This document shows positions 1-64,000 of a DNA stretch of 64,000 nt, piece by piece. The stretch lies in the NCBI RefSeq assembly GCF_030418305.1, contig NZ_JAUHPX010000001.1, positions 186,001-250,000 of the forward strand, written 5' to 3'. The notes beneath the pieces are model-generated. The model searched no databases and was not told where the DNA came from. It worked only from the letters and a program-made list of their open reading frames with translations. Both the position numbers and the translations under genes were made by a program. Every line of letters starts with the position of its first letter. Position 1 is the first letter of the stretch. The DNA is from Demequina lignilytica. GTDB taxonomy: Bacteria; Actinomycetota; Actinomycetes; Actinomycetales; Demequinaceae.

Positions 1-1625
1 CCGTCCACGACCTTCGCCCATCCGTCCTGGATGAGCGACTCCATCCCTCGCTCCGCGGCGTTGCGGGCGATATCCGCGGAGCTGGCACGCGCCACCGCGA
101 GACGTTCGATATCTTCGTCGATCGCCATGACCTCATGCAGCGCGACACGCCCGCGATAGCCCGTGTTCGAGCATCGCGAGCAGCCCTGCGGGCGCATCAG
201 CGTCGGCACCTTCTCCCCCGGCGTCCACCCCACCGACGCCGGGATTTCGTTCTCGTGGATCTCGTACTCGGTGGCGCAGTGCTCGCACAGACGGCGCGCG
301 AGTCGCTGGGCGACCACGCAGTCGATCGCGGAGCCCACCAGGAACGGCTCGATGCCCATCTCGATGAGTCGCGTCAGCGCCGAGGGCGCGTCGTTGGTGT
401 GCAGCGTCGACAGCACCAGGTGACCGGTGAGCGCCGCCTCGATCGCGATCTGTGCCGTCTCGTGGTCGCGGATCTCACCGACCAGCACCACGTCCGGGTC
501 GGAGCGCAAGATCGACCGCAGCGCCGACGCGAACGTCAGTCCCGCCTTGGGGTTGACCTGCACCTGGTTGATGCCCGGGATGCGGTACTCGACCGGGTCC
601 TCGACCGTGATGACGTTGACCTCGGGCCTCGAGATCTGGTTCAGCGTCGCGTACAGCGTGGTCGACTTTCCGGAACCCGTCGGGCCGGTCACCAGGATCA
701 TGCCGTAGGGCTTGTTGAAGCTCTGCGCGTAGATCTCCTGGTTGCCCTCGCGGATGCCCAGGTCCTCGAGGTCCAACCGCGCGGTGGAGTTGTCGAGGAT
801 ACGCATGACCACCTTCTCGCCCCACACCGTGGGGAGGGTGGCGACACGGAGATCGATCTTGCGGCCCTGATGGTTGACGGACAGGCGGCCGTCCTGCGGC
901 TTGCGGCGCTCCGCGATGTCGATGTCCGACATGATCTTGAGGCGGGAGATGACGCCGCCGGAGATCGCCTTGGGCGCCCGCTGCATCTCGTGCAGCACGC
1001 CGTCGATGCGGTAGCGCACGCGCAGGTCGGTCTCGGTGGGCTCGATATGGATGTCCGACGCCCGGTCCTGCACGGCCTGCGTGATGAGCAGGTTGACGAA
1101 GCGCACGATGGGCGCGTCGTCCTCCATCGCGGTCCCCGACAGGTCCTCCTCGTCGAGGTTGACCTCGCCCTCGATGGACTCCTGCAGGTCCTCGAGCTCG
1201 GTGTCCGCGCGGCAGTAGCGGTCGATCGCCGTGATGACGTCGTCGTGCGCCGCGACCACCGGCACCACCTGCATGCGTGTGATGGTGCGGACGTCGTCGA
1301 CCGCGACCACGTTGCCGGGGTTCGACATCGCGACGCGGATGACGGTCCCGTCGACGGCCAGCGGCAGGATGGTGTGGCGGCGGCACACGGCCGCGGGCAC
1401 CAGCGACACCGCCGCGCGGTCCACGGGGTAGTCGGCGAGCTCGACGAACTCCATGCCCACCTGGGACGCGAGGGCGCGCACGAGCTGCCCCTCGGAGATG
1501 TACCCCATCTCCACCAGGGTGCGACCCAGGGACTGCCCACGGGTCTGCTGCTCGTCGATCGCCTCGCCGAGCTGCTCCTCGCTGAGCGCGCCATCCTCGA
1601 GCAGGATGGTTCCAAGCTGCTTCAC
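1..1625 (-). CDS. pilB: GspE/PilB-family type II secretion/type IV pilus assembly ATPase (C-terminus cut by window edge)
   Basis: Cytoplasmic hexameric ATPase that powers pilin or pseudopilin assembly. 541 codons are visible and no stop is reached. The start is GTG at 1625, preceded by a GAGGGGA ribosome site; the first residues are VKQLGTILLEDGALSEEQL, a typical MshEN/T2SSE N-domain. Walker A GPTGSGKST is at about residues 314-322, followed by an Asp box, a Walker B region (DPDVVLVGEIRD) and a His box (LSTLHTNDA). Two CxxC pairs (CEHC and CSRC) downstream form the zinc site typical of PilB/GspE. Other pilus genes would lie beyond the left edge; aroE follows 69 bases upstream of the start. 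Family assignment is firm; pilus versus secretion role is inferred. Confidence 0.93.
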   Translation of the reverse strand, partial: MKQLGTILLEDGALSEEQLGEAIDEQQTRGQSLGRTLVEMGYISEGQLVRALASQVGMEFVELADYPVDRAAVSLVPAAVCRRHTILPLAVDGTVIRVAMSNPGNVVAVDDVRTITRMQVVPVVAAHDDVITAIDRYCRADTELEDLQESIEGEVNLDEEDLSGTAMEDDAPIVRFVNLLITQAVQDRASDIHIEPTETDLRVRYRIDGVLHEMQRAPKAISGGVISRLKIMSDIDIAERRKPQDGRLSVNHQGRKIDLRVATLPTVWGEKVVMRILDNSTARLDLEDLGIREGNQEIYAQSFNKPYGMILVTGPTGSGKSTTLYATLNQISRPEVNVITVEDPVEYRIPGINQVQVNPKAGLTFASALRSILRSDPDVVLVGEIRDHETAQIAIEAALTGHLVLSTLHTNDAPSALTRLIEMGIEPFLVGSAIDCVVAQRLARRLCEHCATEYEIHENEIPASVGWTPGEKVPTLMRPQGCSRCSNTGYRGRVALHEVMAIDEDIERLAVARASSADIARNAAERGMESLIQDGWAKVVD

Positions 1626-1694
1626 AATCGTCCCCTCAGACTCCCGATGTCGTTCGCAAACTAACATCGGCACCCTCAGGGTCGGGCATGAATG

Positions 1695-2540
1695 TCAGAT
1701 ATGCAACACCCGCGTCATCGCGTCGTCCATCGCGGCCAGCGGCGCCTCCCGGCCGGTCATGAGCCGGATCTGCTCCCCGGCCTGGTGCAGCAGCATCCTC
1801 TCGCCGCCGATCCTGACCCCGCCCAGCGCCGCCCAGCGAGCCCCCAGCGGCGTCACCAACGGCTCGTACACGGCATCGAGCAGCGCGGCGCCCTCCTTCA
1901 CGGACACCAGGGACGTCGCAACGTCCGCGCCCGCCGCGGCCGGCACCGTCGAGACCGCGACGTCGACGTGCGCGGCGAGCACCGGCACCTCCTCGAACGT
2001 CACGAAACGCGGCGCCACGCCCATGCGCGTGGCCGCGCGCAGCAGCCCGCCGGCACGCCCCCGCGACCGCACGGCCACGTAGGGCGCGGTCACGCCGAGG
2101 GAGCCCAGCGCAGCCATGGCCGACGTCGCCGTGGCGCCGCCACCGAGGATCAGACCGGACGATGCGGCGGTCACCCCGGCCTCGCGGAACGCGGCCTGGA
2201 TCCCCCAGACGTCCGTGTTGGCACCCACCAGGTGCCGTGCGCCGCCCACGTTCTGGAGGAGCACCGTGTTGCAGCCGCCGACCAGCTTCGCCATGGGCTC
2301 TACGAAGTCCATCAACGGGACGGCCTCGACCTTGAGCGGCATCGTCAGCGACAACCCCGCCCACGAGCCGTCCAGTCCCTCGATGAACGCGCCGAGCCCG
2401 CCGGAGTCGACGTCGTAGGCGTCGTACTCCCAGTCGATCCCGAGCGCGGCGTAGGCGGCGCGATGAAGGGTCGGCGACAACGAGTGGCCGATGGGGTGGC
2501 CCAGCACCCCGGCGTGCCTGGGCGCCGCCGATCCGGTCAC
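1695..2540 (-). CDS. aroE: Shikimate dehydrogenase
   Basis: Catalyses NADPH-dependent reduction of 3-dehydroshikimate to shikimate in the chorismate pathway. The 281-residue protein starts with the substrate-site signature GHPIGHSLSPTLH; the catalytic Lys is in SLTMPLKVEAV, and NTDVWG and the GGGATATSAMAAL dinucleotide loop follow. The start is GTG at 2540, one base past the mltG stop, so translation is probably coupled to mltG. The order alaS-ruvX-mltG-aroE is a common actinobacterial arrangement. Length matches the family (270-290). Confidence 0.95.
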   Translation of the reverse strand: MTGSAAPRHAGVLGHPIGHSLSPTLHRAAYAALGIDWEYDAYDVDSGGLGAFIEGLDGSWAGLSLTMPLKVEAVPLMDFVEPMAKLVGGCNTVLLQNVGGARHLVGANTDVWGIQAAFREAGVTAASSGLILGGGATATSAMAALGSLGVTAPYVAVRSRGRAGGLLRAATRMGVAPRFVTFEEVPVLAAHVDVAVSTVPAAAGADVATSLVSVKEGAALLDAVYEPLVTPLGARWAALGGVRIGGERMLLHQAGEQIRLMTGREAPLAAMDDAMTRVLHI

Positions 2541-2541
2541 G

Positions 2542-3693
2542 TCAGCCGTCGGAGCTCTCGGTGGTGGTCTGGTTCTCCCGGACCCACGCGCGCAGCTCCT
2601 CGACGTTCTTGAGGTGGTCGGCGTACTCGGTCGCGTACTTGGTCTCGCCGGTCTCGAGGTTCACGGTCACGAAGAACAGGTACTCGGTGTCCGCCGGCTG
2701 CACGGCCGCCTTGATCGAGGCCTCGCCCGGACCCGCGATCGGCCCCGGCGGGAGCCCCGTGTTCGCGTAGGTGTTGTACTCGGAGTCGATCGCACGCTCC
2801 TCGTCGGACGTGAACACGCCCTCCGACGGCGACAGGTACTTGACGGTCGAGTCGAGCTCGAGCTTCATGTCGATCGCGAGGCGGTTGTAGATGACGCTGG
2901 CGATCAGCGGGCGGTCGTCGGCGAGCTTCGCCTCGCGCTCGATCAGCGAGGCCACCGTGAGGATGTCCTCGCGCTCCGCCGCGTCGACGCCGTACTTGTC
3001 CAGGACCTTGATGGTCTGGAGCACCATCTTCTGCAGCACCTCGGTGGGCGTCACGCCCGGGTCGAACTCGTACTTCGCGGGGAACAGCCATCCCTCGAGG
3101 TTGCCGTCCGCCTCGGCGGGCAGGCCCAGCGCCGAGGTGTCGGCCATCGCCGCCTCGACCTCCTCCTGCGTGGCGCCCGTGAGGTTGACGATCGCCTGCG
3201 CGTAGTAGTCGAGCGTCTTGCCCTCGGGCACGGTGATGGTGCGCACGTCACGGTTGGACGGGTCGAGCAGCGCCTGGAGCGCGTACTCCGCCTTCATCTC
3301 CTTGTGCATGAAGTAGTAGCCGGGCTTGATCGAGGACGAGTCGGGGTTGTTGTTCCACTCGACGATGAAGGCCTGGGTGGACGCGATGACGCCGGCGTCG
3401 TACAGCACGGTCGCCATGTCGGAGCCGGTCGCGCCCTGCTCGATGACCACCTGCACGGTGCCCTGACCGGGGCCCTCGAAGTCGGCCGCGGCGGCGCTCT
3501 CGGTGCCCTCGAAGGACCCCATGAAGTTGTACGCCACGGACGCGCCGATGCCGAACAGCACCAGCGCGACGGCCGTCACGATCAGCGTCATGCGGCGGCG
3601 CGCGGCCCGGCGCTTCTGGCGCTGCAGGCGCCGCAGGTCCAGCGACGTGGTGGTGGTCGCCTCTACCTCGGCGTCGAAAAGGTCAGTCATCAT
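2542..3693 (-). CDS. mltG: Endolytic murein transglycosylase MltG (YceG-like)
   Basis: Membrane-anchored lytic transglycosylase that cuts nascent glycan strands during peptidoglycan synthesis. 383 residues: a basic cytoplasmic tail (about 20-35), one transmembrane segment at about 36-57, then an extracytoplasmic LysM-like part and the YceG catalytic domain. The family motif ASLIEREAK at about 248-256 holds the presumed catalytic Glu, followed by ASVIYNRL and the PPGPIAGPG loop. Its first bases overlap the end of ruvX by 11 nt, and its stop sits 1 base before aroE, so it is the middle gene of a coupled unit. Confidence 0.93.
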   Translation of the reverse strand: MMTDLFDAEVEATTTTSLDLRRLQRQKRRAARRRMTLIVTAVALVLFGIGASVAYNFMGSFEGTESAAAADFEGPGQGTVQVVIEQGATGSDMATVLYDAGVIASTQAFIVEWNNNPDSSSIKPGYYFMHKEMKAEYALQALLDPSNRDVRTITVPEGKTLDYYAQAIVNLTGATQEEVEAAMADTSALGLPAEADGNLEGWLFPAKYEFDPGVTPTEVLQKMVLQTIKVLDKYGVDAAEREDILTVASLIEREAKLADDRPLIASVIYNRLAIDMKLELDSTVKYLSPSEGVFTSDEERAIDSEYNTYANTGLPPGPIAGPGEASIKAAVQPADTEYLFFVTVNLETGETKYATEYADHLKNVEELRAWVRENQTTTESSDG

Positions 3694-4150
3694 TCCCCTT
3701 GCGCGGCACCTCGATGGTCACCGCATCGAGATTACCGTTCTTGTCAACGTCCATTGCGTTCTCCAGGATCACGACGGCCGCGGCCTGGTCGATCACCGTG
3801 CGCTGCCGGCGCGCGTCGCGGCCGGCGCTCCGCATCGCCTGGGAGGCGGTCGCGGTCGAGAAGCGCTCGTCGATCAAACGGACCGAGCCGTCCACGAGTT
3901 CCACGAGCGCCTCCGCGAATCCCCGGGCGTCCGCCGCGCTCGCCCCCTCCTGGCCCGACAGCTTCCGCGGGAGCCCCACGAAGATCGCGGTCGCCGACCG
4001 CTCCTCGGCGATGGCCGCCACCCGCGCGACATCGCCCTTGCCCCGCTGGACGGTGTCGACCGGGAACGCCATCAGCCGGTCGGGGTCGGACGCCGCGACG
4101 CCGATCCGCACGGTCCCGACGTCGACGCTCAGCGCCACTCCCCTACGCAC
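3683..4150 (-). CDS. ruvX: RuvX/YqgF-family putative Holliday junction resolvase / pre-16S rRNA nuclease
   Basis: RNase H-like nuclease of the YqgF family, implicated in 16S rRNA 5' maturation and perhaps junction resolution. I place the start at GTG 4150 (VRRGVALSVDVGTVRIGVAASD), which overlaps the alaS stop by 8 nt. The open frame runs on to 4246, but those codons only mirror the alaS C-terminus and are arginine-rich nonsense. Resulting length 155, normal for the family. Visible motifs are DVGTVRIGVA (first catalytic Asp), the VGLPRKLSGQEG strand, and DERFSTATA. Convergence of neighbours and overlap indicate one alaS-ruvX-mltG-aroE transcript. Confidence 0.9.
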   Translation of the reverse strand: MRRGVALSVDVGTVRIGVAASDPDRLMAFPVDTVQRGKGDVARVAAIAEERSATAIFVGLPRKLSGQEGASAADARGFAEALVELVDGSVRLIDERFSTATASQAMRSAGRDARRQRTVIDQAAAVVILENAMDVDKNGNLDAVTIEVPRKGNDD

Positions 4151-6815
4151 GTGCCCCCACGGCCGCCGCGACGGCCTCGAGCGCGGCCGGGATCTTCGAG
4201 GCGTCCTGGCCGCCGCCCTGCGCGAGGTCCGGCTTGCCGCCGCCACCGCCGCCCAGGATCGACGATGCGGTCTTCACCAGGTCGCCCGCCTTCAGCCCCA
4301 CCTCGCGCGCCGCGGCGTTGGTCGCGACCACGATCTGGGGACGGCCGTCCACGTCGACCGCGATCGCGACGACGGTCGGCGAACCCTCGCCCAGGCGGGC
4401 GCGGACGTCGGTGACCAGGTTGCGCAGGTCGTCGCCGCCCGTGGCGTTCGTCGACTGATGCGTGACCACGCGGATGCCGGACACGTCGACGGCCTTCTCC
4501 ACAAGGCCGGCCGCGACCTGCTGCATCGCCGCCTGGCGGTAGCCGGCGAGCTGCTTCTCCGCCTCCGAGAGGCGCTCGAGCAGCTTCTCGACGCGACCCC
4601 GGAGCTCGCCCGGCTGCACCTTGAGCGTCGTGGTGAGCTCGGACACCAGCGCGCGCTCGGCCGCGAGCTTCTGGAACGCCTCGATGCCCACGAACGCCTC
4701 GATGCGGCGCGAGCCGGAGCCCACCGAGGACTCGCCGCTGACGGCGACCATCCCCACCTGGCTCGAGTGCTCGACGTGGGTGCCTCCGCAGAGCTCGCGC
4801 GACCACGGGCCGCCGATCTGGATCACGCGGACCGTCTCGTCGTAGGTCTCGCCGAAGAGCGCGACCGCGCCCCACTCCTTCGCCTCGGGCAGCGTCATGT
4901 ACTGCGCGGACACGCCCAGGTCGGCGCGGATGGCGCGGTTGGTGACCTCCTCGATCTCCGAGCGCGTCTCGGGCGACAGCGCCGAGGGCCACGAGAAGTC
5001 GAGGCGCAGGTAGCCGGGCTTGTTGTACGAGCCGGACTGCAGCGCGTCGGGGCCGAGCACCTCACGCAGCGAGGCGTGCAGGAGGTGCGTGCCGGAGTGG
5101 GCCTGGCGGGCGCCCAGGCGCCACTCGGGGTCGACCTCCGCCGAGACCTGGTCGCCCTGCGCGACCTCGCCCTCGACCACGTTGACCGTGTGCACGATCA
5201 GGCCCTTGACGGGCTTCTGGACGTCGATCACCTCGAGGGTGCCGTGCGCCGAGCGGATCACGCCCGAGTCGGCCTCCTGGCCGCCGGACTCCGCGTAGAA
5301 CGGGGTCTGCGGCAGGATCACCTCGACCGTCTCGCCCTGCTGGGCGACGGGCACGCTGACGCCGTCCTTGATGATCGCGGTGATCTCGGTGGCGGTGTTC
5401 AGCTCCTCGTAGGCGCGGAACTCCGTGAGCCCCGAGGCCTCCTTGATGCCGTTGTACACGCCCACGTCCGCGTGGCCGCCCTTCTTGGCCTTCGCATCGG
5501 CGCGGGCGCGCTCCTTCTGCTCCTTCATGAGCTCGCGGAACTTCGCCTCGTCGACCTGGATGCCCTGCTCCGACGCCATCTCGAGGGTGATGTCGATCGG
5601 GAAGCCGTAAGTGTCGTGCAGCTCGAACGCGTCGGCTCCCGACAGCGCCTTGGCGCCGTCGGCCTTCGCCTTGGTGACCGCGGTGTCGAAGATGGTGGTG
5701 CCGTTGGTGAGGGTGCGCCGGAACGCGTCCTCCTCGGAGTACGCGACCGCCTCGATGCGGGAGCGGTTGGCCTCCAGCTCGGGGTAGGTCGCGCTCATCG
5801 CGGTGAGCGAGGCCGGCAGCAGCTCGGGCATGGTGCGCTCGTCGACGCCGAGCAGCTTCATCGCGCGCACGGAGCGGCGGATCAGGCGGCGCAGCACGTA
5901 GCCGCGGCCCTCGTTGCCGGGCGTCACGCCGTCGCCGATCAGCATGAGCGCGGAGCGCACGTGATCCGCGACCACGCGCATGCGGACGTCGTCGCCGCCA
6001 TCCGCGCCGTAGGTCTTGCCCGACAGCTCCTGCGCCTTCGCGATTACCGGGAACACCTCGTCGGTCTCGTACATGTTCGCGACGCCCTGCTTGAGGTACG
6101 CGATGCGCTCGAGGCCGGCGCCGGTGTCGATCGCCTTCTGGTCGAGCTCACGGATCAGCGGGTAGTCCTTGCCCGACCCCTCCCCGCGCAGGTACTGGTC
6201 GAACACCAGGTTCCAGATCTCGAGGTAGCGGTCGCCGCCCGGGTCGACCGTGCCACCCACCGCCTCCGGCCCGAACTCGGGGCCGCGGTCGTAGTGCCAC
6301 TCGGCGCAGGGACCGGCGGGGCCCGGCTGGCCGGTGTCCCAGAAGTTCTCCTCGCGCGTCAGGCGCACGATCCGCGACTTGTCCACTCCCACGCTCTGGA
6401 GGTGCGAGATCGCCTCGTGGTCCTCGTTCCAGACCGTGACCCAGAAGCGCTCCGGGTCGAAGCCCAGGTTGCCCTCGGACTCCGGGCCCGTGAGGAACTC
6501 CCAGGCGTAGTTGATCGCGCCTTCCTTGAAGTAGTCGCCGAAGGAGAAGTTGCCGAGCATCTGGAAGAACGAGCCGTGGCGGGTGGTCTTGCCGACCTCC
6601 TCGATGTCCTTGGTCCGGATGCACTTCTGCACGGAGGCGATGCGCGGGTGCGGCGAGACGTCGGTGCCGATGATGTACGGGATGAACGGCACCATGCCGG
6701 CGACCGTGAACAGCAGCGAGGGATCCGGCGACACGAGGGAGGCGCTGGGCTGGATGTGGTGGTCCTGCTTGGCGAAGTAGTCGACCCAGCGCGTGGCGAT
6801 CTCTGAGGTCTGCAT
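4143..6815 (-). CDS. alaS: Alanyl-tRNA synthetase
   Basis: Charges tRNA-Ala and edits mischarged Ser/Gly. 890 residues, full length. The class II core starts at the N-terminus (RHGSFFQMLGNFSFGDYFK), with the GAGLERIA motif 3 region. The editing domain carries the zinc ligands in HSGTHLLHA and CGGTHVEHS. The C-terminal DHHA1 region has the glycine-rich GGGGGGKPDLAQGG signature. ATG start at 6815 with GAGGAC nearby. It is the first gene of the alaS-ruvX-mltG-aroE run and is separated from rpsD by tandem hairpins. Confidence 0.97.
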   Translation of the reverse strand: MQTSEIATRWVDYFAKQDHHIQPSASLVSPDPSLLFTVAGMVPFIPYIIGTDVSPHPRIASVQKCIRTKDIEEVGKTTRHGSFFQMLGNFSFGDYFKEGAINYAWEFLTGPESEGNLGFDPERFWVTVWNEDHEAISHLQSVGVDKSRIVRLTREENFWDTGQPGPAGPCAEWHYDRGPEFGPEAVGGTVDPGGDRYLEIWNLVFDQYLRGEGSGKDYPLIRELDQKAIDTGAGLERIAYLKQGVANMYETDEVFPVIAKAQELSGKTYGADGGDDVRMRVVADHVRSALMLIGDGVTPGNEGRGYVLRRLIRRSVRAMKLLGVDERTMPELLPASLTAMSATYPELEANRSRIEAVAYSEEDAFRRTLTNGTTIFDTAVTKAKADGAKALSGADAFELHDTYGFPIDITLEMASEQGIQVDEAKFRELMKEQKERARADAKAKKGGHADVGVYNGIKEASGLTEFRAYEELNTATEITAIIKDGVSVPVAQQGETVEVILPQTPFYAESGGQEADSGVIRSAHGTLEVIDVQKPVKGLIVHTVNVVEGEVAQGDQVSAEVDPEWRLGARQAHSGTHLLHASLREVLGPDALQSGSYNKPGYLRLDFSWPSALSPETRSEIEEVTNRAIRADLGVSAQYMTLPEAKEWGAVALFGETYDETVRVIQIGGPWSRELCGGTHVEHSSQVGMVAVSGESSVGSGSRRIEAFVGIEAFQKLAAERALVSELTTTLKVQPGELRGRVEKLLERLSEAEKQLAGYRQAAMQQVAAGLVEKAVDVSGIRVVTHQSTNATGGDDLRNLVTDVRARLGEGSPTVVAIAVDVDGRPQIVVATNAAAREVGLKAGDLVKTASSILGGGGGGKPDLAQGGGQDASKIPAALEAVAAAVGARA

Positions 6816-6884
6816 CGTGTCCTCGGTCCTCGTATCTCTCGGTGGAGCGGGCGGCGACGCCCGTGGTGAATCCTACGCAAAGGA

Positions 6885-6954
6885 CCGCGGCATCCCAGCC
6901 TCGTGAGGCGGGACGCCGCGGCCCTCGGCGGTGCGAGGCGGTTCAGTGCCTCGC
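6885..6954 (-). terminator. Tandem hairpins after rpsD
   Basis: Read on the minus strand, two hairpins follow the rpsD stop. The nearer has a 7-bp stem, GCGAGGC/GCCTCGC (6933-6939 with 6948-6954). The second has CCGCGGC/GCCGCGG arms (6885-6891 with 6915-6921) enclosing further CCC/GGG and CCTC/GAGG pairing. There is no long T run, as is usual in high-GC actinobacteria. They probably end the rpsD transcript before alaS. Confidence 0.7.
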
Positions 6955-6961
6955 GGTGCGA

Positions 6962-7588
6962 TCAGCGCGCGTAGTACTCGACGACCAGCTGCACGTCGCA
7001 GGTCACGGGGACCTCGGCGCGCTTCGGGCGGCGGACCAGCGTGGCGGTGAGCTTCTCAAGCGTGACGTTGAGGTACTCCGGCACCTGGGGCAGCACGTCG
7101 CGGTGAGCACCGGCGGCGGCGGCCATGTAGGGCTCCATGGTGACGGCCTTGGGCTTGACCTGGATGGTCTGGCCGGGCTTCACGCGGAACGAGGGGCGGT
7201 CGACGATCTTGCCGTCCACGAGGATGTGGCGGTGCAGGACCGACTGACGGGCCTGGAGGATGGTGCGGGCGAAGCCGGCACGCAGCACCAGGGCGTCGAG
7301 GCGCATCTCGAGAAGCTCGACGAAGGCCTCACCGGTCAGACCGGACTCCTTCTTCGCCTCGGCGTAGGTCGAGGTCATCTGCTTCTCGCGGAGGCCGTAC
7401 TGCGCGCGAAGACGCTGCTTCTCGCGCAGACGCACGGCGTAGTCGCTCTCCTTGCGGCGGGCGGTACGGCCGTGCTCACCCGGCGGGTAGGGGCGCTTCT
7501 CGAAGTGCTTGACGGCCTTCGGGGTCAGCGCGATCCCGAGGCTGCGCGACAGGCGGACCTGGCGACGTGCCTTCTGAACAGAGGTCAT
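6962..7588 (-). CDS. rpsD: 30S ribosomal protein S4 (zinc-free form)
   Basis: Primary 16S rRNA-binding protein of the small subunit. The open frame runs to 7669, but ATG 7588 gives the canonical 208-residue protein and has a GAAGGA ribosome site. The N-terminal region (RLSRSLGIALTPKAVKHFEK) lacks the four zinc cysteines of C+ S4, so this is the C- paralogue type. The YPPGEHG motif and the S4 RNA-binding domain (LVLRAGFARTILQARQSVLH, VDGKIVDRPSF) are intact. It stands alone rather than in the alpha operon, between rarA and alaS. The 146 nt upstream of it may carry the promoter and an S4 autoregulatory leader. Confidence 0.96.
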   Translation of the reverse strand: MTSVQKARRQVRLSRSLGIALTPKAVKHFEKRPYPPGEHGRTARRKESDYAVRLREKQRLRAQYGLREKQMTSTYAEAKKESGLTGEAFVELLEMRLDALVLRAGFARTILQARQSVLHRHILVDGKIVDRPSFRVKPGQTIQVKPKAVTMEPYMAAAAGAHRDVLPQVPEYLNVTLEKLTATLVRRPKRAEVPVTCDVQLVVEYYAR

Positions 7589-7734
7589 GATTTCCTTCAC
7601 TGCCCAGGCGCGCGCGGATGCGCACCTGGAAATGATTGTGTGTGCTGAGTTCGCGGCGACAGCAGCCAACCGTCCGCGAGGGCTAGAAAAGATTACCAGA
7701 GCACGGGCCCGGACGCCACGGACGACGCGCGGTC

Positions 7735-9060
7735 TCAGGACTCCCGGCCGAGCATCCCGCGGATCATGCGCAGCCGCTCGCTGAGCGTGCGCTCGTAGCC
7801 GTGCTCCGTGGGCTCGTAGTAGCGGGCGCCCTCGAGCGTCTCCGGCAGGTACTCCTGCGCCGCCACGCCGTGGGGGGCGTCATGCGAGTACTCGTAGCCC
7901 TTCCCGTGCCCGAGGTCCTTGGCCCCGGCGTAGTGCGCATCGCGCAGGTGCCCCGGGACCACGCCGGCGCGGCCCGCGCGCACGTCCGCGATCGCCTTGT
8001 CGATCGCGACGTACGCGCGGTTCGACTTGGGCGCGCTCGCGAGGTAGGCGGTCGCCTCCGCCAGGACGATGCGGCCCTCCGGCATGCCGATGAAGCTCAC
8101 CGCGTCGGCGGCGGCCTGGGCGATCACCAGCCCCTGCGGGTCCGCGAGCCCGATGTCCTCGGACGCGAGGATCACGAGCCGGCGCGCGATGAAGCGCGGG
8201 TCCTCCCCCGCCACCACCATCCGGGCCAGGTAGTGCAGCGCCGCGTCGACGTCGGAGCCGCGCACCGACTTGATGAACGCGCTGATGACGTCGTAGTGCT
8301 GGTCGCCCGACTTGTCGTAGGCCACCAGCGCCGCGTCCATGGTCGCCTCGGTCAGCGCGGCCGTCACGGTGCCGCCGTCGGCCGCCTGCGCGACGGACTC
8401 GAGCAGCGTCAGCGCCTTCCGCGCGTCCGCGCCCGCGACGCGCACGATGTGATCGCGCGCCTCCTCCTCGAGGTCCACCGAGCCGCCGAGACCCCGCGCA
8501 TCGTCCACCGCCCGCGCCAGCAGCGCGGCGATGTCCCCACCCCCGAGGGGCTGCAGCGTGAGCAGCAGCGACCGCGACAGCAGCGGGCCCACCACGGAGA
8601 AGGACGGGTTCTCCGTGGTCGCGCCGATCAGCGTCACCCAGCGGTTCTCGACCGCGGGCAGCAGGGCGTCCTGCTGGCTCTTGGTGAAGCGGTGGATCTC
8701 GTCGACGAACAGCACGGTCTCGCGCTCGCCGGTCGCGATCCGGCGCTTCGAGTCGTCCACCACGGCCCGCACGTCCTTGACGCCTGCCGTGACGGCGGAC
8801 AGCTCGACGAACCGCCGGTTGCCCGCGACCAGGTACGCGAGCGTGGTCTTGCCCGTTCCCGGCGGACCCCACAGGATCACCGAGGTCGCCGGCGCATCGT
8901 CGCCGATCAGACGCCGCAGCGGCGACCCGTCCGCGAGCAGGTGCGACTGGCCCACGACCTCGTCGAGGCTTCGCGGCCGCATCCGCACCGCGAGCGGGGC
9001 GTTGCCCAAGGTCTCGGGCACGCCCGACGCGCCGGTGCGCGCCGAGTCGAACAGATCCAT
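7735..9060 (-). CDS. rarA: Replication-associated recombination protein A (MgsA/WRNIP1 AAA+ ATPase)
   Basis: Clamp-loader-like AAA+ ATPase acting at stalled replication forks. 441 residues, family length. Walker [13 protein letters not shown] lies at about residues 66-77, Walker B is LFVDEIHRF, sensor 1 is GATTENPSF, and the C-terminal tetramerisation domain contains [22 protein letters not shown], a family signature. ATG start at 9060. It is separated by 42 nt from the SLH protein gene and reads toward rpsD. Confidence 0.95.
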
Positions 9061-9102
9061 GCGGACCAGCGTAGGCGGTGCCGGTGACAGCGCGTGCGCG
9101 GC

Positions 9103-10653
9103 TCAGTAGCCGTGGACGCGCGCGTACTCGTCGGGGTCGAAGACGCCGTACATGTCGACGATCTGCCGGGTGCGCACGTACACGCCGCGCGTCCGGTCAC
9201 CCGTGCCGTCGAGCGTGTTGCCCTCCACCAGGACCACGGTGGTGCTGTTCACCACGTGGTCGACCATGCCCGTGTGGGTCGGGCCGTTGTACGGCGCCCA
9301 GTCGACCAGCACGATGTCGCCCGGCTGCAGGTCGGAAGCCTTCACATCCGTGTCGACCACGCCCGACGCCATCGCCTCCTTCGCCCAGTCGGAGAACAGG
9401 AGCTCGAAGGGCACGCCCTGCGGGAAACCGATCTGGTCCATGACCCACATCTGGTACACCATGCACCACGGGTTGTCGCCACCGGCCCAGTCGTTGAACT
9501 TGTTGTTGTTCCAGTCCGGCGACCGGTACCCGACCTGCGACCACGCCTTGGCGAGGGCCTTCGACGCGTTGTACTTCGGCGCCAGGTTCAGCTTGGAGGC
9601 CTTCACCCAGCCGACCGTGTCGCGGAAGCGCACCTGCCACCACTCGCCGTTGCGGCGGATGTTGAGGAACTGCCCGCGCTCGCCCTGGGAGATGCGCAGG
9701 AGCACGGAGCCGGACGTGGACGGCGAGTCGCGCACCACGATCTCGGAGGACTTGAGGCCGATGCGCTGCGTGGTCGAGCTCGGCTTGGTGCGCGTGAGGT
9801 TCGTGGTCTGGATCCACCCGACGGTGCCGCCGATCTCGACGCGCTGCCAGCCGTACTCGCGCGCCCCGTCGAACATGCCCGTGGCGTTCTTGTACGCCAT
9901 CGCCTTGACGCCGGCGGAGCTCGACGGCTTGGACCTCACGTAGACCGTGCTCGCCGTCACGTACACGCGAGCCCGCGACTCGAACACCGGCTCATGGGCG
10001 AGCACCGGCTCCGCGCCGTGCTCGAGGCGGTAGAGGAACGCCGCCATCGCGTCGCGCGCGATGCTCAGCTTCGGCTTGAACACCCGGCCGCGCCAGTTCA
10101 GCCATCCCTCCGAGATGCCCTGGGTCGCGAGCCACTCGATCGCGACGGCGTGCTCCGAGGTGTCCGAGTCCGCGAACGCCGTCGCGGCGTCCGTCTCCTC
10201 GCCGTCCGCGAACCGGAACAGGAAGGCCGCCATCGCGTCGCGGCTCACCGACCGGAGGGGCCGGAAGGTCCCGTCGGACCAGCCCGTGGAGATGCCCTCG
10301 GCCGCGAGCCACTCGATCTCCTTGTAGAACTCGGACGTCTCCGGGGTCACGTCGCTGAAGGACGGCGTGCGGGGCGCGGAGAAGCTCGGCGAGCCGGCGT
10401 AGCGGTACAGGAAGGCCGCCATCGCGTCGCGGGTGATGGTCGCGCTCGGGCGGTACTCGTTCCCGGATCCCGTCGACCAGCCGTTCGAGATGCCGGCATC
10501 CGCCATCCAGCGGATCTCCGTCGCGAACGGGTGGTCGTCGCTGACGTCCACGAAGCCCGTGGCCGCGCTCGCGGAGGGCGTCGCGACCCCGACCAGCATG
10601 AGCCCGATCAGCGCACCCGCCAGGGTCCGCGCTCGGGTGAAGGGGGTCCGCAC
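9103..10653 (-). CDS. Secreted SLH-SH3-CHAP-type cell-wall amidase
   Basis: 516 residues, apparently exported. A Sec signal peptide (about 1-30) ends near TPSASA. Three S-layer-homology-like repeats follow (about 33-85, 95-150, 157-212), each with an F-x-D-V/S start, an EI-x-WL-A-x-x-GIS-x-GW core and a DAMAAFL(Y/F)R end. Two bacterial SH3 domains come next (about 228-288 and 297-357). The C-terminal domain looks CHAP/NlpC-like: candidate nucleophile Cys397 in NPWCMVY, His460 in PTHTGMVDH, and a third residue in VEGNT. I infer a peptidoglycan amidase or endopeptidase held to the wall by the SLH and SH3 parts. GTG start. Substrate and activity are not shown by sequence. Confidence 0.82.
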   Translation of the reverse strand: MRTPFTRARTLAGALIGLMLVGVATPSASAATGFVDVSDDHPFATEIRWMADAGISNGWSTGSGNEYRPSATITRDAMAAFLYRYAGSPSFSAPRTPSFSDVTPETSEFYKEIEWLAAEGISTGWSDGTFRPLRSVSRDAMAAFLFRFADGEETDAATAFADSDTSEHAVAIEWLATQGISEGWLNWRGRVFKPKLSIARDAMAAFLYRLEHGAEPVLAHEPVFESRARVYVTASTVYVRSKPSSSAGVKAMAYKNATGMFDGAREYGWQRVEIGGTVGWIQTTNLTRTKPSSTTQRIGLKSSEIVVRDSPSTSGSVLLRISQGERGQFLNIRRNGEWWQVRFRDTVGWVKASKLNLAPKYNASKALAKAWSQVGYRSPDWNNNKFNDWAGGDNPWCMVYQMWVMDQIGFPQGVPFELLFSDWAKEAMASGVVDTDVKASDLQPGDIVLVDWAPYNGPTHTGMVDHVVNSTTVVLVEGNTLDGTGDRTRGVYVRTRQIVDMYGVFDPDEYARVHGY

Positions 10654-10828
10654 GTTCGCCTCCGTCCCTCCGGGCGTCGAGGGGGCGAGCCCGGGTCGCT
10701 GCGTGCGCCGCCGAACCCTGCCTGGTTCCGCGGCTCCCTGCGACCCTAACGGAGAGCACAGACGGACCCCAGCATCCGAACGGTGAGAAATGTCACGTTT
10801 CGCCCTGTCCGTGCCGCGCGCCGCGCCC

Positions 10829-10834
10829 TAGCCT
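10829..10834 (+). promoter_or_regulatory. Candidate -10 (TAGCCT) for leaderless MMPL mRNA
   Basis: TAGCCT lies exactly 6 bases before ATG 10841, the spacing expected if transcription starts at the initiator codon. No Shine-Dalgarno sequence precedes either the GTG at 10835 or the ATG. No clear -35 is visible. Confidence 0.45.
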
Positions 10835-10840
10835 GTGACC

Positions 10841-13090
10841 ATGAGCCCCCTGGTCCGGCTGGCGCGGGTCATCGCGCGCGCCCCTCGCACCGTGGTCGTC
10901 CTCGCCGTGCTCGGAACGCTCGGGTTGTACGCCCTCGCCACGGTCGGCGTCACCGGCGAGGGCCTGTTCCAGCGGGTGACCACGGGTCCGCCGCTCGTCA
11001 CCGGCTCGGACTCCTGGGAGGTCTACGAGGCGCGCATCCGCACGCAGGACCCGGAGACGGGGCCGCGCCTCGCGATCTACGTCACCGGCGTCGACGTGGA
11101 CGATGCGGTGGTCGCCCAGGAGACGGCCGAGGCCGTCGACGAGATCGCCGCGCTCCCCCGCGTCGCGACCGTCGCGAGCCCGTTCGGGCTGGGGGTGGGG
11201 CCCGCCTACGTCCCCGATCCCGATGCCGCGCAGGTGGATCCGGTTGCGCAGATGGCGGCGTTGATCGACGCCGACCGCACCGGGTACCTGATCGACGTCA
11301 CCTTCGAGAGCTTCGGCGACGACGACCCGCTGGAGACGCACTTGGAGATCGCCGACCTGGTCGCCGGGCACGTCGACGCGATGACCGCCGCCCACCCGGA
11401 CGCGGTATCGCGTGCGTTCTCCAACCCCCTGGTGTTCGACGACTTCACGGCGCAGCTCGAGCAGGACCTCATCACCGGGGAGATCGTCGCGCTGCCCGCC
11501 GCGCTGATCGTCATGGTGTTCGTCTTCGGCGGCTTCCTCGCCGCCGCGACGCCGCTCACGGGCGCCGTCGCCTCGATCGCGGGCGGGCTCGCCGTCCTCT
11601 ACGGCTTCTCCTACCTGCTCGACCTGGACCAGAGCGCCGTCAACGTGGTCACCGTCCTCGGCATCGGCCTGTCGATCGACTACGGGCTGCTGCTGGTCTC
11701 CCGCTTCCGGGAGGAGCTGCACCGCGCGGGCACCGACCCGCGGGAGGCGCGCGCCGAGGCCTTGGAGCGCACGCTCGCGACGGCCGGACGCACGGTGCTG
11801 TTCTCCGGGCTCATCGTGGCCGTGTCCGTGGGCGGCATGATCTTCTTCAGCCCCGAGATGATGCGCGGCTTCGGCGGCGCCGCGATCGGCGTGGTGACCA
11901 CCGCGATGATCGCGGCCCTCACGATCGTCCCGGCGGTGCTGTACCTGCTGGCGCCCCGCATCGTCGGAGCGGGCCTCCTCGCGCGCGTCCCCGGCCTGCG
12001 CCGGATCATCCGCACCACGTCGAACGTCGACCGCGAGCACGGCGCCTTCTCGCGTCTCGCGGGGTGGGTCCAGCGCCGGCCGTGGCTCGTGGTGGCCGCC
12101 ACCACGGCGCTCCTGCTCGTGCTCGCCTCGCCCGTGCTCCAGCTCAACCTGCGCAGCTCGGACATCGAGGCCCTGCCGGTCGGCAACGAGCGCCGGGACT
12201 ACATCGACGCCTTCACCGTCGGCTTCCCCGACCTCGCGGAGCCCGCGGTGACGGTGCACTCGCTCGCGAGCCCTGCCGAGCTCGCGCCGTACCTCGACGC
12301 GGTCGCCGATGTCGAGGGGGTCACCGCCGTCCTCGAGCCCGAGGTCGCCGGGGGCGAGACGTTCGTCGGCGTCCGCCTCGCAGCCGCCGACTCGTCAGGC
12401 TCCGAGGCCACCGCGGTCGTCCGCGACATCCGGCAGGTCCCCACGGACGTCGAGGTCCACGTGGGCGGGGTCGCCGCGACGCAGCTCGACTTCACCGACG
12501 CGATCCGCGAGGGCGCGCTGATCGCCGGCACCGTCGTGGTCATCGCGACGTTCGTGCTGCTGTTCCTCATGACGGGGTCCCTGCTGGTCCCGCTCAAGAC
12601 CCTCCTCATCAACTCGCTGTCGCTGCTCGCGACGCTCGGCGTGGTGACGTGGATCTTCGGCGAGGGCCACCTCGAGGCCACGCTGGGGTTCACCTCGACC
12701 GGCGGCGTCGAGACCTACGTCGCGGTGATCATCGTCGCCTTCGGCTTCGGCCTCGCCATGGATTACGAGGTGTTCCTGCTGTCACGCGTCAAGGAGTACG
12801 TCGACGCCGGCGAGTCGAACGATGCGGCGGTCAGGAAGGGTCTCCAGCGCTCGGGGCGCATCATCACCTCCGCCGCCACCGTGATCGTGCTCGTGTTCCT
12901 CGGCTTCGCCCTGGGCGACCTGCTGATGATCAAGGAGGTGGGCGTGGGCCTCGCGTTCGCCGTGCTGCTCGACGCGACCGTGGTGCGCATGCTGCTGGTG
13001 CCCGCGACCATGACGCTCCTGGGCGACTGGAACTGGTGGGCGCCCGCGCCGCTCCGCCGCCTCCACCGTCGACTCAACCTCCAGCATTGA
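10841..13090 (+). CDS. MMPL (RND-superfamily) transporter
   Basis: Inner-membrane RND-type exporter of the MMPL/YdfJ family, probably driven by proton motive force and moving lipids or hydrophobic compounds; the substrate is unknown. About 749 residues with the expected two-fold repeat: an N-terminal membrane helix, a soluble loop, five or so helices, then again. Both conserved Asp-Tyr motifs are present in the pore helices (GLSIDYGLLLVSR and GLAMDYEVFLLSR). ATG 10841 is preferred to GTG 10835 because a -10 hexamer sits 6 bases ahead. Its 3' end overlaps the LysR gene tail-to-tail by 17 nt. It is divergent from the SLH protein gene across 187 nt. Confidence 0.9.
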   Translation: MSPLVRLARVIARAPRTVVVLAVLGTLGLYALATVGVTGEGLFQRVTTGPPLVTGSDSWEVYEARIRTQDPETGPRLAIYVTGVDVDDAVVAQETAEAVDEIAALPRVATVASPFGLGVGPAYVPDPDAAQVDPVAQMAALIDADRTGYLIDVTFESFGDDDPLETHLEIADLVAGHVDAMTAAHPDAVSRAFSNPLVFDDFTAQLEQDLITGEIVALPAALIVMVFVFGGFLAAATPLTGAVASIAGGLAVLYGFSYLLDLDQSAVNVVTVLGIGLSIDYGLLLVSRFREELHRAGTDPREARAEALERTLATAGRTVLFSGLIVAVSVGGMIFFSPEMMRGFGGAAIGVVTTAMIAALTIVPAVLYLLAPRIVGAGLLARVPGLRRIIRTTSNVDREHGAFSRLAGWVQRRPWLVVAATTALLLVLASPVLQLNLRSSDIEALPVGNERRDYIDAFTVGFPDLAEPAVTVHSLASPAELAPYLDAVADVEGVTAVLEPEVAGGETFVGVRLAAADSSGSEATAVVRDIRQVPTDVEVHVGGVAATQLDFTDAIREGALIAGTVVVIATFVLLFLMTGSLLVPLKTLLINSLSLLATLGVVTWIFGEGHLEATLGFTSTGGVETYVAVIIVAFGFGLAMDYEVFLLSRVKEYVDAGESNDAAVRKGLQRSGRIITSAATVIVLVFLGFALGDLLMIKEVGVGLAFAVLLDATVVRMLLVPATMTLLGDWNWWAPAPLRRLHRRLNLQH

Positions 13091-13973
13091 GGCCCGCGCC
13101 GACATCGGCGAGCAGGTCCAGCACGGCCCGCACCGCCTGGCGCTCGACCCGGTCGGCGCGACCGATCGCGACGATGCTGCGCACCGCCCGCACCCCGCGC
13201 AGCGGCACCAGGCGGTAGTCGCCTCGCGGCGTCGAGAACCGGGGCAGCAGGGCGACCCCGACGCCGCGCGAGACGAGCGACTCGACCAGGCGGTTGTCGC
13301 GGATCTCGATCACGCGGTCGAGCGTCGCGCCCGTCGCGGCCTCGACCGACTCCAGGATGGTCGCGAACGGGAACCCCCGGGGCACGGCGATCCACCGCTC
13401 GCCGGCCACGTCCGCCGGCTCGAGCGCCGTTCGAGCGGCGAGCGGATGACCGGTCGCGACCGCCACGTCGATGGGCTCCCGCGCGATGACCCGGGAGACG
13501 AGCCCCTCGGCGCCGAGCGGCACGTCGGCGGCGAGGCTGTGGGCGATCACCAGGTCGTGATCGAGGGTGCGCCCGGCGTAGTCTGCCTCCGCCAGGTCGA
13601 AGTCCTCGAGCTCGATCGTGATCCGGCCCCCCGCGAGCCGCTCGAGCACCGCGGGGAGCAGCGCCGCGCCCGCCGACGGGAGCGTCCCGATCCGCACGGT
13701 CCCTGCCGGCTGGCCCCGGCCGGCATCCACCGCGGCCTGGACCCGGGCGATCGCCGCGAGGACGTCGTCCGCGCCGGAGGCGAGGATCTCCCCCGCCCAG
13801 GTCAGCCGCAGGCCGCGGGAGGCCGGCTCGACCAGGGCCACGCCGAGCTCGCGCTCCGCGGTGCGCAGCTGCTGCGACAGCGCCGACGGCGTCCGGTAGG
13901 TCGCCGCGGCGACAGCGCCGAGGGTGCCCCTCTCCTTGAGATCGCGCAGGAGCTCGAGATGACGCACTTCCAT
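13074..13973 (-). CDS. LysR-family transcriptional regulator
   Basis: 299 residues. The N-terminal winged helix-turn-helix (MEVRHLELLRDLKERGTLGA, then TPSALSQQLRTAERELG) is followed by a periplasmic-binding-protein-like effector domain. It is divergent from the EamA exporter gene with 71 nt between starts, the classic layout for a LysR regulator and its target, so it probably controls the exporter in response to an amino acid or metabolite. It converges on the MMPL gene with a 17-nt overlap. The effector is unknown. Confidence 0.92.
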   Translation of the reverse strand: MEVRHLELLRDLKERGTLGAVAAATYRTPSALSQQLRTAERELGVALVEPASRGLRLTWAGEILASGADDVLAAIARVQAAVDAGRGQPAGTVRIGTLPSAGAALLPAVLERLAGGRITIELEDFDLAEADYAGRTLDHDLVIAHSLAADVPLGAEGLVSRVIAREPIDVAVATGHPLAARTALEPADVAGERWIAVPRGFPFATILESVEAATGATLDRVIEIRDNRLVESLVSRGVGVALLPRFSTPRGDYRLVPLRGVRAVRSIVAIGRADRVERQAVRAVLDLLADVGAGLNAGG

Positions 13974-13989
13974 GAAGGCATCCTAAACT

Positions 13990-14008
13990 TGCACTGCAGC
14001 TCTGTGCG
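13990..14008. promoter_or_regulatory. Possible LysR-binding dyad between LysR and EamA genes
   Basis: A short dyad GCAC-N9-GTGC (13991-13994 with 14004-14007), flanked by T-rich bases, fits the loose T-N11-A LysR-box pattern and lies between the two divergent starts. Arms are only 4 bp, so this is suggestive at best. Confidence 0.35.
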
Positions 14009-14032
14009 CTTGTCCTTCACGCACCGGCCGCC

Positions 14033-14038
14033 CATGCT
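14033..14038 (+). promoter_or_regulatory. Candidate -10 (CATGCT) for leaderless EamA mRNA
   Basis: CATGCT ends 6 bases before ATG 14045. No ribosome-binding sequence is present in the short gap, so a leaderless transcript beginning at the ATG is plausible. Confidence 0.35.
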
Positions 14039-14044
14039 GACACC

Positions 14045-14971
14045 ATGCCCACCCGCCACGTGCTCCTCGCGATCGTCGTCGCCGTCCTCTGGGGACTCAA
14101 CTTCCTGGCGATCCACGCGTCGCTCACGCAGTTCCCCCCGCTGTTCCTGATCGCGCTCCGCTTCGCGCTGATCGCCGTCCCCACCCTCATCCTGGTGCCG
14201 CGCCCCCGGGTGCGGTGGCGCTGGCTGATCGGCTACGGCGTGGGCTTCGGCACGCTGCAGTTCCTGTTCCTCTACCTGGGGATGGCCGCCGGGTTCCCGA
14301 CGGGACTGTCGTCGCTGGTGCTGCAGGCGTCGGCGCCCTTCACCGTGCTGCTCGGCGCCCTCCTGCTGAAGGAGCGTCTCGGCGCCCGACGCCTCGTCGG
14401 GGTCGGGGTCGCTACGGCCGGGTTGGCCGTCGTGGGCCTGTCCTACGGCACGTCCGCCCCGCTGGGACCGTTCCTGCTCGTCGTCCTGGGCGCGCTGGGC
14501 TGGGCGCTCGGCAACCTCGCGAGCCGCCAGGCTCGTGCCGAGAATCCGCTGCACCTGGTGCTGTGGATGAGCATCGTCCCGCCCCTGCCCATGCTCGCGC
14601 TGGCGCTCGTGGTGGAGGGCCCCGCGCGGATCGGCGCATCGCTGACGACCTCGCTCAGCGCCGCGGCCGTCCCCGCGTGGATCGGGCTCGGCTACACGGT
14701 GCTCCTCGGCACGCTGCTCGGCTCCGGGATCTGGGTCTGGCTGATGGCACGTCATCCCGCGGGCGCCGTCGCGCCCTTCTCGATGCTCGTGCCGGTGGTC
14801 GGGATCTCGACCGCCTGGCTCGCGCTCGGTGAGGCGCCCGCGCCTCTCGAGCTCGTCGGCGGCGCCCTCGTGATCGGGGGCGTGCTGTGGAGCGCCCGCG
14901 GGCCGCGGCCGCCCGCAACGGGCGCGGCGGCGGCTAGCGATAGACCTCGCGTCGGTGCGCGACTCGGATGA
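14045..14971 (+). CDS. EamA-family DMT exporter, resembling O-acetylserine/cysteine exporter EamA
   Basis: 308 residues with ten hydrophobic segments arranged as two EamA repeats. The N-terminal VVAVLWGLNFLAI, the FPTGLSSLVLQASAPFTVLLGA segment and LLGSGIWVWLMARHPAGAVAPFSMLVP match the pattern I know for E. coli EamA (YdeD), an exporter of cysteine and O-acetylserine. Substrate by resemblance only. The divergent LysR gene is the likely regulator. Its last 38 nt overlap the RelE-type toxin gene on the other strand. Confidence 0.88.
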   Translation: MPTRHVLLAIVVAVLWGLNFLAIHASLTQFPPLFLIALRFALIAVPTLILVPRPRVRWRWLIGYGVGFGTLQFLFLYLGMAAGFPTGLSSLVLQASAPFTVLLGALLLKERLGARRLVGVGVATAGLAVVGLSYGTSAPLGPFLLVVLGALGWALGNLASRQARAENPLHLVLWMSIVPPLPMLALALVVEGPARIGASLTTSLSAAAVPAWIGLGYTVLLGTLLGSGIWVWLMARHPAGAVAPFSMLVPVVGISTAWLALGEAPAPLELVGGALVIGGVLWSARGPRPPATGAAAASDRPRVGARLG

Positions 14972-15191
14972 CGGTCACCGTGATCACGTCATCATCGATC
15001 TCGTAGATCACGCGATAGTCCCCGGCGCGGAGCCTCCACACGCCCTCGGCACCCACGAGACGACGCGCACCGGCAGGTCGCGGATCGCGACCGAGCCGCT
15101 CGATCGCGTCGAGGACGCGCTTGCGCGGGACACGGTCGAGGCCCGCCACCTCGCGCGCCGCCCGGCGCGTGAAGTCGATCCGATAGGTCAC
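14934..15191 (-). CDS. RelE/ParE-superfamily toxin
   Basis: 85 residues with the RelE fold pattern: MTYRIDFTRRAAREVAGLDR (strand plus first helices), a basic helical hairpin, then GVWRLRAGDYRVIYEIDDD and VIRVAHRREVYR. The conserved arginines (R..R, RAGDYRVIYE, H.REVYR) suggest an mRNA interferase acting at the ribosome, rather than a gyrase poison, but this is inferred. It is the downstream partner of the Phd/YefM-like antitoxin, overlapping it by 4 nt. It runs into the 3' end of the EamA gene, which suggests insertion of the pair into an existing gap. Confidence 0.87.
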   Translation of the reverse strand: MTYRIDFTRRAAREVAGLDRVPRKRVLDAIERLGRDPRPAGARRLVGAEGVWRLRAGDYRVIYEIDDDVITVTVIRVAHRREVYR

Positions 15192-15439
15192 CCGGAGAGG
15201 CCCGCCCGCAGCTCGTCGAGCGAGATCCTGGTGCCGTCATCCTCGTCCATCGCCTCGCGATACGCGGCGAGGTCCTGTGCGTCCTCGAATGCCTCCAGCG
15301 CTTCGAGGTCCTCGACGCCGATCACCACGGCGGCGAGCTTGCCGTTGCGGCTGATCCCGATGCGCTCGTGGCCATGCGACGCCCTGCCGAGAACGTCGGC
15401 GAGGTGCAGGCGCAGGTCGCGGGTCGAGACGATGTCCAT
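15188..15439 (-). CDS. Phd/YefM-family antitoxin
   Basis: Antitoxin and probable autorepressor for the adjacent RelE-type toxin. Start chosen at ATG 15439 (MDIVSTRDLRLHLADVLGR), the normal Phd/YefM N-terminus, giving 83 residues; the frame stays open to 15466. Features: the N-terminal DNA-binding alpha/beta part with RIGISRNGKLAAVVIG, then an acidic C-terminal tail (DLAAYREAMDEDD) that would wrap the toxin. A palindrome just upstream (15466-15481) is the likely operator. Confidence 0.87.
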   Translation of the reverse strand: MDIVSTRDLRLHLADVLGRASHGHERIGISRNGKLAAVVIGVEDLEALEAFEDAQDLAAYREAMDEDDGTRISLDELRAGLSG

Positions 15440-15465
15440 GGCACCGAGGGTACGCCTGTGTGCCA

Positions 15466-15481
15466 TGTGTACACAATGTAC
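15466..15481. promoter_or_regulatory. Toxin-antitoxin operator palindrome
   Basis: Two overlapping perfect dyads: the 10-bp palindrome TGTGTACACA (15466-15475) and GTACA-CAA-TGTAC (15469-15481). They lie 27 nt upstream of the antitoxin start and overlap a -10-like TACATT read on the minus strand (15475-15480). This is the expected place for Phd/YefM autorepression. Confidence 0.65.
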
Positions 15482-15561
15482 TCACCTCGTCGCCTCAGCC
15501 ACCGCATCGTCCCGCTGCCGGGCGCATGGCGGGGCAGGCGTCGGCGCGCGCAGAGACGCTT

Positions 15562-15595
15562 CGAGCGCGGGACCCCCGGAGGGATCCCGCGCTCG
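15562..15595 (-). terminator. Hairpin after aspS
   Basis: Perfect 11-bp stem CGAGCGCGGGA/TCCCGCGCTCG with a 12-nt loop, 23 nt past the aspS stop. It lacks a T run. Confidence 0.75.
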
Positions 15596-15617
15596 TGGAC
15601 GGCTGAGAGGCCTCGGC

Positions 15618-17384
15618 CTACGCCTCGGCCGGCTCCTCCTCGGGCACGAAGTCGACGCCCGCCTCGGCACGCTGCTCCGGCGTGATCGGCGCCGGAGCGG
15701 CGGTGAGCGGGTCGTATCCGCCGCCCGACTTCGGGAAGGCGATGACGTCGCGGATCGAGTCGGCCTTGGCCAGCAGCGCGGTGACGCGGTCCCAGCCGAG
15801 CGCGATGCCGCCGTGCGGCGGCGCGCCGAACTGGAAGGCGTCGAGGAGGAAGCCGAACTTCTCCTGCGCCTCCTCCTCGCCGATCCCCATCACGCGGAAC
15901 ACGCGCTCCTGCACGTCCTGGCGGTGGATACGGATCGAGCCGCCGCCGATCTCGTTGCCGTTGCAGACGATGTCGTAGGCGTAGGCGAGCGCCGGACCCG
16001 GGTCGGTGTCGAAGGTGTCCATGAACTCGGGCTTGGGGCTGGTGAACGCGTGGTGCACCGCGGTCCAGGCGGAGTGGCCGAGCGCGACGTCGTCGTCGTC
16101 CACGTCGACGGGCTTGAACAGCGGCGCGTCGACCACCCAGCAGAACTCGAAGCGGTCCTCGTCGATCAGGCCGACCCGCTTCGCGATCTCGTTCCGCGCG
16201 GCGCCGAGCAGCGCGCGCGACGCGCCGGTCCGGCCGGCCGCGAAGAAGATGCAGTCTCCGGGGTTGGCGCCCACGGCCTCCGCGAGCCCCGCGAGCTCGG
16301 ACTCGGACAGGTTCTTCGCGACGGGGCCGCCGAGCGTGCCGTCCTCCTGCACCAGCACGTACGCGAGACCCTTGGCGCCGCGCTGCTTGGCCCACTCCTG
16401 CCACGCGTCGAGCGTCTTGCGGGGCTGCGAGGCGCCGCCGGGCATGACCACCGCGCCCACGTACTCCGCCTGGAACACCCGGAACGGGGTCTCCCCGAAG
16501 TACTCGGTCAGCTCGGTGAGCTCGAGGCCGAAGCGCAGGTCGGGCTTGTCGGAGCCGAACCGCGCCATCGCCTCCGCGAAGGTCAGGCGCGGGATCGGCA
16601 GCGGGACCTCGTAGCCGATGAGCGCCCACAGCTCCTTGACGAGCTCCTCGCCCAGCGCGATCACGTCGTCCTGGTCCACGAAGCTCATCTCGATGTCGAG
16701 CTGGGTGAACTCGGGCTGACGATCCGCACGGAAGTCCTCGTCGCGGTAGCAGCGGGCGATCTGGTAGTACCGCTCCATGCCGGCGACCATCAGCAGCTGC
16801 TTGAACAGCTGCGGCGACTGCGGCAGCGCGTACCAGGAGCCGGGCGACAGGCGCGCGGGCACCAGGAAGTCGCGGGCGCCCTCCGGGGTGGAGCGCGTCA
16901 GCGTGGGCGTCTCGATCTCGAGGAAGTCGTGGCGCTCGAGCACGCGGCGGGCGGCCTTGTTGACCTCGGACCGCAGCACGATGTTGGAGCGCGGCGCCGG
17001 GCGGCGCAGGTCGAGGTAGCGGTGCTTGAGGCGCGCCTCCTCGCCCACGGTGACGTGCTCGTCGATCGGGAACGGCGTCGGGGCCGACTCGTTGAGGATG
17101 GTGACGTCGCTGACCGCGACCTCGATCTCACCCGACGGCATGTTCGGGTTGGAGGAGCCCTCGGGCCGCAGACGGACCTCGCCGGTCACCTGGATGACGT
17201 ACTCGGTGCGCAGCGCGTGCGCGACCTCCTCGCGGATCACGATCTGCGCGAGCCCCGAGGCGTCGCGCAGGTCGATGAAGGCGACACCGCCGTGATCGCG
17301 GCGGCGGCCCACCCAACCGGCGAGGGTGACGGTGGCGCCGGCGTCGGCGGCGCGCAGGTTTCCAGCGAGATGCGTGCGGAGCAA
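15618..17384 (-). CDS. aspS: Aspartyl-tRNA synthetase
   Basis: Class II synthetase charging tRNA-Asp. 588 residues, bacterial-type length. An OB-fold anticodon domain (about 1-105) is followed by motif 2 ([25 protein letters not shown]), the bacterial GAD insertion and motif 3 (GIALGWDRV) near the C-terminus. The start is TTG 17384, with AAAGG a few bases upstream. hisS lies 56 nt upstream on the same strand, so the two are probably co-transcribed. Whether it also charges tRNA-Asn cannot be told here. Confidence 0.97.
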
Positions 17385-17440
17385 GGGCTTGCCTTTCTAT
17401 CGCGCGAGGAGCGCGGGGGTTGTGAAGAGCGGGTACCAGT

Positions 17441-18799
17441 CTAGCCGCGGACGATGCGCGGCTTGAGGTCCTCGGTCGGGGGCGTCCAGGCGTCGGCGTC
17501 GGCGGGCACCTGATCGCCCGAGCGGATGTCCTTGACCTCGCCGTCACCACCGTCGCCGGGCGCCGGCGGGAACCACACGAACGGGATCCCACGACGGTCG
17601 GCGTACTGGATCTGCTTGCCGAACTTCGCGGCGTTGGGCGACACCTCGGTCGGGATGCCTCGCGTGCGCAGACGGTCGGCGAGCGCGGACGAGGCCGCAC
17701 GGTGCTCCTCGTCGGTGACGGCCACCAGCACGGCCGACGGCACGGAACGGGTCGCGGTCGCGAGGTTCGCGCCGAGCATCCGGCTCACCAGCCGGCTGAC
17801 GCCGATCGACATGCCGACTCCGGGGAACCCTCCACCGGCCACCAGGGAGTCGTAGCGACCGCCCGAGCAGATCGATCCCAGGTCCTCGTGGCCCTCGAGC
17901 ACGGTCTCGTACACCGCGCCCGTGTAGTAGTCGAGCCCGCGCGCGATGCGCAGATCGGCGAGCGCGGTGTCGGGGACGGCGGCGTTCACGGCGTCGACCA
18001 GCGCCGCGAGCGACCGGGCGCCCCGATCGAAGTGCTCGCGAGCCTCGTCCGCGTCGTCCACGATCGGCGCGTGGTCCCACAGCGCCTCGACCAGGTCGAC
18101 GAACGACCCGTCCGGCGTCTGGATCGCCGCGAGCTCGAGGATCGCACCGACGGCCTCGGGGCTCACGCCCTTGCCGTGCAGCTCCTCGCGCACGCCGTCC
18201 GCGCCGATCTTGTCGAGCTTGTCGACCGAGCGCAGCGCGCCGGCGACGTCGAGGATCCCGACGCCGCGGTAGAAGCCCTCGACCAGGGCACGGTTGTTGA
18301 GGTGCATCCGGGCCGGGGGCAGCGGCAGCTCGCGCAGCGCGCGCGCCATCACGATAGCGACCTCCGCCTCGAGGTGCTCAGGGAGGCGGTCCCGCCCCAC
18401 GACGTCGATGTCGGCCTGGTAGAACTCCCGGAAGCGCCCCTCCTGCGGCCGCTCGCCGCGCCAGACCTTCTGGATCTGGAAGCGGCGGAACGGGAACTGG
18501 AGGCGCCCCTGGTTCTCCTCGACGTAGCGAGCGAACGGCACGGTGAGGTCGAAGTGCAGGCCCAGCTTGGCCTCGCGCCCGGCCTGCTCGTCGGCGTTGA
18601 GGCGCCCGATCGCGTAGATCTCCTTGGATGCCTCGGAGTCGCCCGCGAGCCGCTCGACCGGCTCGACGGCGCGGGTCTCGATCTCGCCGAAGCCGTGGAG
18701 GGCGAACACCTCCCGCAGCGTGGCCAGCACATGGGCCTCGACCAGCCGCTCCTGCGGGGTCCATTCGGGGAATCCGGACAGTGGTTGCACGCGAGCCAT
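17441..18799 (-). CDS. hisS: Histidyl-tRNA synthetase
   Basis: Class II synthetase charging tRNA-His. Start placed at ATG 18799 (MARVQPLSGFPEWTPQ), giving 452 residues; ATG 18808 is a near-equal alternative and the frame is open to 18904 without supporting homology. Motif 2 is FRRFQIQKVWRGERPQEGRFREFYQADID; the histidine-binding loops RGLDYYTGAVYE and CSGGRYDSL are present; the C-terminal anticodon domain has PTEVSPNAAKFGKQIQYADR. Divergent from the cyclophilin gene. Confidence 0.96.
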   Translation of the reverse strand: MARVQPLSGFPEWTPQERLVEAHVLATLREVFALHGFGEIETRAVEPVERLAGDSEASKEIYAIGRLNADEQAGREAKLGLHFDLTVPFARYVEENQGRLQFPFRRFQIQKVWRGERPQEGRFREFYQADIDVVGRDRLPEHLEAEVAIVMARALRELPLPPARMHLNNRALVEGFYRGVGILDVAGALRSVDKLDKIGADGVREELHGKGVSPEAVGAILELAAIQTPDGSFVDLVEALWDHAPIVDDADEAREHFDRGARSLAALVDAVNAAVPDTALADLRIARGLDYYTGAVYETVLEGHEDLGSICSGGRYDSLVAGGGFPGVGMSIGVSRLVSRMLGANLATATRSVPSAVLVAVTDEEHRAASSALADRLRTRGIPTEVSPNAAKFGKQIQYADRRGIPFVWFPPAPGDGGDGEVKDIRSGDQVPADADAWTPPTEDLKPRIVRG

Positions 18800-18866
18800 G
18801 CCGCCCATTGTCCCGTATCCGTGACCGTAGACTTGCGCGGGCAGTCGCGATCCAGGAGCAGAGACG

Positions 18867-19694
18867 ATGACCACCAAGAAGCAGGCACGCGCGCAGGCCG
18901 CCAAGAAGCAGCAGCACTACGAGGCCCGCCGCGCCGCCAAGGAGGCGCGCAAGCAGCGGGTGATCCGGATCACCGCGATCCTGGTGATCGCCGGGCTGGT
19001 GCTGGGAGGCGGCCTGGCCGTGATCCTGGTGGCCCTTCAGGCCAACTCCAGCGACGCCTCGACCGCGGCCGCCTCCGAGCCGTCCGCCACCGCGACCTCC
19101 GGCACCTCCACCGACGACGCCGTCGACGTCGCCGACGGCGAGGAGATGACCGGCTGGGCCGTCTCGCCCGAGCCGCCCGACCCCGCGACCGCGGAGGGCG
19201 CGACCTGGACCGCCACGGTCTCGACCAACCAGGGTGACCTCGTCGTCGAGCTCGACGGCGCCGCGGCGCCCCAGGCCGTCGCATCGTTCCTCGCCCTCGC
19301 GGGAGACGGCTACTTCGACGGGACCGACTGCCACCGGCTGACGACCGCCGGGATCTACGTCCTCCAGTGCGGCGACCCCACCGGCACCGGCACGGGCGGC
19401 CCCGCCTACCGCTTCGGCCCCGTCGAGAACGCGCCGGCGGACGACGTCTACCCCGCCGGGACGCTGGCCATGGCCCGCGTCGGCGGCGACGGCGAGTCGA
19501 TGGGCAGCCAGTTCTTCCTGGTCTACGAGGACTCGACCATCCCCGCGGACGCAGCCGGCGGCTACACCGTGTTCGGTCACGTGGTTGACGGACTGGATAT
19601 TGTTGACCGTGTTGCCGCCGCAGGCACCATCACCGGGGACACCGACGGTCGCCCGGCCCTGTCCGTCATCGTGAACGAGGTATCCGTCTCATGA
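18867..19694 (+). CDS. Membrane-anchored cyclophilin-type peptidyl-prolyl isomerase
   Basis: 275 residues: a Lys/Ala-rich cytoplasmic N-terminus, one membrane helix at about 32-57, a Ser/Ala/Thr linker, then a cyclophilin domain from about 112. The core GDPTGTGTGG and GSQFFLVYEDS motifs are kept. The usual FHRVIPGFMIQ strand is replaced by CHRLTTAGIYVLQC, keeping the catalytic His-Arg pair but losing the Phe. ATG start with AGGAG 8 nt upstream. Its stop overlaps the DUF349 gene by 4 nt. I infer extracytoplasmic protein folding. I recall similar proteins near rel in other actinobacteria. Confidence 0.9.
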   Translation: MTTKKQARAQAAKKQQHYEARRAAKEARKQRVIRITAILVIAGLVLGGGLAVILVALQANSSDASTAAASEPSATATSGTSTDDAVDVADGEEMTGWAVSPEPPDPATAEGATWTATVSTNQGDLVVELDGAAAPQAVASFLALAGDGYFDGTDCHRLTTAGIYVLQCGDPTGTGTGGPAYRFGPVENAPADDVYPAGTLAMARVGGDGESMGSQFFLVYEDSTIPADAAGGYTVFGHVVDGLDIVDRVAAAGTITGDTDGRPALSVIVNEVSVS

Positions 19695-21247
19695 CCGCTT
19701 CCGACGCCGAGAAGGCGCCGACCACCGAGGTTCCCGCGGGCGCGCCCGCGGAGACCGAGACCCCCACCGCCGAGGAGACCGCCGTCGAGGCGGTCGAGGC
19801 CGCGACCGAGGAGACGGAGGCCGCCTCGGACGAGGCGGCGGCGCCGGCTCCGGAGGCTGCCGAGGAGCCCGCCGCGGCGGCCCCGGTTCCCGCCGCCGCG
19901 CCCAAGCCGCGCGCCCCCAAGCCCGGCGTACCGAAGCCCGGCTCGTTCAAGGCGCCCTCACCCGTCGTCGTCGCGAAGCAGGCCACGCACCACGTGGTCG
20001 CGGTGCCCGTCGTCGCGGATGTCAGCGAGGAGCGCATGGAGGAGGCTCTCGCGCACGGCCTGGTCGAGGACGGCGTCGCCTACGTGATCGTCGACGACGA
20101 GCGCGTCGAGGTGGGTCCCGCAGCGGATGACGATGCGCTGCACGCCTACGCGGTCGCGTACTTCGAGCTCGAGGCGTCCGTCGAGCGGTTCCACGCCCGA
20201 CTCGCCACCGCCGAGCTCGGCCCCAAGGACATCGACGAGACCCTCGCGCACCTCGACGCCGCCGTGTCGACGCCCGCCGTAATCGGCGATCTCGACCCCG
20301 TCAAGGCGCGGCTCGAGGAGATCCGCTCCGAGGCCGTGACGGTCCGCGACCGGATCCTGGAGGAGCGGCGCGTCGCCCGTGAGGAGGCGCTCGCCGCACG
20401 CGAGCAGATCGTCGCGACCGCCGAGGCGCTCGCCGCGAAGCCCGAGGGCCAGGTCCACTGGAAGAACGACACGGCGGAGCTGCGCGCCCTGCTCGACGCG
20501 TGGAAGGAGGCGCAGCGCGCCGGCGCCCGCATCCCCAAGGACGTCGAGCGTGAGCTTTGGAAGCGCTTCACCCACGCCCGCTCGGCCTTCGAGAAGGCTC
20601 GCAAGCACCACTTCGCCGAGCTCGACCGTGCCAACACCGACGTCGCCTCGCGCAAGGAGGCCCTGGTCGCCAAGGCCGAGGAGCTCGCGCAGACCACCGA
20701 CTGGGACCGCGGCGCCCGTGGCTTCCGCGACCTGATGGGCGAGTGGCGCACCGCCGGCCGTGGCCGACGCAGCGTCGACGACGCGCTGTGGAAGAGGTTC
20801 CAGGCCGCCCAGGACTCGTTCTTCGAGGCCCGGCGCTCGGCGTCCGACGCCGAGGACGAGGCCCTGTCGGGCAACGTGGAGGGCAAGGAGGCCGCGGTCG
20901 TCGAGGCCGAGGCGCTCCTGCCGATCAAGGACCTGCAGGCCGTCAAGCAGGCGCTCCGCCCGCTCCAGGACCGCTTCGAGGCCGCCGGCCGCGTGCCGCG
21001 CGCGGACGCCGCCCGCCTAGCCAAGCGGATGGGTGCGGTCGAGAAGGCCGTCCGCGACGCCGAGGAGGCCGAGTGGGACCGCCGCAACCCGGAGAAGGAG
21101 GCCCGCAGCTCCGGCATGGCCACCCAGCTCCAGGCGTCGATCGCCTCCCTCGAGGAGGAGATCGCCGTGGCCAAGAAGGCGAAGAAGGACACCAAGAAGC
21201 TCGAGGACACGCTCGCCGCGCAGAAGTCGTGGCTCGACGTGCTCTGA
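19691..21247 (+). CDS. DUF349 repeat protein
   Basis: 518 residues. The first 85 or so are Ala/Glu/Pro-rich and probably disordered. The rest is alpha-helical with several DUF349 repeats, each built on a WKEAQRAG...ELWKRFTHARSAFEKARKHHF-type block and a weaker W-x-x-AGR...LWKRFQAAQDSFF copy. The C-terminus is a Lys/Glu-rich coiled coil. Function is not established for this family. It is translationally coupled to the cyclophilin gene (ATGA overlap) and ends in a strong hairpin. Confidence 0.88.
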   Translation: MTASDAEKAPTTEVPAGAPAETETPTAEETAVEAVEAATEETEAASDEAAAPAPEAAEEPAAAAPVPAAAPKPRAPKPGVPKPGSFKAPSPVVVAKQATHHVVAVPVVADVSEERMEEALAHGLVEDGVAYVIVDDERVEVGPAADDDALHAYAVAYFELEASVERFHARLATAELGPKDIDETLAHLDAAVSTPAVIGDLDPVKARLEEIRSEAVTVRDRILEERRVAREEALAAREQIVATAEALAAKPEGQVHWKNDTAELRALLDAWKEAQRAGARIPKDVERELWKRFTHARSAFEKARKHHFAELDRANTDVASRKEALVAKAEELAQTTDWDRGARGFRDLMGEWRTAGRGRRSVDDALWKRFQAAQDSFFEARRSASDAEDEALSGNVEGKEAAVVEAEALLPIKDLQAVKQALRPLQDRFEAAGRVPRADAARLAKRMGAVEKAVRDAEEAEWDRRNPEKEARSSGMATQLQASIASLEEEIAVAKKAKKDTKKLEDTLAAQKSWLDVL

Positions 21248-21260
21248 CCCGCAGCCGATC

Positions 21261-21296
21261 CCGCAGGGCCCCGTCCGCATGGGCGGGGCCCTGCGG
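21261..21296 (+). terminator. Terminator after DUF349 gene
   Basis: Perfect 13-bp stem CCGCAGGGCCCCG/CGGGGCCCTGCGG (21261-21273 with 21284-21296), 10-nt loop, 13 nt past the stop. Confidence 0.8.
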
Positions 21297-21351
21297 CGTC
21301 TCGGGGCTGCTGTCCACAGGCCCACGCCCGCGGCCGCGGCGTGCCCGCATC

Positions 21352-21939
21352 ATGGCAGGCATGCTGATCGTGACCCCCGCCCTGGTCGGGCGCCCCGCCC
21401 ACGCACGCATGCTCCGCGACGGCACCATGCGTCCCTTCGCCCCCGGGGCCGCGCTGCCCGCGGACGTGCCCGACTCCCCCGGGCTGCGCGCACACCACGC
21501 GTCCTCGCGCGTGCCCGCCCACACCGTGCTCACGGGGACGGCGGCGCTCTGGGTCCACGGCATCGTCCCGACCGCCCCTCCCGAGTGGCACGTGGCGGGG
21601 CCCCGCGGTCTGCACCGCATCGTCGACCCGCTGCTCGTGTTCCACTCGGGGGTCACGGCGCGGCTGGGTGAGCCCCACGAGGGGTGCCGCGTGGCGCCCC
21701 CGGAACGTGCGTGCCTCGACGCCCTCCGCTGGGAGGACCTGGGCGACGCCATCGCCGTGACGATGCGCGCGCTCGACGTGGGCGCGGTGTCGGTCGCGGG
21801 GCTGCGCGCGTCACTCGGGCTCGACGGACCCCAGGGGTCGGGCTTCGCCCGCGTGCGCGCGTCGCTCGCCGCGATCATCCGCGCGCGCGACGCGGATCAG
21901 GCGGGACGCTTGGTGTTCGTGACGCGCCGCGCGTCGTAG
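21352..21939 (+). CDS. Hypothetical protein with AbiEi-like antitoxin features
   Basis: 195 residues from ATG 21352, or 192 from ATG 21361, which has a CATCAT hexamer 7 bases upstream and could be leaderless. Segments such as RVPAHTVLTGTAALWVHGI and CRVAPPERACLDALRWEDLGDAI resemble the C-terminal part of AbiEi/type IV antitoxin-like proteins of actinobacteria, but no N-terminal DNA-binding domain and no adjacent AbiEii nucleotidyltransferase toxin is seen. The gene sits between the DUF349 terminator and rel, overlapping the 3' end of rel by 43 nt tail-to-tail. Function unknown; the relationship to AbiEi is tentative. Confidence 0.62.
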   Translation: MAGMLIVTPALVGRPAHARMLRDGTMRPFAPGAALPADVPDSPGLRAHHASSRVPAHTVLTGTAALWVHGIVPTAPPEWHVAGPRGLHRIVDPLLVFHSGVTARLGEPHEGCRVAPPERACLDALRWEDLGDAIAVTMRALDVGAVSVAGLRASLGLDGPQGSGFARVRASLAAIIRARDADQAGRLVFVTRRAS

Positions 21940-24155
21940 ACGCCGTCGATGCGGCGCACCGCGTTGAGGATCGCGCCCAGGTGCGACGGGTCCGCCATCT
22001 CGAACTGGAAGCTCGACATCGCGACCCGGTCGCGCGTGGTCGACACGTTGGCGGACAGGATGTTGACGTGATGGTCGGACAGCACGTGCGTGACGTCCGA
22101 CAGGAGGCGGTTGCGGTCGAGCGCCTCGACCTCGATCTGCACCAGGAAGGTCCCGGAGTTCTCTCCGGTCCACTCGACGTCGATGAACCGCTCCTGCTGG
22201 CCGCGGAGCTGCTTGAGGTTGTCGCAGTCGGCGCGGTGCACCGAGACCCCCGCGCCGCGGGTGATGAAGCCCTGGATCGGGTCGCCGGGCACGGGAGTGC
22301 AGCAGCGGGCGAGCTTGACCACCACGTCGGTGAGGCCGTGGACGGACACGCCCACGTCGCCGCGGCGGGCGCGTGGCGGCACTCCCGGGCGGGCCATCTC
22401 CGTGATGTCCTCGTCCGCGCCCTCCTGGCCGCCGACCGCCTCGACCATCCGGCGCACCACGTCGGAGGCCTGCTCCTTGTGCTCGCCGATCGCCGCGTAG
22501 AGGCCGTCGACGTCCTCGTAGTGCATCTCCTTGGCGAGCGCGAGCAGCGTCGGGCGGCTCATCAGGCGCTGCATCGGCAGCTGCTGGCGGCGGATCGCGC
22601 GCGCCAGCATGTCGCGGCCGGCCTCGATGGACTCCTCGCGCCGCTCGCGCGTGAACCACTGGCGGATCTTGTTCTTCGCGCGCGTGGACTGCACGAAGTC
22701 GAGCCAGTCGCGCTTCGGGTGCGCGTTCTCGTCCGAGGTGGTGAGCACCTCGACCGTGTCGCCGTTCTCGAGCCGCGAGTCGAGCGGCACCAGCCGGCCG
22801 TTGACCTTGGCGCCGATGGTCTTGTGCCCCACCTCGGTGTGGACCGAGTAGGCGAAGTCGATCGGGGTCGCACCCTGCGGCAGGGACAGCAGCTTGCCGC
22901 GCGGGGTGAACACGTAGACCTCGGCGCGCGAGATCTCCCCGCGCAGGCTGTCGAGGAACTCGGTCGGGTCCGCGGTCTCCTGCTGCCAGTCCGCGATCTG
23001 CCGGAGCCAGCCCATGTCGCCCTGGCCGCCGGTCGACTCGCCGCCGGTCTTGGTGTTCTCCTTGTACCGCCAGTGCGCCGCGAGGCCGTACTCCGCACGG
23101 CGGTGCATGTCGTAGGTGCGGATCTGCAGCTCGACGGGCTTGCCGGTCGGTCCGATCACGGTGGTGTGAAGGGACTGGTACAGGTTGAACTTGGGCATCG
23201 CGATGTAGTCCTTGAACCGGCCCGGCACGGGCTGGTACCTGGCGTGCATCGCGCCCAGGACGGCGTAGCAGTCGCGAACCGTCTCGACCAGGATCCGGAT
23301 CCCGACCAGGTCGTAGATGTCGTTGAGGTCGCGGCCTCGGACGATCATCTTCTGGTACACGCTGTAGTAGTGCTTGGGACGGCCGGTGACCTCGCCCTTG
23401 ATGCGCATGGCGCGCAGGTCCTTCTCGATCTCCGCCCGCACCTGCGCGAGGTACTTCTCCCGCTCGGGCGCCCGCTCCGTCACCACCTGGACGATCTCCT
23501 GGTAGATCTTCGGGTACAGCGTCTGGAAGCTGAGGTCCTCGAGCTCCCACTTGATCGCGTTCAGCCCCATGCGGTGCGCGAGCGGCGCATAGATCTCGAT
23601 GGTCTCCTGGGCCTTCTTGCGGGCCGACTCGGCCGAGACGTACTTCCAGGTGCGGGCGTTGTGGAGCCGGTCGCAGAGCTTCAGCAGCAGGACGCGGATG
23701 TCCTTCGCCATGGCGACGACCATCTTGCGCACGGTCTCCGCCTGCGCGGCGTCGCCGTAGGTGACCTTGTCGAGCTTGGTGACGCCGTCGACGATCATGG
23801 CGACCTCGTCGCCGAACTCGGCGCGCATCCGCTCGAGCGGGTACTCGGTGTCCTCGACCACGTCGTGCAGCAACGCGGCGGCGATCACGGAGTCCGGCAT
23901 CCCCAGGTCCGCGATGATCTGCGCGACCGCGATCGGATGGGTGATGTACGGCTCGCCGCTCTTGCGCTTCTGGCCGCGGTGCTCCTTCTCCGCGACCTTG
24001 TACGCCTGCTCGATCAGCGTGGTGCGCCCGCGCGGGTACATGCGGCGGTACGTGTCGAGCACACCGTCGATCGCGCTGGTCTCCCTGGTGCCCCGGCGCA
24101 GGAAGCCGAGGGGCCCGAGGGTCCCGGTCGGGGGCCGGGTATCGGTCACGCGCAC
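21897..24155 (-). CDS. rel: Bifunctional (p)ppGpp synthetase/hydrolase Rel
   Basis: Makes and degrades the stringent-response alarmone. 752 residues, full-length RelA/SpoT homologue: hydrolase domain with intact HD motif (LLHDVVEDT, about 96-104), synthetase domain (RPKHYYSVYQKMIVRGRD, GIRILVET, SLHTTVIGP), TGS domain (VYVFTPRGKLLSLPQGAT), zinc-finger-like region with CCTPVPGDPI, and C-terminal ACT domain. GTG 24155 or GTG 24149 can start it; the GGAGGT before the second favours 24149. It lies downstream of secF on the same strand beyond a terminator; apt, which I expect between them, is absent. Confidence 0.96.
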   Translation of the reverse strand: MRVTDTRPPTGTLGPLGFLRRGTRETSAIDGVLDTYRRMYPRGRTTLIEQAYKVAEKEHRGQKRKSGEPYITHPIAVAQIIADLGMPDSVIAAALLHDVVEDTEYPLERMRAEFGDEVAMIVDGVTKLDKVTYGDAAQAETVRKMVVAMAKDIRVLLLKLCDRLHNARTWKYVSAESARKKAQETIEIYAPLAHRMGLNAIKWELEDLSFQTLYPKIYQEIVQVVTERAPEREKYLAQVRAEIEKDLRAMRIKGEVTGRPKHYYSVYQKMIVRGRDLNDIYDLVGIRILVETVRDCYAVLGAMHARYQPVPGRFKDYIAMPKFNLYQSLHTTVIGPTGKPVELQIRTYDMHRRAEYGLAAHWRYKENTKTGGESTGGQGDMGWLRQIADWQQETADPTEFLDSLRGEISRAEVYVFTPRGKLLSLPQGATPIDFAYSVHTEVGHKTIGAKVNGRLVPLDSRLENGDTVEVLTTSDENAHPKRDWLDFVQSTRAKNKIRQWFTRERREESIEAGRDMLARAIRRQQLPMQRLMSRPTLLALAKEMHYEDVDGLYAAIGEHKEQASDVVRRMVEAVGGQEGADEDITEMARPGVPPRARRGDVGVSVHGLTDVVVKLARCCTPVPGDPIQGFITRGAGVSVHRADCDNLKQLRGQQERFIDVEWTGENSGTFLVQIEVEALDRNRLLSDVTHVLSDHHVNILSANVSTTRDRVAMSSFQFEMADPSHLGAILNAVRRIDGVYDARRVTNTKRPA

Positions 24156-24251
24156 CTCCGAGACTCGTAGACGGTCAGTCTATCCAGGTGCGAGGGCACC
24201 CCGGAACGGCGCTATGGTCCCGGTTCGGGCCGCCGCCGGCCGGGACGCGGA

Positions 24252-24281
24252 ACGGCCCGGCGGGTCGTCCCACCGGGCCGT
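24252..24281 (-). terminator. Terminator after secF
   Basis: 9-bp stem ACGGCCCGG/CCGGGCCGT (24252-24260 with 24273-24281) with a further GGG/CCC pairing inside the loop. It lies 29 nt past the secF stop. Confidence 0.75.
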
Positions 24282-24309
24282 CCGAGCGGCGGTCCCCCGC
24301 CGGCGCCTG

Positions 24310-25398
24310 CTACGCCTTGCGGTTCTTGCGGCGCGGCTGAGCGGACGAACCCTGATGCGCGCCCTTGTCCACGGCCCCGACACGCACCGAGCCGTCCGCC
24401 GCGATGGTGACGTCCGAGGAGCCGGACTCGCGCATGGCGAGCACCTTCTGGGTGTGCTCCTTGATCTTCGTCTCCGAGTCGCGCAGGGCGACCTCGGCCG
24501 GCGTCGCCACGAAGATCGACGAGTACGTGCCGACCGCCATGCCGACGAACAGCGCGAGCGCGATGTCCTGCAGCGTGCCCGCACCGAGCACGAAGGCGCC
24601 GATGAACAGGATCGCGCTGACGGGCAGAAGCGCCACGACCGAGGTGTTGATCGAGCGCACCAGCGTCTGGTTGAGCGCCAGGTTGGCGAGCTCGTCGTAC
24701 GTGTACCGGTGCTGCGAGGTGAGGTTCGCGGTGTTCTCGCGCACCTTGTCGAACACCACGACCGTGTCGTAGAGCGAGTAGCCGAGGATGGTCAGGAAGC
24801 CGATCACGGACGCGGGCGTGACCTCGAAGCCGACGAGCGCGTACACGCCGACCGTGATGATGAGGTCGTGCGCCAGCGCGATCAGCGCCGCGGCCGCCAT
24901 CCGCCACGCGCGGAAGTACAGCGACATCACCACGGTGACGAGGATCAGGAAGATGACGAGGCCCTGGACGGCCTTCTTGCCGACCTCGGCTCCCCACGTC
25001 GGGCCGATCTGCGTGAAGCTGACCGCCTCGGCGTCGACCTCGTACGCGTCCGCGAGCTCGGTGGTGAGCTCCCGGGCCGTCTCGGACTCGACCACGCCGA
25101 TCTGGACGCGCACGTCGTTCTCGCCGAGGACGGTGATCCGCGCGGTGCCCTCGACGCCGGCGGCGTCGACCACCTCCTGCGCGATCGCGGTGTCCGGGTT
25201 CGGGGCGTCGGTGACGCGGAACTCGGTGCCGCCCGAGAAGTCGATGCCCGGGTTGAGCCCCTTGATCAGCAGCAGCGCGATCGAGGCGGCGATCAGCACC
25301 GCGGAGACCGCGAACCAGCGCTTGCGCTGCGGGACGATCGGGTAGACCTTCTCACCGGAGTGGAGGCTGTTGCCCCACTGGGCCAGGTTGAGCTTCAT
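24310..25398 (-). CDS. secF: Protein translocase subunit SecF
   Basis: RND-fold accessory subunit of the Sec translocon that uses the proton gradient to help pull proteins out. 362 residues, six membrane helices with a large loop after the first. Signatures: NPGIDFSGGTEF, GPTWGAEVGKKA, TILGYSLYDTVVVFDKVREN and ALNQTLVRSINTS. ATG overlaps the secD stop by 4 nt, with a GGAGGAGAACC ribosome site inside secD. The C-terminal tail is basic (RRKNRKA). Confidence 0.96.
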   Translation of the reverse strand: MKLNLAQWGNSLHSGEKVYPIVPQRKRWFAVSAVLIAASIALLLIKGLNPGIDFSGGTEFRVTDAPNPDTAIAQEVVDAAGVEGTARITVLGENDVRVQIGVVESETARELTTELADAYEVDAEAVSFTQIGPTWGAEVGKKAVQGLVIFLILVTVVMSLYFRAWRMAAAALIALAHDLIITVGVYALVGFEVTPASVIGFLTILGYSLYDTVVVFDKVRENTANLTSQHRYTYDELANLALNQTLVRSINTSVVALLPVSAILFIGAFVLGAGTLQDIALALFVGMAVGTYSSIFVATPAEVALRDSETKIKEHTQKVLAMRESGSSDVTIAADGSVRVGAVDKGAHQGSSAQPRRKNRKA

Positions 25399-27242
25399 CG
25401 GTTCTCCTCCCCCTCGGTCGAGGCGGGGGTCGTCTCCTGCGCGTCGGCCTCCTTGGCCGCGGCGCGCTCGGCGGCCTTGCGCTCGGCGAGCGTGGGCTTG
25501 CTGCCCAGCACGACCTTGCCGCGGCCCTTGTACACCGTGTCACGGCCCAGCTGCCGCGGGTCCAGGCCCGACCACTGGTGACCGCCGCCGAAGAACGACG
25601 TCTTGGCGAGCAGCATCAGGATCGGGTGCGTGAACATGAACACGACGAGGATGTCGACGAGCGTCGTCAGTCCCAGCGTGAACGCGAAGCCGCGCACGCC
25701 GCCGACGGCGAGCACGTAGAGCACCACGGCCGCGAGGATGTTGATGGCGTCCGAGGCCAGGATGGTGCGACGGGCCCGACGCCAGCCGTGGTCGATCGCC
25801 GCCTGGAGCGAGCGTCCCTCGCGCAGCTCGTCGCGGACGCGCTCGAAGTAGACGATGAACGAGTCCGCGGTGACACCGATCGCCACGATCAGACCGGCGA
25901 CACCGGCGAGCGACAGGCGGTACCCGATGGTCCACGACAGCAGCGCGATCAACGCGTAGGTGATGGTGCCCGCGATCGCGAGCGAGCCGACCGTCACCAG
26001 GCCGAGCGCGCGGTACTGGATGAGCGAGTAGATCACCACGAGCACCAGGCCGATCGCGCCGGCGATGAGGCCCTTCTCGAGCTGGTCGGCACCGAGCGTC
26101 GCGGAGATCTGCTCCTCCGACTGCACGGTCAGCGTGAGCGGCAGCGCACCGAACTTCAGCTGGTTCGCGAGCTGCTGCGCCGACTCCTGCGTGAAGGAGC
26201 CCGTGATGGAGGCCTGGCCGCCGGTGATGGTGGTCGACACGGACGGCGCGGAGATCACGACGCCGTCGAGCACCATCGCGAACTGGTTGCGCGGGGACTC
26301 CAGGTCCTTGATGCGCCCGGTGATGTCGGCGAAGATCGAGCCGCCGTCGTCGGTCAGCTCGAGGCGGACCTCGTAGCGGCCGGTGAGCGTGCCCTGCGAG
26401 CTCAGCTCGGGTCCGGAGGTCGCGGTGGCGACGTCGATGCCGGACATCTCCTGCGGGCCCAGAATGTACTTCGCGACGCCGGTCTGGTCGCAGACCACGG
26501 CGGCGGCGTCGGGATCCTGGGGCGCGACGCCCGAGAGGTTCTCCTCCGCGGTGCAGTCCAGCGCGTCGTACTCGGCCTGGACCTCGTCCGTCACCCACGA
26601 GAGGTCGGACGCCGAGACGGTGTCGGAGGTGGTCGCGTCGTCGGTCGCGGTCGCCTCAGGCGACGCGCTGGCGGAGGACGATGCGGCGGCCTCGGCGGTC
26701 GCGGACGCCGTCGGCTCCGCGGTGGCCTCGGCGTCGGACGATGCCGCTGCATCGTCCGTGGCGGAGGCGGACGGCTCGGGCGTCGCGGACGCGTCGGCCG
26801 ACGCGCTGGCGGACGGCTCGGGCGTGGCGCTCGCCTCGGTCACCGGCAGCGGGCTGCCCACCACGAGCACAGGGCGGAACTCGAGCTGGGCGCTCTGGCG
26901 CACCAGGTCGACGGTCGCGGCATCGGGGTTGCCCGGCAGGGCCACCACGATGTTGTTGCCCTGCGTCGAGATCTCGGCCTCGGCCACGCCGGACGCGTCG
27001 ATGCGTCGGCGGATGATCTCGACCGCCTGCTCGAGGTCCGCCTGGTCGATCTCCTGGTCCGAGCCCTCGGCGAGGGTCGGCGTCAGGATGATCTGGCGTC
27101 CTCCGGCCAGGTCCAGCGCCAGGGAGGGCGTCCACGACGCTCCACCCGTCAGGACGCCGACCGCCAGGAGGCCGTAGAGCCCCACGACGATGGCGCCCAG
27201 CCACACGAGCGCACGACGCGCCCCATTCTTCACACGTGCCAC
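25395..27242 (-). CDS. secD: Protein translocase subunit SecD with Ser/Ala/Thr-rich insertion
   Basis: Partner of SecF. GTG 27242 has a GAGGAAA ribosome site 6 bases ahead; GTG 27254 is the longer alternative (619 residues). Helix 1 is at about 13-38, then LDLAGGRQIILTP (family LDLxGG). The P1 head is interrupted at about residues 141-216 by a low-complexity stretch of ATPEPSASA-type repeats (DNA 26606-26834). Membrane-domain motifs GVTADSFIVYFERVRDE and AIDHGWRRARRTILASD are intact. The usual yajC gene is not between this and ruvB. Confidence 0.95.
   Translation of the reverse strand: MARVKNGARRALVWLGAIVVGLYGLLAVGVLTGGASWTPSLALDLAGGRQIILTPTLAEGSDQEIDQADLEQAVEIIRRRIDASGVAEAEISTQGNNIVVALPGNPDAATVDLVRQSAQLEFRPVLVVGSPLPVTEASATPEPSASASADASATPEPSASATDDAAASSDAEATAEPTASATAEAAASSSASASPEATATDDATTSDTVSASDLSWVTDEVQAEYDALDCTAEENLSGVAPQDPDAAAVVCDQTGVAKYILGPQEMSGIDVATATSGPELSSQGTLTGRYEVRLELTDDGGSIFADITGRIKDLESPRNQFAMVLDGVVISAPSVSTTITGGQASITGSFTQESAQQLANQLKFGALPLTLTVQSEEQISATLGADQLEKGLIAGAIGLVLVVIYSLIQYRALGLVTVGSLAIAGTITYALIALLSWTIGYRLSLAGVAGLIVAIGVTADSFIVYFERVRDELREGRSLQAAIDHGWRRARRTILASDAINILAAVVLYVLAVGGVRGFAFTLGLTTLVDILVVFMFTHPILMLLAKTSFFGGGHQWSGLDPRQLGRDTVYKGRGKVVLGSKPTLAERKAAERAAAKEADAQETTPASTEGEENR
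26606..26834 (-). repeat. Low-complexity Ser/Ala/Thr/Pro/Glu repeat region inside secD
   Basis: About 76 codons made almost only of Ala, Ser, Thr, Asp, Glu and Pro, including two close copies of ATPEPSASA and a third degenerate copy (AEPTASATA). It would form a flexible extracytoplasmic linker in the SecD P1 domain. It also holds a 22-nt dyad with 9-bp arms, GGACGATGC/GCATCGTCC (26736-26757), and another copy of the dispersed 9-mer at 26677. Confidence 0.8.
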
Positions 27243-27379
27243 AGGTTTCCTCACGGTCTCGGCTCGTCATGAGCCCCGGGCGATTCTAGGCGGGTGGGGT
27301 CCCAGGCGTCGAATTGCGGCACGCGCGTGCGCGACATATCGAGGTCATCCCACGTGAGAGGCGGAGCGCGCGGACCCGC

Positions 27380-28423
27380 TCAGCCGAACAGCCGGCCGCC
27401 GGAGTCGCCGGCGACGGCCTCCGCCGGGGGCGCGAGGCCCAGGTGGTGCCACGCGTCGGCCGTCGCGATGCGTCCGCGCGGGGTGCGGCTCATCAGCCCC
27501 TCGCGCACCAGGAACGGCTCGGCGACCGTCTCGACCGTCTCCGTCTCCTCGCCCACGGTGACGGCGAGGGTGGACAGGCCGACCGGGCCGCCGGCGAACC
27601 GCAGGCACAGCGCCTTCAGCACCGCCCGGTCGAGGCGGTCCAGGCCGCGCTCGTCCACCTCGTACACGTCGAGCGCGGCCTGCGCGGCCTCCATGTCGCC
27701 GCGTCCCGAGCCGTGCACCTCCGCCCAGTCGCGCACGCGGCGCAGCAGGCGGTTCGCGATGCGCGGGGTGCCCCGGGAGCGGGACGCGATCTCATGGGCG
27801 GCGTCGTGGGCGATCGACAGGCCGAGCTTCGAGGCGGAGCGCACCACGATCGCGCGCAGCTCGTCGTCCTCGTAGAAGTCGAGGTGCCCGGTGAATCCGA
27901 AGCGGTCGCGCAGGGGCGCGGGAAGGAGGCCGGCGCGCGTGGTCGCCCCGACCACCGTGAACGGCGGCAGGCTCAGCGGGATCGAGGTGGCGCCGGGACC
28001 CTTGCCCACCACCACGTCCACCCGGAAGTCCTCCATCGCGAGGTAGAGCATCTCCTCGGCGGGCCGTGCGAGGCGGTGGATCTCGTCCAGGAACAGCACG
28101 TCGCCCTCGTCGAGCGAGGACAGGATGGCGGCGAGGTCGCCCGCGTGCTGGATCGCGGGGCCGGAGGTGACGCGCAGCGTGGTCCCGAGCTCGGCGGCGA
28201 TGATCATCGCCAGCGTGGTCTTGCCCAGCCCGGGCGGGCCGGACAGGAGGACGTGGTCGGGCGGCGTGCCGCGGCCGACGGCGGCGCTCAGGACGAGCCC
28301 GAGCTGCTCCCGCACCACCCGCTGGCCGACGAACTCCTCGAGCGTCTCCGGCCGGAGCGCGGCCTCCTTGGACCGCTCGATCGCGTCCGCGTCCGCGTCG
28401 ACCACCCGCGCCTCGTCATCCAC
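27380..28423 (-). CDS. ruvB: Holliday junction branch migration helicase RuvB
   Basis: AAA+ motor that drives branch migration with RuvA. 347 residues. [12 protein letters not shown] start, Walker [13 protein letters not shown], Walker [10 protein letters not shown], sensor [19 protein letters not shown], and the C-terminal winged helix with [12 protein letters not shown] overlaps the ruvA stop by 8 nt. Last gene of ruvC-ruvA-ruvB; 137 nt separate it from the preferred secD start, with no gene in the gap. Confidence 0.97.
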
Positions 28424-29018
28424 GCGTGCCTCCCAGGTGCTTGAGGGCGGCCCGCAGGGTGGACCCCGCCTCCGCCGCCGCGACCTCGTCGGGCGCCACC
28501 GCGTCCACCGCGGCCTGCGCCTGCCTGGCCGCGTAGCCCAGCCCGACCAGCGCCTCGACCACCTCGCCGCGCGCGTCGGCCGCTGTCGCCGGCGCCCCCG
28601 CGGACGCGCCCGCCTCGGGCAGCACCAGCTTGCCGCCCAGCTCCAGCAGCAGGCGCGAGGCGACCTTGGGGCCGATCCCGGGCACCTTGGTCAGCGCCTT
28701 CTGATCGCCCGCGGCCACGGCCGACGCCAGCGCCTCGGGCGAGTGGACGGCGAGCATCGCGAGGGCGAGCTTCGCGCCGACCCCCTGCACCGACTGCAGC
28801 TGCTCGAACGTGTCCCGCTCCCCTGCGCTGAGGAACCCGAACAGGGTCATCGAGTCCTCGCGGACCACCATGTGCGTGTGGACCGTGACGTCGCGCCCCG
28901 CGTGGAGCTCGCCCAGCGAGGCGGGGGTCGCGAGGATGCGGTAGCCGACGCCGGCGACGTCCAGGATGACGGCGGACGCGCCCACGTGGGCGACGGTCCC
29001 GGTCAGCTGCGCGATCAC
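28416..29018 (-). CDS. ruvA: Holliday junction branch migration protein RuvA
   Basis: Binds four-way junctions and loads RuvB. 200 residues: N-terminal OB fold ([32 protein letters not shown]), tandem helix-hairpin-helix motifs ([33 protein letters not shown]) and the C-terminal RuvB-contacting domain ([18 protein letters not shown]). 69 nt after ruvC. Confidence 0.96.
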
Positions 29019-29087
29019 CCGCGCCCCCCTCCCCGGCTCACGCCGATTCGAACACCTGTGCGAACACGATATCCGACGCGGCGGGGA

Positions 29088-29642
29088 TCAGGAACGCCGA
29101 CGCGCCGCCTTCTCCGCCTCCGCCCAGCGGCGCTGCGCATCGGTGGTCGCGCCCGAGCCCACGGGTGCCGCCGCCCCGCGCCACGCGTGGGCGATGCCGA
29201 TCGCGAGGGCGTCGGCCGCGTCGGCCGGTCGCGGCGCCTCCGCGAGGCCGAGCAGCCGCTGCACCATGAAGGTGACCTGCTCCTTGCCGGCGCGGCCGTC
29301 GCCCGTGACGGCCGCCTTGACCTCGGACGGGGTGTACAGCGACAGCGGGATGCCCCGGCGCTCGGCGGCGAGCATGATCACGCCCGACACCTGCGCGGTG
29401 CCCATGATGGTCGAGACGTTCGAGCGGGCGAAGATGCGCTCCATCGCGAGGGCCTCGGGACGGTGCTCGTCGAGCACCGCCTCGAGAACCGCCGAGATCT
29501 GGGCGAGCCGCGCCGGGGTCTCGAGCGTCGACGGCGAGGTCGCGACACGGACGTCGACCAGGGTGACGCGCCGGGCCGAGGCCGACTCGATCACGCCGAG
29601 CCCGCACCGGGTGAGGCCGGGGTCGACCCCCAGGATGCGCAT
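29088..29642 (-). CDS. ruvC: Crossover junction endodeoxyribonuclease RuvC
   Basis: Resolves Holliday junctions by paired nicks. 184 residues, RNase H fold: first Asp in RILGVDPGLTRCG, Glu in LAMERIFARSN, and the C-terminal DAADALAIGIAHAWRG carrying the remaining acidic residues. ATG 29642 sits inside a copy of the dispersed 9-mer GACGATGCG, with a G-rich ribosome site right before it. 19 nt after yebC. Confidence 0.96.
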   Translation of the reverse strand: MRILGVDPGLTRCGLGVIESASARRVTLVDVRVATSPSTLETPARLAQISAVLEAVLDEHRPEALAMERIFARSNVSTIMGTAQVSGVIMLAAERRGIPLSLYTPSEVKAAVTGDGRAGKEQVTFMVQRLLGLAEAPRPADAADALAIGIAHAWRGAAAPVGSGATTDAQRRWAEAEKAARRRS

Positions 29643-29661
29643 CGTCCCCCGCCGGCGACCG

Positions 29662-30417
29662 TCAGGCCTGCGCGGCCTCGAGCACCTCGTCGGACGCGTC
29701 GAAGTTCGCCCACACGTTCTGGACGTCGTCGCTGTCCTCGAGCGCGTCGATCAGGCGGAGCATCTTCTTGGCGCCGTCGACGTCCATCTCGATCTTCATC
29801 GAGGGCAGGAACGTCGCCTCCGCGCTCTCGTAGTCGATGCCGGCCTCCTGCAGCGCGGAGCGGACAGCCACGAAGTCGGTCGCCTCCGAGATGATCTCGA
29901 ACACGTCGCCCAGGTCGTTGATCTCCTCGGCGCCGGCGTCGAGCGTGGCCTCCATGAGGGCGTCCTCGTCGGTGCCGCCCTCCTTCGAGACGATCACCTG
30001 GCCCTTGCGGGAGAACAGGTAGGACACCGAGCCCGGGTCCGCGAGCGAGCCGCCGTTGCGGGTCAGGCCGATGCGCACCTCGCCCGCCGCGCGGTTGCGG
30101 TTGTCGGTGAGGCACTCGATGAGCACCGCCACACCGCCGGGGCCGTAGCCCTCGTACATGATCGTCTCGTAGTCGGCCCCGCCGGCCTCGAGGCCCGAGC
30201 CGCGCTTGACGGCGCGGTCGATGTTGTCGTTCGGGACCGAGGACTTCTTCGCCTTCTGGATCGCGTCGAACAGGGTCGGGTTGCCCGCGGGGTCTCCTCC
30301 GCCGGTGCGCGCCGCGACCTCGATGTTCTTGATCAGCTTCGCGAACAGCTTGCCGCGCTTGGCGTCGATGACGGCCTTCTTGTGCTTGGTCGTCGCCCAC
30401 TTGGAATGCCCGGACAC
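29662..30417 (-). CDS. yebC: YebC/PmpR-family protein (translation factor or regulator)
   Basis: 251 residues from GTG 30417 ([21 protein letters not shown]), the invariant family N-terminus, with GAGGAG 5 nt ahead. The open frame extends to 30825 but only through non-homologous codons. Motifs: [46 protein letters not shown]. The family has been assigned DNA-binding and, more recently, ribosome-rescue-like roles at proline stretches; which applies here is unknown. It precedes ruvC in the usual actinobacterial order. Confidence 0.94.
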
Positions 30418-30470
30418 GTGTGCTCCTCGTCGACAGTGGTCTGGAATCCCGTCCAGTGTAGTGCGTGCCC

Positions 30471-30587
30471 ACCGCCCGGACAGTCCGCACGGAGCTCGCG
30501 GCGACACGCCGTCTCGGTGACCCCCGTCGGCGCCGACGCGCCGCACCACCGGGACCGGTTCCGTGCGGAGTGTCCGGGGAGGGCGGT
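30471..30587. repeat. Long imperfect inverted repeat between yebC and pdxT
   Basis: ACCGCCC-GGACAGTCCGCACGGA (30471-30493) pairs with 30560-30587 in reverse complement, with one mismatch and a 5-nt insertion. About 22 of 23 bases of the left arm pair. The 66-nt spacer contains smaller dyads (GTCGGCGCCGAC, ACCGGGACCGGT). It lies just past the pdxT stop on the minus strand and could be a large terminator/processing structure, or a remnant of a small mobile element. Confidence 0.6.
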
Positions 30588-30619
30588 CAGGCCGCCCGGC
30601 GAGGCGACGATGCGGCGCT

Positions 30620-31219
30620 TCAGACCAGGTCGAGCAGCAGGCGGTGAACGCGGTCGTCGTGCACGGCACCGGGCTCGGCGATCTCCGGGTGGAAGCTCGT
30701 GGCGATCGCGTTGCCGTGGCGCACCGCGACCGGGTGCGCCGCGCCGTCGGGGCCCGTCGCCGTCGCAAGGATCTCCACGGACGGGTCGCAGGACTCGACC
30801 CACGGGGCGCGGATGAACGTGGCATGCATCGTGGAGCCGTCGGGGATCCAGGCGAGCTCCACCTCGGACGAGTCGACCTGACGGCCGAAGGCGTTGCGGC
30901 GGACCGTCATGGGGATCGCGGCCAGGGAGCGCTGCCCGTCGATCGCGCCGACGATGTCCGTGGCCAACATGATCATGCCGGCGCACGACCCCATCACCGG
31001 CATCCCCGCGTGGATGCGGTCCCGCAGCGGCTCGAAGAGCTCGAAGGCCCGCAGCAGCTTGTCGATCGTGGTCGACTCGCCGCCCGGGATGATCAGCGCG
31101 TCGACCGCCTCGAGCTCCGCCAGGCGGCGCACGCGGGACGGCGTCGCACCGATCCTCTCGACCGCCGCCGCATGCTCGCGCACGTCGCCCTGCAGGGCCA
31201 GCACGCCGATGGTGCTCAC
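30620..31219 (-). CDS. pdxT: Pyridoxal 5'-phosphate synthase glutaminase subunit PdxT
   Basis: Class I glutaminase that feeds ammonia to PdxS for PLP synthesis. GTG 31219 ([20 protein letters not shown]) overlaps the NUDIX stop by 4 nt and gives 199 residues. The frame runs open to 31492 without homology. Motifs: [10 protein letters not shown], catalytic Cys in [12 protein letters not shown], and the His/Glu pair in ATSFHPEIA. Last gene of the thrS-to-pdxT unit. Confidence 0.96.
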
Positions 31220-31740
31220 TCGTCCACCTCTCCCAGGTCCCGGGTCTCCCCGTCCCACTCCATGAACCACGCCCACGGCTCCCGCAGCGCGACCGGGAAC
31301 ACCTCGATGGGGGCGTCCCTCACGTCCGCCTCCGACATCCACGCGAGCTCGTCGATGGTCTCCTGCTCGATCGCCGTCCATTCGGCCGCCGTGCGGGAGC
31401 GCCGCTCGGCGTCCGCGACCCGGCCGACGTAGATCTCCTCCGACTGCGTGTAGGGTCTCGACGCGAAGTCGAACAGCGCCACGCGGCGCCACACCGGCCC
31501 GACCAGCTCGTCCTCCTCGAGGACGTAGCCCGTCTCCTCGGCGAGCTCACGCACCGCCGCGGCGCGCATCGTCTCCCCCGGCTCCAGCCCGCCGCCGGGC
31601 GTGAACCAGAAGGTCCGGCCCACGTCGTGCGGGTCGTGGCCGCGCACCATCAGCATCTCGGGTCCCGCGGCGCCGGGTCGCAGCAGCAGGACGCGGGCGC
31701 CCAGGCGGTGGATCCGCCCGTCGCCCGCGTCCGCCGTCAA
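31216..31740 (-). CDS. NUDIX hydrolase
   Basis: 174 residues with a complete Nudix box, [24 protein letters not shown] (G-x5-E-x7-REUxEExG; residues about 49-72). Substrate unknown; it may hydrolyse a nucleotide-linked metabolite. TTG 31740 is the only available start, 7 nt after the pdxS stop, with no clear ribosome site, so coupling to pdxS is likely. A NUDIX gene in the pimA-pdxS-pdxT interval also occurs in Mycobacterium as I recall it. Confidence 0.88.
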
Positions 31741-31747
31741 CGGAGGC

Positions 31748-32656
31748 TTACCAGCCGCGCTCGGCGAGGCGGTGCGGCTCGGGGATCTCGTCCACGTTGA
31801 TGCCGACCATGGCCTCGCCGAGGCCGCGCGACACGTCCGCGATGACCGACGGGTCGTCGTAGAACGTGGTGGCCTTGACGATCGCCTTGGCGCGGGTCGC
31901 GGGGTCGCCGGACTTGAAGATGCCGGAGCCGACGAACACGCCCTCGGCGCCCAGCTGCATCATCATCGCGGCGTCGGCCGGGGTGGCGATGCCGCCCGCG
32001 GTGAACAGCACCACGGGGAGCTTGCCGGTCTCGGCGATCTCCTGGACCAGCGGGAGCGGGGCCTGGAGCTCCTTGGCGGCCACGTAGAGCTCGTCCTTGG
32101 GCATCGCGGTCAGCGCCTTGATCTCGGCGCGGATCCTGCGCATGTGCGTGGTCGCGTTCGAGACGTCGCCGGTACCGGCCTCGCCCTTCGAGCGGATCAT
32201 CGCGGCACCCTCGGAGATGCGACGCAGGGCCTCGCCCAGGTTGGTGGCGCCGCACACGAACGGCACGGTGTAGTTCCACTTGTCGATGTGGTGGGTGTAG
32301 TCCGCGGGGGTGAGCACCTCGGACTCGTCGATGTAGTCGACACCGAGGCTCTGCAGCACCTGCGCCTCGACGAAGTGCCCGATGCGGGCCTTGGCCATCA
32401 CGGGGATCGAGACGGTGTCGATGATGCCCTGGATCATGTCCGGGTCGCTCATGCGCGACACGCCGCCCTGGGCGCGGATGTCGGCGGGCACGCGCTCGAG
32501 GGCCATGACGGCGACGGCGCCGGCGTCCTCAGCGATCTTCGCCTGCTCCGGGGTGACCACGTCCATGATGACGCCGCCCTTGAGCATCTCGGCCATGCCG
32601 CGCTTGACAAGGTCGGTGCCTACCTGGGGCTTCGTGGAGTCGACGGGGGTGCTCAT
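31748..32656 (-). CDS. pdxS: Pyridoxal 5'-phosphate synthase lyase subunit PdxS
   Basis: Condenses ribose 5-phosphate, glyceraldehyde 3-phosphate and ammonia into PLP. 302 residues, highly conserved TIM barrel: [71 protein letters not shown] and [16 protein letters not shown]. The catalytic Lys residues lie in MAKARIGH and around VPFVCGA. ATG overlaps the pimA stop by 4 nt. Confidence 0.97.
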
Positions 32657-33804
32657 GGGGTTGTCACGTCCTTCGTGGGGTGGGGGTGGAACTCGGCATC
32701 CATCCTAATGGCGTCACGGTACGTCTCCTCGACGCGCGGGGCGACGTTCGACCAGTCGAAGTTGGCCGCGCATTCGCGGCCCAGGGCGGCCAGGGCGGCG
32801 CGCTCGTCGGGGTGATCGAGCAGGTGGACGATGCGGGCGGCCAGGTCGGCCGGGTCGCCCACGGCATGGTGCAGGGCGGCGTGGCCGTCGGCGGTGGTCG
32901 AGACGTCCTGGAAGGCGACCAGGTCGCTCGCGACCACCGCCGCCCCGGCGGCCATCGCCTCGACCAGCACGATCCCGAAGCTCTCGCCGCCGAGGTTGGG
33001 GGCGCAGTAGATGTCGACGGACGCCATGAAGCGGGCCTTCGCGGGTTCGTCGAGCTCGCCGATCACCTCGGCGCCCGCCCGCGCGGCCTTCGCCGCGACG
33101 CGGTCCGAGAACCTGCCGGCGACCAGGAACCGCGCGTGCGGATGACGCTCCCGCACCATCGGGATCGCGGCGAGGTAGTCCTCGAGGCCCTTGCGCGGCT
33201 CGTCGAGGCGCCCGAGGATGCCGATCGTCGGCGCCTCCACCGTGCCCTGCCAGTGCGGCTGGGGGACGGCGGACGTGTAGTGCGACGTGTCGACGCCGTT
33301 GGGGATGATGTGGGTCGCCTCCACCCGGAGGTGGTCGCGGATGGTCTTGGCGGCCGAGGGCGACACCGCGATGCGCGCGTCCAGCTCCTCGTAGCCGGGC
33401 TTGATCCACGGCTTCGCGATCCGCATCGCCGCGGACTCGGACTGCGAGCTGTGGAACGTCGCGACGGTGGGCCCGATCCGCGCCCACATGGCGATGAGCG
33501 AGAGCGACGGCGCGCCCGGCTCGTGCAGATGCACCACGTCGAAGTGGCCGAGCTTCAGCCACTCGCGCACGCGCGACGCGGCGACCAGTCCGAACGTGAG
33601 CCGTGCGGTCGAGCCGTTGTACGCGATCGGCACCGAGCGCCCGGCGGACGAGACGTAGGGCGGCACGGGCGTGTCCTTCGCGGCGGGAGCCAGGACCGAC
33701 ACCTCGTGGCCGCGGGCGATGAGCGCCTCCGCCAGGTCGAGCACGTGGAGCTGCACGCCGCCCGGGCGGTCCAGCGAGTACGGGCACACGATCCCGATCC
33801 TCAT
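32653..33804 (-). CDS. pimA: Phosphatidylinositol mannosyltransferase PimA (GT4 family)
   Basis: Adds the first mannose to phosphatidylinositol on the cytoplasmic face. ATG 33804 ([20 protein letters not shown]) overlaps the acyltransferase stop by 4 nt and gives 383 residues. GT-B fold: N-terminal GGVQ acceptor loop, [18 protein letters not shown], a nucleotide-binding half with [16 protein letters not shown], and the E-x7-E motif region [20 protein letters not shown]. Placement after pgsA and the acyltransferase fits PIM synthesis. Confidence 0.92.
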
Positions 33805-34694
33805 GCGCCCTCCGTCCATCCGAAGCGCTGCAGCATGTGCCAGTCCTCGGGGTGCTCCTGGATCCGGGCGCCCACGAAGTCCACCCACCCCCGGGTGAGG
33901 TGCCCCACCGCATCGTCCTTGGGCGCGTCCGCCGGGAGCAGCGGCTCACCGAACGTCATCACGACGCCCCACCGCGACCGCGCGCGCCAGGCCGCACGGC
34001 CGCGCAGCCGCTCGTAATGGACCATCATGGGCAGCAGCGTGGAGCGGGTCGCGATCGCCAGCGCCGCCGGGCCCGGCGCGACCCTCGCCGACTGCCCGGC
34101 GAAGTCGACCTCGAGCCCCGAGCCCGACAGGTCGCGGTCCGCCAGGAGGCACAGCACTCCCCCGTCGGTGCGGCCGATCCGTACCAGCTCGCGAAAGGTC
34201 GAGCCGCCCTCGTGCCCGAGGATGCGCATCCCGACGTTCTCGCGCAGCGCGACGAACGCGTCGAAGACCTCGCGGGGCTTCAGCACCTCGGCGACCGTGA
34301 CGACCGGCCCGATGTTCCGGCACGCGTACGCCCCCACGAGGTCCCAGTTGCCCGAGTGGGACAGGGCGACCACGACCCTCCCGTCGCGCGCCATCGCCTC
34401 GTGGATGGGAGCCGCGTTCACCATGCGCACGCGGGCGTCGATCACGTCGCCCGACAGGCGGCCGAGCGTGAAGGTCTCCGCGTAGTAGCGGGCGGTCGAG
34501 CGCATGCCCCGGCGGCTCAGGCGCCGCAGCTCGTCGCCCTCCAGGCCCGTGACGCGGCGCAGGTTGTCCTCGAGCCGCACCGTCGGTTTCGCGCGGCGGG
34601 ACCACTGGAGCATGGTCCCCGCCCACGCGAGCCCGTGGATCACGGGCGCGGGGATGTACCGGGACGCCTTGAAGGCGAGCAGGAATCCGTTCAT
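33801..34694 (-). CDS. Phosphatidylinositol mannoside acyltransferase (PatA-like, LpxL/HtrB family)
   Basis: 297 residues from ATG 34694, overlapping the pgsA stop by 4 nt; a longer open frame exists upstream but crosses pgsA. Shows the lysophospholipid acyltransferase motif HSGNWD (catalytic His and Asp) and ADRDLSGSGLEVDFAG. Probably acylates the mannose of PIM1/PIM2 at the membrane. Position between pgsA and pimA matches the mycobacterial cluster. Confidence 0.9.
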   Translation of the reverse strand: MNGFLLAFKASRYIPAPVIHGLAWAGTMLQWSRRAKPTVRLEDNLRRVTGLEGDELRRLSRRGMRSTARYYAETFTLGRLSGDVIDARVRMVNAAPIHEAMARDGRVVVALSHSGNWDLVGAYACRNIGPVVTVAEVLKPREVFDAFVALRENVGMRILGHEGGSTFRELVRIGRTDGGVLCLLADRDLSGSGLEVDFAGQSARVAPGPAALAIATRSTLLPMMVHYERLRGRAAWRARSRWGVVMTFGEPLLPADAPKDDAVGHLTRGWVDFVGARIQEHPEDWHMLQRFGWTEGA

Positions 34695-35350
34695 TCGTGC
34701 GGATAGGGCTGCGGCTGGCCGTCGAGCCGGGCGTTCCACTCGGGGTGCGCGCGCGCCTGGCGGACGACCGCCCAGATGCGCTGCCCGACGGTGATCGCCG
34801 CCAGGACGGTCAGCAGCCACAGCGCTCCGGTCAGCACCCACAGCGGGAACAGCCCGAGGCCGTAGAACCCGGTCGCGACCAGGGAGATCACGAGCCGGTC
34901 CGAGCGCTCGGCGATGCCGAAGTTGGCGGCGACGCCCATGCCCTCGGCCTTCGCCCTCGCGTACGGGACCAGTGAGCCGATCGCGAGGCACAGGAGGGCG
35001 CCGAGCGCGGTGGCCCGGTCGATGTCGATGAAGACCCACGCGAGCGTGCCGAAGATCGCGGCGTCCGCGACCCGGTCGAGGGTCGAGTCCAGGAACGCGC
35101 CCAGGCGCGAGCTCTTGCCGCCGAGCCGCGCCATGGTGCCGTCGAGCATGTCCGTCACCACGAAGACGGTGATGAAGAGCACGCCCCAGAAGAACCAGAT
35201 GCCGCCGTGCGGGAAGAACAGCACGGCGCCGAGCACGACGCCGACGGTGCCGAGCACGGTCATCACGTTGGGGTGGACGCCTCGCGCGAGCAGGAACCGC
35301 GCGGGCGCCTGCCACAGGGCGGCCATGTAGGGCCGGAGCCTGCCGAACAT
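34691..35350 (-). CDS. pgsA: Phosphatidylinositol phosphate synthase (CDP-alcohol phosphatidyltransferase)
   Basis: Membrane enzyme joining CDP-diacylglycerol to inositol phosphate, the entry to PI and PIM lipids. 219 residues. The CDP-OH-P motif D-x2-DG-x2-AR-x8-G-x3-D-x3-D is complete (DMLDGTMARLGGKSSRLGAF and LDSTLDRVAD, about 67-97). About six membrane helices. ATG directly abuts the HIT stop. Substrate inferred from neighbours. Confidence 0.92.
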   Translation of the reverse strand: MFGRLRPYMAALWQAPARFLLARGVHPNVMTVLGTVGVVLGAVLFFPHGGIWFFWGVLFITVFVVTDMLDGTMARLGGKSSRLGAFLDSTLDRVADAAIFGTLAWVFIDIDRATALGALLCLAIGSLVPYARAKAEGMGVAANFGIAERSDRLVISLVATGFYGLGLFPLWVLTGALWLLTVLAAITVGQRIWAVVRQARAHPEWNARLDGQPQPYPHE

Positions 35351-35902
35351 TCAGTCGTCCTCTCTGAACGCGTCGGAGACGCGCCTCCAGGTGTCGTCGA
35401 GCAGCTCGGGCAGCGCCTTGGTGCGCCCGATGATGGGCAGGAAGTTCGCGTCCCCGACCCAGCGAGGCACCACGTGCTGGTGCAGGTGCTCGGAGATGCC
35501 CGCGCCCCCGGTGACACCCTGGTTCATGCCGATGTTGAAGCCCTTGGTGCCGCTCACCCGCGTCAGCACCCGCATCGCGCGCTGCGTGAGCACGCCCATC
35601 TCGTCGCGCTCGGCGTCCGTGGCCTCCGTGTACCAGCCGATGTGGCGGTACGGGCAGATCATCAGGTGGCCGGGGTTGTACGGGAACAGGTTGAGGACCA
35701 CGTAGCAGTGCTCGCCGCGGTGGACCACCAGGTGCGCGCGGTCGTCGTCCGCGACCTTCTTGCACAGCGGGCAGTCATGCTCGCCCTCGAGCGGCTCGCG
35801 CGAGGACGAGTGCTGGATGTACGCCATCCGGTGCGGCGTCCACAGGCGCTCGAAGCCGTCGGGTTCGCCGCCCATCGTCTCCGAGTCCACGAGCTCCGGC
35901 AC
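35351..35902 (-). CDS. HIT-domain diadenosine tetraphosphate phosphorylase-like protein
   Basis: 183 residues from GTG 35902, 1 nt after the thrS stop; the frame extends to 36022 inside thrS without homology. The HIT triad is EHLHQHVVPRW. LNLFPYNPGHLMICPYRH, GFNIGMNQGVTGGAGI and GDANFLPIIGRTK closely resemble, from memory, the mycobacterial HIT protein next to thrS, which acts as an Ap4A phosphorylase. A CPLC pair near the N-terminus may bind zinc. Since synthetases make Ap4A, pairing with thrS is sensible. Confidence 0.9.
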   Translation of the reverse strand: MPELVDSETMGGEPDGFERLWTPHRMAYIQHSSSREPLEGEHDCPLCKKVADDDRAHLVVHRGEHCYVVLNLFPYNPGHLMICPYRHIGWYTEATDAERDEMGVLTQRAMRVLTRVSGTKGFNIGMNQGVTGGAGISEHLHQHVVPRWVGDANFLPIIGRTKALPELLDDTWRRVSDAFREDD

Positions 35903-35903
35903 G

Positions 35904-37895
<1,992 letters not shown>

Positions 37896-37984
37896 AGCGG
37901 CACTCCTCGGTCGGGTGGGGTTCTACGGGGACGATGCTACCGAGCCGCGGGCACGGCGGTCGCCCCCGCGCCGCGCTGCGGCCG

Positions 37985-39529
37985 TCAGAGCCCCTGTCCC
38001 CCGTCCCACAGCCGCTCGGAGGCGCCGGAGATGAGGTTGGCGACCGACATCGCCTGGGCGTCGGTCAGGGAGGCGACGTAGTCGACGATCCCGCGGCCCG
38101 TCGCGTAGCGGCGCAGCGCCTGGGCGTCCGTCGTGGGCAGCAGCTCCGGTGCGCGGTCGCGCACCCGCAGGTAGTCCTCCGCGGCGATCTCCACCAGATC
38201 GAGCAGGCGCCGAGGCGCGCGCCGGACCTCGTCGTCGTCGTCCAGCCACGCCGCGAAGCTGGTCACCAGGCGCTCGATGACGCTCGCCTGGCCGCGCTGG
38301 TAGACCGCGAGATCGGGGCGGTGGAGCACGAACCGCTCCTGGAGGAACTTCAGGACGGTCACGTCGTGCCACGCCGCGGCGTCCAGGTGGACGTGACCCG
38401 AGCGGATGTCCGGGTCCGGGGTCACCACCACCGAGTGCTGGAGCCTCGCGATCCAGCCCGCCATGAACACCGCGAGCCCCCGGTCCGCCGCGAGCGAGCC
38501 GTCGTACGGCACCGACAGCAGGCCGTCCACCACCTCGTCGGCCACGCGCGCGACGGACTCGCCGAACGCATCGTCGCCCGCGATCCAGGGATCCTTCTGC
38601 TCGACGCGGCGCCGCAGCAGCTCGAGCCCGTGGCCGGGTGTGCGGCGCGCGCGCAGCAGGGTCTCGCCGGGTACCTGCGCGAGCGCCGCACGGTCGCGGA
38701 TCCAGGTCCGGAACTCGGCGGACACGGCGGCCTGGTTGAGCAGGTCGGCGCGGTAGAAGTCGTCGAGGTCGTGCAACGAGTAGGCGATGTCGTCGGCGAT
38801 GTCCATCACCGAGCACTCGACCGTCTGCTGCAGCGGCGCGATCGCGGGGAACGCATCGCGGGCCTGCGCGAAGTCGAGGCCGTCGAGCGTGTAGGCGGAG
38901 AACTTGTACGCGCCCTCCCCCGGCCGCGCGGGCGCCAGACCGCGAGGCGTGGCGGGCCCGCCGTCCCAGCCGTCGCCCTCCGCCCGCATCCACGGGTACT
39001 TCAGCACCGCGGCGCGCACGGCCGCGGTGAGGTTCAGGCCGGAGCCCGCGCGGTCGTACTCGTCGAGGCGGGTGAGGATCCGGAACGTCTGGGCGTTGCC
39101 CTCGAAGCCCTCGTCGAGACCGAAGCGCTCGCGGGCGAGCCGGTCGAGCGTCTGCTCCCCGAGGTGCCCGAACGGCGGGTGACCCAGGTCGTGGGCGCTC
39201 GCGGCCGCCTGCACGACCACAGGATCGCAGCCCCCGAGCGCGCGCACGAGCGCGCCCCGCTCGCCCCAGTCGCCGTTGAGCGCGACGGCGATCGCGCGCG
39301 CCACCGCGGTCACCTTGACGGAGTGGGTCAGCCGGTTGTGCACCGCCAGCCCGGCTCCCGACTGCGAGATCACCTGGGTGACGGCGGACAGGCGCGAGAA
39401 GTACGGGGAGAACCGGATCCGCTCGAGGTCGACCCGGAACTCCGGCCGGTACTCCACCGCCTGGAACTCGTCGAGCTCCTCGGCGATCGAGCGTGCGACG
39501 CGCGGGTCGGGGCCGACGGCCTCCGTCAT
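37985..39529 (-). CDS. dgt: Deoxyguanosinetriphosphate triphosphohydrolase-like HD protein
   Basis: Hydrolyses dNTPs to deoxynucleoside and triphosphate, trimming the nucleotide pool. ATG 39529 overlaps the CYTH stop by 4 nt and gives 514 residues. HD-superfamily metal ligands: NRLTHSVKV, ASAHDLGHPPFGHLGE and MDIADDIAYSLHDLDD. The size is nearer E. coli Dgt than the short 400-residue type. A longer open frame upstream runs antisense-like through the CYTH gene and is not real. Confidence 0.93.
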   Translation of the reverse strand: MTEAVGPDPRVARSIAEELDEFQAVEYRPEFRVDLERIRFSPYFSRLSAVTQVISQSGAGLAVHNRLTHSVKVTAVARAIAVALNGDWGERGALVRALGGCDPVVVQAAASAHDLGHPPFGHLGEQTLDRLARERFGLDEGFEGNAQTFRILTRLDEYDRAGSGLNLTAAVRAAVLKYPWMRAEGDGWDGGPATPRGLAPARPGEGAYKFSAYTLDGLDFAQARDAFPAIAPLQQTVECSVMDIADDIAYSLHDLDDFYRADLLNQAAVSAEFRTWIRDRAALAQVPGETLLRARRTPGHGLELLRRRVEQKDPWIAGDDAFGESVARVADEVVDGLLSVPYDGSLAADRGLAVFMAGWIARLQHSVVVTPDPDIRSGHVHLDAAAWHDVTVLKFLQERFVLHRPDLAVYQRGQASVIERLVTSFAAWLDDDDEVRRAPRRLLDLVEIAAEDYLRVRDRAPELLPTTDAQALRRYATGRGIVDYVASLTDAQAMSVANLISGASERLWDGGQGL

Positions 39530-39984
39530 CGGGGCATCCCTCGGGTCGACAGCGATGAGTTGAGGTACTCGGGCCGGCCCGTCACGTCCTCGCCGATCCA
39601 CGGCGGGAGGTCGAAGTCGTCGTCCTCCGCGTCGAGCTCGAGCTCCGCGAGCACCAGGCCCTCGAGCGCGCCGTGGAACTCGTCCACCTCCCACGTGCGG
39701 CCCGCGTGCGCGACGTGCCAGCGGGTCTTGTCGAGCACGGTTCCCACGGCCTGGTCGAGCAGCTCCCGCGCATCGTCCGCGGGGATGACGTACTCGAACT
39801 CCGCGCGGGACATGCCGGTGCCGAACTTGAGCGTGAGCCAGGCGCGGTCGCCCCCGATCCGCACGCGGACGGTGCGGTCCTCGGCTGCGGCGACGTAGCC
39901 CTGAGCCATCCGCACGGGATCGGTCGCGACCAGGCGCCATCCCTCGTCCGCCACCAGGTGCTTGACCTCGATCTCGACGCCCAC
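39526..39984 (-). CDS. CYTH-domain protein (triphosphate tunnel metalloenzyme)
   Basis: 152 residues. N-terminal EIEVKHLV is the CYTH ExExK signature; TVRVRIGGDRAWLTLKFG and the acidic AELELDAED strand line a triphosphate tunnel. GTG 39984 is chosen because GGGAGG sits 4-5 nt ahead; GTG 39990 is possible. Probably a triphosphatase or adenylate cyclase-like enzyme. Coupling to dgt, which releases inorganic triphosphate, makes a tripolyphosphatase role attractive, but this is inference. Confidence 0.88.
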   Translation of the reverse strand: MGVEIEVKHLVADEGWRLVATDPVRMAQGYVAAAEDRTVRVRIGGDRAWLTLKFGTGMSRAEFEYVIPADDARELLDQAVGTVLDKTRWHVAHAGRTWEVDEFHGALEGLVLAELELDAEDDDFDLPPWIGEDVTGRPEYLNSSLSTRGMPR

Positions 39985-40042
39985 GGGCACCTCCCTTCCC
40001 TGCCCGGCACGCTAGCAGGCAGGAGACGATGCGCGGGCGGGC

Positions 40043-40552
40043 TCAGCCGCCCCACGGGAGCGACGCGAGGGTCCGGTAGCGAGGGGCCCCGCCGGGCCGG
40101 CTCTCGATCACGTCGACCGATTCGGGGACCCACGCGACCGTCGGCACCGGGACGTGCGGCGGCGGGGACACGGGGCGCGGCCTCACCCGCGCGACGGTGA
40201 CGTGCCCCTCGAACCGTGCGGACGGAGCCCGCAGCGCGCGTGACACGGTGGCGGCCGCCGCCTCGGCCCCCGCCACCGGGACCACCACCGCGGACGCGCC
40301 CAGCAGCCCGACGCGGTCGCCCAGCGTCAGGGTCGGCGCGGCGGTCGCGTGCGCGGCGCGCTCGACCGCGTCGACCACGTCGTCGCCGTCGGTGCGGTCG
40401 CCCACGAACCTCAGGGTCACGTGCCTCGCGCCGGCGGGCACCCAGGCGAGCCTCACCCGCTCGGAGCGCGCCCACGCGCGGAGCTCCCGCTCCGCGCCGT
40501 CCAGCGCGTCGTCCACGGAAGGCGGCACCGGAACCGCCACGAACAGGCGCAT
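40043..40552 (-). CDS. thpR: RNA 2',3'-cyclic phosphodiesterase (2H/LigT family)
   Basis: 169 residues with both 2H-family catalytic motifs, HVTLRF (about residue 43) and HVTVAR (about 116), on the RLFVAVPVPPSVDDAL scaffold. Cleaves 2',3'-cyclic RNA ends; the family can also ligate tRNA halves in vitro. ATG start; 58 nt before the CYTH gene on the same strand. Confidence 0.92.
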   Translation of the reverse strand: MRLFVAVPVPPSVDDALDGAERELRAWARSERVRLAWVPAGARHVTLRFVGDRTDGDDVVDAVERAAHATAAPTLTLGDRVGLLGASAVVVPVAGAEAAAATVSRALRAPSARFEGHVTVARVRPRPVSPPPHVPVPTVAWVPESVDVIESRPGGAPRYRTLASLPWGG

Positions 40553-40582
40553 CCCTTCACCGTAGGACCCCGGGGACGACGA

Positions 40583-40607
40583 AGGCGCCGCCCCGCGGGC
40601 GGCGCCT
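40583..40607 (-). terminator. Terminator after MT0933-like gene
   Basis: Perfect 10-bp stem AGGCGCCGCC/GGCGGCGCCT with a 5-nt loop, just past the stop of the 50-residue gene and before thpR. Confidence 0.75.
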
Positions 40608-40624
40608 CGGTCGTGCTCGGGACG

Positions 40625-40777
40625 CTAGTTGTTGTCCTTGCCCCACTGCTCGACCTTGCCGATCGTGCGATCGGCGCCGTCGGGCGTGTGCTCCTGGACC
40701 TTGTCGGCCGCCTTCTCGATCTGGTCGTCCGAGGGCAGCGCGTCCGTGGCCTTCTTCTTCAGCTCGTCCATGTCCAT
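40625..40777 (-). CDS. Small acidic MT0933-like antitoxin-family protein (50 aa)
   Basis: 50 residues starting MDMDELKKKATDALPSDDQI, with AAAGGAGAT right upstream of ATG 40777 and its own terminator. The amphipathic, charged sequence (EKAADKV, DRTIGKVEQWGKD) resembles proteins annotated as MT0933-like antitoxins. No toxin gene is adjacent, so the name should be read as a family label. Function unknown. Confidence 0.75.
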   Translation of the reverse strand: MDMDELKKKATDALPSDDQIEKAADKVQEHTPDGADRTIGKVEQWGKDNN

Positions 40778-40848
40778 GGGGATCTCCTTTCCGGACCGGC
40801 TTTGCCCTCTCGACAACCCGATCCGCCCCCGCGAACATTCCCCGCCGC

Positions 40849-41445
40849 TCAGGCTCCGTCGTGCCGGACGGGCCCGACCTTCTGGATGTAGCAGCGGCCG
40901 CACAGCGACTCGTACTCCGCCTGCTGGCCGTCGATCGCGACCTGCGCGCCGTGGCTGACGAACTCGCCGTCGATGCGGCGCCCGTTGAAGACCGCCTTCG
41001 AGCCGCAGCGGCAGATGGTCTTGAGCTCCTCGATCGCGTGGGCGATCTCCAGCAGCCGCAGCGAGCCCGGGAACGAGCGGGTCATGAAGTCGCCGCGCAG
41101 GCCGTAGCAGAGGACGGGGATGCCGCGCATGACGGCGATCTCGTACGCCTCGTCCACCTGGGCGGGCGTGAGGAACTGCGCCTCGTCCACGAAGACCGCA
41201 TCGATCTGGTCGAGCGGCTGGTGCGCCGAGAGCTTGGCGAGGAACGACTCCTCGGCCCCCAGCAGCACGTCCACGCGCCGCTCGACGCCGATGCGGGACT
41301 GCACCGACTCGCCCGCCTTGGTGTCGATGCCGGGCTTGACGATCACCGGGTGCTGGTCGCGCTCCTCGTAGTTGTACGCCGCCGTGAGCAGCAGCGCCGA
41401 CTTCGACGAGTTCATCGCCCCGTACCGGAAGTAGAGCTTGGCCAC
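40849..41445 (-). CDS. tdk: Thymidine kinase (type II)
   Basis: Phosphorylates thymidine in the salvage pathway. 198 residues: P-loop GAMNSSKSALLL (about 10-21), Asp-Glu in AVFVDEAQFL, and a four-cysteine zinc lasso (CRCG and CGRC). GTG start at 41445. Located between the SNF2 helicase and the small MT0933-like gene. Confidence 0.95.
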   Translation of the reverse strand: MAKLYFRYGAMNSSKSALLLTAAYNYEERDQHPVIVKPGIDTKAGESVQSRIGVERRVDVLLGAEESFLAKLSAHQPLDQIDAVFVDEAQFLTPAQVDEAYEIAVMRGIPVLCYGLRGDFMTRSFPGSLRLLEIAHAIEELKTICRCGSKAVFNGRRIDGEFVSHGAQVAIDGQQAEYESLCGRCYIQKVGPVRHDGA

Positions 41446-41532
41446 CGGCCGTCCCCCTCGTTGTCGCCTTGACGTTCGACGCCGAGCGTACCGGCCCGTC
41501 GCGCCGCATCCCGACGCGCGGGGCGGGTCGCC

Positions 41533-43695
41533 TCAGCCGGCGTCCTCGGTCTCCAGCGCATCGACCAGGAGCGCGACCAGCGCCTCGAGCTGCACGTCGG
41601 TCGAGGACCCCTCGTCCGCCACCTCGGCACCGTCGAGCGCGCGGGCCGCGAGGCCCGACTTGGCATCGATCAGCTCTGCGATCTTCGAGTCGATGGTCTG
41701 CGCCGCGATGATGCGCCACGCCGTGACGGGCTCCGACTGGCCGATGCGGTGGATCCGGTCGATCGCCTGCGTCTGCTCCGCGTCCGTCCAGGAGAGCTCG
41801 GCGAGCACCAGGTTGGACGCCACCTGCAGGTTGAGCCCGACGCCCGCCGCGAGCAGCGAGCACACGACGATCTGCACCTCCGGGTCGTCGGTGAAGGCCG
41901 TCACGTTGCGCTCGCGGACCTTCGCCGTCTGGTCGCCCCGGATCGACGCGTAGCGGATGCCCCGCTCGCCGAAGATCCGCTCGGCCTCGTCCATCACGTC
42001 GACGTGCTTGGCGAAGAAGACCACCTTGCCCACGTTGCGCGCGAGCTGCGCAGCGTAGTCGGCGGCCAGCCCGGCCTTCGCCTGACCGATCCTCCGCACC
42101 ATGGTGAAGACGTTGTCGCCACCGGTCTTCTCGGTCGCGTCCTTGAGCTCCGCCGCGGCGACCCGCCGGGCGAGCTCGAGGTCGATGCCCTCGCCTGGGG
42201 CCGCCTCGCCCCGCGCGGCCGAGGCCGCCCGGTAGTGGGCGACCATGCGACGGGCCAGCGTCTCCTCGGCCGCGCGGATCGACCGGCCGAGGGGTCCGTC
42301 GAGCTCGACCGGGAGGTCCGCGACACGACGAGCCGGGATGTCCGCCGCCACGTCCGCCTTGCGCCGGCGCACGATGCCCATGTCGATCACCGCGCCGCGC
42401 GCGGCGGCGAAGAAGCCCCGGTCCACCGGGGTGAGCCCGGTCTCCTCCAGCGCCGTCATCAGCGGACCGAGCGGCTTCTCGTCGTCGATCCAGCCGAGCA
42501 TCTCCCAGATCGCCAGGAAGTCCTCGATGTCGTTGATGAGCGGCGTGCCGGTGAGCGCCATCAGCAGCGGGCGGGCGGTGCGCTCCCGGATCCGCTCCGA
42601 CAGCGCGAGCACGTGCTGGGAGCGCTGGGACGTCTTGTTCTTGATGAAGTGCGCCTCGTCGACCACCATGCCGCGGAATCCGAGGTTGCCGAGCCAGCCG
42701 ACGTGGCGGTCGAGGATGTCGTAGTTGACGATCACGACGTCGGCGAACGCGTCGACCTCCTCGCCGTCGCCGTGCACCACCGTCGCGCGACGCCTCGGGG
42801 TCCACAGGGCGACCTCGTGCGCCCAGTTCGCCTTGACCACGTTCGGCACCACCACGAGCAGCGGGAACGCTCCGGCCCCTTCAGCGGCGAGCAGGGCCTG
42901 GGCGGTCTTGCCCAGGCCTGGCTCGTCGGCGAGCAGGAACGTCCGGTGTCCCTGCGCCGCGGCGCCGACCACCTGCGCCTGATGCGGCATGAGCTCGCGC
43001 CCCGCGGGCACCGGCACGCGCCGGGCGGCGGGGGTGTCCGCGCCGGGCAGCGGCATGCACGCGGGCACGCCCGCGACGTCCTGCTCGAAGGAGCGCAGCA
43101 GGGGCTCGAGGAGCTCCCACCCGGCGAGCCGTCGGGCCCGGGGGGCGCGGCGCTCGGCGGCCGCCTCGAAGTCCGGCGCCAGGAAGGGGTTGACCATCTG
43201 CCGCTGGATGGCCGACTGCGGCACCACGCGGCGCTCGGCGGCGGGGTCCGTCTGCTTCTGGACCTCCGGCTCCGGCTCGTCAGGCACCTCGCGCCCGGCG
43301 GCCTTCAGCACGGTGGCCTTGTACTGGCGGGCCGAGTCGGACACCCGGGCGTCGTCCGCGAGCAGGGCGAGCAGGGCGGTGTCCCGCGCCGCGATCCTCG
43401 CGAGCAGCGTGGCCACGCCGTCGAGCCGCTTGAGCTCCTGCTCGCGCTTCGCGGCGGCGAGCTCGGGATCAGACTTCACTCGGGCCCGCTCCTCGCGCAC
43501 CAGCAGCGCGACCACCTGGAACTTGGTGCGGACCGCGGGCCGGGTCGGAGGCGTGCGGACGGCGCCGTCGACCTCGCGGGCGATGCCCGCGAGCACGCCG
43601 ATGAGGCCCTTGTCCGCGGGCCGCGACGTGCGGCGCCGCTGCGCCCCGCCACCGGTCCGGGTGCGCCCCGCGCCGCCTCGGCCTGATCCTGCCAT
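41533..43695 (-). CDS. SNF2-family DEAD/H-like helicase
   Basis: 720 residues. The N-terminal 230 or so are basic and without recognised domain. The SNF2 core follows: motif I ADEPGLGKTAQ, motif II VVDEAHFIKN, motif III LMALTGTPLIN, motif V ASNLVLAELSW and motif VI QAIDRIHRIGQ. Likely a dsDNA translocase remodelling protein-DNA complexes; bacterial members are often linked to repair or defence, but no nuclease or methylase gene accompanies it. ATG 43695. Confidence 0.93.
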   Translation of the reverse strand: MAGSGRGGAGRTRTGGGAQRRRTSRPADKGLIGVLAGIAREVDGAVRTPPTRPAVRTKFQVVALLVREERARVKSDPELAAAKREQELKRLDGVATLLARIAARDTALLALLADDARVSDSARQYKATVLKAAGREVPDEPEPEVQKQTDPAAERRVVPQSAIQRQMVNPFLAPDFEAAAERRAPRARRLAGWELLEPLLRSFEQDVAGVPACMPLPGADTPAARRVPVPAGRELMPHQAQVVGAAAQGHRTFLLADEPGLGKTAQALLAAEGAGAFPLLVVVPNVVKANWAHEVALWTPRRRATVVHGDGEEVDAFADVVIVNYDILDRHVGWLGNLGFRGMVVDEAHFIKNKTSQRSQHVLALSERIRERTARPLLMALTGTPLINDIEDFLAIWEMLGWIDDEKPLGPLMTALEETGLTPVDRGFFAAARGAVIDMGIVRRRKADVAADIPARRVADLPVELDGPLGRSIRAAEETLARRMVAHYRAASAARGEAAPGEGIDLELARRVAAAELKDATEKTGGDNVFTMVRRIGQAKAGLAADYAAQLARNVGKVVFFAKHVDVMDEAERIFGERGIRYASIRGDQTAKVRERNVTAFTDDPEVQIVVCSLLAAGVGLNLQVASNLVLAELSWTDAEQTQAIDRIHRIGQSEPVTAWRIIAAQTIDSKIAELIDAKSGLAARALDGAEVADEGSSTDVQLEALVALLVDALETEDAG

Positions 43696-44023
43696 CCCTG
43701 CGTCCTCACTCCTCCTGTGCCGCCGCGGCGATGCGACGCCCGCATCGTCCCCTCACGGGGATGCGGAGACGTGCCGCGAACGGTGCCTTCCTCGCCACGA
43801 GCGCCGGACCCCGTCCGGCATCGTGCTCCCCACGGCTCGCGCGCGGCGCGCTCCCGTGCAGCGGAGCGGCCCGCGGCGCCCGCGCGAACCTCCGCGGGCG
43901 GCTGCCGTGGCCCCGCGTCGTCCGCGGGACACCTGAAGCCTACCGCCGCCCGACCCCGGGGCGCCGCATCACGGCGCCGCCGGGAACGGGAAGAGGCCGC
44001 CCGGAACCCGGACGGCCTCTGCG
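43696..44023. other. Gene-free interval upstream of the SNF2 helicase gene
   Basis: 328 nt between the SNF2 start and tRNA-Val. It holds the tRNA terminator (43992-44020) and a hairpin at 43740-43766 (CCGCAT/ATGCGG arms plus an inner CCCC/GGGG) that includes one dispersed 9-mer copy. Open frames here are short and arginine-rich, with no convincing gene. Confidence 0.7.
43992..44020 (-). terminator. Terminator after tRNA-Val(CAC)
   Basis: 8-bp outer stem AGAGGCCG/CGGCCTCT with inner CCCGG/CCGGG pairing, starting 4 nt past the tRNA 3' end. Confidence 0.7.
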
Positions 44024-44098
44024 TGGTGGGCGATACTGGGATCGAACCAGTGACCTCTTCCGTGTGAAGGAAGCGCGCTACCCCTGCGCCAATCGCCC
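44024..44098 (-). tRNA. tRNA-Val (anticodon CAC)
   Basis: Full cloverleaf: acceptor GGGCGAT/ATCGCCC, discriminator A, encoded CCA; anticodon arm CTTCC-TTCACAC-GGAAG gives CAC (reads GUG); T-arm with GGTTCGATCC. It differs from the GAC valine tRNAs at 46365 and 46781 mainly in the anticodon loop and D-loop. Confidence 0.95.
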
Positions 44099-44113
44099 CG
44101 CGGTGCGGAGACA

Positions 44114-44119
44114 ACTATA
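44114..44119 (-). promoter_or_regulatory. Likely -10 (TATAGT) for tRNA-Val(CAC)
   Basis: TATAGT on the minus strand lies 16 nt upstream of the tRNA 5' end, in the short gap after pabC, and is very near the consensus. The -35 region is poor. Confidence 0.5.
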
Positions 44120-44123
44120 GCGG

Positions 44124-44993
44124 CTATTTGGACCGTCGCGGTGCAGGATCCGCGTCGTGCTCCGCACGCACCGCGAACACCGCGGCGAGCCGCGTGAGCA
44201 TCGCGCCGGGCCGCAGGTCGGTGCCGTCCAGGCTCGCGAGCGGCTGCACGCGCCGCGTCGACGAGGTCACCGCAAGGTGCGCCTCGCCCTCCAACGCGCG
44301 GTCCAGCACGTCCATGCCGAGCTCGCCCACCGCGGCCACGCGGATCGGGATCCCAGCATCCGCGCCCCATTCGAGCGCGAGTCCGCGCGTGATGCCGGCG
44401 AGGCAGCCCGCCGCCAGCGGCGGGGTGAGGATCTCGTGGTCGCGCTCGACCAGCACGTTGCTGGCCGTGCCCTCGCAGAGGTGGCCGTGGGTGTTCGCCA
44501 TGAGGGCCTCGTCCGCGCCCCGCGAGCGCGCGAACTCCATCATCACCACGTTCTCGGCGTAGGAGGTGCTCTTCACCCCCGCGAGCGGCGAGCGCTCGTT
44601 GCGGCGCCATGGCACGCGGACCGCCCGGCACTCGGTCAGCGCCGGCGCGTCGGTCGCCGTGATCACGATGCTCTGCGGGCCGGCACCGCGGGCCGAGCTC
44701 ATCGGGCCGCTTCCCGACGTCACGGTGATCCGGACCCGCGAGAGGCCGTCCGCCTCCGCGAGCACGGCGCCCACGCCCTCGCGCACCAGCTCGACATCGA
44801 CAGGCTCCAGGCCGATGCGCGTCGCCGAGTACGTCAGCCGCCTCAGGTGGCGCGACAGCGCGAACGCGCGCCCGTCCACCACCTCGAGGGTCTCGAAGAC
44901 CCCGTCTCCCACCGTCAGCCCATGGTCACCGGCGGCGATCAGCGCCTCGTCCGGTTCCCGCAGGCGTCCCCCAGCCCACACCACGAGTGTCAT
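44124..44993 (-). CDS. pabC: Aminodeoxychorismate lyase (fold-type IV PLP enzyme)
   Basis: Releases p-aminobenzoate from aminodeoxychorismate for folate. ATG 44993 overlaps the pabB stop by 4 nt and gives 289 residues. Fold IV features: GDGVFETLEVVDGRAFALSRH, the PLP lysine in LAGVKSTSYAENV, EGTASNVLVERD and TPPLAAGCLAGITR. A branched-chain aminotransferase-like role is excluded mainly by the pabB coupling. Confidence 0.88.
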   Translation of the reverse strand: MTLVVWAGGRLREPDEALIAAGDHGLTVGDGVFETLEVVDGRAFALSRHLRRLTYSATRIGLEPVDVELVREGVGAVLAEADGLSRVRITVTSGSGPMSSARGAGPQSIVITATDAPALTECRAVRVPWRRNERSPLAGVKSTSYAENVVMMEFARSRGADEALMANTHGHLCEGTASNVLVERDHEILTPPLAAGCLAGITRGLALEWGADAGIPIRVAAVGELGMDVLDRALEGEAHLAVTSSTRRVQPLASLDGTDLRPGAMLTRLAAVFAVRAEHDADPAPRRSK

Positions 44994-46090
44994 GGCGTCA
45001 TTGTGGCGGTCGATGCCAGGGCGATCAACCGACGCGCCTTGAGCTCGGTCTCCTCCCACTCCGCCACCGGGTCGGATCCCCACGTGATCCCCGCGCCGGT
45101 GCCGAAGGTGAGGCGTCCCCCCTGGTCAGGCGCCCACACGAAGGTCCGGATGCCCACCGCGAGCTCCGCGCGGCGCCGATCCGCGTCGATCCAGCCGATG
45201 CCGCCGCAGTACGGGCCGCGCGCGGTCGGCTCCTCGCGCGCGATGATCCGCAGCGCGGAGGACTTGGGAGCGCCGGAGACCGAGCCGGGCGGGAACGTGC
45301 CGGCGAGCAGCGCCGGCCACAGCGCCGGCGTCCAGTCGAAAGCGTCGGCGAGCTCGGCCTCGACGGTGGACTGCAGGTGGACCAGCCCGGGCAGGTCGTG
45401 CAGGCCCAGCAGCTCGGGGACCCCGACCGAGCCCGGCGCAGCCACATGCGACAGGTCGTTGCGGATCAGGTCCGTGATCATGATGTTCTCGGCCTCGTCC
45501 TTGGGCAGCATCGGCTCGCCTGGAGCGGCCGTGCCCTTGATCGGGCTCGAGGCGACCCTCCGGCCGTCCACGGCCAGGTACAGCTCCGGGGATGCGGAGA
45601 CCACCCACGCGCCCGGCCAGGCGTCGGTGGCGGGAATGACGATCCGGGAGGCGAAGCGAGCCGGGTTCCCCGTGGCCAGACGATGCGCGAGCGCGACCGC
45701 GTCCGGGCCCGGCTGAGGTGCCGGCAGCGGGGCGCCCAGCATGCGGCACAGGTTGACCTGGTAGACCTCGCCGTCGCGGATGTCGGAGCGGATCGCCTCC
45801 ACCCCCGCCGCGTACGCCCCCGCGTCGAGGGTGGTCTCCCAGCTCTCCGCGGGCGGCCCTTCCCAGACCCGTCCGGGTGCGGGCTCGGGCACCGGGTCGT
45901 CCTGCCTCTCGACGCGCGCCATCCGCCACGCGTCGAGCCGGCCCTCGAACGTCGCGACCACGACCCAGAAGCCGCCGGCGGCGATGCGTGCGCCGTCCCG
46001 CGCAGGGTCGGCGTGCTCGACCGGCTCCCAGGCGCGGACGCCGCGGAACGCCGCGCTGCCCGCCCGATCCGGGTCGTCCTCCCACCTCAC
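44990..46090 (-). CDS. pabB: Aminodeoxychorismate synthase component I
   Basis: Chorismate-binding enzyme aminating chorismate to aminodeoxychorismate. 366 residues: the catalytic C-terminal domain is intact (GEVYQVNLCRML, SSPIKGTAAPGE, DLIRNDLSHVAAPGSV, LAGTFPPGSVSGAPK, CGGIGWID), while the N-terminal domain is short, as in PabB rather than TrpE. GTG 46090. Coupled to pabC. The glutaminase subunit pabA is not in the window. Confidence 0.88.
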   Translation of the reverse strand: MRWEDDPDRAGSAAFRGVRAWEPVEHADPARDGARIAAGGFWVVVATFEGRLDAWRMARVERQDDPVPEPAPGRVWEGPPAESWETTLDAGAYAAGVEAIRSDIRDGEVYQVNLCRMLGAPLPAPQPGPDAVALAHRLATGNPARFASRIVIPATDAWPGAWVVSASPELYLAVDGRRVASSPIKGTAAPGEPMLPKDEAENIMITDLIRNDLSHVAAPGSVGVPELLGLHDLPGLVHLQSTVEAELADAFDWTPALWPALLAGTFPPGSVSGAPKSSALRIIAREEPTARGPYCGGIGWIDADRRRAELAVGIRTFVWAPDQGGRLTFGTGAGITWGSDPVAEWEETELKARRLIALASTATMTP

Positions 46091-46121
46091 GGCACCACCG
46101 TAGCCGCGGCCGGTCGCCGAT

Positions 46122-46150
46122 TTGGACTTCCCCCGGATCTGGGCTAACCT
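46122..46150 (+). promoter_or_regulatory. Promoter of the tRNA-Gly-Cys-Val cluster
   Basis: TTGGAC (46122-46127), 17-nt spacer, TAACCT (46145-46150): the best sigma-70-type promoter in the window. It is followed by a small leader hairpin (GTCGGGG/CCCCGAC) before the first tRNA. Confidence 0.75.
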
Positions 46151-46182
46151 CTATCTCTCGTCGGGGGTCATGCCCCGACAGC

Positions 46183-46255
46183 GCGGACGTGGCTCAGTTG
46201 GTAGAGCATCACCTTGCCAAGGTGAGGGTCGCGGGTTCGAGTCCCGTCGTCCGCT
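46183..46255 (+). tRNA. tRNA-Gly (anticodon GCC), copy 1
   Basis: Acceptor GCGGACG/CGTCCGC, discriminator T, no encoded CCA; anticodon arm CACC-TTGCCAA-GGTG gives GCC (reads GGC/GGU). Identical to the copy at 46671. Confidence 0.95.
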
Positions 46256-46288
46256 CGAAGGTTCGAGACCAACCTCGTGTTGGTACAC

Positions 46289-46359
46289 GGTGGGTTGGCC
46301 GAGAGGCGAGGCAGCGGCCTGCAAAGCCGTATACACGGGTTCGAATCCCGTACCCACCT
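46289..46359 (+). tRNA. tRNA-Cys (anticodon GCA)
   Basis: Acceptor GGTGGGT/ACCCACC, discriminator T, no CCA; anticodon arm CGGC-CTGCAAA-GCCG gives GCA. Present only in the first of the two tandem units. Confidence 0.94.
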
Positions 46360-46364
46360 CGCAT

Positions 46365-46439
46365 GGGCGATTGGCGCAGCGGTAGCGCGCTTCCCTGACA
46401 CGGAAGAGGTCACTGGTTCGATCCCAGTATCGCCCACCA
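46365..46439 (+). tRNA. tRNA-Val (anticodon GAC), copy 1
   Basis: Acceptor GGGCGAT/ATCGCCC, discriminator A, CCA encoded; anticodon arm CTTCC-CTGACAC-GGAAG gives GAC (reads GUC/GUU). Identical to the copy at 46781. Only 5 nt after tRNA-Cys. Confidence 0.95.
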
Positions 46440-46447
46440 CGCGAGAC

Positions 46448-46473
46448 AGGCCCCCGGAGAGATCCGGGGGCCT
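46448..46473 (+). terminator. Terminator after first tRNA cluster
   Basis: 11-bp stem AGGCCCCCGGA/TCCGGGGGCCT with a GAGA tetraloop, followed by TCTGCATT. A near-copy follows the second cluster. Confidence 0.88.
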
Positions 46474-46670
46474 TCTGCATTCCCCCGGTCGCACCCTTGG
46501 CCACCGAGCGATCCCGACCGGCTCCCCGCCGGGACACCGAGGTCCGGGAACCAGCGCCCGGCGCGCCCCGCGGGACCGCCGGTTCTGGTCGGGCCGCGGC
46601 GCGTCGCGGTCACCACGGACGCCCGGGATCCGGTAGAGTCTTGCCCGGCCCGAACACCGGTTCGGTCCAC

Positions 46671-46743
46671 GCGGACGTGGCTCAGTTGGTAGAGCATCAC
46701 CTTGCCAAGGTGAGGGTCGCGGGTTCGAGTCCCGTCGTCCGCT
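46671..46743 (+). tRNA. tRNA-Gly (anticodon GCC), copy 2
   Basis: Same sequence as 46183-46255, including the CGAAG bases that follow. A possible -10, TAGAGT (46634-46639), lies 31 nt upstream; no good -35. Confidence 0.95.
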
Positions 46744-46749
46744 CGAAGG

Positions 46750-46767
46750 ATCGCCCTCCGGGGCGAT
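46750..46767 (+). terminator. Intrinsic terminator between tRNA-Gly copy 2 and tRNA-Val copy 2
   Basis: 6-bp stem ATCGCC/GGCGAT, 6-nt loop, then TTCTT. Partial readthrough or a separate promoter would be needed for the following tRNA-Val. Confidence 0.6.
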
Positions 46768-46780
46768 TTCTTGTATACGA

Positions 46781-46855
46781 GGGCGATTGGCGCAGCGGTA
46801 GCGCGCTTCCCTGACACGGAAGAGGTCACTGGTTCGATCCCAGTATCGCCCACCA
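46781..46855 (+). tRNA. tRNA-Val (anticodon GAC), copy 2
   Basis: Same sequence as 46365-46439 with CCA encoded, followed by the same CGCGAGA context and terminator type. Confidence 0.95.
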
Positions 46856-46864
46856 CGCGAGAGG

Positions 46865-46888
46865 GGCCCCCGGAGAGATCCGGGGGCC
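46865..46888 (+). terminator. Terminator after second tRNA cluster
   Basis: 10-bp stem GGCCCCCGGA/TCCGGGGGCC with GAGA tetraloop, duplicated from the one at 46448. Confidence 0.85.
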
Positions 46889-47022
46889 TTCGTGCTGGAA
46901 GCCCTGACGTCCGCCCGACGTTCACCTCTCAGCGACGCCGGCCCCGATCCCCCGCTGCCGGCATCGCGAGCACACCGCATCGACGCGCGCCGCCGGTGCG
47001 GCGCGCCACCTAGGAGACGCGC

Positions 47023-47688
47023 ATGACCCTCACCCTTCACCTGGTCCGCCACGGACGCACCGTGTACAACACCGAGCACCTCCTTCAGGGCTGGTGCGAC
47101 TCGCCGCTCACGCCCGAGGGTCTCGACGGGGTCCGTGCCACGGCCGAGGCGCTCGCCGAGGTGCCGTTCGTCGCCGCGTACGCGAGCCCTCTCGGGCGCA
47201 CCGTCGCGACGGCCCAGGAGATCCTCGCGCATCACGACGGCCTCGACCTCACCCTGCTCGACGGGCTGAAGGAGTTCTCCTTCGGCGACCACGAGAAGGC
47301 GCCGGAGGAGGAGTTCTGGTCCGAGCACAGTCCGGACGCGGTCTTCGGCGCGGTGTTCGACGGCACGTTCCCGGGCTTCCCCGGCGGCGAGTCCGGCGCT
47401 GCCTTCATGGAGCGCACCCGGCAGGCGTTCGCGAGGATCACCGCGGACAACCCCGACGGCGACGTGCTCGTCGTCAGCCACGGCGTGACGCTGCTCACCC
47501 ACCTCGCGCGCGTGTCCATGGCCGCAGGCCAGGGCCCGCTCACGACGCCGCTCCCCAACGCCTCGGTCTCGGAGATCACCGTCTCCGGCGGGCGCGCACG
47601 GGTCCGCCGCGTCGCCTCCGACCCTGCCGGCCACGGCATCCCCGGCGGCGTCCGCCCCGGCTTCGCCTTCCCTCCTCAGGCGGCCTGA
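47023..47688 (+). CDS. Histidine phosphatase (phosphoglycerate-mutase-like) protein
   Basis: 221 residues. Catalytic LVRHGRTVYN at the N-terminus (His phosphorylated), SPLGRTVATAQEI, Glu in GLKEFSFGDHE, and second His in VVSHGVTLLTH. It lacks the length and loops of cofactor-dependent glycolytic mutase, so it is a phosphatase of unknown substrate. ATG with AGGAGACGC upstream. First protein gene after the tRNAs. Confidence 0.9.
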   Translation: MTLTLHLVRHGRTVYNTEHLLQGWCDSPLTPEGLDGVRATAEALAEVPFVAAYASPLGRTVATAQEILAHHDGLDLTLLDGLKEFSFGDHEKAPEEEFWSEHSPDAVFGAVFDGTFPGFPGGESGAAFMERTRQAFARITADNPDGDVLVVSHGVTLLTHLARVSMAAGQGPLTTPLPNASVSEITVSGGRARVRRVASDPAGHGIPGGVRPGFAFPPQAA

Positions 47689-47740
47689 CGCGTCGAGCAC
47701 GGCAGACGCGGTCCGCGCGCGCCACGGTCGGAGCACGCCG

Positions 47741-47746
47741 CATGAT
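47741..47746 (+). promoter_or_regulatory. Candidate -10 (CATGAT) for leaderless DUF2252 mRNA
   Basis: CATGAT ends 6 bases before ATG 47753; the gap GGGGCT is too close to serve as an ordinary ribosome site. Confidence 0.4.
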
Positions 47747-47752
47747 GGGGCT

Positions 47753-49138
47753 ATGACCACCCGGCCGGATCTCGCCATGACCCTGGACGCCCAGCTCAGC
47801 GCCGGCCGTGCGCTGCGTCGATCGGTCGCCCGCCGCCAGCACGCGCTGCTGGAGATGCCCGACCGCGACCCCGTCGCGATCCTCGAGGCCCAGCACCGGG
47901 GGCGCGTCCCGGAGCTGGTGCCCGTGCGGGTCGCCCGGATGCTCGAGTCGCCGTTCGCCTTCTACCGCGGCAGCGCCGCCCACATGGCCCATGACCTGCG
48001 GGACGCCCCGCGCACGGGCATCGTGGTGGTCGCGTGCGGCGACGCCCACCTGGGCAACTTCGGCTTCTACGCCTCCCCCGAGCGCGAGCTGGTGTTCGAC
48101 CTCAACGACTTCGACGAGGCCAACGTGGGGCCGTGGGAGTGGGACCTCAAGCGGCTGGCGACGAGCGCCGTGCTCGCCGGGCGCGAGGTCGGGATCGACG
48201 AGCGGACCTGTCGAGAGGCCGCGACCGCGGCCGCCCACGCCTATCGCGACACCCTGAACCGCCTCTACGCGCACACCGCGCTCGAGCGCTTCTACTTCCG
48301 GGTCGAGGCGGACGCACTCCTCGACCGCATCGACGCGGGACCCGACCGGAAGGAGCTCCGGAGGGCGCAGCGCAAGGCCCGTCGACGCTCGTCCGAGCAG
48401 GTGCTGACCTCCGTCGCGACCGTCGGGAGCGGCCTCGACACGCGCATCGTCGATCAGCCGCCGGTCCTCCGCCACCTCGGGGTGGCCAGCCCCGAGCAGA
48501 TGACCGGCATCCTGCGGACCTACCGCGAGTCGGCCGCGTCCGACGTCGCGGTCCTGCTCGAGCAGTACACGCTCGTCGATGCTGCCTTCCGGGTGGTGGG
48601 CGTCGGCTCGGTCGGCCTGCGCGCGCACATCGCGCTGCTGATCGGCCCGTCGGGAGAGCCCCTCATGCTCCAGCCGAAGGAGGCCGTCCCCTCCGTGCTC
48701 GTCACGTACGGCGGCATGGCGTTCGGGGACACCCGTCGCCGCGCCGTGGCCCGGCCCTCGCGAGGGGTCGAGGGGTGGCGGGTGGTGACCGGTCAGCGCG
48801 TCATGCAGGCCGTGTCCGACCGGTTCCTCGGATGGCTCGAGTTCGAGGGCCGCGACTTCTACGTCCGCCAGTTCCGCGACATGAAGGGCGCCGTCGATCT
48901 GGACAGGCTCACGCCGTCGCTCCTGGTCGAGTACACGCGGCTCTGCGCCGCGGTCCTCGCCCGCGCGCACGCGCAGAGCCCGGACGGCGCACGGATCCTC
49001 GGCTACCTCGGCCGGAGCGACCGGTTCGACGATGCGGTCGCCCGGTGGGCACGTGACTACGCCGACCAGGCGGAACGGGACCACGCGGCGCTGGCGGCGG
49101 CGGTCCGGTCGGGCCGGCTGGCCGCCGTGGCCACGTGA
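47753..49138 (+). CDS. DUF2252 protein (kinase-like fold, function unknown)
   Basis: 461 residues with the whole DUF2252 pattern: RMLESPFAFYRGSAAHMAHDL, CGDAHLGNFGFYASPE, FDLNDFDEANVGPWEWDLKRLA, and late FYVRQFRDMKGAVDLD. The GDxHxxN and DxND pieces recall aminoglycoside-phosphotransferase catalytic loops, so a small-molecule kinase is plausible, but no substrate is known. Ends 16 nt from the PAS gene, tail-to-tail. Confidence 0.88.
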   Translation: MTTRPDLAMTLDAQLSAGRALRRSVARRQHALLEMPDRDPVAILEAQHRGRVPELVPVRVARMLESPFAFYRGSAAHMAHDLRDAPRTGIVVVACGDAHLGNFGFYASPERELVFDLNDFDEANVGPWEWDLKRLATSAVLAGREVGIDERTCREAATAAAHAYRDTLNRLYAHTALERFYFRVEADALLDRIDAGPDRKELRRAQRKARRRSSEQVLTSVATVGSGLDTRIVDQPPVLRHLGVASPEQMTGILRTYRESAASDVAVLLEQYTLVDAAFRVVGVGSVGLRAHIALLIGPSGEPLMLQPKEAVPSVLVTYGGMAFGDTRRRAVARPSRGVEGWRVVTGQRVMQAVSDRFLGWLEFEGRDFYVRQFRDMKGAVDLDRLTPSLLVEYTRLCAAVLARAHAQSPDGARILGYLGRSDRFDDAVARWARDYADQAERDHAALAAAVRSGRLAAVAT

Positions 49139-49154
49139 TCCGGACGAGCGGGGG

Positions 49155-50510
49155 TCAGAGCGCCCGCACGCCCTCCCCGACCGCCGCCGCGTGCGCGAGC
49201 AGGCGGTCGGTGGGCGCCGGCACCGCCTGCTCCCGGCACGCGGCGGCCAAGGCGGTGAGGCCCTGCATCTGCCCGAGCACGCCGCGCAGCGCATCGTCCA
49301 CCGGGCCGAGCACGCCGGCGAGACGCCCCGAGACGCCGGAGCGGACCACCAGGTTGCGCCAGTTCGCCATCATGCGCTGGAACTCGAGCAGGCGGCCGTG
49401 CGCGGCGTCGATCGCGTCGGCGATGCGCCGCAGGCCCTCGGCGGAGCCGGTGCGCAGCTGATCGCTCGCCACCACGGAGTCGGCGACCGTCCGGGCAAGA
49501 TCGGCGATCGAGGTCACCGGATCGCCGTACGCCTCGCCGGAGAGCGCCTCGCCGGCGAAGATCAGCGCCATGTCGGTGTGGAGGACGGACAGCGCGAGCG
49601 AGGCGCGCAGGTCAAGGAGCAGCGCGCGCTGGTCGTCGAGCGCCGCACCCAGAGGGGTCAGGTCCTCGCCGACGCCGCGGGCCAGCGTCGCGACGGCCCG
49701 TGCGGTCGAGACCAGGACCGGCGCGGCGTCGGCGACGCTCGCCGCCGCCTCCGCAGCCGCGTCCGTCGAGCCCTGGAGCAGCGCGAGCGTCCGTTGCAGG
49801 TCGTCGCGCGCCGCCGTCAGCTCGGAGGCGAGCCCGACCGTCACGTCGTACCGGCCGCGCAGCGCCTCGAGCTCGTGGTCGACGCCCACCAGCCCGCTCA
49901 CCACGGAGGACCACGGGGTGCCCGGCTCGGTCGTGGGCGCCGCGGGCGGCGCGACCGCACGTCGCGCGTCCACCTCGGCGGGGAGCGCGGCGCGCAGGAC
50001 GTCGTCGTAGGAGTCGAACCCGAGCGCACGCAGCCGCGCGGCGAGGTCCGCCGCACCACGCGCGGCCGCGTCCGCCCGCGACGCGCCCTCGGCGCGCCAG
50101 CGCGCCTCGAGCTCTCGCGTCTCCCGGTACGCCGCGTCGACCGGCTCGAACAGATCGGGGCGCATCACCGCGGATCGCACCGAGATGAAACCGTCGCGGA
50201 GCGGCGTCACCGTCGAGAAGGTGAGGTACTCGGCGCCGTCGCGCGCGAGGTTCCGCACGTAGGCGACCATCGGGCGCCCCGCGAGGATCCGCTCCCACAT
50301 GATGTGGAACGCGGCGCCCGGCATCGAGGGGTGTCTGATGATGTTGTGCGGCGCGCCCAGGAGCTCGCCCTCCCCGAAGCGCGACAGCCTCACGAAGGTC
50401 GAGTTGACGCTGGTGATGACGCCCCGTCGGTCGGTCGTGGAGAAGAACACCTGGCCCGCGGGGTACGCGCGCACCTCACCGGTCGGCTCGGCTCCCACGG
50501 GTCGTGCCAT
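49155..50510 (-). CDS. Cytoplasmic Aer-type PAS protein with chemoreceptor-like helical tail
   Basis: 451 residues. An N-terminal PAS domain (about 20-125) has the Aer/aerotaxis pattern: FFSTTDRRGVITSVNSTFVR, then GAPHNIIRHPSMPGAAFHIMW. This is followed by an alanine-rich helical region (about 200-440) with no membrane helix and no canonical chemoreceptor hairpin tip; LALSVLHTDMALIFAGEAL occupies a comparable place. ATG 50510 with GAGGAGGAG. May be a soluble redox or oxygen sensor linked to chemotaxis or to another output. No che genes are in the window. Confidence 0.8.
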   Translation of the reverse strand: MARPVGAEPTGEVRAYPAGQVFFSTTDRRGVITSVNSTFVRLSRFGEGELLGAPHNIIRHPSMPGAAFHIMWERILAGRPMVAYVRNLARDGAEYLTFSTVTPLRDGFISVRSAVMRPDLFEPVDAAYRETRELEARWRAEGASRADAAARGAADLAARLRALGFDSYDDVLRAALPAEVDARRAVAPPAAPTTEPGTPWSSVVSGLVGVDHELEALRGRYDVTVGLASELTAARDDLQRTLALLQGSTDAAAEAAASVADAAPVLVSTARAVATLARGVGEDLTPLGAALDDQRALLLDLRASLALSVLHTDMALIFAGEALSGEAYGDPVTSIADLARTVADSVVASDQLRTGSAEGLRRIADAIDAAHGRLLEFQRMMANWRNLVVRSGVSGRLAGVLGPVDDALRGVLGQMQGLTALAAACREQAVPAPTDRLLAHAAAVGEGVRAL

Positions 50511-50583
50511 CGTCTCCTCCTCGGGTCGGGTGATGACCCCACGGTAGGAACCGGAGGGCGAGCGGCCTGGGCGCCACGCCGCA

Positions 50584-50615
50584 CGAGCGCCCGGGGCACG
50601 TGCCCCGGGCGCTCG
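50584..50615. terminator. 32-nt perfect palindrome downstream of fucO
   Basis: CGAGCGCCCGGGGCAC and its exact reverse complement form a 32-nt palindrome 14 nt past the fucO stop. It can form a 14-bp or longer hairpin and probably terminates the fucO transcript, insulating the PAS gene. Confidence 0.85.
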
Positions 50616-50628
50616 GCGCGGCCGCGGA

Positions 50629-51795
50629 TCAGCCGACCGTCACCCCCAGCAGCGAGCGGTACAGGGTCTCGAACTGCGCGACGGTGGTCTCGCGGGGGTT
50701 GCCGCCCGCGCACACGTCGTCGAAGGCGGCCTGCGCGAGCGCGGGGACGTCGTCCGCGCTCGCGCCGATCTCGTCGATCGTGAGCGGGTTGCCCAGGTCG
50801 CGGGTGAGCTGCGCCACGGCGTCGACGGCGGCCTCGCGCGCGTCGTCCAGCGGCATCGCGTACGCGTTCTCGACACCGAAGGCGGCGGCGATGTCGCGGT
50901 ACTTCTCCCCCGTCTCGGGCGCGTTGAAGCGCATGACGGGCGCGAGCAGGATGCCGTTGGCGACGCCGTGCGGAGCCGAGTAGAACGCGCCGAGCGGGTG
51001 CGCCATCGCGTGCACGATGCCGAGGCCCACGTTCGAGTAGCCCATGCCCGCGACGTACTGGGCGAGCGCCATCCGCTCCATCGCCTCCGCGTCGCCGTCG
51101 GCGGCCGCACGCAGCGACGATGCGATCACCTGGATGGCCTTGAGGTGGAACAGGTCGGACAGCTCCCAGGCGCCCTTGGTGGTGTAGCCCTCGATCGCGT
51201 GCGTGAGGGCGTCGAGCCCGGTCGCGACCTTGAGCGACCGCGGCGCGGTGGCCATCATCTCGGCGTCGACCACCGCGAGGATCGGGATGTCGTGCGGGTC
51301 GACGCACACGAACTTGCGGTTGTTCTCCACATCGGTGATGACGTAGTTGATCGTGGTCTCGGACGCGGTGCCGGCCGTGGTCGGGATCGCGATGATCGGG
51401 ATCGACGGGTGCGTCGTGGGCGCGACGCCCTCGAGCGAGCGCACGTCCGCGAACTCCGGGTTGGCCACGATGATGCCGATCGCCTTGCACGTGTCCTGCG
51501 GCGAGCCGCCGCCCACCGCGATCAGCACGTCGGCGCCCGAGGCCTGGAACGCGGCGACACCGGCCTGCACGTTCTCGATGGGCGGGTTCGGGAGCACGTT
51601 GTCGTACACCTCGTACGGGAAGCCGGCCGCGTCGAGCAGCGCGGTGACCTTGCCCGTCACGCCGGTCTCGATGAGCACCTTGTCCGAGACCAGGAACGCC
51701 TTGGTGAAGCCTCGCGCGGCCAGCTCGCCCGGGACCACCTCGATGGCGCCGGCGCCGAAGTACGCGGTCTGGTTCCAGATCATCCGATGTGCCAC
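50629..51795 (-). CDS. fucO: Lactaldehyde reductase-like iron-dependent alcohol dehydrogenase (FucO type)
   Basis: 388 residues from GTG 51795 (VAHRMIWNQTAYFG), with GGAGAGG upstream. Aligned by eye with E. coli FucO over its whole length: GGGSPQDTCKAIGII, NPEFADVRSLEG, IPTTAGTASETTINYVITD, KFVCVDPHDIP. Iron ligands are in ATGLDALTHAIEGY (Asp, His) and MAHPLGAFYSAPHGVANG (two His). It reduces lactaldehyde to 1,2-propanediol in fucose/rhamnose catabolism, but no deoxy-sugar genes are nearby. A LacI-type operator lies 62 nt upstream. Confidence 0.9.
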   Translation of the reverse strand: MAHRMIWNQTAYFGAGAIEVVPGELAARGFTKAFLVSDKVLIETGVTGKVTALLDAAGFPYEVYDNVLPNPPIENVQAGVAAFQASGADVLIAVGGGSPQDTCKAIGIIVANPEFADVRSLEGVAPTTHPSIPIIAIPTTAGTASETTINYVITDVENNRKFVCVDPHDIPILAVVDAEMMATAPRSLKVATGLDALTHAIEGYTTKGAWELSDLFHLKAIQVIASSLRAAADGDAEAMERMALAQYVAGMGYSNVGLGIVHAMAHPLGAFYSAPHGVANGILLAPVMRFNAPETGEKYRDIAAAFGVENAYAMPLDDAREAAVDAVAQLTRDLGNPLTIDEIGASADDVPALAQAAFDDVCAGGNPRETTVAQFETLYRSLLGVTVG

Positions 51796-51857
51796 AGTGC
51801 ACCTCTCCTTCCGGGGCCCGCAGGCCCGCACGGTACGAGGGCGGTCGCCCCCTTGCA

Positions 51858-51869
51858 TGAATCGTTTCA
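51858..51869. promoter_or_regulatory. LacI-family operator upstream of fucO
   Basis: On the minus strand TTGAAACGATTCATG, a near-palindrome centred on CG (TGAA..CG..TTCA), matches the usual LacI/GalR/CcpA-like pattern and lies 62-74 nt upstream of GTG 51795. No LacI gene is in the window. Confidence 0.6.
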
Positions 51870-51922
51870 AGCGAGGGGGCGCGAGACGTGGGACGGAGGT
51901 CCCAGCGGACGATGCGGGCGCG

Positions 51923-52789
51923 TCAGTGGGAGGCGCGCCAGACCCAGTTGCGGCGCCGGTAGAGCTCGACGAAGCCGGCGCGACGCATGGTGCGCAGCGA
52001 CTCCCCGCCCTCGCCGTCGCCCTCGGCCGGCGCCTCGGCGGTGAGCCACGTGCAGCCCATGTCGGTCGCCGCCTCGATCCTCGCCTTGAGCAGCGCGCCC
52101 TGGGCGCCCCGGCGTCGAGCGTCGGGAAGCGTCGCCGATCCCGCCATATGGGCCACGTCGCCCCCGATGAACACGTTCGCGGCGGCGACCAGCCGGTCTC
52201 CGTCGAAGGCCCCGTAGGCGTAGAAGTCGCGGCCCACGATCGAGGCGAGCATCGCCACCAGGTCCTCCTGGGTGGGCATGCCGAAGCCCCGGATCAGGAC
52301 CTCCGCCCACGCCGGCGCATCGCGGGCGTCGATCCCGGAGACGCGCAGCTCGGTCGGCGCCTCCGCCACCGGGGTCGAGCGGTGGCGGATCAGCTTGACC
52401 AGGGTCCGGCCCGCCCTCAGGTGGTGACGCGCCGCGATCTGGTCCCAATCCCCCGGCAGGAGCACGTCCGGGATCTGGATCGCCGCCGCGGGCACCTCCG
52501 CGCCCCGGAAGAAGTCGACGAGCCGCCCGACCAGCGCATCGTCCACGGGCTCGGTGAGCCCGTGCGCGAGGGCCCGGCTCCAGTAGCCGCCCGTGGGGTC
52601 GTGCTGCATCGCCAGCGCGATGCCGGATCCGAACGTGGCGGCCTGGATGCCCATCGCGCGTCGCACGCCCCGCGGCGACAGCGCGACGGTGGACCACAGG
52701 GCGCGCGCCTCGGACAGCTCGGCGATGCTCATCGCCGTCTCGGGATCGAGGCCCAGGGCCTCGGGACCACGCGGGGTGGCGACATCCAT
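51923..52789 (-). CDS. GNAT-family N-acetyltransferase
   Basis: 288 residues. ATG 52789 has GAGGAGG 5 nt ahead and is preferred to the upstream start at 52810. The GNAT domain is in the C-terminal half: FDGDRLVAAANVFIGGDVA, then the acetyl-CoA loop GSATLPDARRRGAQGALL and MRRAGFVELYRRRNWVW. The N-terminal half is a degenerate GNAT-like or unknown domain. Substrate unknown. Divergent from the 165-residue gene. Confidence 0.87.
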   Translation of the reverse strand: MDVATPRGPEALGLDPETAMSIAELSEARALWSTVALSPRGVRRAMGIQAATFGSGIALAMQHDPTGGYWSRALAHGLTEPVDDALVGRLVDFFRGAEVPAAAIQIPDVLLPGDWDQIAARHHLRAGRTLVKLIRHRSTPVAEAPTELRVSGIDARDAPAWAEVLIRGFGMPTQEDLVAMLASIVGRDFYAYGAFDGDRLVAAANVFIGGDVAHMAGSATLPDARRRGAQGALLKARIEAATDMGCTWLTAEAPAEGDGEGGESLRTMRRAGFVELYRRRNWVWRASH

Positions 52790-52887
52790 CGGAACCTCCT
52801 CAGACGTCACTCAGGCTACGCCCGCACCGCCGACGCGGCCAGGGCGGACGGCGTTACGGTGGAGGTGAGCGACTCGAGGAGGTTCTC

Positions 52888-53385
52888 ATGTCCCGCGAGC
52901 AGACGCTGCTGCAGGCGGCGATCGACACCACCGGCGACGCGACCATCGAGGACGTGGCCGAGTTCATGCCCCAGGAGGTCGCGGACGACGCGGTGATGAG
53001 CGGATGGGAGGACCGCCGCGCGCGCCATGTGACGAGTCCGCACACCCCCGCGGCGCGCGCGCTCGGCGAGGACCTGGCGCACGATCGCACCGAGCTGCCG
53101 CCTCACGTGTGCCTCGCGGTGAGCCCGACGGAGGTCCACGTGCTGGGCATCCCGCACGGGTTCTGGTCGGCGCATCCCCGCGAGGCGTACCTCATGGGGA
53201 CGTTCGCTCGGCAGGACCTCGAGGTGACGGTGAAGGGGCGGCTCACGGACCGCCTGGTGACGGTCGACGACCGCGCGTCGGGCGCGCACCTGACGCTGGT
53301 GGCCGACCGCATCTCCGCCTATCACCCGCGTACGCTCCTCGAGCTGCTGCGCATGGGCCCCGACGACCAGTCCTCGCCGGGCTGA
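52888..53385 (+). CDS. Hypothetical protein, 165 aa
   Basis: No family recognised. ATG with GAGGAGG upstream, and a -10-like TACGGT about 33 nt ahead. The N-terminus is helical and acidic (MSREQTLLQAAIDTTGDATIEDVAEFM is split by charge clusters); the C-terminal half has alternating hydrophobic strands (VCLAVSPTEVHVLGI, DLEVTVKGRLTDRLVTVDD), suggesting a small beta-rich domain. No signal peptide or membrane segment. Ends 6 nt from the TetR gene tail-to-tail. Confidence 0.75.
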   Translation: MSREQTLLQAAIDTTGDATIEDVAEFMPQEVADDAVMSGWEDRRARHVTSPHTPAARALGEDLAHDRTELPPHVCLAVSPTEVHVLGIPHGFWSAHPREAYLMGTFARQDLEVTVKGRLTDRLVTVDDRASGAHLTLVADRISAYHPRTLLELLRMGPDDQSSPG

Positions 53386-53391
53386 GCGGGC

Positions 53392-53988
53392 TCAGCCCGC
53401 GTCGCGGACACCGGCCGCGGCGAGCAGGGCGTCGAGCGAGCCTGCGAGCTCGCGGGCGACCAGGCCCGGGTCGCTCGACAGGTACCCGGCGACGAGCGCT
53501 CCGTCGCGCAGCATCATGATCTGCTCCGCGAGACGCTCCGGATCCGCCGCGCCGCGGGCGCGGACCCAGCCGGCGATCGCCCCCGTCATGAGGCTGCGGA
53601 AGTCCGACACCACCCGGCGGACGGGGTGCGCGGGGTCCGGGTACTCCGCCGCCGCGTTGATGAACGGGCAGCCGCGGAAGTGCGGTCGGCACATCTCCTC
53701 GGTGAGGGCCGCCGCGACCTCCGTGGTGGAGCCCGGCCCCCCCGCGGCCGCGGCGTCGTCCAGGAGCGTGCGGACCCGAGCGAGCTCGCCCTCGAGGTAG
53801 GCGACGACCAGCGCATCCTTGGACGGGAAGTGCCGGTAGAAGGTCACCTTCGAGTAGCCGGCGACCTCCAGCACGCGATCCGCGCTCACGGCACGGATGC
53901 CGTGCTCGGCGAACAGCGCGGCGGCGACGTCGACGATCGCGTCGCTCACCCCTGCTCCCCGTCGCGGTCGCGACTCCGTCAGCTCCAT
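53392..53988 (-). CDS. TetR-family regulator, probably of ohr
   Basis: 198 residues. The N-terminal HTH (DAIVDVAAALFAEHGIRAVS, then VAGYSKVTFYRHFPSKDALV) is typical TetR. The effector domain contains MCRPHFRGCPFINAAAEY with Cys100 and Cys107; a Cys in the comparable GC-x-x-N segment is the redox sensor in NemR-type TetR proteins. It is divergent from ohr, with a 22-bp near-palindrome between. I infer thiol-based derepression by peroxide or electrophiles. Confidence 0.9.
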   Translation of the reverse strand: MELTESRPRRGAGVSDAIVDVAAALFAEHGIRAVSADRVLEVAGYSKVTFYRHFPSKDALVVAYLEGELARVRTLLDDAAAAGGPGSTTEVAAALTEEMCRPHFRGCPFINAAAEYPDPAHPVRRVVSDFRSLMTGAIAGWVRARGAADPERLAEQIMMLRDGALVAGYLSSDPGLVARELAGSLDALLAAAGVRDAG

Positions 53989-54042
53989 CGATCCTCCTCG
54001 GTCCTCGGGAACAATCCTGCCCCGGCTTGCGTTCTCGCCAAA

Positions 54043-54064
54043 GTAGACGTACTAGTAACTCTAC
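54043..54064. promoter_or_regulatory. TetR operator in the tetR-ohr gap
   Basis: GTAGA-N2-TACTAGTA-N2-TCTAC: 18 of 22 positions are symmetric about a perfect 8-bp core. It lies 29 nt before the ohr ATG and 54 nt from the tetR start, overlapping the likely -10 regions of both (TTGCGT at 54027 with TACTAG at 54050 for ohr). Confidence 0.75.
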
Positions 54065-54093
54065 AAACCGCAGCCGAACTCGAGGGAGCACCC

Positions 54094-54597
54094 ATGACCG
54101 AGCAGACCCGGACCGCCGAGGCCGACGTCGACATCGCCCCGGGCGCGAGCGCCGGCCACGACGCCACGCCCAAGCACCCCAAGGCCTTCTACACCGCGGA
54201 GGCGACCGCCACCGGAGACGGGCGCAACGGCAGGGTCGCCACCAGCGACGGCCTGCTCGACCTCGACCTCGTGATCCCCAACCCGATCACGAAGCCCAAG
54301 AAGACCAACCCCGAGCAGCTCTTCGCGTCCGGCTTCGCCGCGTGCTACAACTCCGCCTTCCAGGGCGCGGCCAAGCTGATGAAGGTGCGCCTCGCGGAGT
54401 CGACCGTGACGGCGCGCGTCGGCATCGGCCCGGTCGCCCTCAACCGCTTCGGCCTCGGGGTCCGCCTCCATGTCACCGCCACGGGCATCGACCAGGAGAC
54501 GGCCGAGCGGGTCGCCGAGAGGGCCGAGCAGATGTGCCCCTACTCGAACGCGACCCGCGGGAACATCCCCGTCGAGATCCAGGTCACAGCCAAGTAA
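54094..54597 (+). CDS. ohr: Organic hydroperoxide resistance protein (Ohr/OsmC family)
   Basis: Thiol peroxidase reducing fatty-acid and other organic hydroperoxides in the cytoplasm. 167 residues from ATG 54094 with GAGGGAG ahead; the frame is open upstream through tetR, without meaning. The active-site Cys84 is in FASGFAACYNSAF and the resolving Cys148 in EQMCPYSNATRGN, both typical of Ohr rather than OsmC. N-terminal 25 residues are an extra Ala/Asp-rich tail. Confidence 0.94.
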   Translation: MTEQTRTAEADVDIAPGASAGHDATPKHPKAFYTAEATATGDGRNGRVATSDGLLDLDLVIPNPITKPKKTNPEQLFASGFAACYNSAFQGAAKLMKVRLAESTVTARVGIGPVALNRFGLGVRLHVTATGIDQETAERVAERAEQMCPYSNATRGNIPVEIQVTAK

Positions 54598-54672
54598 GGC
54601 GCAGGCAAAAGGAATGCCAGAGCCTTCGGGTGCGTCTGCCATGATGGACACACCCGAGGGAGGCCTTCATCC

Positions 54673-57186
54673 ATGCCTGAGACCGCTCATGAACGTGCGC
54701 ATCGCACCGGGCACCGCACCGGCGCACCGGTGCCGACAGCGACCTATCGCCTGCAGCTGAGCGCGGACTTCACCTTCGCCGACGCAGCGGCGCGGCTCGA
54801 CTACTTCGAGGCGCTCGGCGTGAGCCACCTCTACCTCTCCCCCGTGCTGACGGCCGCCCCCGGCTCCACGCACTACTACGACGTGGTCGACCACTCCCGG
54901 ATCGACGATGCGCTGGGCGGGCTGGACGGTCTGCGCGACCTGTCGTGGCGGGCAGGCGAGCGCGGCATCGGCCTCGTGGCGGACGTGGTGCCCAACCACA
55001 TGGCGGTCCCCACCCCCGCGTATCACAACCGCGCGCTGTGGTCCGTGCTCGAGCACGGCACCGACTCCGACTACGCGCACTGGTTCGACGTCGACTGGAC
55101 GTCCGGCGAGCCGGTGCTCATGCCCGTGCTCGGCCAGCGCATCGGCACGGTGCTCTCGAACGGCGAGCTCACGGTCGACCGCATGGTCGTGCCGGGACAC
55201 GAGGACCGGGGCGAGGTGCCGGTGCTGCGGTACTACGAGCACGTCTTCCCCGTGCGCGAGGGCACCGAGAACCTGCCCCTCGCCTCCCTGGTCGAGGAGC
55301 AGCACTACCGGCTCGCCTACTGGCGGGTCGCCAACGAGGAGCTGAACTACCGACGCTTCTTCGACGTCGGCTCCCTGGTGGCCGTGCGCGTCGAGGACCC
55401 CGACGTCTTCGACGCGACGCACCGGCTGATCGTCGACCTCATCAAGGACGGCACCATCCACGGGCTGCGGATCGACCACCCGGACGGCCTCGCCGATCCC
55501 GAGGGCTACATCGCGCGACTGGCGGACGCCACCGACGGCGCCTGGATCGTGGTCGAGAAGATCCTCGAGGACGAGGAGCGGCTGCCCACCACGTGGAAGG
55601 CGTCCGGCACCACCGGCTACGACGCCTCGTGGCGCGTCGGAGCGCTGCTCCGCGATCCCTCGGGCTCGTCGCCGCTCGCGGGCACCCTGCATCGGGTGGC
55701 CGGCGACGCCATGGGCGAGCTCCCCGGGATGATCGACGCCGCCAAGCGCGAGATCGTCAAGGACTCGCTGTCGAGCGAGGTCCACCGCCTCGCGACCATC
55801 GCGCACCACGTCTGCACCACCGACGTCCGCCTGCGCGATCACACCTGGCGGGCGCTGTACGACTGCCTCCGCACGCTGCTGGTGACCTTCGACCGCTACC
55901 GCGCGTACGTGGTCGCGGGCGAGCCGCCGAAGCCGACCTCCCTCGAGGTCATCGACCACGCCGCGGAGCGCGCGCGCACCATGCTCGACCCCGAGCGGCA
56001 CGAGACGCTCGACGTGGTGGTCGACCTGCTCAAGGGCGCCGAGGTCGGCTCCGCCGGGCGGACCAACGACGCCCGACGCAGCGAGCTCATCACCCGGTTC
56101 CAGCAGGCCTGCGGCGCCGTGATGGCGAAGGGCGTCGAGGACACCGCCTACTACCGCTGGACCCACCTTCTCCCGCTGTGCGAGGTGGGCTCGCCCGCGG
56201 GCCGCTTCGCGATGCCTCCCGCCGCGTTCCATGCCTGGGCGCACGAGCAGCAGCAGACCTACCCTCACGCGATGACCTGCCTGTCCACCCACGACACCAA
56301 GCGCTCCGAGGATGTGCGCGCCCGGCTCGGGGTGCTGTCCGAGGCAGCCGACGACTGGGACGCGCTCGTCGCGCGGCTCCAGTCCGCGACCGCCGAGATG
56401 CGTCCCGTCGAGCTCGACGGCCGCATGGAGAACCTCTGGTGGCAGACCCTGGTGGGCACCGCCGACGAGCACGGGCTCATGGAGTGGGAGCGCCTCGAGG
56501 GCTACCTCACCAAGGCGATGCGCGAGGCCAAGACCCACACCACCTGGACCTCCGTGAACGAGCAGTACGAGCTTCAGGTGCTGTGGTTCGCCCAGGCGAC
56601 CCACGCCGACCCCGCCGTCCGCGAGGAGGTCCTCGCCTGGAACCGCGCGACCGCCGAGGGCGTGCGCAGCGCCGTGCTCTCCCAGAAGCTCATCCAGCTC
56701 ACCATCCCCGGCATCCCCGACGTGTACCAGGGAACGGAGCTGCTGGCGCCCAGCCTCGTCGACCCCGACAACCGTCGCGCCGTCGACTTCGACGCGCGTG
56801 CCGAGACCCTCGCGCGCATGGCGGGACGGGCCAAGCCGCGCACACTCGACGAGGAGAAGATGCGGGTGACCCACGAGGCGCTGAGGCTGCGGCGCCTCCA
56901 CCCCGGCGCCTTCATCGGCCCGTCGGCGGGCTACCACCCGCTCGCCTCGTCGTCCGGGCACGCGGTCGTGTTCGCCCGGACCGACGGCGACGAGCCCATC
57001 GTGGTGACCGTCGCCACCCGTGTCGCGCTCGAGCTCGAGCGCCTCGGCGGATGGGCCGAGCACACGGTCCAGCTGCCCGACGGCGAGTGGCACGACACGA
57101 TCGGTCGTCGCACCTTCGCGGGCGGCCCGGTGCCGATCGCCGACCTCCTCCGGTCGCACCCCGTGGCCCTCCTGGAGCGCGCATGA
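54673..57186 (+). CDS. treY: Maltooligosyl trehalose synthase
   Basis: Converts the reducing end of a maltodextrin to a terminal trehalosyl unit. 837 residues, GH13 family: TYRLQLSADFTFADAA, LGVSHLYLSPVLTAAPGSTHYYD, DVVPNHMA, catalytic Asp in IHGLRIDHPDGLADP, Glu in WIVVEKILEDEE, and Asp in LSTHDTKRSEDVR. GGGAGG lies upstream; the 75-nt gap after ohr contains a CTTCGGGTG/CACCCGAGG hairpin. Its stop overlaps treZ by 4 nt. Confidence 0.96.
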   Translation: MPETAHERAHRTGHRTGAPVPTATYRLQLSADFTFADAAARLDYFEALGVSHLYLSPVLTAAPGSTHYYDVVDHSRIDDALGGLDGLRDLSWRAGERGIGLVADVVPNHMAVPTPAYHNRALWSVLEHGTDSDYAHWFDVDWTSGEPVLMPVLGQRIGTVLSNGELTVDRMVVPGHEDRGEVPVLRYYEHVFPVREGTENLPLASLVEEQHYRLAYWRVANEELNYRRFFDVGSLVAVRVEDPDVFDATHRLIVDLIKDGTIHGLRIDHPDGLADPEGYIARLADATDGAWIVVEKILEDEERLPTTWKASGTTGYDASWRVGALLRDPSGSSPLAGTLHRVAGDAMGELPGMIDAAKREIVKDSLSSEVHRLATIAHHVCTTDVRLRDHTWRALYDCLRTLLVTFDRYRAYVVAGEPPKPTSLEVIDHAAERARTMLDPERHETLDVVVDLLKGAEVGSAGRTNDARRSELITRFQQACGAVMAKGVEDTAYYRWTHLLPLCEVGSPAGRFAMPPAAFHAWAHEQQQTYPHAMTCLSTHDTKRSEDVRARLGVLSEAADDWDALVARLQSATAEMRPVELDGRMENLWWQTLVGTADEHGLMEWERLEGYLTKAMREAKTHTTWTSVNEQYELQVLWFAQATHADPAVREEVLAWNRATAEGVRSAVLSQKLIQLTIPGIPDVYQGTELLAPSLVDPDNRRAVDFDARAETLARMAGRAKPRTLDEEKMRVTHEALRLRRLHPGAFIGPSAGYHPLASSSGHAVVFARTDGDEPIVVTVATRVALELERLGGWAEHTVQLPDGEWHDTIGRRTFAGGPVPIADLLRSHPVALLERA

Positions 57187-58928
57187 CGGCGCCGATCCGG
57201 GTGTGGGCACCGCACGCATCGTCCGTCGAGTGCCGGCTCGGCGCGGGGGACGATGCGACGCTCGCCTCGATGTCCCGCGGCGACGACGGCTGGTGGACGG
57301 GGCCGGCCGTGCCCGCGGGAACCGACTACGCCTTCGTCGTCGACGGAGGCGGCCCCTTCCCCGACCCGCGGTCGCCATGGCAGCCGGCGGGCGTGCACGG
57401 GCCCTCGCGGACCTTCGACGCGCGATCGTACGCGTGGAACGACGCCGGCTGGCGCGGTCGTGAGGCTCTCGGCGCGGTCCAGTACGAGCTTCACATCGGC
57501 ACCTTCACCCCGCGCGGGACCCTCGACGCGATCGACGAGCGCCAGCTGGCGGACCTCGCCCGCCGCGGCGTCGAGATGATCGAGCTGATGCCCGTCGCCG
57601 CCTTCCCCGGCGAGCGCGGCTGGGGCTACGACGGCGTCTCGCTCTACGCGGTGCACGCACCGTACGGGGGACCCGCGGCGCTGCAGCGGCTCGTCGATCG
57701 TGCGCATGCGCACGGGCTCGCCGTCTGCCTCGACGTCGTCTACAACCACCTCGGTCCCGACGGCAACTACCTGGCGCAGTTCGGTCCCTACTTCACGGAC
57801 GCCCACGAGACGCCGTGGGGCTGGGCGGTGAACCTGGATCAGCCCGAGGCCGCGGGCATGCGCGCGTTCATCGTGGACAACGCACTGCGGTGGTTCGAGG
57901 ACTTCCACGTCGACGCGCTGCGTCTCGACGCCGTCCACGCGCTGGTGGACGACTCTGATCGCCACATCCTCGCGGAGCTGTCGGACCGCACCGCGGAGCT
58001 GTCCGCGCGGCTGGGCCGCCCCCTCTCGCTCATCGCGGAGTCCGACCTCAACGACGTGCGCATGGTCACCCCGACCGCCGACGGCGGCCTGGGGATGGAC
58101 GCCCAGTGGGCGGACGACGTCCACCACGCGCTCCACGCCTACCTGACGGGCGAGACCCACGGGTACTACTGCGACTTCGGGTCGATCGAGGCGCTCGACA
58201 AGGTCTACCGCGAGGTGTTCGTCCACGACGGCTCCTACTCGACGTTCCGAGGAGAGGACTGGGGCGCGCCCGTGCCGCCCGACCTCGACCGGCGCCGCTT
58301 CGTGGTCTTCGCCTCCAACCACGACCAGGTCGGCAACCGCGCGATCGGCGACCGTCCGGCGTCCCGGCTCACCGCGGGCGGCCAGGCGGCCTCGCTCGCG
58401 CTCGTGCTGCTGTCGCCCTTCACACCCATGCTCTTCATGGGCGAGGAGCACGGCGAGACCAGGCCGTTCATGTTCTTCACGGACCACGACGAGCCGCTCG
58501 GCTCGGCCGTCTCCGAGGGTCGGATGAGCGAGTTCGCGGGCCACGGCTGGGAGCAGCTCTACGGCGGTCACGTCGACGTCCCCGACCCGCAGGACCGCCG
58601 GACCTTCCTGCGGTCGAAGCTGGGCGCGGGCGTCGCGGCGACCACCGGCACCAACGAGCGCATCGTCGCCTGGCTCGCGGACATCATGGAGGTGCGGACG
58701 CGCACGCTCGACCCCGCCGCCTGGGAGCGCCACCCCGCCGGGGCGTCGGAGCAGCAGCCCCGTCAGCTCACCATGCACGGCCCCGTCGCGGTCCACGCGA
58801 ACCTCTCGGGCTCCCCGATGGCGGTGCCGGCCGGCGAGGTGCTCGCCACCTTCGGCAACGTCGCCTCCGGGCCGGAAGGGATCTCGCTCGCTCCCGACGC
58901 GGTCGCCCTGGTGGCCCGCGCGGGCTGA
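57183..58928 (+). CDS. treZ: Maltooligosyl trehalose trehalohydrolase
   Basis: Releases trehalose from the TreY product. 581 residues: N-terminal CBM48-like beta domain (IRVWAPHASSVECRL), GH13 barrel with VYNHLGPDGNYL, nucleophile Asp in FHVDALRLDAVHAL, Glu in LIAESDLNDVRM, Asp in FASNHDQVGNR, and FMGEEHGETRPF. ATGA overlap with treY. No debranching enzyme treX or glycogen genes are in the window. Role: osmotic and desiccation protection from stored glucan. Confidence 0.96.
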   Translation: MTAPIRVWAPHASSVECRLGAGDDATLASMSRGDDGWWTGPAVPAGTDYAFVVDGGGPFPDPRSPWQPAGVHGPSRTFDARSYAWNDAGWRGREALGAVQYELHIGTFTPRGTLDAIDERQLADLARRGVEMIELMPVAAFPGERGWGYDGVSLYAVHAPYGGPAALQRLVDRAHAHGLAVCLDVVYNHLGPDGNYLAQFGPYFTDAHETPWGWAVNLDQPEAAGMRAFIVDNALRWFEDFHVDALRLDAVHALVDDSDRHILAELSDRTAELSARLGRPLSLIAESDLNDVRMVTPTADGGLGMDAQWADDVHHALHAYLTGETHGYYCDFGSIEALDKVYREVFVHDGSYSTFRGEDWGAPVPPDLDRRRFVVFASNHDQVGNRAIGDRPASRLTAGGQAASLALVLLSPFTPMLFMGEEHGETRPFMFFTDHDEPLGSAVSEGRMSEFAGHGWEQLYGGHVDVPDPQDRRTFLRSKLGAGVAATTGTNERIVAWLADIMEVRTRTLDPAAWERHPAGASEQQPRQLTMHGPVAVHANLSGSPMAVPAGEVLATFGNVASGPEGISLAPDAVALVARAG

Positions 58929-59039
58929 CACGGGACCGGAGGGGCACGATGCGCGCGGCCCCACCGTACCCCTAGGCTCGTCCGTGCGGGCGGGTCGCGC
59001 CCGCGCATGCGCCGCCACGAGGCACCAGGGGGATCCATC

Positions 59040-60416
59040 ATGGCCGGACCGACCAAGGCACAGATCGAGGCTCGCCTGCGCGAGCTCGAGCAGGAGAACG
59101 CGCAGCTGCGCGGAGCGCTCGAGACGGCCGCAGCGCCCTCCCCGGAGCCCGCTCCCGCGGAGCCGGTCCCCTCACCGCCCGCCCCGCGCATGCGCGGTCG
59201 CGCGTTCCTCGGCATCCTCCTGATCGTCCTCGGCACGGTGATCGCACCCCTCGCCATGGTCGCCGGATTCGCCTCCCGCCAGGTCAGCGACACCGACACG
59301 TTCGTCGCGACGCTCGCGCCGCTGTCCGCGGATCCCGCCGTGCAGGCCCTCATCGTGTCCGAGGCGTCCGCGGCGATCGATCAGGCGCTCGACACCGACG
59401 CGCTGGTCGCCGAGCTGCTCGACGGCGTCATCGACGCCGACTCCACGCCGCGGCTCGCCCAGGCCTCCGAGCTGCTCGGTCCCCTGCTCGCCGACCAGGC
59501 CAGGGTCGCGATCCGCAGCGCGCTGACCACCGTGGTCGAGTCCGACGCGTTCTCCACCGTGTGGGAGCAGGCGCTCCGGCTCACGCACGCGCAGCTGGTG
59601 GCCGTCATGGAGGCCGACGCGGACGGCGCCGTCGCGATCGACGACTCGGGCACGGTCGCCATCCAGCTCGCGCCGATCATCGCCGAGCTCAAGCCCGCGC
59701 TGGTCGACGCCGGATTCACGCTCGCGGACTCGATCCCCGAGGTGACCGCGACCATCACGGTCGCCGAGGTCCCGGCGATCGCGAAGGCACGCCTCGGCTA
59801 CTCCGTCCTCACGACGGTCGGCGACGTGCTGCCGTGGATCGCGATCGTGCTCCTGATCGTCGGCGTCGTGGTCCACCCGCGCCGCCCGCGCGCCGTGATC
59901 GTCGCCGGCACGCTCCTGCTCGTGGTCGGCGCCATCATCGGCGGCGCCATCGCGATCGGCGGCTCCGTGGCAGCGGCGCTCATCGCGACCCAGGTGCCCA
60001 CCGCCGCGACCGCGGCGATCTACGGCGCGCTGACCGGGGAGATGGCCGCGGTCATGCTCGCCTGGGTGGTGCTCGGAGTGATCGCCATCGCCGCGGGGCT
60101 GCTCGCCGGGCGCTCGGCCGGGGCCGCCGCGGCGCGACGCTCCGGCGCCGACCTGCTCGAGCGCGGGGCGTCGCGGCTCGATGCGCGGGGGTGGCGCCCG
60201 GAGGGCGTGCCAGCCGTGCTGCGCCGCCACGGCTGGCTGCTGTGGCCCTGGCTGGGGGCGATCCTGGTGCTGCTGCTCGTGACGATGCGGCCCCTGAGCC
60301 CGTGGGACGTGGTGCTGGGCTCGCTGATCCTCGCCGCGGCAGCGGCGCTGTTCGGCGTGCTGCGCGGGGGCACGCCCGAAGCCGCCGAGGACCCGGAGGA
60401 CGTCCCGGCGGTCTAG
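59040..60416 (+). CDS. Integral membrane protein of unknown function
   Basis: 458 residues from ATG 59040 (MAGPTKAQIEARLRELEQEN). A short N-terminal coiled coil and a Pro-rich linker precede a membrane helix at about 55-77, then a helical extracytoplasmic domain (about 80-255), then helices near 262-279, 284-306, 335-356, 399-415 and 424-441. No family recognised. A TAGGCT -10 (58973-58978) and a leader hairpin (58986-59004) lie upstream. Its last 4 nt overlap the small membrane gene on the other strand. Confidence 0.8.
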   Translation: MAGPTKAQIEARLRELEQENAQLRGALETAAAPSPEPAPAEPVPSPPAPRMRGRAFLGILLIVLGTVIAPLAMVAGFASRQVSDTDTFVATLAPLSADPAVQALIVSEASAAIDQALDTDALVAELLDGVIDADSTPRLAQASELLGPLLADQARVAIRSALTTVVESDAFSTVWEQALRLTHAQLVAVMEADADGAVAIDDSGTVAIQLAPIIAELKPALVDAGFTLADSIPEVTATITVAEVPAIAKARLGYSVLTTVGDVLPWIAIVLLIVGVVVHPRRPRAVIVAGTLLLVVGAIIGGAIAIGGSVAAALIATQVPTAATAAIYGALTGEMAAVMLAWVVLGVIAIAAGLLAGRSAGAAAARRSGADLLERGASRLDARGWRPEGVPAVLRRHGWLLWPWLGAILVLLLVTMRPLSPWDVVLGSLILAAAAALFGVLRGGTPEAAEDPEDVPAV

Positions 60417-60601
60417 GCGTTGAGGAGCTCGAACAGGTCGTAGATCAGGAACGCCGGCCAGACGAGCGCCTGGAGCAGCGCCCCGACGTGCTCCCAGAAG
60501 CCCTCGGCCTGCTGCCAGAACCACACCGCCGAGCCGATCATCGCGAGGAAGTATGTGCCTCCCCATCCCGCGTTCGCGCCCGCGTTGCCACCGCTGCTCA
60601 T
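60413..60601 (-). CDS. Small hypothetical membrane protein (62 aa)
   Basis: Gly/Ala/Asn-rich N-terminus, then two hydrophobic segments (YFLAMIGSAVWFWQQAEGFW and ALLQALVWPAFLIYDLFELL). A GAGGGGG ribosome site precedes ATG 60601. The C-terminal pair of segments resembles small actinobacterial membrane proteins annotated only as hypothetical. Function unknown. Confidence 0.7.
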   Translation of the reverse strand: MSSGGNAGANAGWGGTYFLAMIGSAVWFWQQAEGFWEHVGALLQALVWPAFLIYDLFELLNA

Positions 60602-60703
60602 CGCACACCCCCTCGGGACGCGTTCCCGAGCGCCCTTCCTCCTGTCTACCAGGCCGGGCCCGGTCTAGGGTGGTGAGCGAGACCACCGATGAGGGAGGCA
60701 CCC

Positions 60704-61642
60704 ATGGCGCTGCGGATCGCGAGGCACGGCCGCGGGTGGCAGGTCCGCCCGTCGGACATCCTGCGCGTGGGACCCGGATTCGATCTGGGCGGATTCGACA
60801 CCTCGGCAACACCCGGGTTCGACGGGGGCAAGGCGGCCGGTGAGGCGGCGATCGCGACCCTGGGCGGGCGGCTGTCGGAGCTGCAGGAGAAGCTCTACGC
60901 GGAGAGCCGTGCCGGCGGCTCACGCGCCGTCCTGCTGGTGCTCCAGGGCATGGACACGTCGGGCAAGGGCGGTATCTCGCGCCACGTGCTCGGCATGGTC
61001 GACCCGCAGGGCGTCCAGGTGCGGTCGTTCGGCGTCCCCACGCCCGAGGAGCGTCGCCACCACTACCTCTGGCGCATCCGGCGGGCCCTGCCGCGCGCCG
61101 GCCGGATCGGGGTCTTCGACCGCTCGCACTACGAGGACGTGCTGGTGGTGCGCGTCGACGGCCTGGTCGACGGCGACCCCTGGCTCGAGCGGTACCGCGA
61201 GATCGAACGCTTCGAGAGGCAGACCGAGGAGGCGGGCATCACGGTCGTGAAGTGCGCGCTCATGATCTCCCCCGACGAGCAGCTCGCGCGGCTCGCCGAG
61301 CGCCTCGAGCGTCCGGAGAAGTTCTGGAAGTACAACCCCTCCGACATCGACGCGCGAGAGCGGTGGGACGACTACATGCACGCCTACCAGGACGTGTTCG
61401 ACCACACCTCGACGCCGAGCGCCCCATGGCACGTGATCCCCGCCGACCGCAAGTGGTACGCCCGGCTCGCGGTCACCCAGCTGCTGGTCGACACGCTGAC
61501 CGACATGAACCCGTCCTGGCCGCCGCCCGGCTTCGACGTGAGCGCCGAGCGGGCACGCCTGGGCGCGCTGCTGACGGAGCGGGCCGACGCCGACCGTGAG
61601 CCGCCGGCGTCCCGTCGGAAGGGCCGCCGCAAGGGTCGCTAG
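60704..61642 (+). CDS. ppk2: Polyphosphate kinase 2 (PPK2) family nucleotide phosphotransferase
   Basis: Transfers phosphate between polyphosphate and nucleotides. 312 residues from ATG 60704, with GGGAGG ahead; TAGGGT at 60666 is a likely -10. Walker A VLQGMDTSGKGGISRHV, Walker B FDRSHYEDVLVVRV, lid residues EKFWKYNPSDIDARERWDDY and ADRKWYARLAVTQLL. Sequence features suggest the class that phosphorylates nucleoside mono- or diphosphates, but class cannot be fixed by eye. Confidence 0.93.
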   Translation: MALRIARHGRGWQVRPSDILRVGPGFDLGGFDTSATPGFDGGKAAGEAAIATLGGRLSELQEKLYAESRAGGSRAVLLVLQGMDTSGKGGISRHVLGMVDPQGVQVRSFGVPTPEERRHHYLWRIRRALPRAGRIGVFDRSHYEDVLVVRVDGLVDGDPWLERYREIERFERQTEEAGITVVKCALMISPDEQLARLAERLERPEKFWKYNPSDIDARERWDDYMHAYQDVFDHTSTPSAPWHVIPADRKWYARLAVTQLLVDTLTDMNPSWPPPGFDVSAERARLGALLTERADADREPPASRRKGRRKGR

Positions 61643-61645
61643 GGT
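61640..61645 (+). promoter_or_regulatory. Candidate -10 (TAGGGT) for leaderless yigZ mRNA
   Basis: TAGGGT overlaps the ppk2 stop codon and ends 7 bases before GTG 61653, suggesting a leaderless start there. Confidence 0.45.
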
Positions 61646-61652
61646 GTCCCGG

Positions 61653-62300
61653 GTGACCCCCGACCTCCCCGCCACGATCGCCGCTCCCGTCGAGCACGAG
61701 CTGGTGATCAAGAGGTCCGTGTTCCTCACCCATCTCGCGCCCGTCGCGTCCATGGAGGAGGCCGAGGCCGTGATCTCAGGGATCCGCAGGCAGCGGTGGG
61801 ACGCGCGGCATCACTGCACCGCGATGGTGCTGGGCGTCCACGCGGACCGTCAGCGCAGCTCGGACGACGGGGAGCCGTCGGGCACCGCGGGGGTGCCGAT
61901 GCTGGAGGTGCTGCGCCACCGCGACGTGACCGACGTGGTCGCGGTGGTGAGCCGCTGGTTCGGAGGCACGCTCCTGGGCGCCGGCGGCCTGGTGCGCGCG
62001 TACACGGCATCGGTCGCGCAGACGCTGGATGGGGCGACGCTGCTGAGCCGCCGGGTGCTCACCCGCGTCACCGTGGACGTCCCGCACGCCGAGGCCGGCC
62101 GGATCCTGTCCTTCGCCCACGGCTGGGCCCCCGCACACGGAGGCGCGGTGGGCGAGCCGGAGTACGGCGCGGCGGCGCGCATCGTCCTGATGGTGCCGCC
62201 CCGGCATCTCGACGCCTTCGACGCCGACCTCGCCGCGCTCACGGCCGGCGCGGCCCTCGCCGTCCGCGGCGACAGCATCGTCGCCGACGTCCCCGCCTGA
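61653..62300 (+). CDS. YigZ/IMPACT-family protein
   Basis: 215 residues. UPF0029/IMPACT N-terminal domain: VIKRSVFLTHLAPVASMEEAE, DARHHCTAMVLG, SDDGEPSGTAGVPML, VVSRWFGGTLLGAGGLVRAY, then a DUF1949 C-terminal domain. The family is linked to translation control in eukaryotes and is uncharacterised in bacteria. GTG 61653 is favoured by the -10 spacing; GTG 61644 lies inside that hexamer. Faces zapE tail-to-tail. Confidence 0.88.
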   Translation: MTPDLPATIAAPVEHELVIKRSVFLTHLAPVASMEEAEAVISGIRRQRWDARHHCTAMVLGVHADRQRSSDDGEPSGTAGVPMLEVLRHRDVTDVVAVVSRWFGGTLLGAGGLVRAYTASVAQTLDGATLLSRRVLTRVTVDVPHAEAGRILSFAHGWAPAHGGAVGEPEYGAAARIVLMVPPRHLDAFDADLAALTAGAALAVRGDSIVADVPA

Positions 62301-62304
62301 CCGC

Positions 62305-63300
62305 TCAGACGACCCGGTCGCCGAGCGCGGCGTGCGCCATCGACTCGAGCCGCGACAGGGCGCGCAGGTACTTCTTGCGGTAGCCGCCGCGCAGCATCTC
62401 CGGCGGGAAGATCGCCGTGAGCGGCTCCCCCGACGCCGCGATCGCCACGTCGCGGTCGTAGAGGCGGTCGACCAGGGCGACCACCCGCAGCGCCTGGTTC
62501 TGGTCGTCGAGCGGAGCGACGCCGTCGACCGCCAGGGCGGTCACGCCGTCGACGTACGCGCCGTACCGGCTCGGGTGGACCTGAGCGATGTCGGCGACCA
62601 GAGCGGGCCATCCGACGCGCGCGCCGCCCGCGGTGCCGGCGAGCGAGCCGAGAAGCTCCTCCGACGCGGGCGGCGGGAACTCCAGGTCCCCCCGGTGGCG
62701 GTAGTCCGGACCGTCGATCCGGATCACCTCGAACACCCGGGACACGGCCTGGATCTCCCGCTGGAAGTCCTCCGCCGCGAACCGGCCCTCCCCCAGGGCG
62801 TCGGGCAGCGTGTTCGACGTCGCCGCGATGCACGTGCCCGCGTCGGTGAGCTCCCGCATGAGCCTCGCCATGATGAGCGTGTCACCGGGGTCGTCGAGCT
62901 CGAACTCGTCGATCGCGACCACCGCGAAGCGCGACAGGGCGTCGCGCGCGGCCGCGAAGCCGAGCGCCCCGACCAGGTTCGTGTACTCCACGAAGGTGCC
63001 GAACGCCGCGCGTCCCCGGAGCGCGTGCGCGACAGCGGCGAGCAGGTGGGTCTTGCCCACGCCGAAGCCGCCGTCCAGGTAGATCCCGGTGCCGGGTCCC
63101 CTGCGCCCGAGGCGCACGCGCCTGAGATGCGGCGCGGCGAACCGCGCGACCGCGGCGAGCGCCTGTGCTTGACTGGGATGCGCAGGGTCCGGAAGGTACG
63201 TGTCGAGCGTCGCCCCGTCGAAGTGCGGGGGCGGCACCAGGGCGGCCACCAGGTCGGACGGGTCGACGAGCGGCCTCCGGCCCAGCACTGTGACGGTCAC
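62305..63300 (-). CDS. zapE: ZapE/AFG1-like ATPase
   Basis: 331 residues from GTG 63300; the frame is open to 63495 but that part lies opposite the RibD-like gene. AAA+ features: GIYLDGGFGVGKTHLLAAVAH (Walker A), AVVAIDEFELDDPGDT (Walker B), ATSNTLPDALGEGRF (sensor), and the family C-terminus FPPEMLRGGYRKKYLRALSRLE. In proteobacteria it acts at the division ring; in mitochondria the homologue assists protein turnover. Role in actinobacteria unknown. Confidence 0.92.
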   Translation of the reverse strand: MTVTVLGRRPLVDPSDLVAALVPPPHFDGATLDTYLPDPAHPSQAQALAAVARFAAPHLRRVRLGRRGPGTGIYLDGGFGVGKTHLLAAVAHALRGRAAFGTFVEYTNLVGALGFAAARDALSRFAVVAIDEFELDDPGDTLIMARLMRELTDAGTCIAATSNTLPDALGEGRFAAEDFQREIQAVSRVFEVIRIDGPDYRHRGDLEFPPPASEELLGSLAGTAGGARVGWPALVADIAQVHPSRYGAYVDGVTALAVDGVAPLDDQNQALRVVALVDRLYDRDVAIAASGEPLTAIFPPEMLRGGYRKKYLRALSRLESMAHAALGDRVV

Positions 63301-63349
63301 GGCGCCCAGCCTACGGGGCGCCGGAGCGGGCGAGGTCCAAGGAGGGGCC

Positions 63350-64000
63350 ATGGCGGAGGGGGCGCTCACGCTGTCCGGCGGCACGCCGGAGCGCATCGAT
63401 CCGGACGACGCGGAGGCGCGGCTGAGCGCGCTCGCTGCGCAGCGGCCGAGCACCGTCCGCCTCGCGATGGTGGTGAGCGCGGACGGCCGTGCCACCGGGC
63501 CCGACGGCGGCGCGCGCAGCCTCGCGACACCGGCCGGCTCCCGGGTCGCCGCCGTCCTCCGGGCCGCGTGCGACGTGGTGCTCGTGGGAGGCCAGGCGGC
63601 GCGCAGGGAGCGCTACGCGGACATCGCGCTCCCGGAGGCTCTCGCCGCGGGTCGCGCCCGCCAGGGGCTGCGCGCGCTCCCGGCGGTCGCCGTCGTCACG
63701 CATGGCGGGATCCTGCCGCCGGGCCTCACCCCGGAGCACACCTGGGTCCTCACGCACGCAGGCTCCCCCGCGGTCACCCGGCTCGGCCCGGACTGGGCCG
63801 GCCGGATCATCGTGACGGGCCCCGACGACGTGTCGCCGCGCACCGCCATGAGCGAGCTCGCCGCGCGCGGGATGACGCGCGTCCTGTGCGAGGGCGGGCC
63901 GACCCTCGCCGGCCGCCTCCTTCAGCGAGGCGTGGTCGACGAGGCCTGGATGACCGCATCGTCCGTCCCCGGCGGAGCCCAGGGCAGGCCCGCGCCCACG
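63350..64000 (+). CDS. RibD C-terminal/dihydrofolate reductase-like protein (truncated by window edge)
   Basis: 217 codons visible from ATG 63350, preceded by GGAGGGG. VRLAMVVSADGRATGPDG, LRAACDVVLVGGQAAR and TRVLCEGGPTLAGRLLQRGVVDEAWMT are typical of the RibD-C reductase fold. May act in riboflavin synthesis, or be one of the many pyrimidine-reductase-like proteins of actinobacteria. No deaminase domain precedes it. C-terminus missing. Divergent from zapE with 49 nt between starts. Confidence 0.87.
   Translation, partial: MAEGALTLSGGTPERIDPDDAEARLSALAAQRPSTVRLAMVVSADGRATGPDGGARSLATPAGSRVAAVLRAACDVVLVGGQAARRERYADIALPEALAAGRARQGLRALPAVAVVTHGGILPPGLTPEHTWVLTHAGSPAVTRLGPDWAGRIIVTGPDDVSPRTAMSELAARGMTRVLCEGGPTLAGRLLQRGVVDEAWMTASSVPGGAQGRPAPT

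Follow-up and report, generated by a model that had tools for sequence, protein, structure and literature searches.

In Escherichia coli Aer, residues H53, R57, M69, W70, N85, and R115 lie near FAD in the crystal structure (PMC9668731). Aer D60 is needed for FAD binding, and the S28G substitution restores FAD binding by the PAS domain in HAMP mutants that otherwise lose FAD (PMC2628428). A different kind of signalling is found in the conservons, G-protein systems through which the passage of signals is reported to be poorly understood (PMC13343842). The conservon accessory proteins named in that source are GAF and P450 proteins; CvnE and CvnF go with CvnA proteins devoid of a sensory domain, and CvnA8 is both bound and activated by CvnF8 (PMC13343842). 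In Myxococcus and Bdellovibrio, type IV pili are under the influence of Ras-like GTPases (PMC13343842, PMC4316618). MfpA is encoded right after a conservon and binds the GTP form of its GTPase (PMC4316618). An arrangement of a conservon, a PAS sensor, and pilus genes was not reported in the titles, abstracts, and passages of the open-access literature searched.

Here I describe a PAS protein of Demequina lignilytica whose relatives touch on both kinds of system. Its gene lies in the window, by which I mean the whole stretch of 64,000 nucleotides that was analysed (Table 1). I tentatively read the protein as a cytoplasmic redox sensor working outside chemotaxis with an output by contact, which in one clade most likely has a conservon as its partner and the pilus as its output; the sequence data bring this reading close to an even chance, though somewhat below it. 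The N-terminal Aer-type PAS domain would bind FAD and report on the cell's redox or oxygen status. The helices behind it would relay the change to a dedicated four-helix bundle, and the bundle would presumably act on a partner by contact.

Table 1. Positions of the features discussed (window positions unless a locus is named)
Feature	Position	Strand	Basis or remark
Whole gene, soluble Aer-type PAS + predicted four-helix-bundle protein, 451 aa, ATG start	49155..50510	(-)	Intact ORF
Aer-type PAS domain, about residues 21-120	50151..50450	(-)	phmmer to 8dik/31cj, conserved residues
Post-PAS helical segment, about residues 118-184, conserved LPAEV at its end	49959..50159	(-)	AF2 and HMM match
C-terminal putative output domain, residues 199-451, predicted four-helix bundle	49158..49916	(-)	AF2, conserved residues
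Fe-ADH gene (iron-containing alcohol dehydrogenase), upstream neighbour of the PAS gene	50629..51870	(-)	Same strand as the PAS gene
DUF2252 protein gene, convergent neighbour of the PAS gene	47753..49138	(+)	
Perfect 30-bp GC-rich palindrome between the Fe-ADH and PAS genes	50585..50614	(.)	
Five-tRNA cluster: Gly(GCC) x2, Val(GAC) x2, Cys(GCA) x1	46183-46855		
MshEN/pilB match, the sole one in the genome	about 6-1616	(-)	~48 kb from the PAS gene
Tandem PAS-bundle genes	L086 5330-10824 and L087 1558-7306		G064 and G187
Second PAS-bundle paralog between the rpoC and rpsL genes	L093 3180-4739		G151

The gene and its PAS domain

The ribosome-binding-like sequence GGAGGAGA stands just 5′ of the ATG codon. 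Terminator and promoter scans found nothing at the window locus; the palindrome, which is not followed by a T-run, may be the end of the ADH transcript. Nothing found at this locus links the PAS gene to the Fe-ADH gene, and none of the neighbours of the PAS gene is a signalling gene. A gene for an alpha-amylase-domain protein (neighbour cluster C1) is present at all seven Demequina loci compared. It is taken as genus synteny.

The preliminary description had called the product a soluble Aer-type PAS protein, and this was borne out. With phmmer, its PAS domain matches the structures of the E. coli Aer PAS domain (8dik at E 3.8e-17, 31cj at E 4e-15), and PHNxxRHP, part of the aerotaxis signature that had been noticed, is common to the window protein and Aer. 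A Pfam search with a cut of E<=10 returned three PAS families along with two weak, unrelated matches; neither HAMP nor MCPsignal was among them, the HMMER filters removing most rows above 0.1. There is no 19-residue hydropathy window of 1.6 or more; the highest value is 1.45 at residues 305-323, which fall within a predicted helix. Thus HAMP and membrane segments, which are usual though not universal in MCPs, were not found in this protein.

In the phmmer alignment, Aer H53, R57, M69, W70, and N85 correspond to H55, R59, M71, W72, and N87 of the window protein; R112 was equated with R115 by eye across a shorter loop. H55, R59, W72, N87, and R112 are all present in the window protein and are all kept in 55 of the 62 distinct sequences of the family. 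Glycine occupies the position of Aer S28 (G30 here) in 60 of the 62. Since S28G rescues Aer HAMP mutants and the family protein has no HAMP, G30 was counted in favour of a PAS domain that holds FAD. The equivalent of Aer D60 is Ser62, which counts against an FAD-type pocket. Elsewhere in the family, the H58/D60 positions are occupied by N and L in the operon copies of G067 and G098 (family group g24), and one or more of the five pocket residues have been lost from the copies next to pilB in G138 and G238. From the conserved pocket residues I infer that the window PAS domain binds FAD, and a redox signal from it is inferred likewise.

AF2 places helices at residues 118-140, 145-162, 168-175, and 178-184 with low to medium confidence. 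Four PAS-only proteins of relatives (L019-L022) match the family profile through position 166-181 of 188, and the match of the Aer-type MCPs L032 and L033 reaches only to position 131-133. The genes at L019, L020, and L021, all from chemotactic relatives, encode Aer-like proteins, and each stands immediately before an MCP gene whose signalling tip is intact; as far as sequence and gene order tell, the two genes form a split arrangement like that of CetB and CetA. At L022, a search for the signalling tip by exact pattern gave no match.

Proteins with both the PAS domain and the tail make up a family of 62 distinct sequences (four incomplete), which come from 46 genomes and 12 family groups. Members from six further species of the genus are 50-56% identical to the window protein over the whole length, and those from other genera, or paralogs, 26-36%. 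Such whole-length conservation is more than chance. Among 99 genomes, 24 match, the genome of the window included: 16 with a full-length member, two with an incomplete one, and six with a PAS-only or weak match. The incomplete members are those of G019, at a contig end, and G027, in several frames. G027 (L010/L030) belongs to the genus of the window, and its gene is either frame-shifted or subject to an assembly error. The family is carried by nine of 44 genomes of the genus. In a sample of the phylum, ten of 396 genomes match at E<=1e-6, including the window's own genome and one weak partial match. A1 contains neither the incomplete G019 and G027 sequences nor four PAS-only proteins, the PAS/MCP protein of G094, the weak G083 match, and matches without a locus. 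A FastTree tree of the family has an uncertain root and was not used as evidence.

The C-terminal tail and chemotaxis

The tail carries conserved motifs, namely P264, LR..iAL..LH..M...FA.E (301-321), and F...L..WR (377-385). Counted over the 62 sequences, L310 is kept in 56, F318 in 54, A306 in 52, W384 in 50, E321 in 47, H311 in 43, and P264 in 40. In the full-protein AF2 model, the PAS part is poor (block means of 24-37 to residue 110). The model of the tail alone (pLDDT 84, pTM 0.74) has long helices in a compact four-helix bundle; both models were built on two sequences. Structure prediction of the C-terminal half had been proposed in the preliminary description, and its outcome is thus a predicted bundle, not a hairpin. 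Foldseek found no PDB match to the tail model at E<=0.001. With VIA-align, it matched 8d9o (Z 17.1, 2.1 A over 192 residues) and the periplasmic part of PilJ (Z 13.7, 5.4 A over 190 residues). These are designed or generic bundles, and they name no family. No MCP signalling domain is among the best 50 VIA-align matches listed, an absence that proves nothing.

Could the tail be derived from the hairpin of an MCP, in a degenerate or divergent chemoreceptor that still joins arrays where its hosts have them? Aligned by hhalign with the MCPs of relatives, it gave weak values of 15% (21 members) and 38% (pooled set), above those of the reversed profile (2.2%) and of six column shuffles (0-0.1%). However, the registers differ between the runs, and five rotations reached 6-36%, as long helices may give. 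The family profile matches the sequence of the MCP 2ch7 in the PDB at E 1.6e-5, but tropomyosins and designed bundles were matched too. P264 (40 of 62) sits at a helix break, and the compact bundle model also speaks against a hairpin. MCPsignal (PF00015) was detected in none of 21 tails at E<=0.1. A family search of the tails at a wider cut-off has no MCP domain among the matches listed (25 of 28 families). I regard such a chemoreceptor as improbable, though the tail may descend remotely from a receptor. A hairpin with its tip near residues 325-330, as read from the first AF2 model and the first hhalign run, was dropped when the register shifted with more sequences and the tail-only model and its structural matches gave a compact bundle.

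A standard MCP signalling domain in residues 200-440, which would have refuted the preliminary description, was looked for, and none was found in the window protein or, at E<=0.1, in the 21 tails. By its sequence, the family falls outside the methyl-accepting chemotaxis proteins. Pooled over all loci with repeats counted, 109 of 120 ORFs that bear the tail also carry the PAS domain. The other 11 comprise four cut by the end of the stretch, five frame-shifted ones (G164, G027), and two partial matches. Since the two parts are joined in every uncut and unshifted ORF, the two partial matches apart, the tail is a dedicated partner of the PAS domain. Hence, of the two possibilities that had been named for the tail, the new output module gained support from the conservation of the tail as a unit joined to this PAS domain, and the degenerate receptor lost ground to the weak, unstable hhalign result and the compact bundle.

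The absence of che genes, at first stated for the vicinity, extends to the whole genome (2.90 Mb, 98.8% complete) as far as it was searched: CheW, MCPsignal, and flagellin gave no match, with positive controls. Thus the partner MCP gene that a CetB-like role calls for was sought there without a match to MCPsignal. Among the 18 of the 99 genomes with a member, CheW is present in seven (G003, G007, G013, G055, G060, G077, and G092), and no CheW, MCP, or flagellin was found in the other 11. The search was widened to 297 genomes of the order with the tail-only profile A2, which matched 60 of them at E<=0.001 and 39 at E<=1e-10. The weaker matches include helical stretches beside true MCPsignal domains (G003, G077, G092). 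For the Fisher tests, the 39 genomes were taken as carriers; sub-threshold or marginal matches were left out (G296 for PilB, G214 for CheW). CheW occurs in nine of 39 carriers and 53 of 258 non-carriers (p 0.68), so the family's occurrence does not track that of CheW. The nine are what an array-joining receptor has in its favour here, and the 30 carriers without CheW stand against it.

Gene neighbourhoods in relatives

I found that the PAS gene is part of a recurring operon in one clade. In G067, G098, and G316, the gene order is HATPase-Robl-DUF742-GTPase-PAS-PilB-PilT-PilC. These labels come partly from Pfam and otherwise from my own profiles, seeded partly with some of these genes; PilT stands here for a T2SSE protein that has no MshEN. 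In two of these genomes, G067 and G098, the GTPase gene upstream and pilB downstream each overlap with the PAS gene. Altogether, 15 family genes, from 14 of the 39 carriers, lie next to pilB, with 201-303 bases from the tail match to the MshEN match. A conservon-type Ras-like GTPase is encoded directly upstream of the PAS gene in 11 of 13 pilB-linked genomes examined, the fourteenth (G216) being left out. The 11 are ten genomes of g24 and G316, thus two family groups; G067, G098, and G316 supplied the seeds of the GTPase profile, and the other eight did not. For G190 and G151, the sequence compared stops in or before the kinase gene. In G138 and G238, the search turned up no GTPase gene next to the pilB-linked copy, and Pfam gave no match for the kinase-like neighbour of the G138 copy.

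The CvnA kinases of G067, G098, and G316 have a HATPase match and one strong N-terminal hydrophobic segment; a second, weaker segment in two of the three falls inside the HATPase domain. Neither NIT nor HAMP was found in them at E<=1. A cvnABCD set with such a NIT-less CvnA thus accompanies the PAS gene in these three genomes, and it is not found beside the window copy. In the genome of the window, the conservon is on contig 12 and the PAS gene on contig 1, and in the unlinked kinase, two hydrophobic segments accompany NIT, HAMP, and HATPase matches. The NIT-less CvnA of the operon clade follows the pattern reported for conservons with CvnE or CvnF as stand-alone sensors.

Thus, in the operon clade, the partner would be the conservon upstream (a histidine-kinase-like CvnA, the roadblock protein CvnB, the DUF742 protein CvnC, and the Ras-like GTPase CvnD), and the output would be the type IV pilus machinery PilB, PilT, and PilC, encoded directly downstream. 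The PAS-bundle protein would then have a role resembling that of the accessory sensors CvnF and CvnE. By the precedent of MfpA, an effector role is as possible for it as an input role. In the window organism, where the PAS gene is unlinked and pilB and one conservon are present, the same pathway may run in trans. A broader version, in which Actinomycetota possess a second, chemotaxis-free energy-taxis pathway from a flavin PAS through a conservon Ras-like GTPase to type IV pili, with stand-alone copies elsewhere acting on conservons or other partners in trans, seems rather unlikely.

The bundle might instead bind PilB or PilT and regulate the pilus motor directly, the conservon being a mere neighbour. 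The 14 carriers in which pilB is adjoined would fit this, among them G138 and G238, with no GTPase gene detected alongside. However, the gene stands directly behind a GTPase gene in 11 genomes, and 16 of the 39 carriers have no pilB. I consider such a motor regulator very improbable.

How far does the link of the family to conservons and pili reach? PilB is present in 23 of 39 carriers against 88 of 258 other genomes (p 0.004), a comparison that ignores kinship and is dominated by family group f20. Fifteen of the carriers have neither PilB nor CheW. G078, G083, and G095 are without both pilB and DUF742, and in G064, without pilB, the DUF742 match is sub-threshold. Since there are carriers without pilB, some also without DUF742, the link is not universal. 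In the family group of the window, PilB occurs in 47 of 47 genomes searched and DUF742 in 46 of 47, so that co-occurrence is uninformative there.

These carriers without pilB favour a redox sensor that stands alone and has its partner outside both conservon and pilus. The operon clade would then have recruited it locally, and in Demequina and elsewhere the protein would regulate something else in trans, for example a kinase or a transcription factor. Some f3 genomes have several copies, which also suits this explanation. In two of them, G064 and G187, two tandem copies have a response regulator/histidine kinase pair and topoisomerase I as neighbours; Pfam was run on the G064 neighbour genes, and the G187 genes are their cluster mates. 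The two-component pair is a possible other partner and the sole recurring signalling neighbour seen outside the pilus clade. However, in the loci examined, no other candidate partner gene is shared by more than one family group; the exception is protein kinase genes that are near, and not adjacent to, the copies of G055 and G187. A sensor of this kind is possible, if on the doubtful side.

The other neighbours scanned are mostly housekeeping-type genes. Clusters common to the G055, G095, and G187 loci were considered as respiratory genes, and their content proved to be otherwise: a SpoU methylase, cysteinyl-tRNA synthetase, protein kinases, ABC proteins, a tRNA methyltransferase, and GNAT. G098, G151, and G190 each have a second paralog some 13 kb away from the operon copy. 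It was rejected as pilus-linked because of its site in G151 (Table 1); its spacing from the operon copy in G098 and G190 is similar to that in G151.

Comparison with Aer, CetB, and the conservon accessory proteins

Returning to the reading of a cytoplasmic redox sensor outside chemotaxis, an aerotaxis-type sensor would, if it is true, have been reused without CheA and CheW. A redox PAS accessory gene between the GTPase gene and the pilus motor genes would offer a testable input and output. The operon context is a hint that oxygen or energy may be sensed by a pathway outside chemotaxis.

The window protein shares with E. coli Aer (8dik, 31cj) a PAS domain with the same flavin-contact residues and PHNxxRHP. 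In contrast to Aer, no HAMP, membrane anchor, or MCP domain was found in it, the loop before R112 is shorter, and the tail is unrelated by profile search. CetB of the bipartite CetA/CetB energy-taxis system of Campylobacter jejuni is likewise a cytoplasmic Aer-like PAS protein without a membrane part of its own, and the actinobacterial PAS-only proteins L019-L021, encoded beside MCP genes, share the PAS domain and the post-PAS helices with the family. However, CetB has no further domain and works with an MCP partner, whereas the window protein has a predicted 250-aa bundle in a genome without an MCP match. With CvnF and CvnE, the operon clade has in common a stand-alone sensor-type gene attached to a conservon with a NIT-less CvnA. 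In contrast, the conservon accessory proteins are of the GAF (CvnF) and cytochrome P450 (CvnE) types, while here a PAS domain is joined to a predicted four-helix bundle; the operon clade is linked to pilus genes, and the window copy is unlinked.
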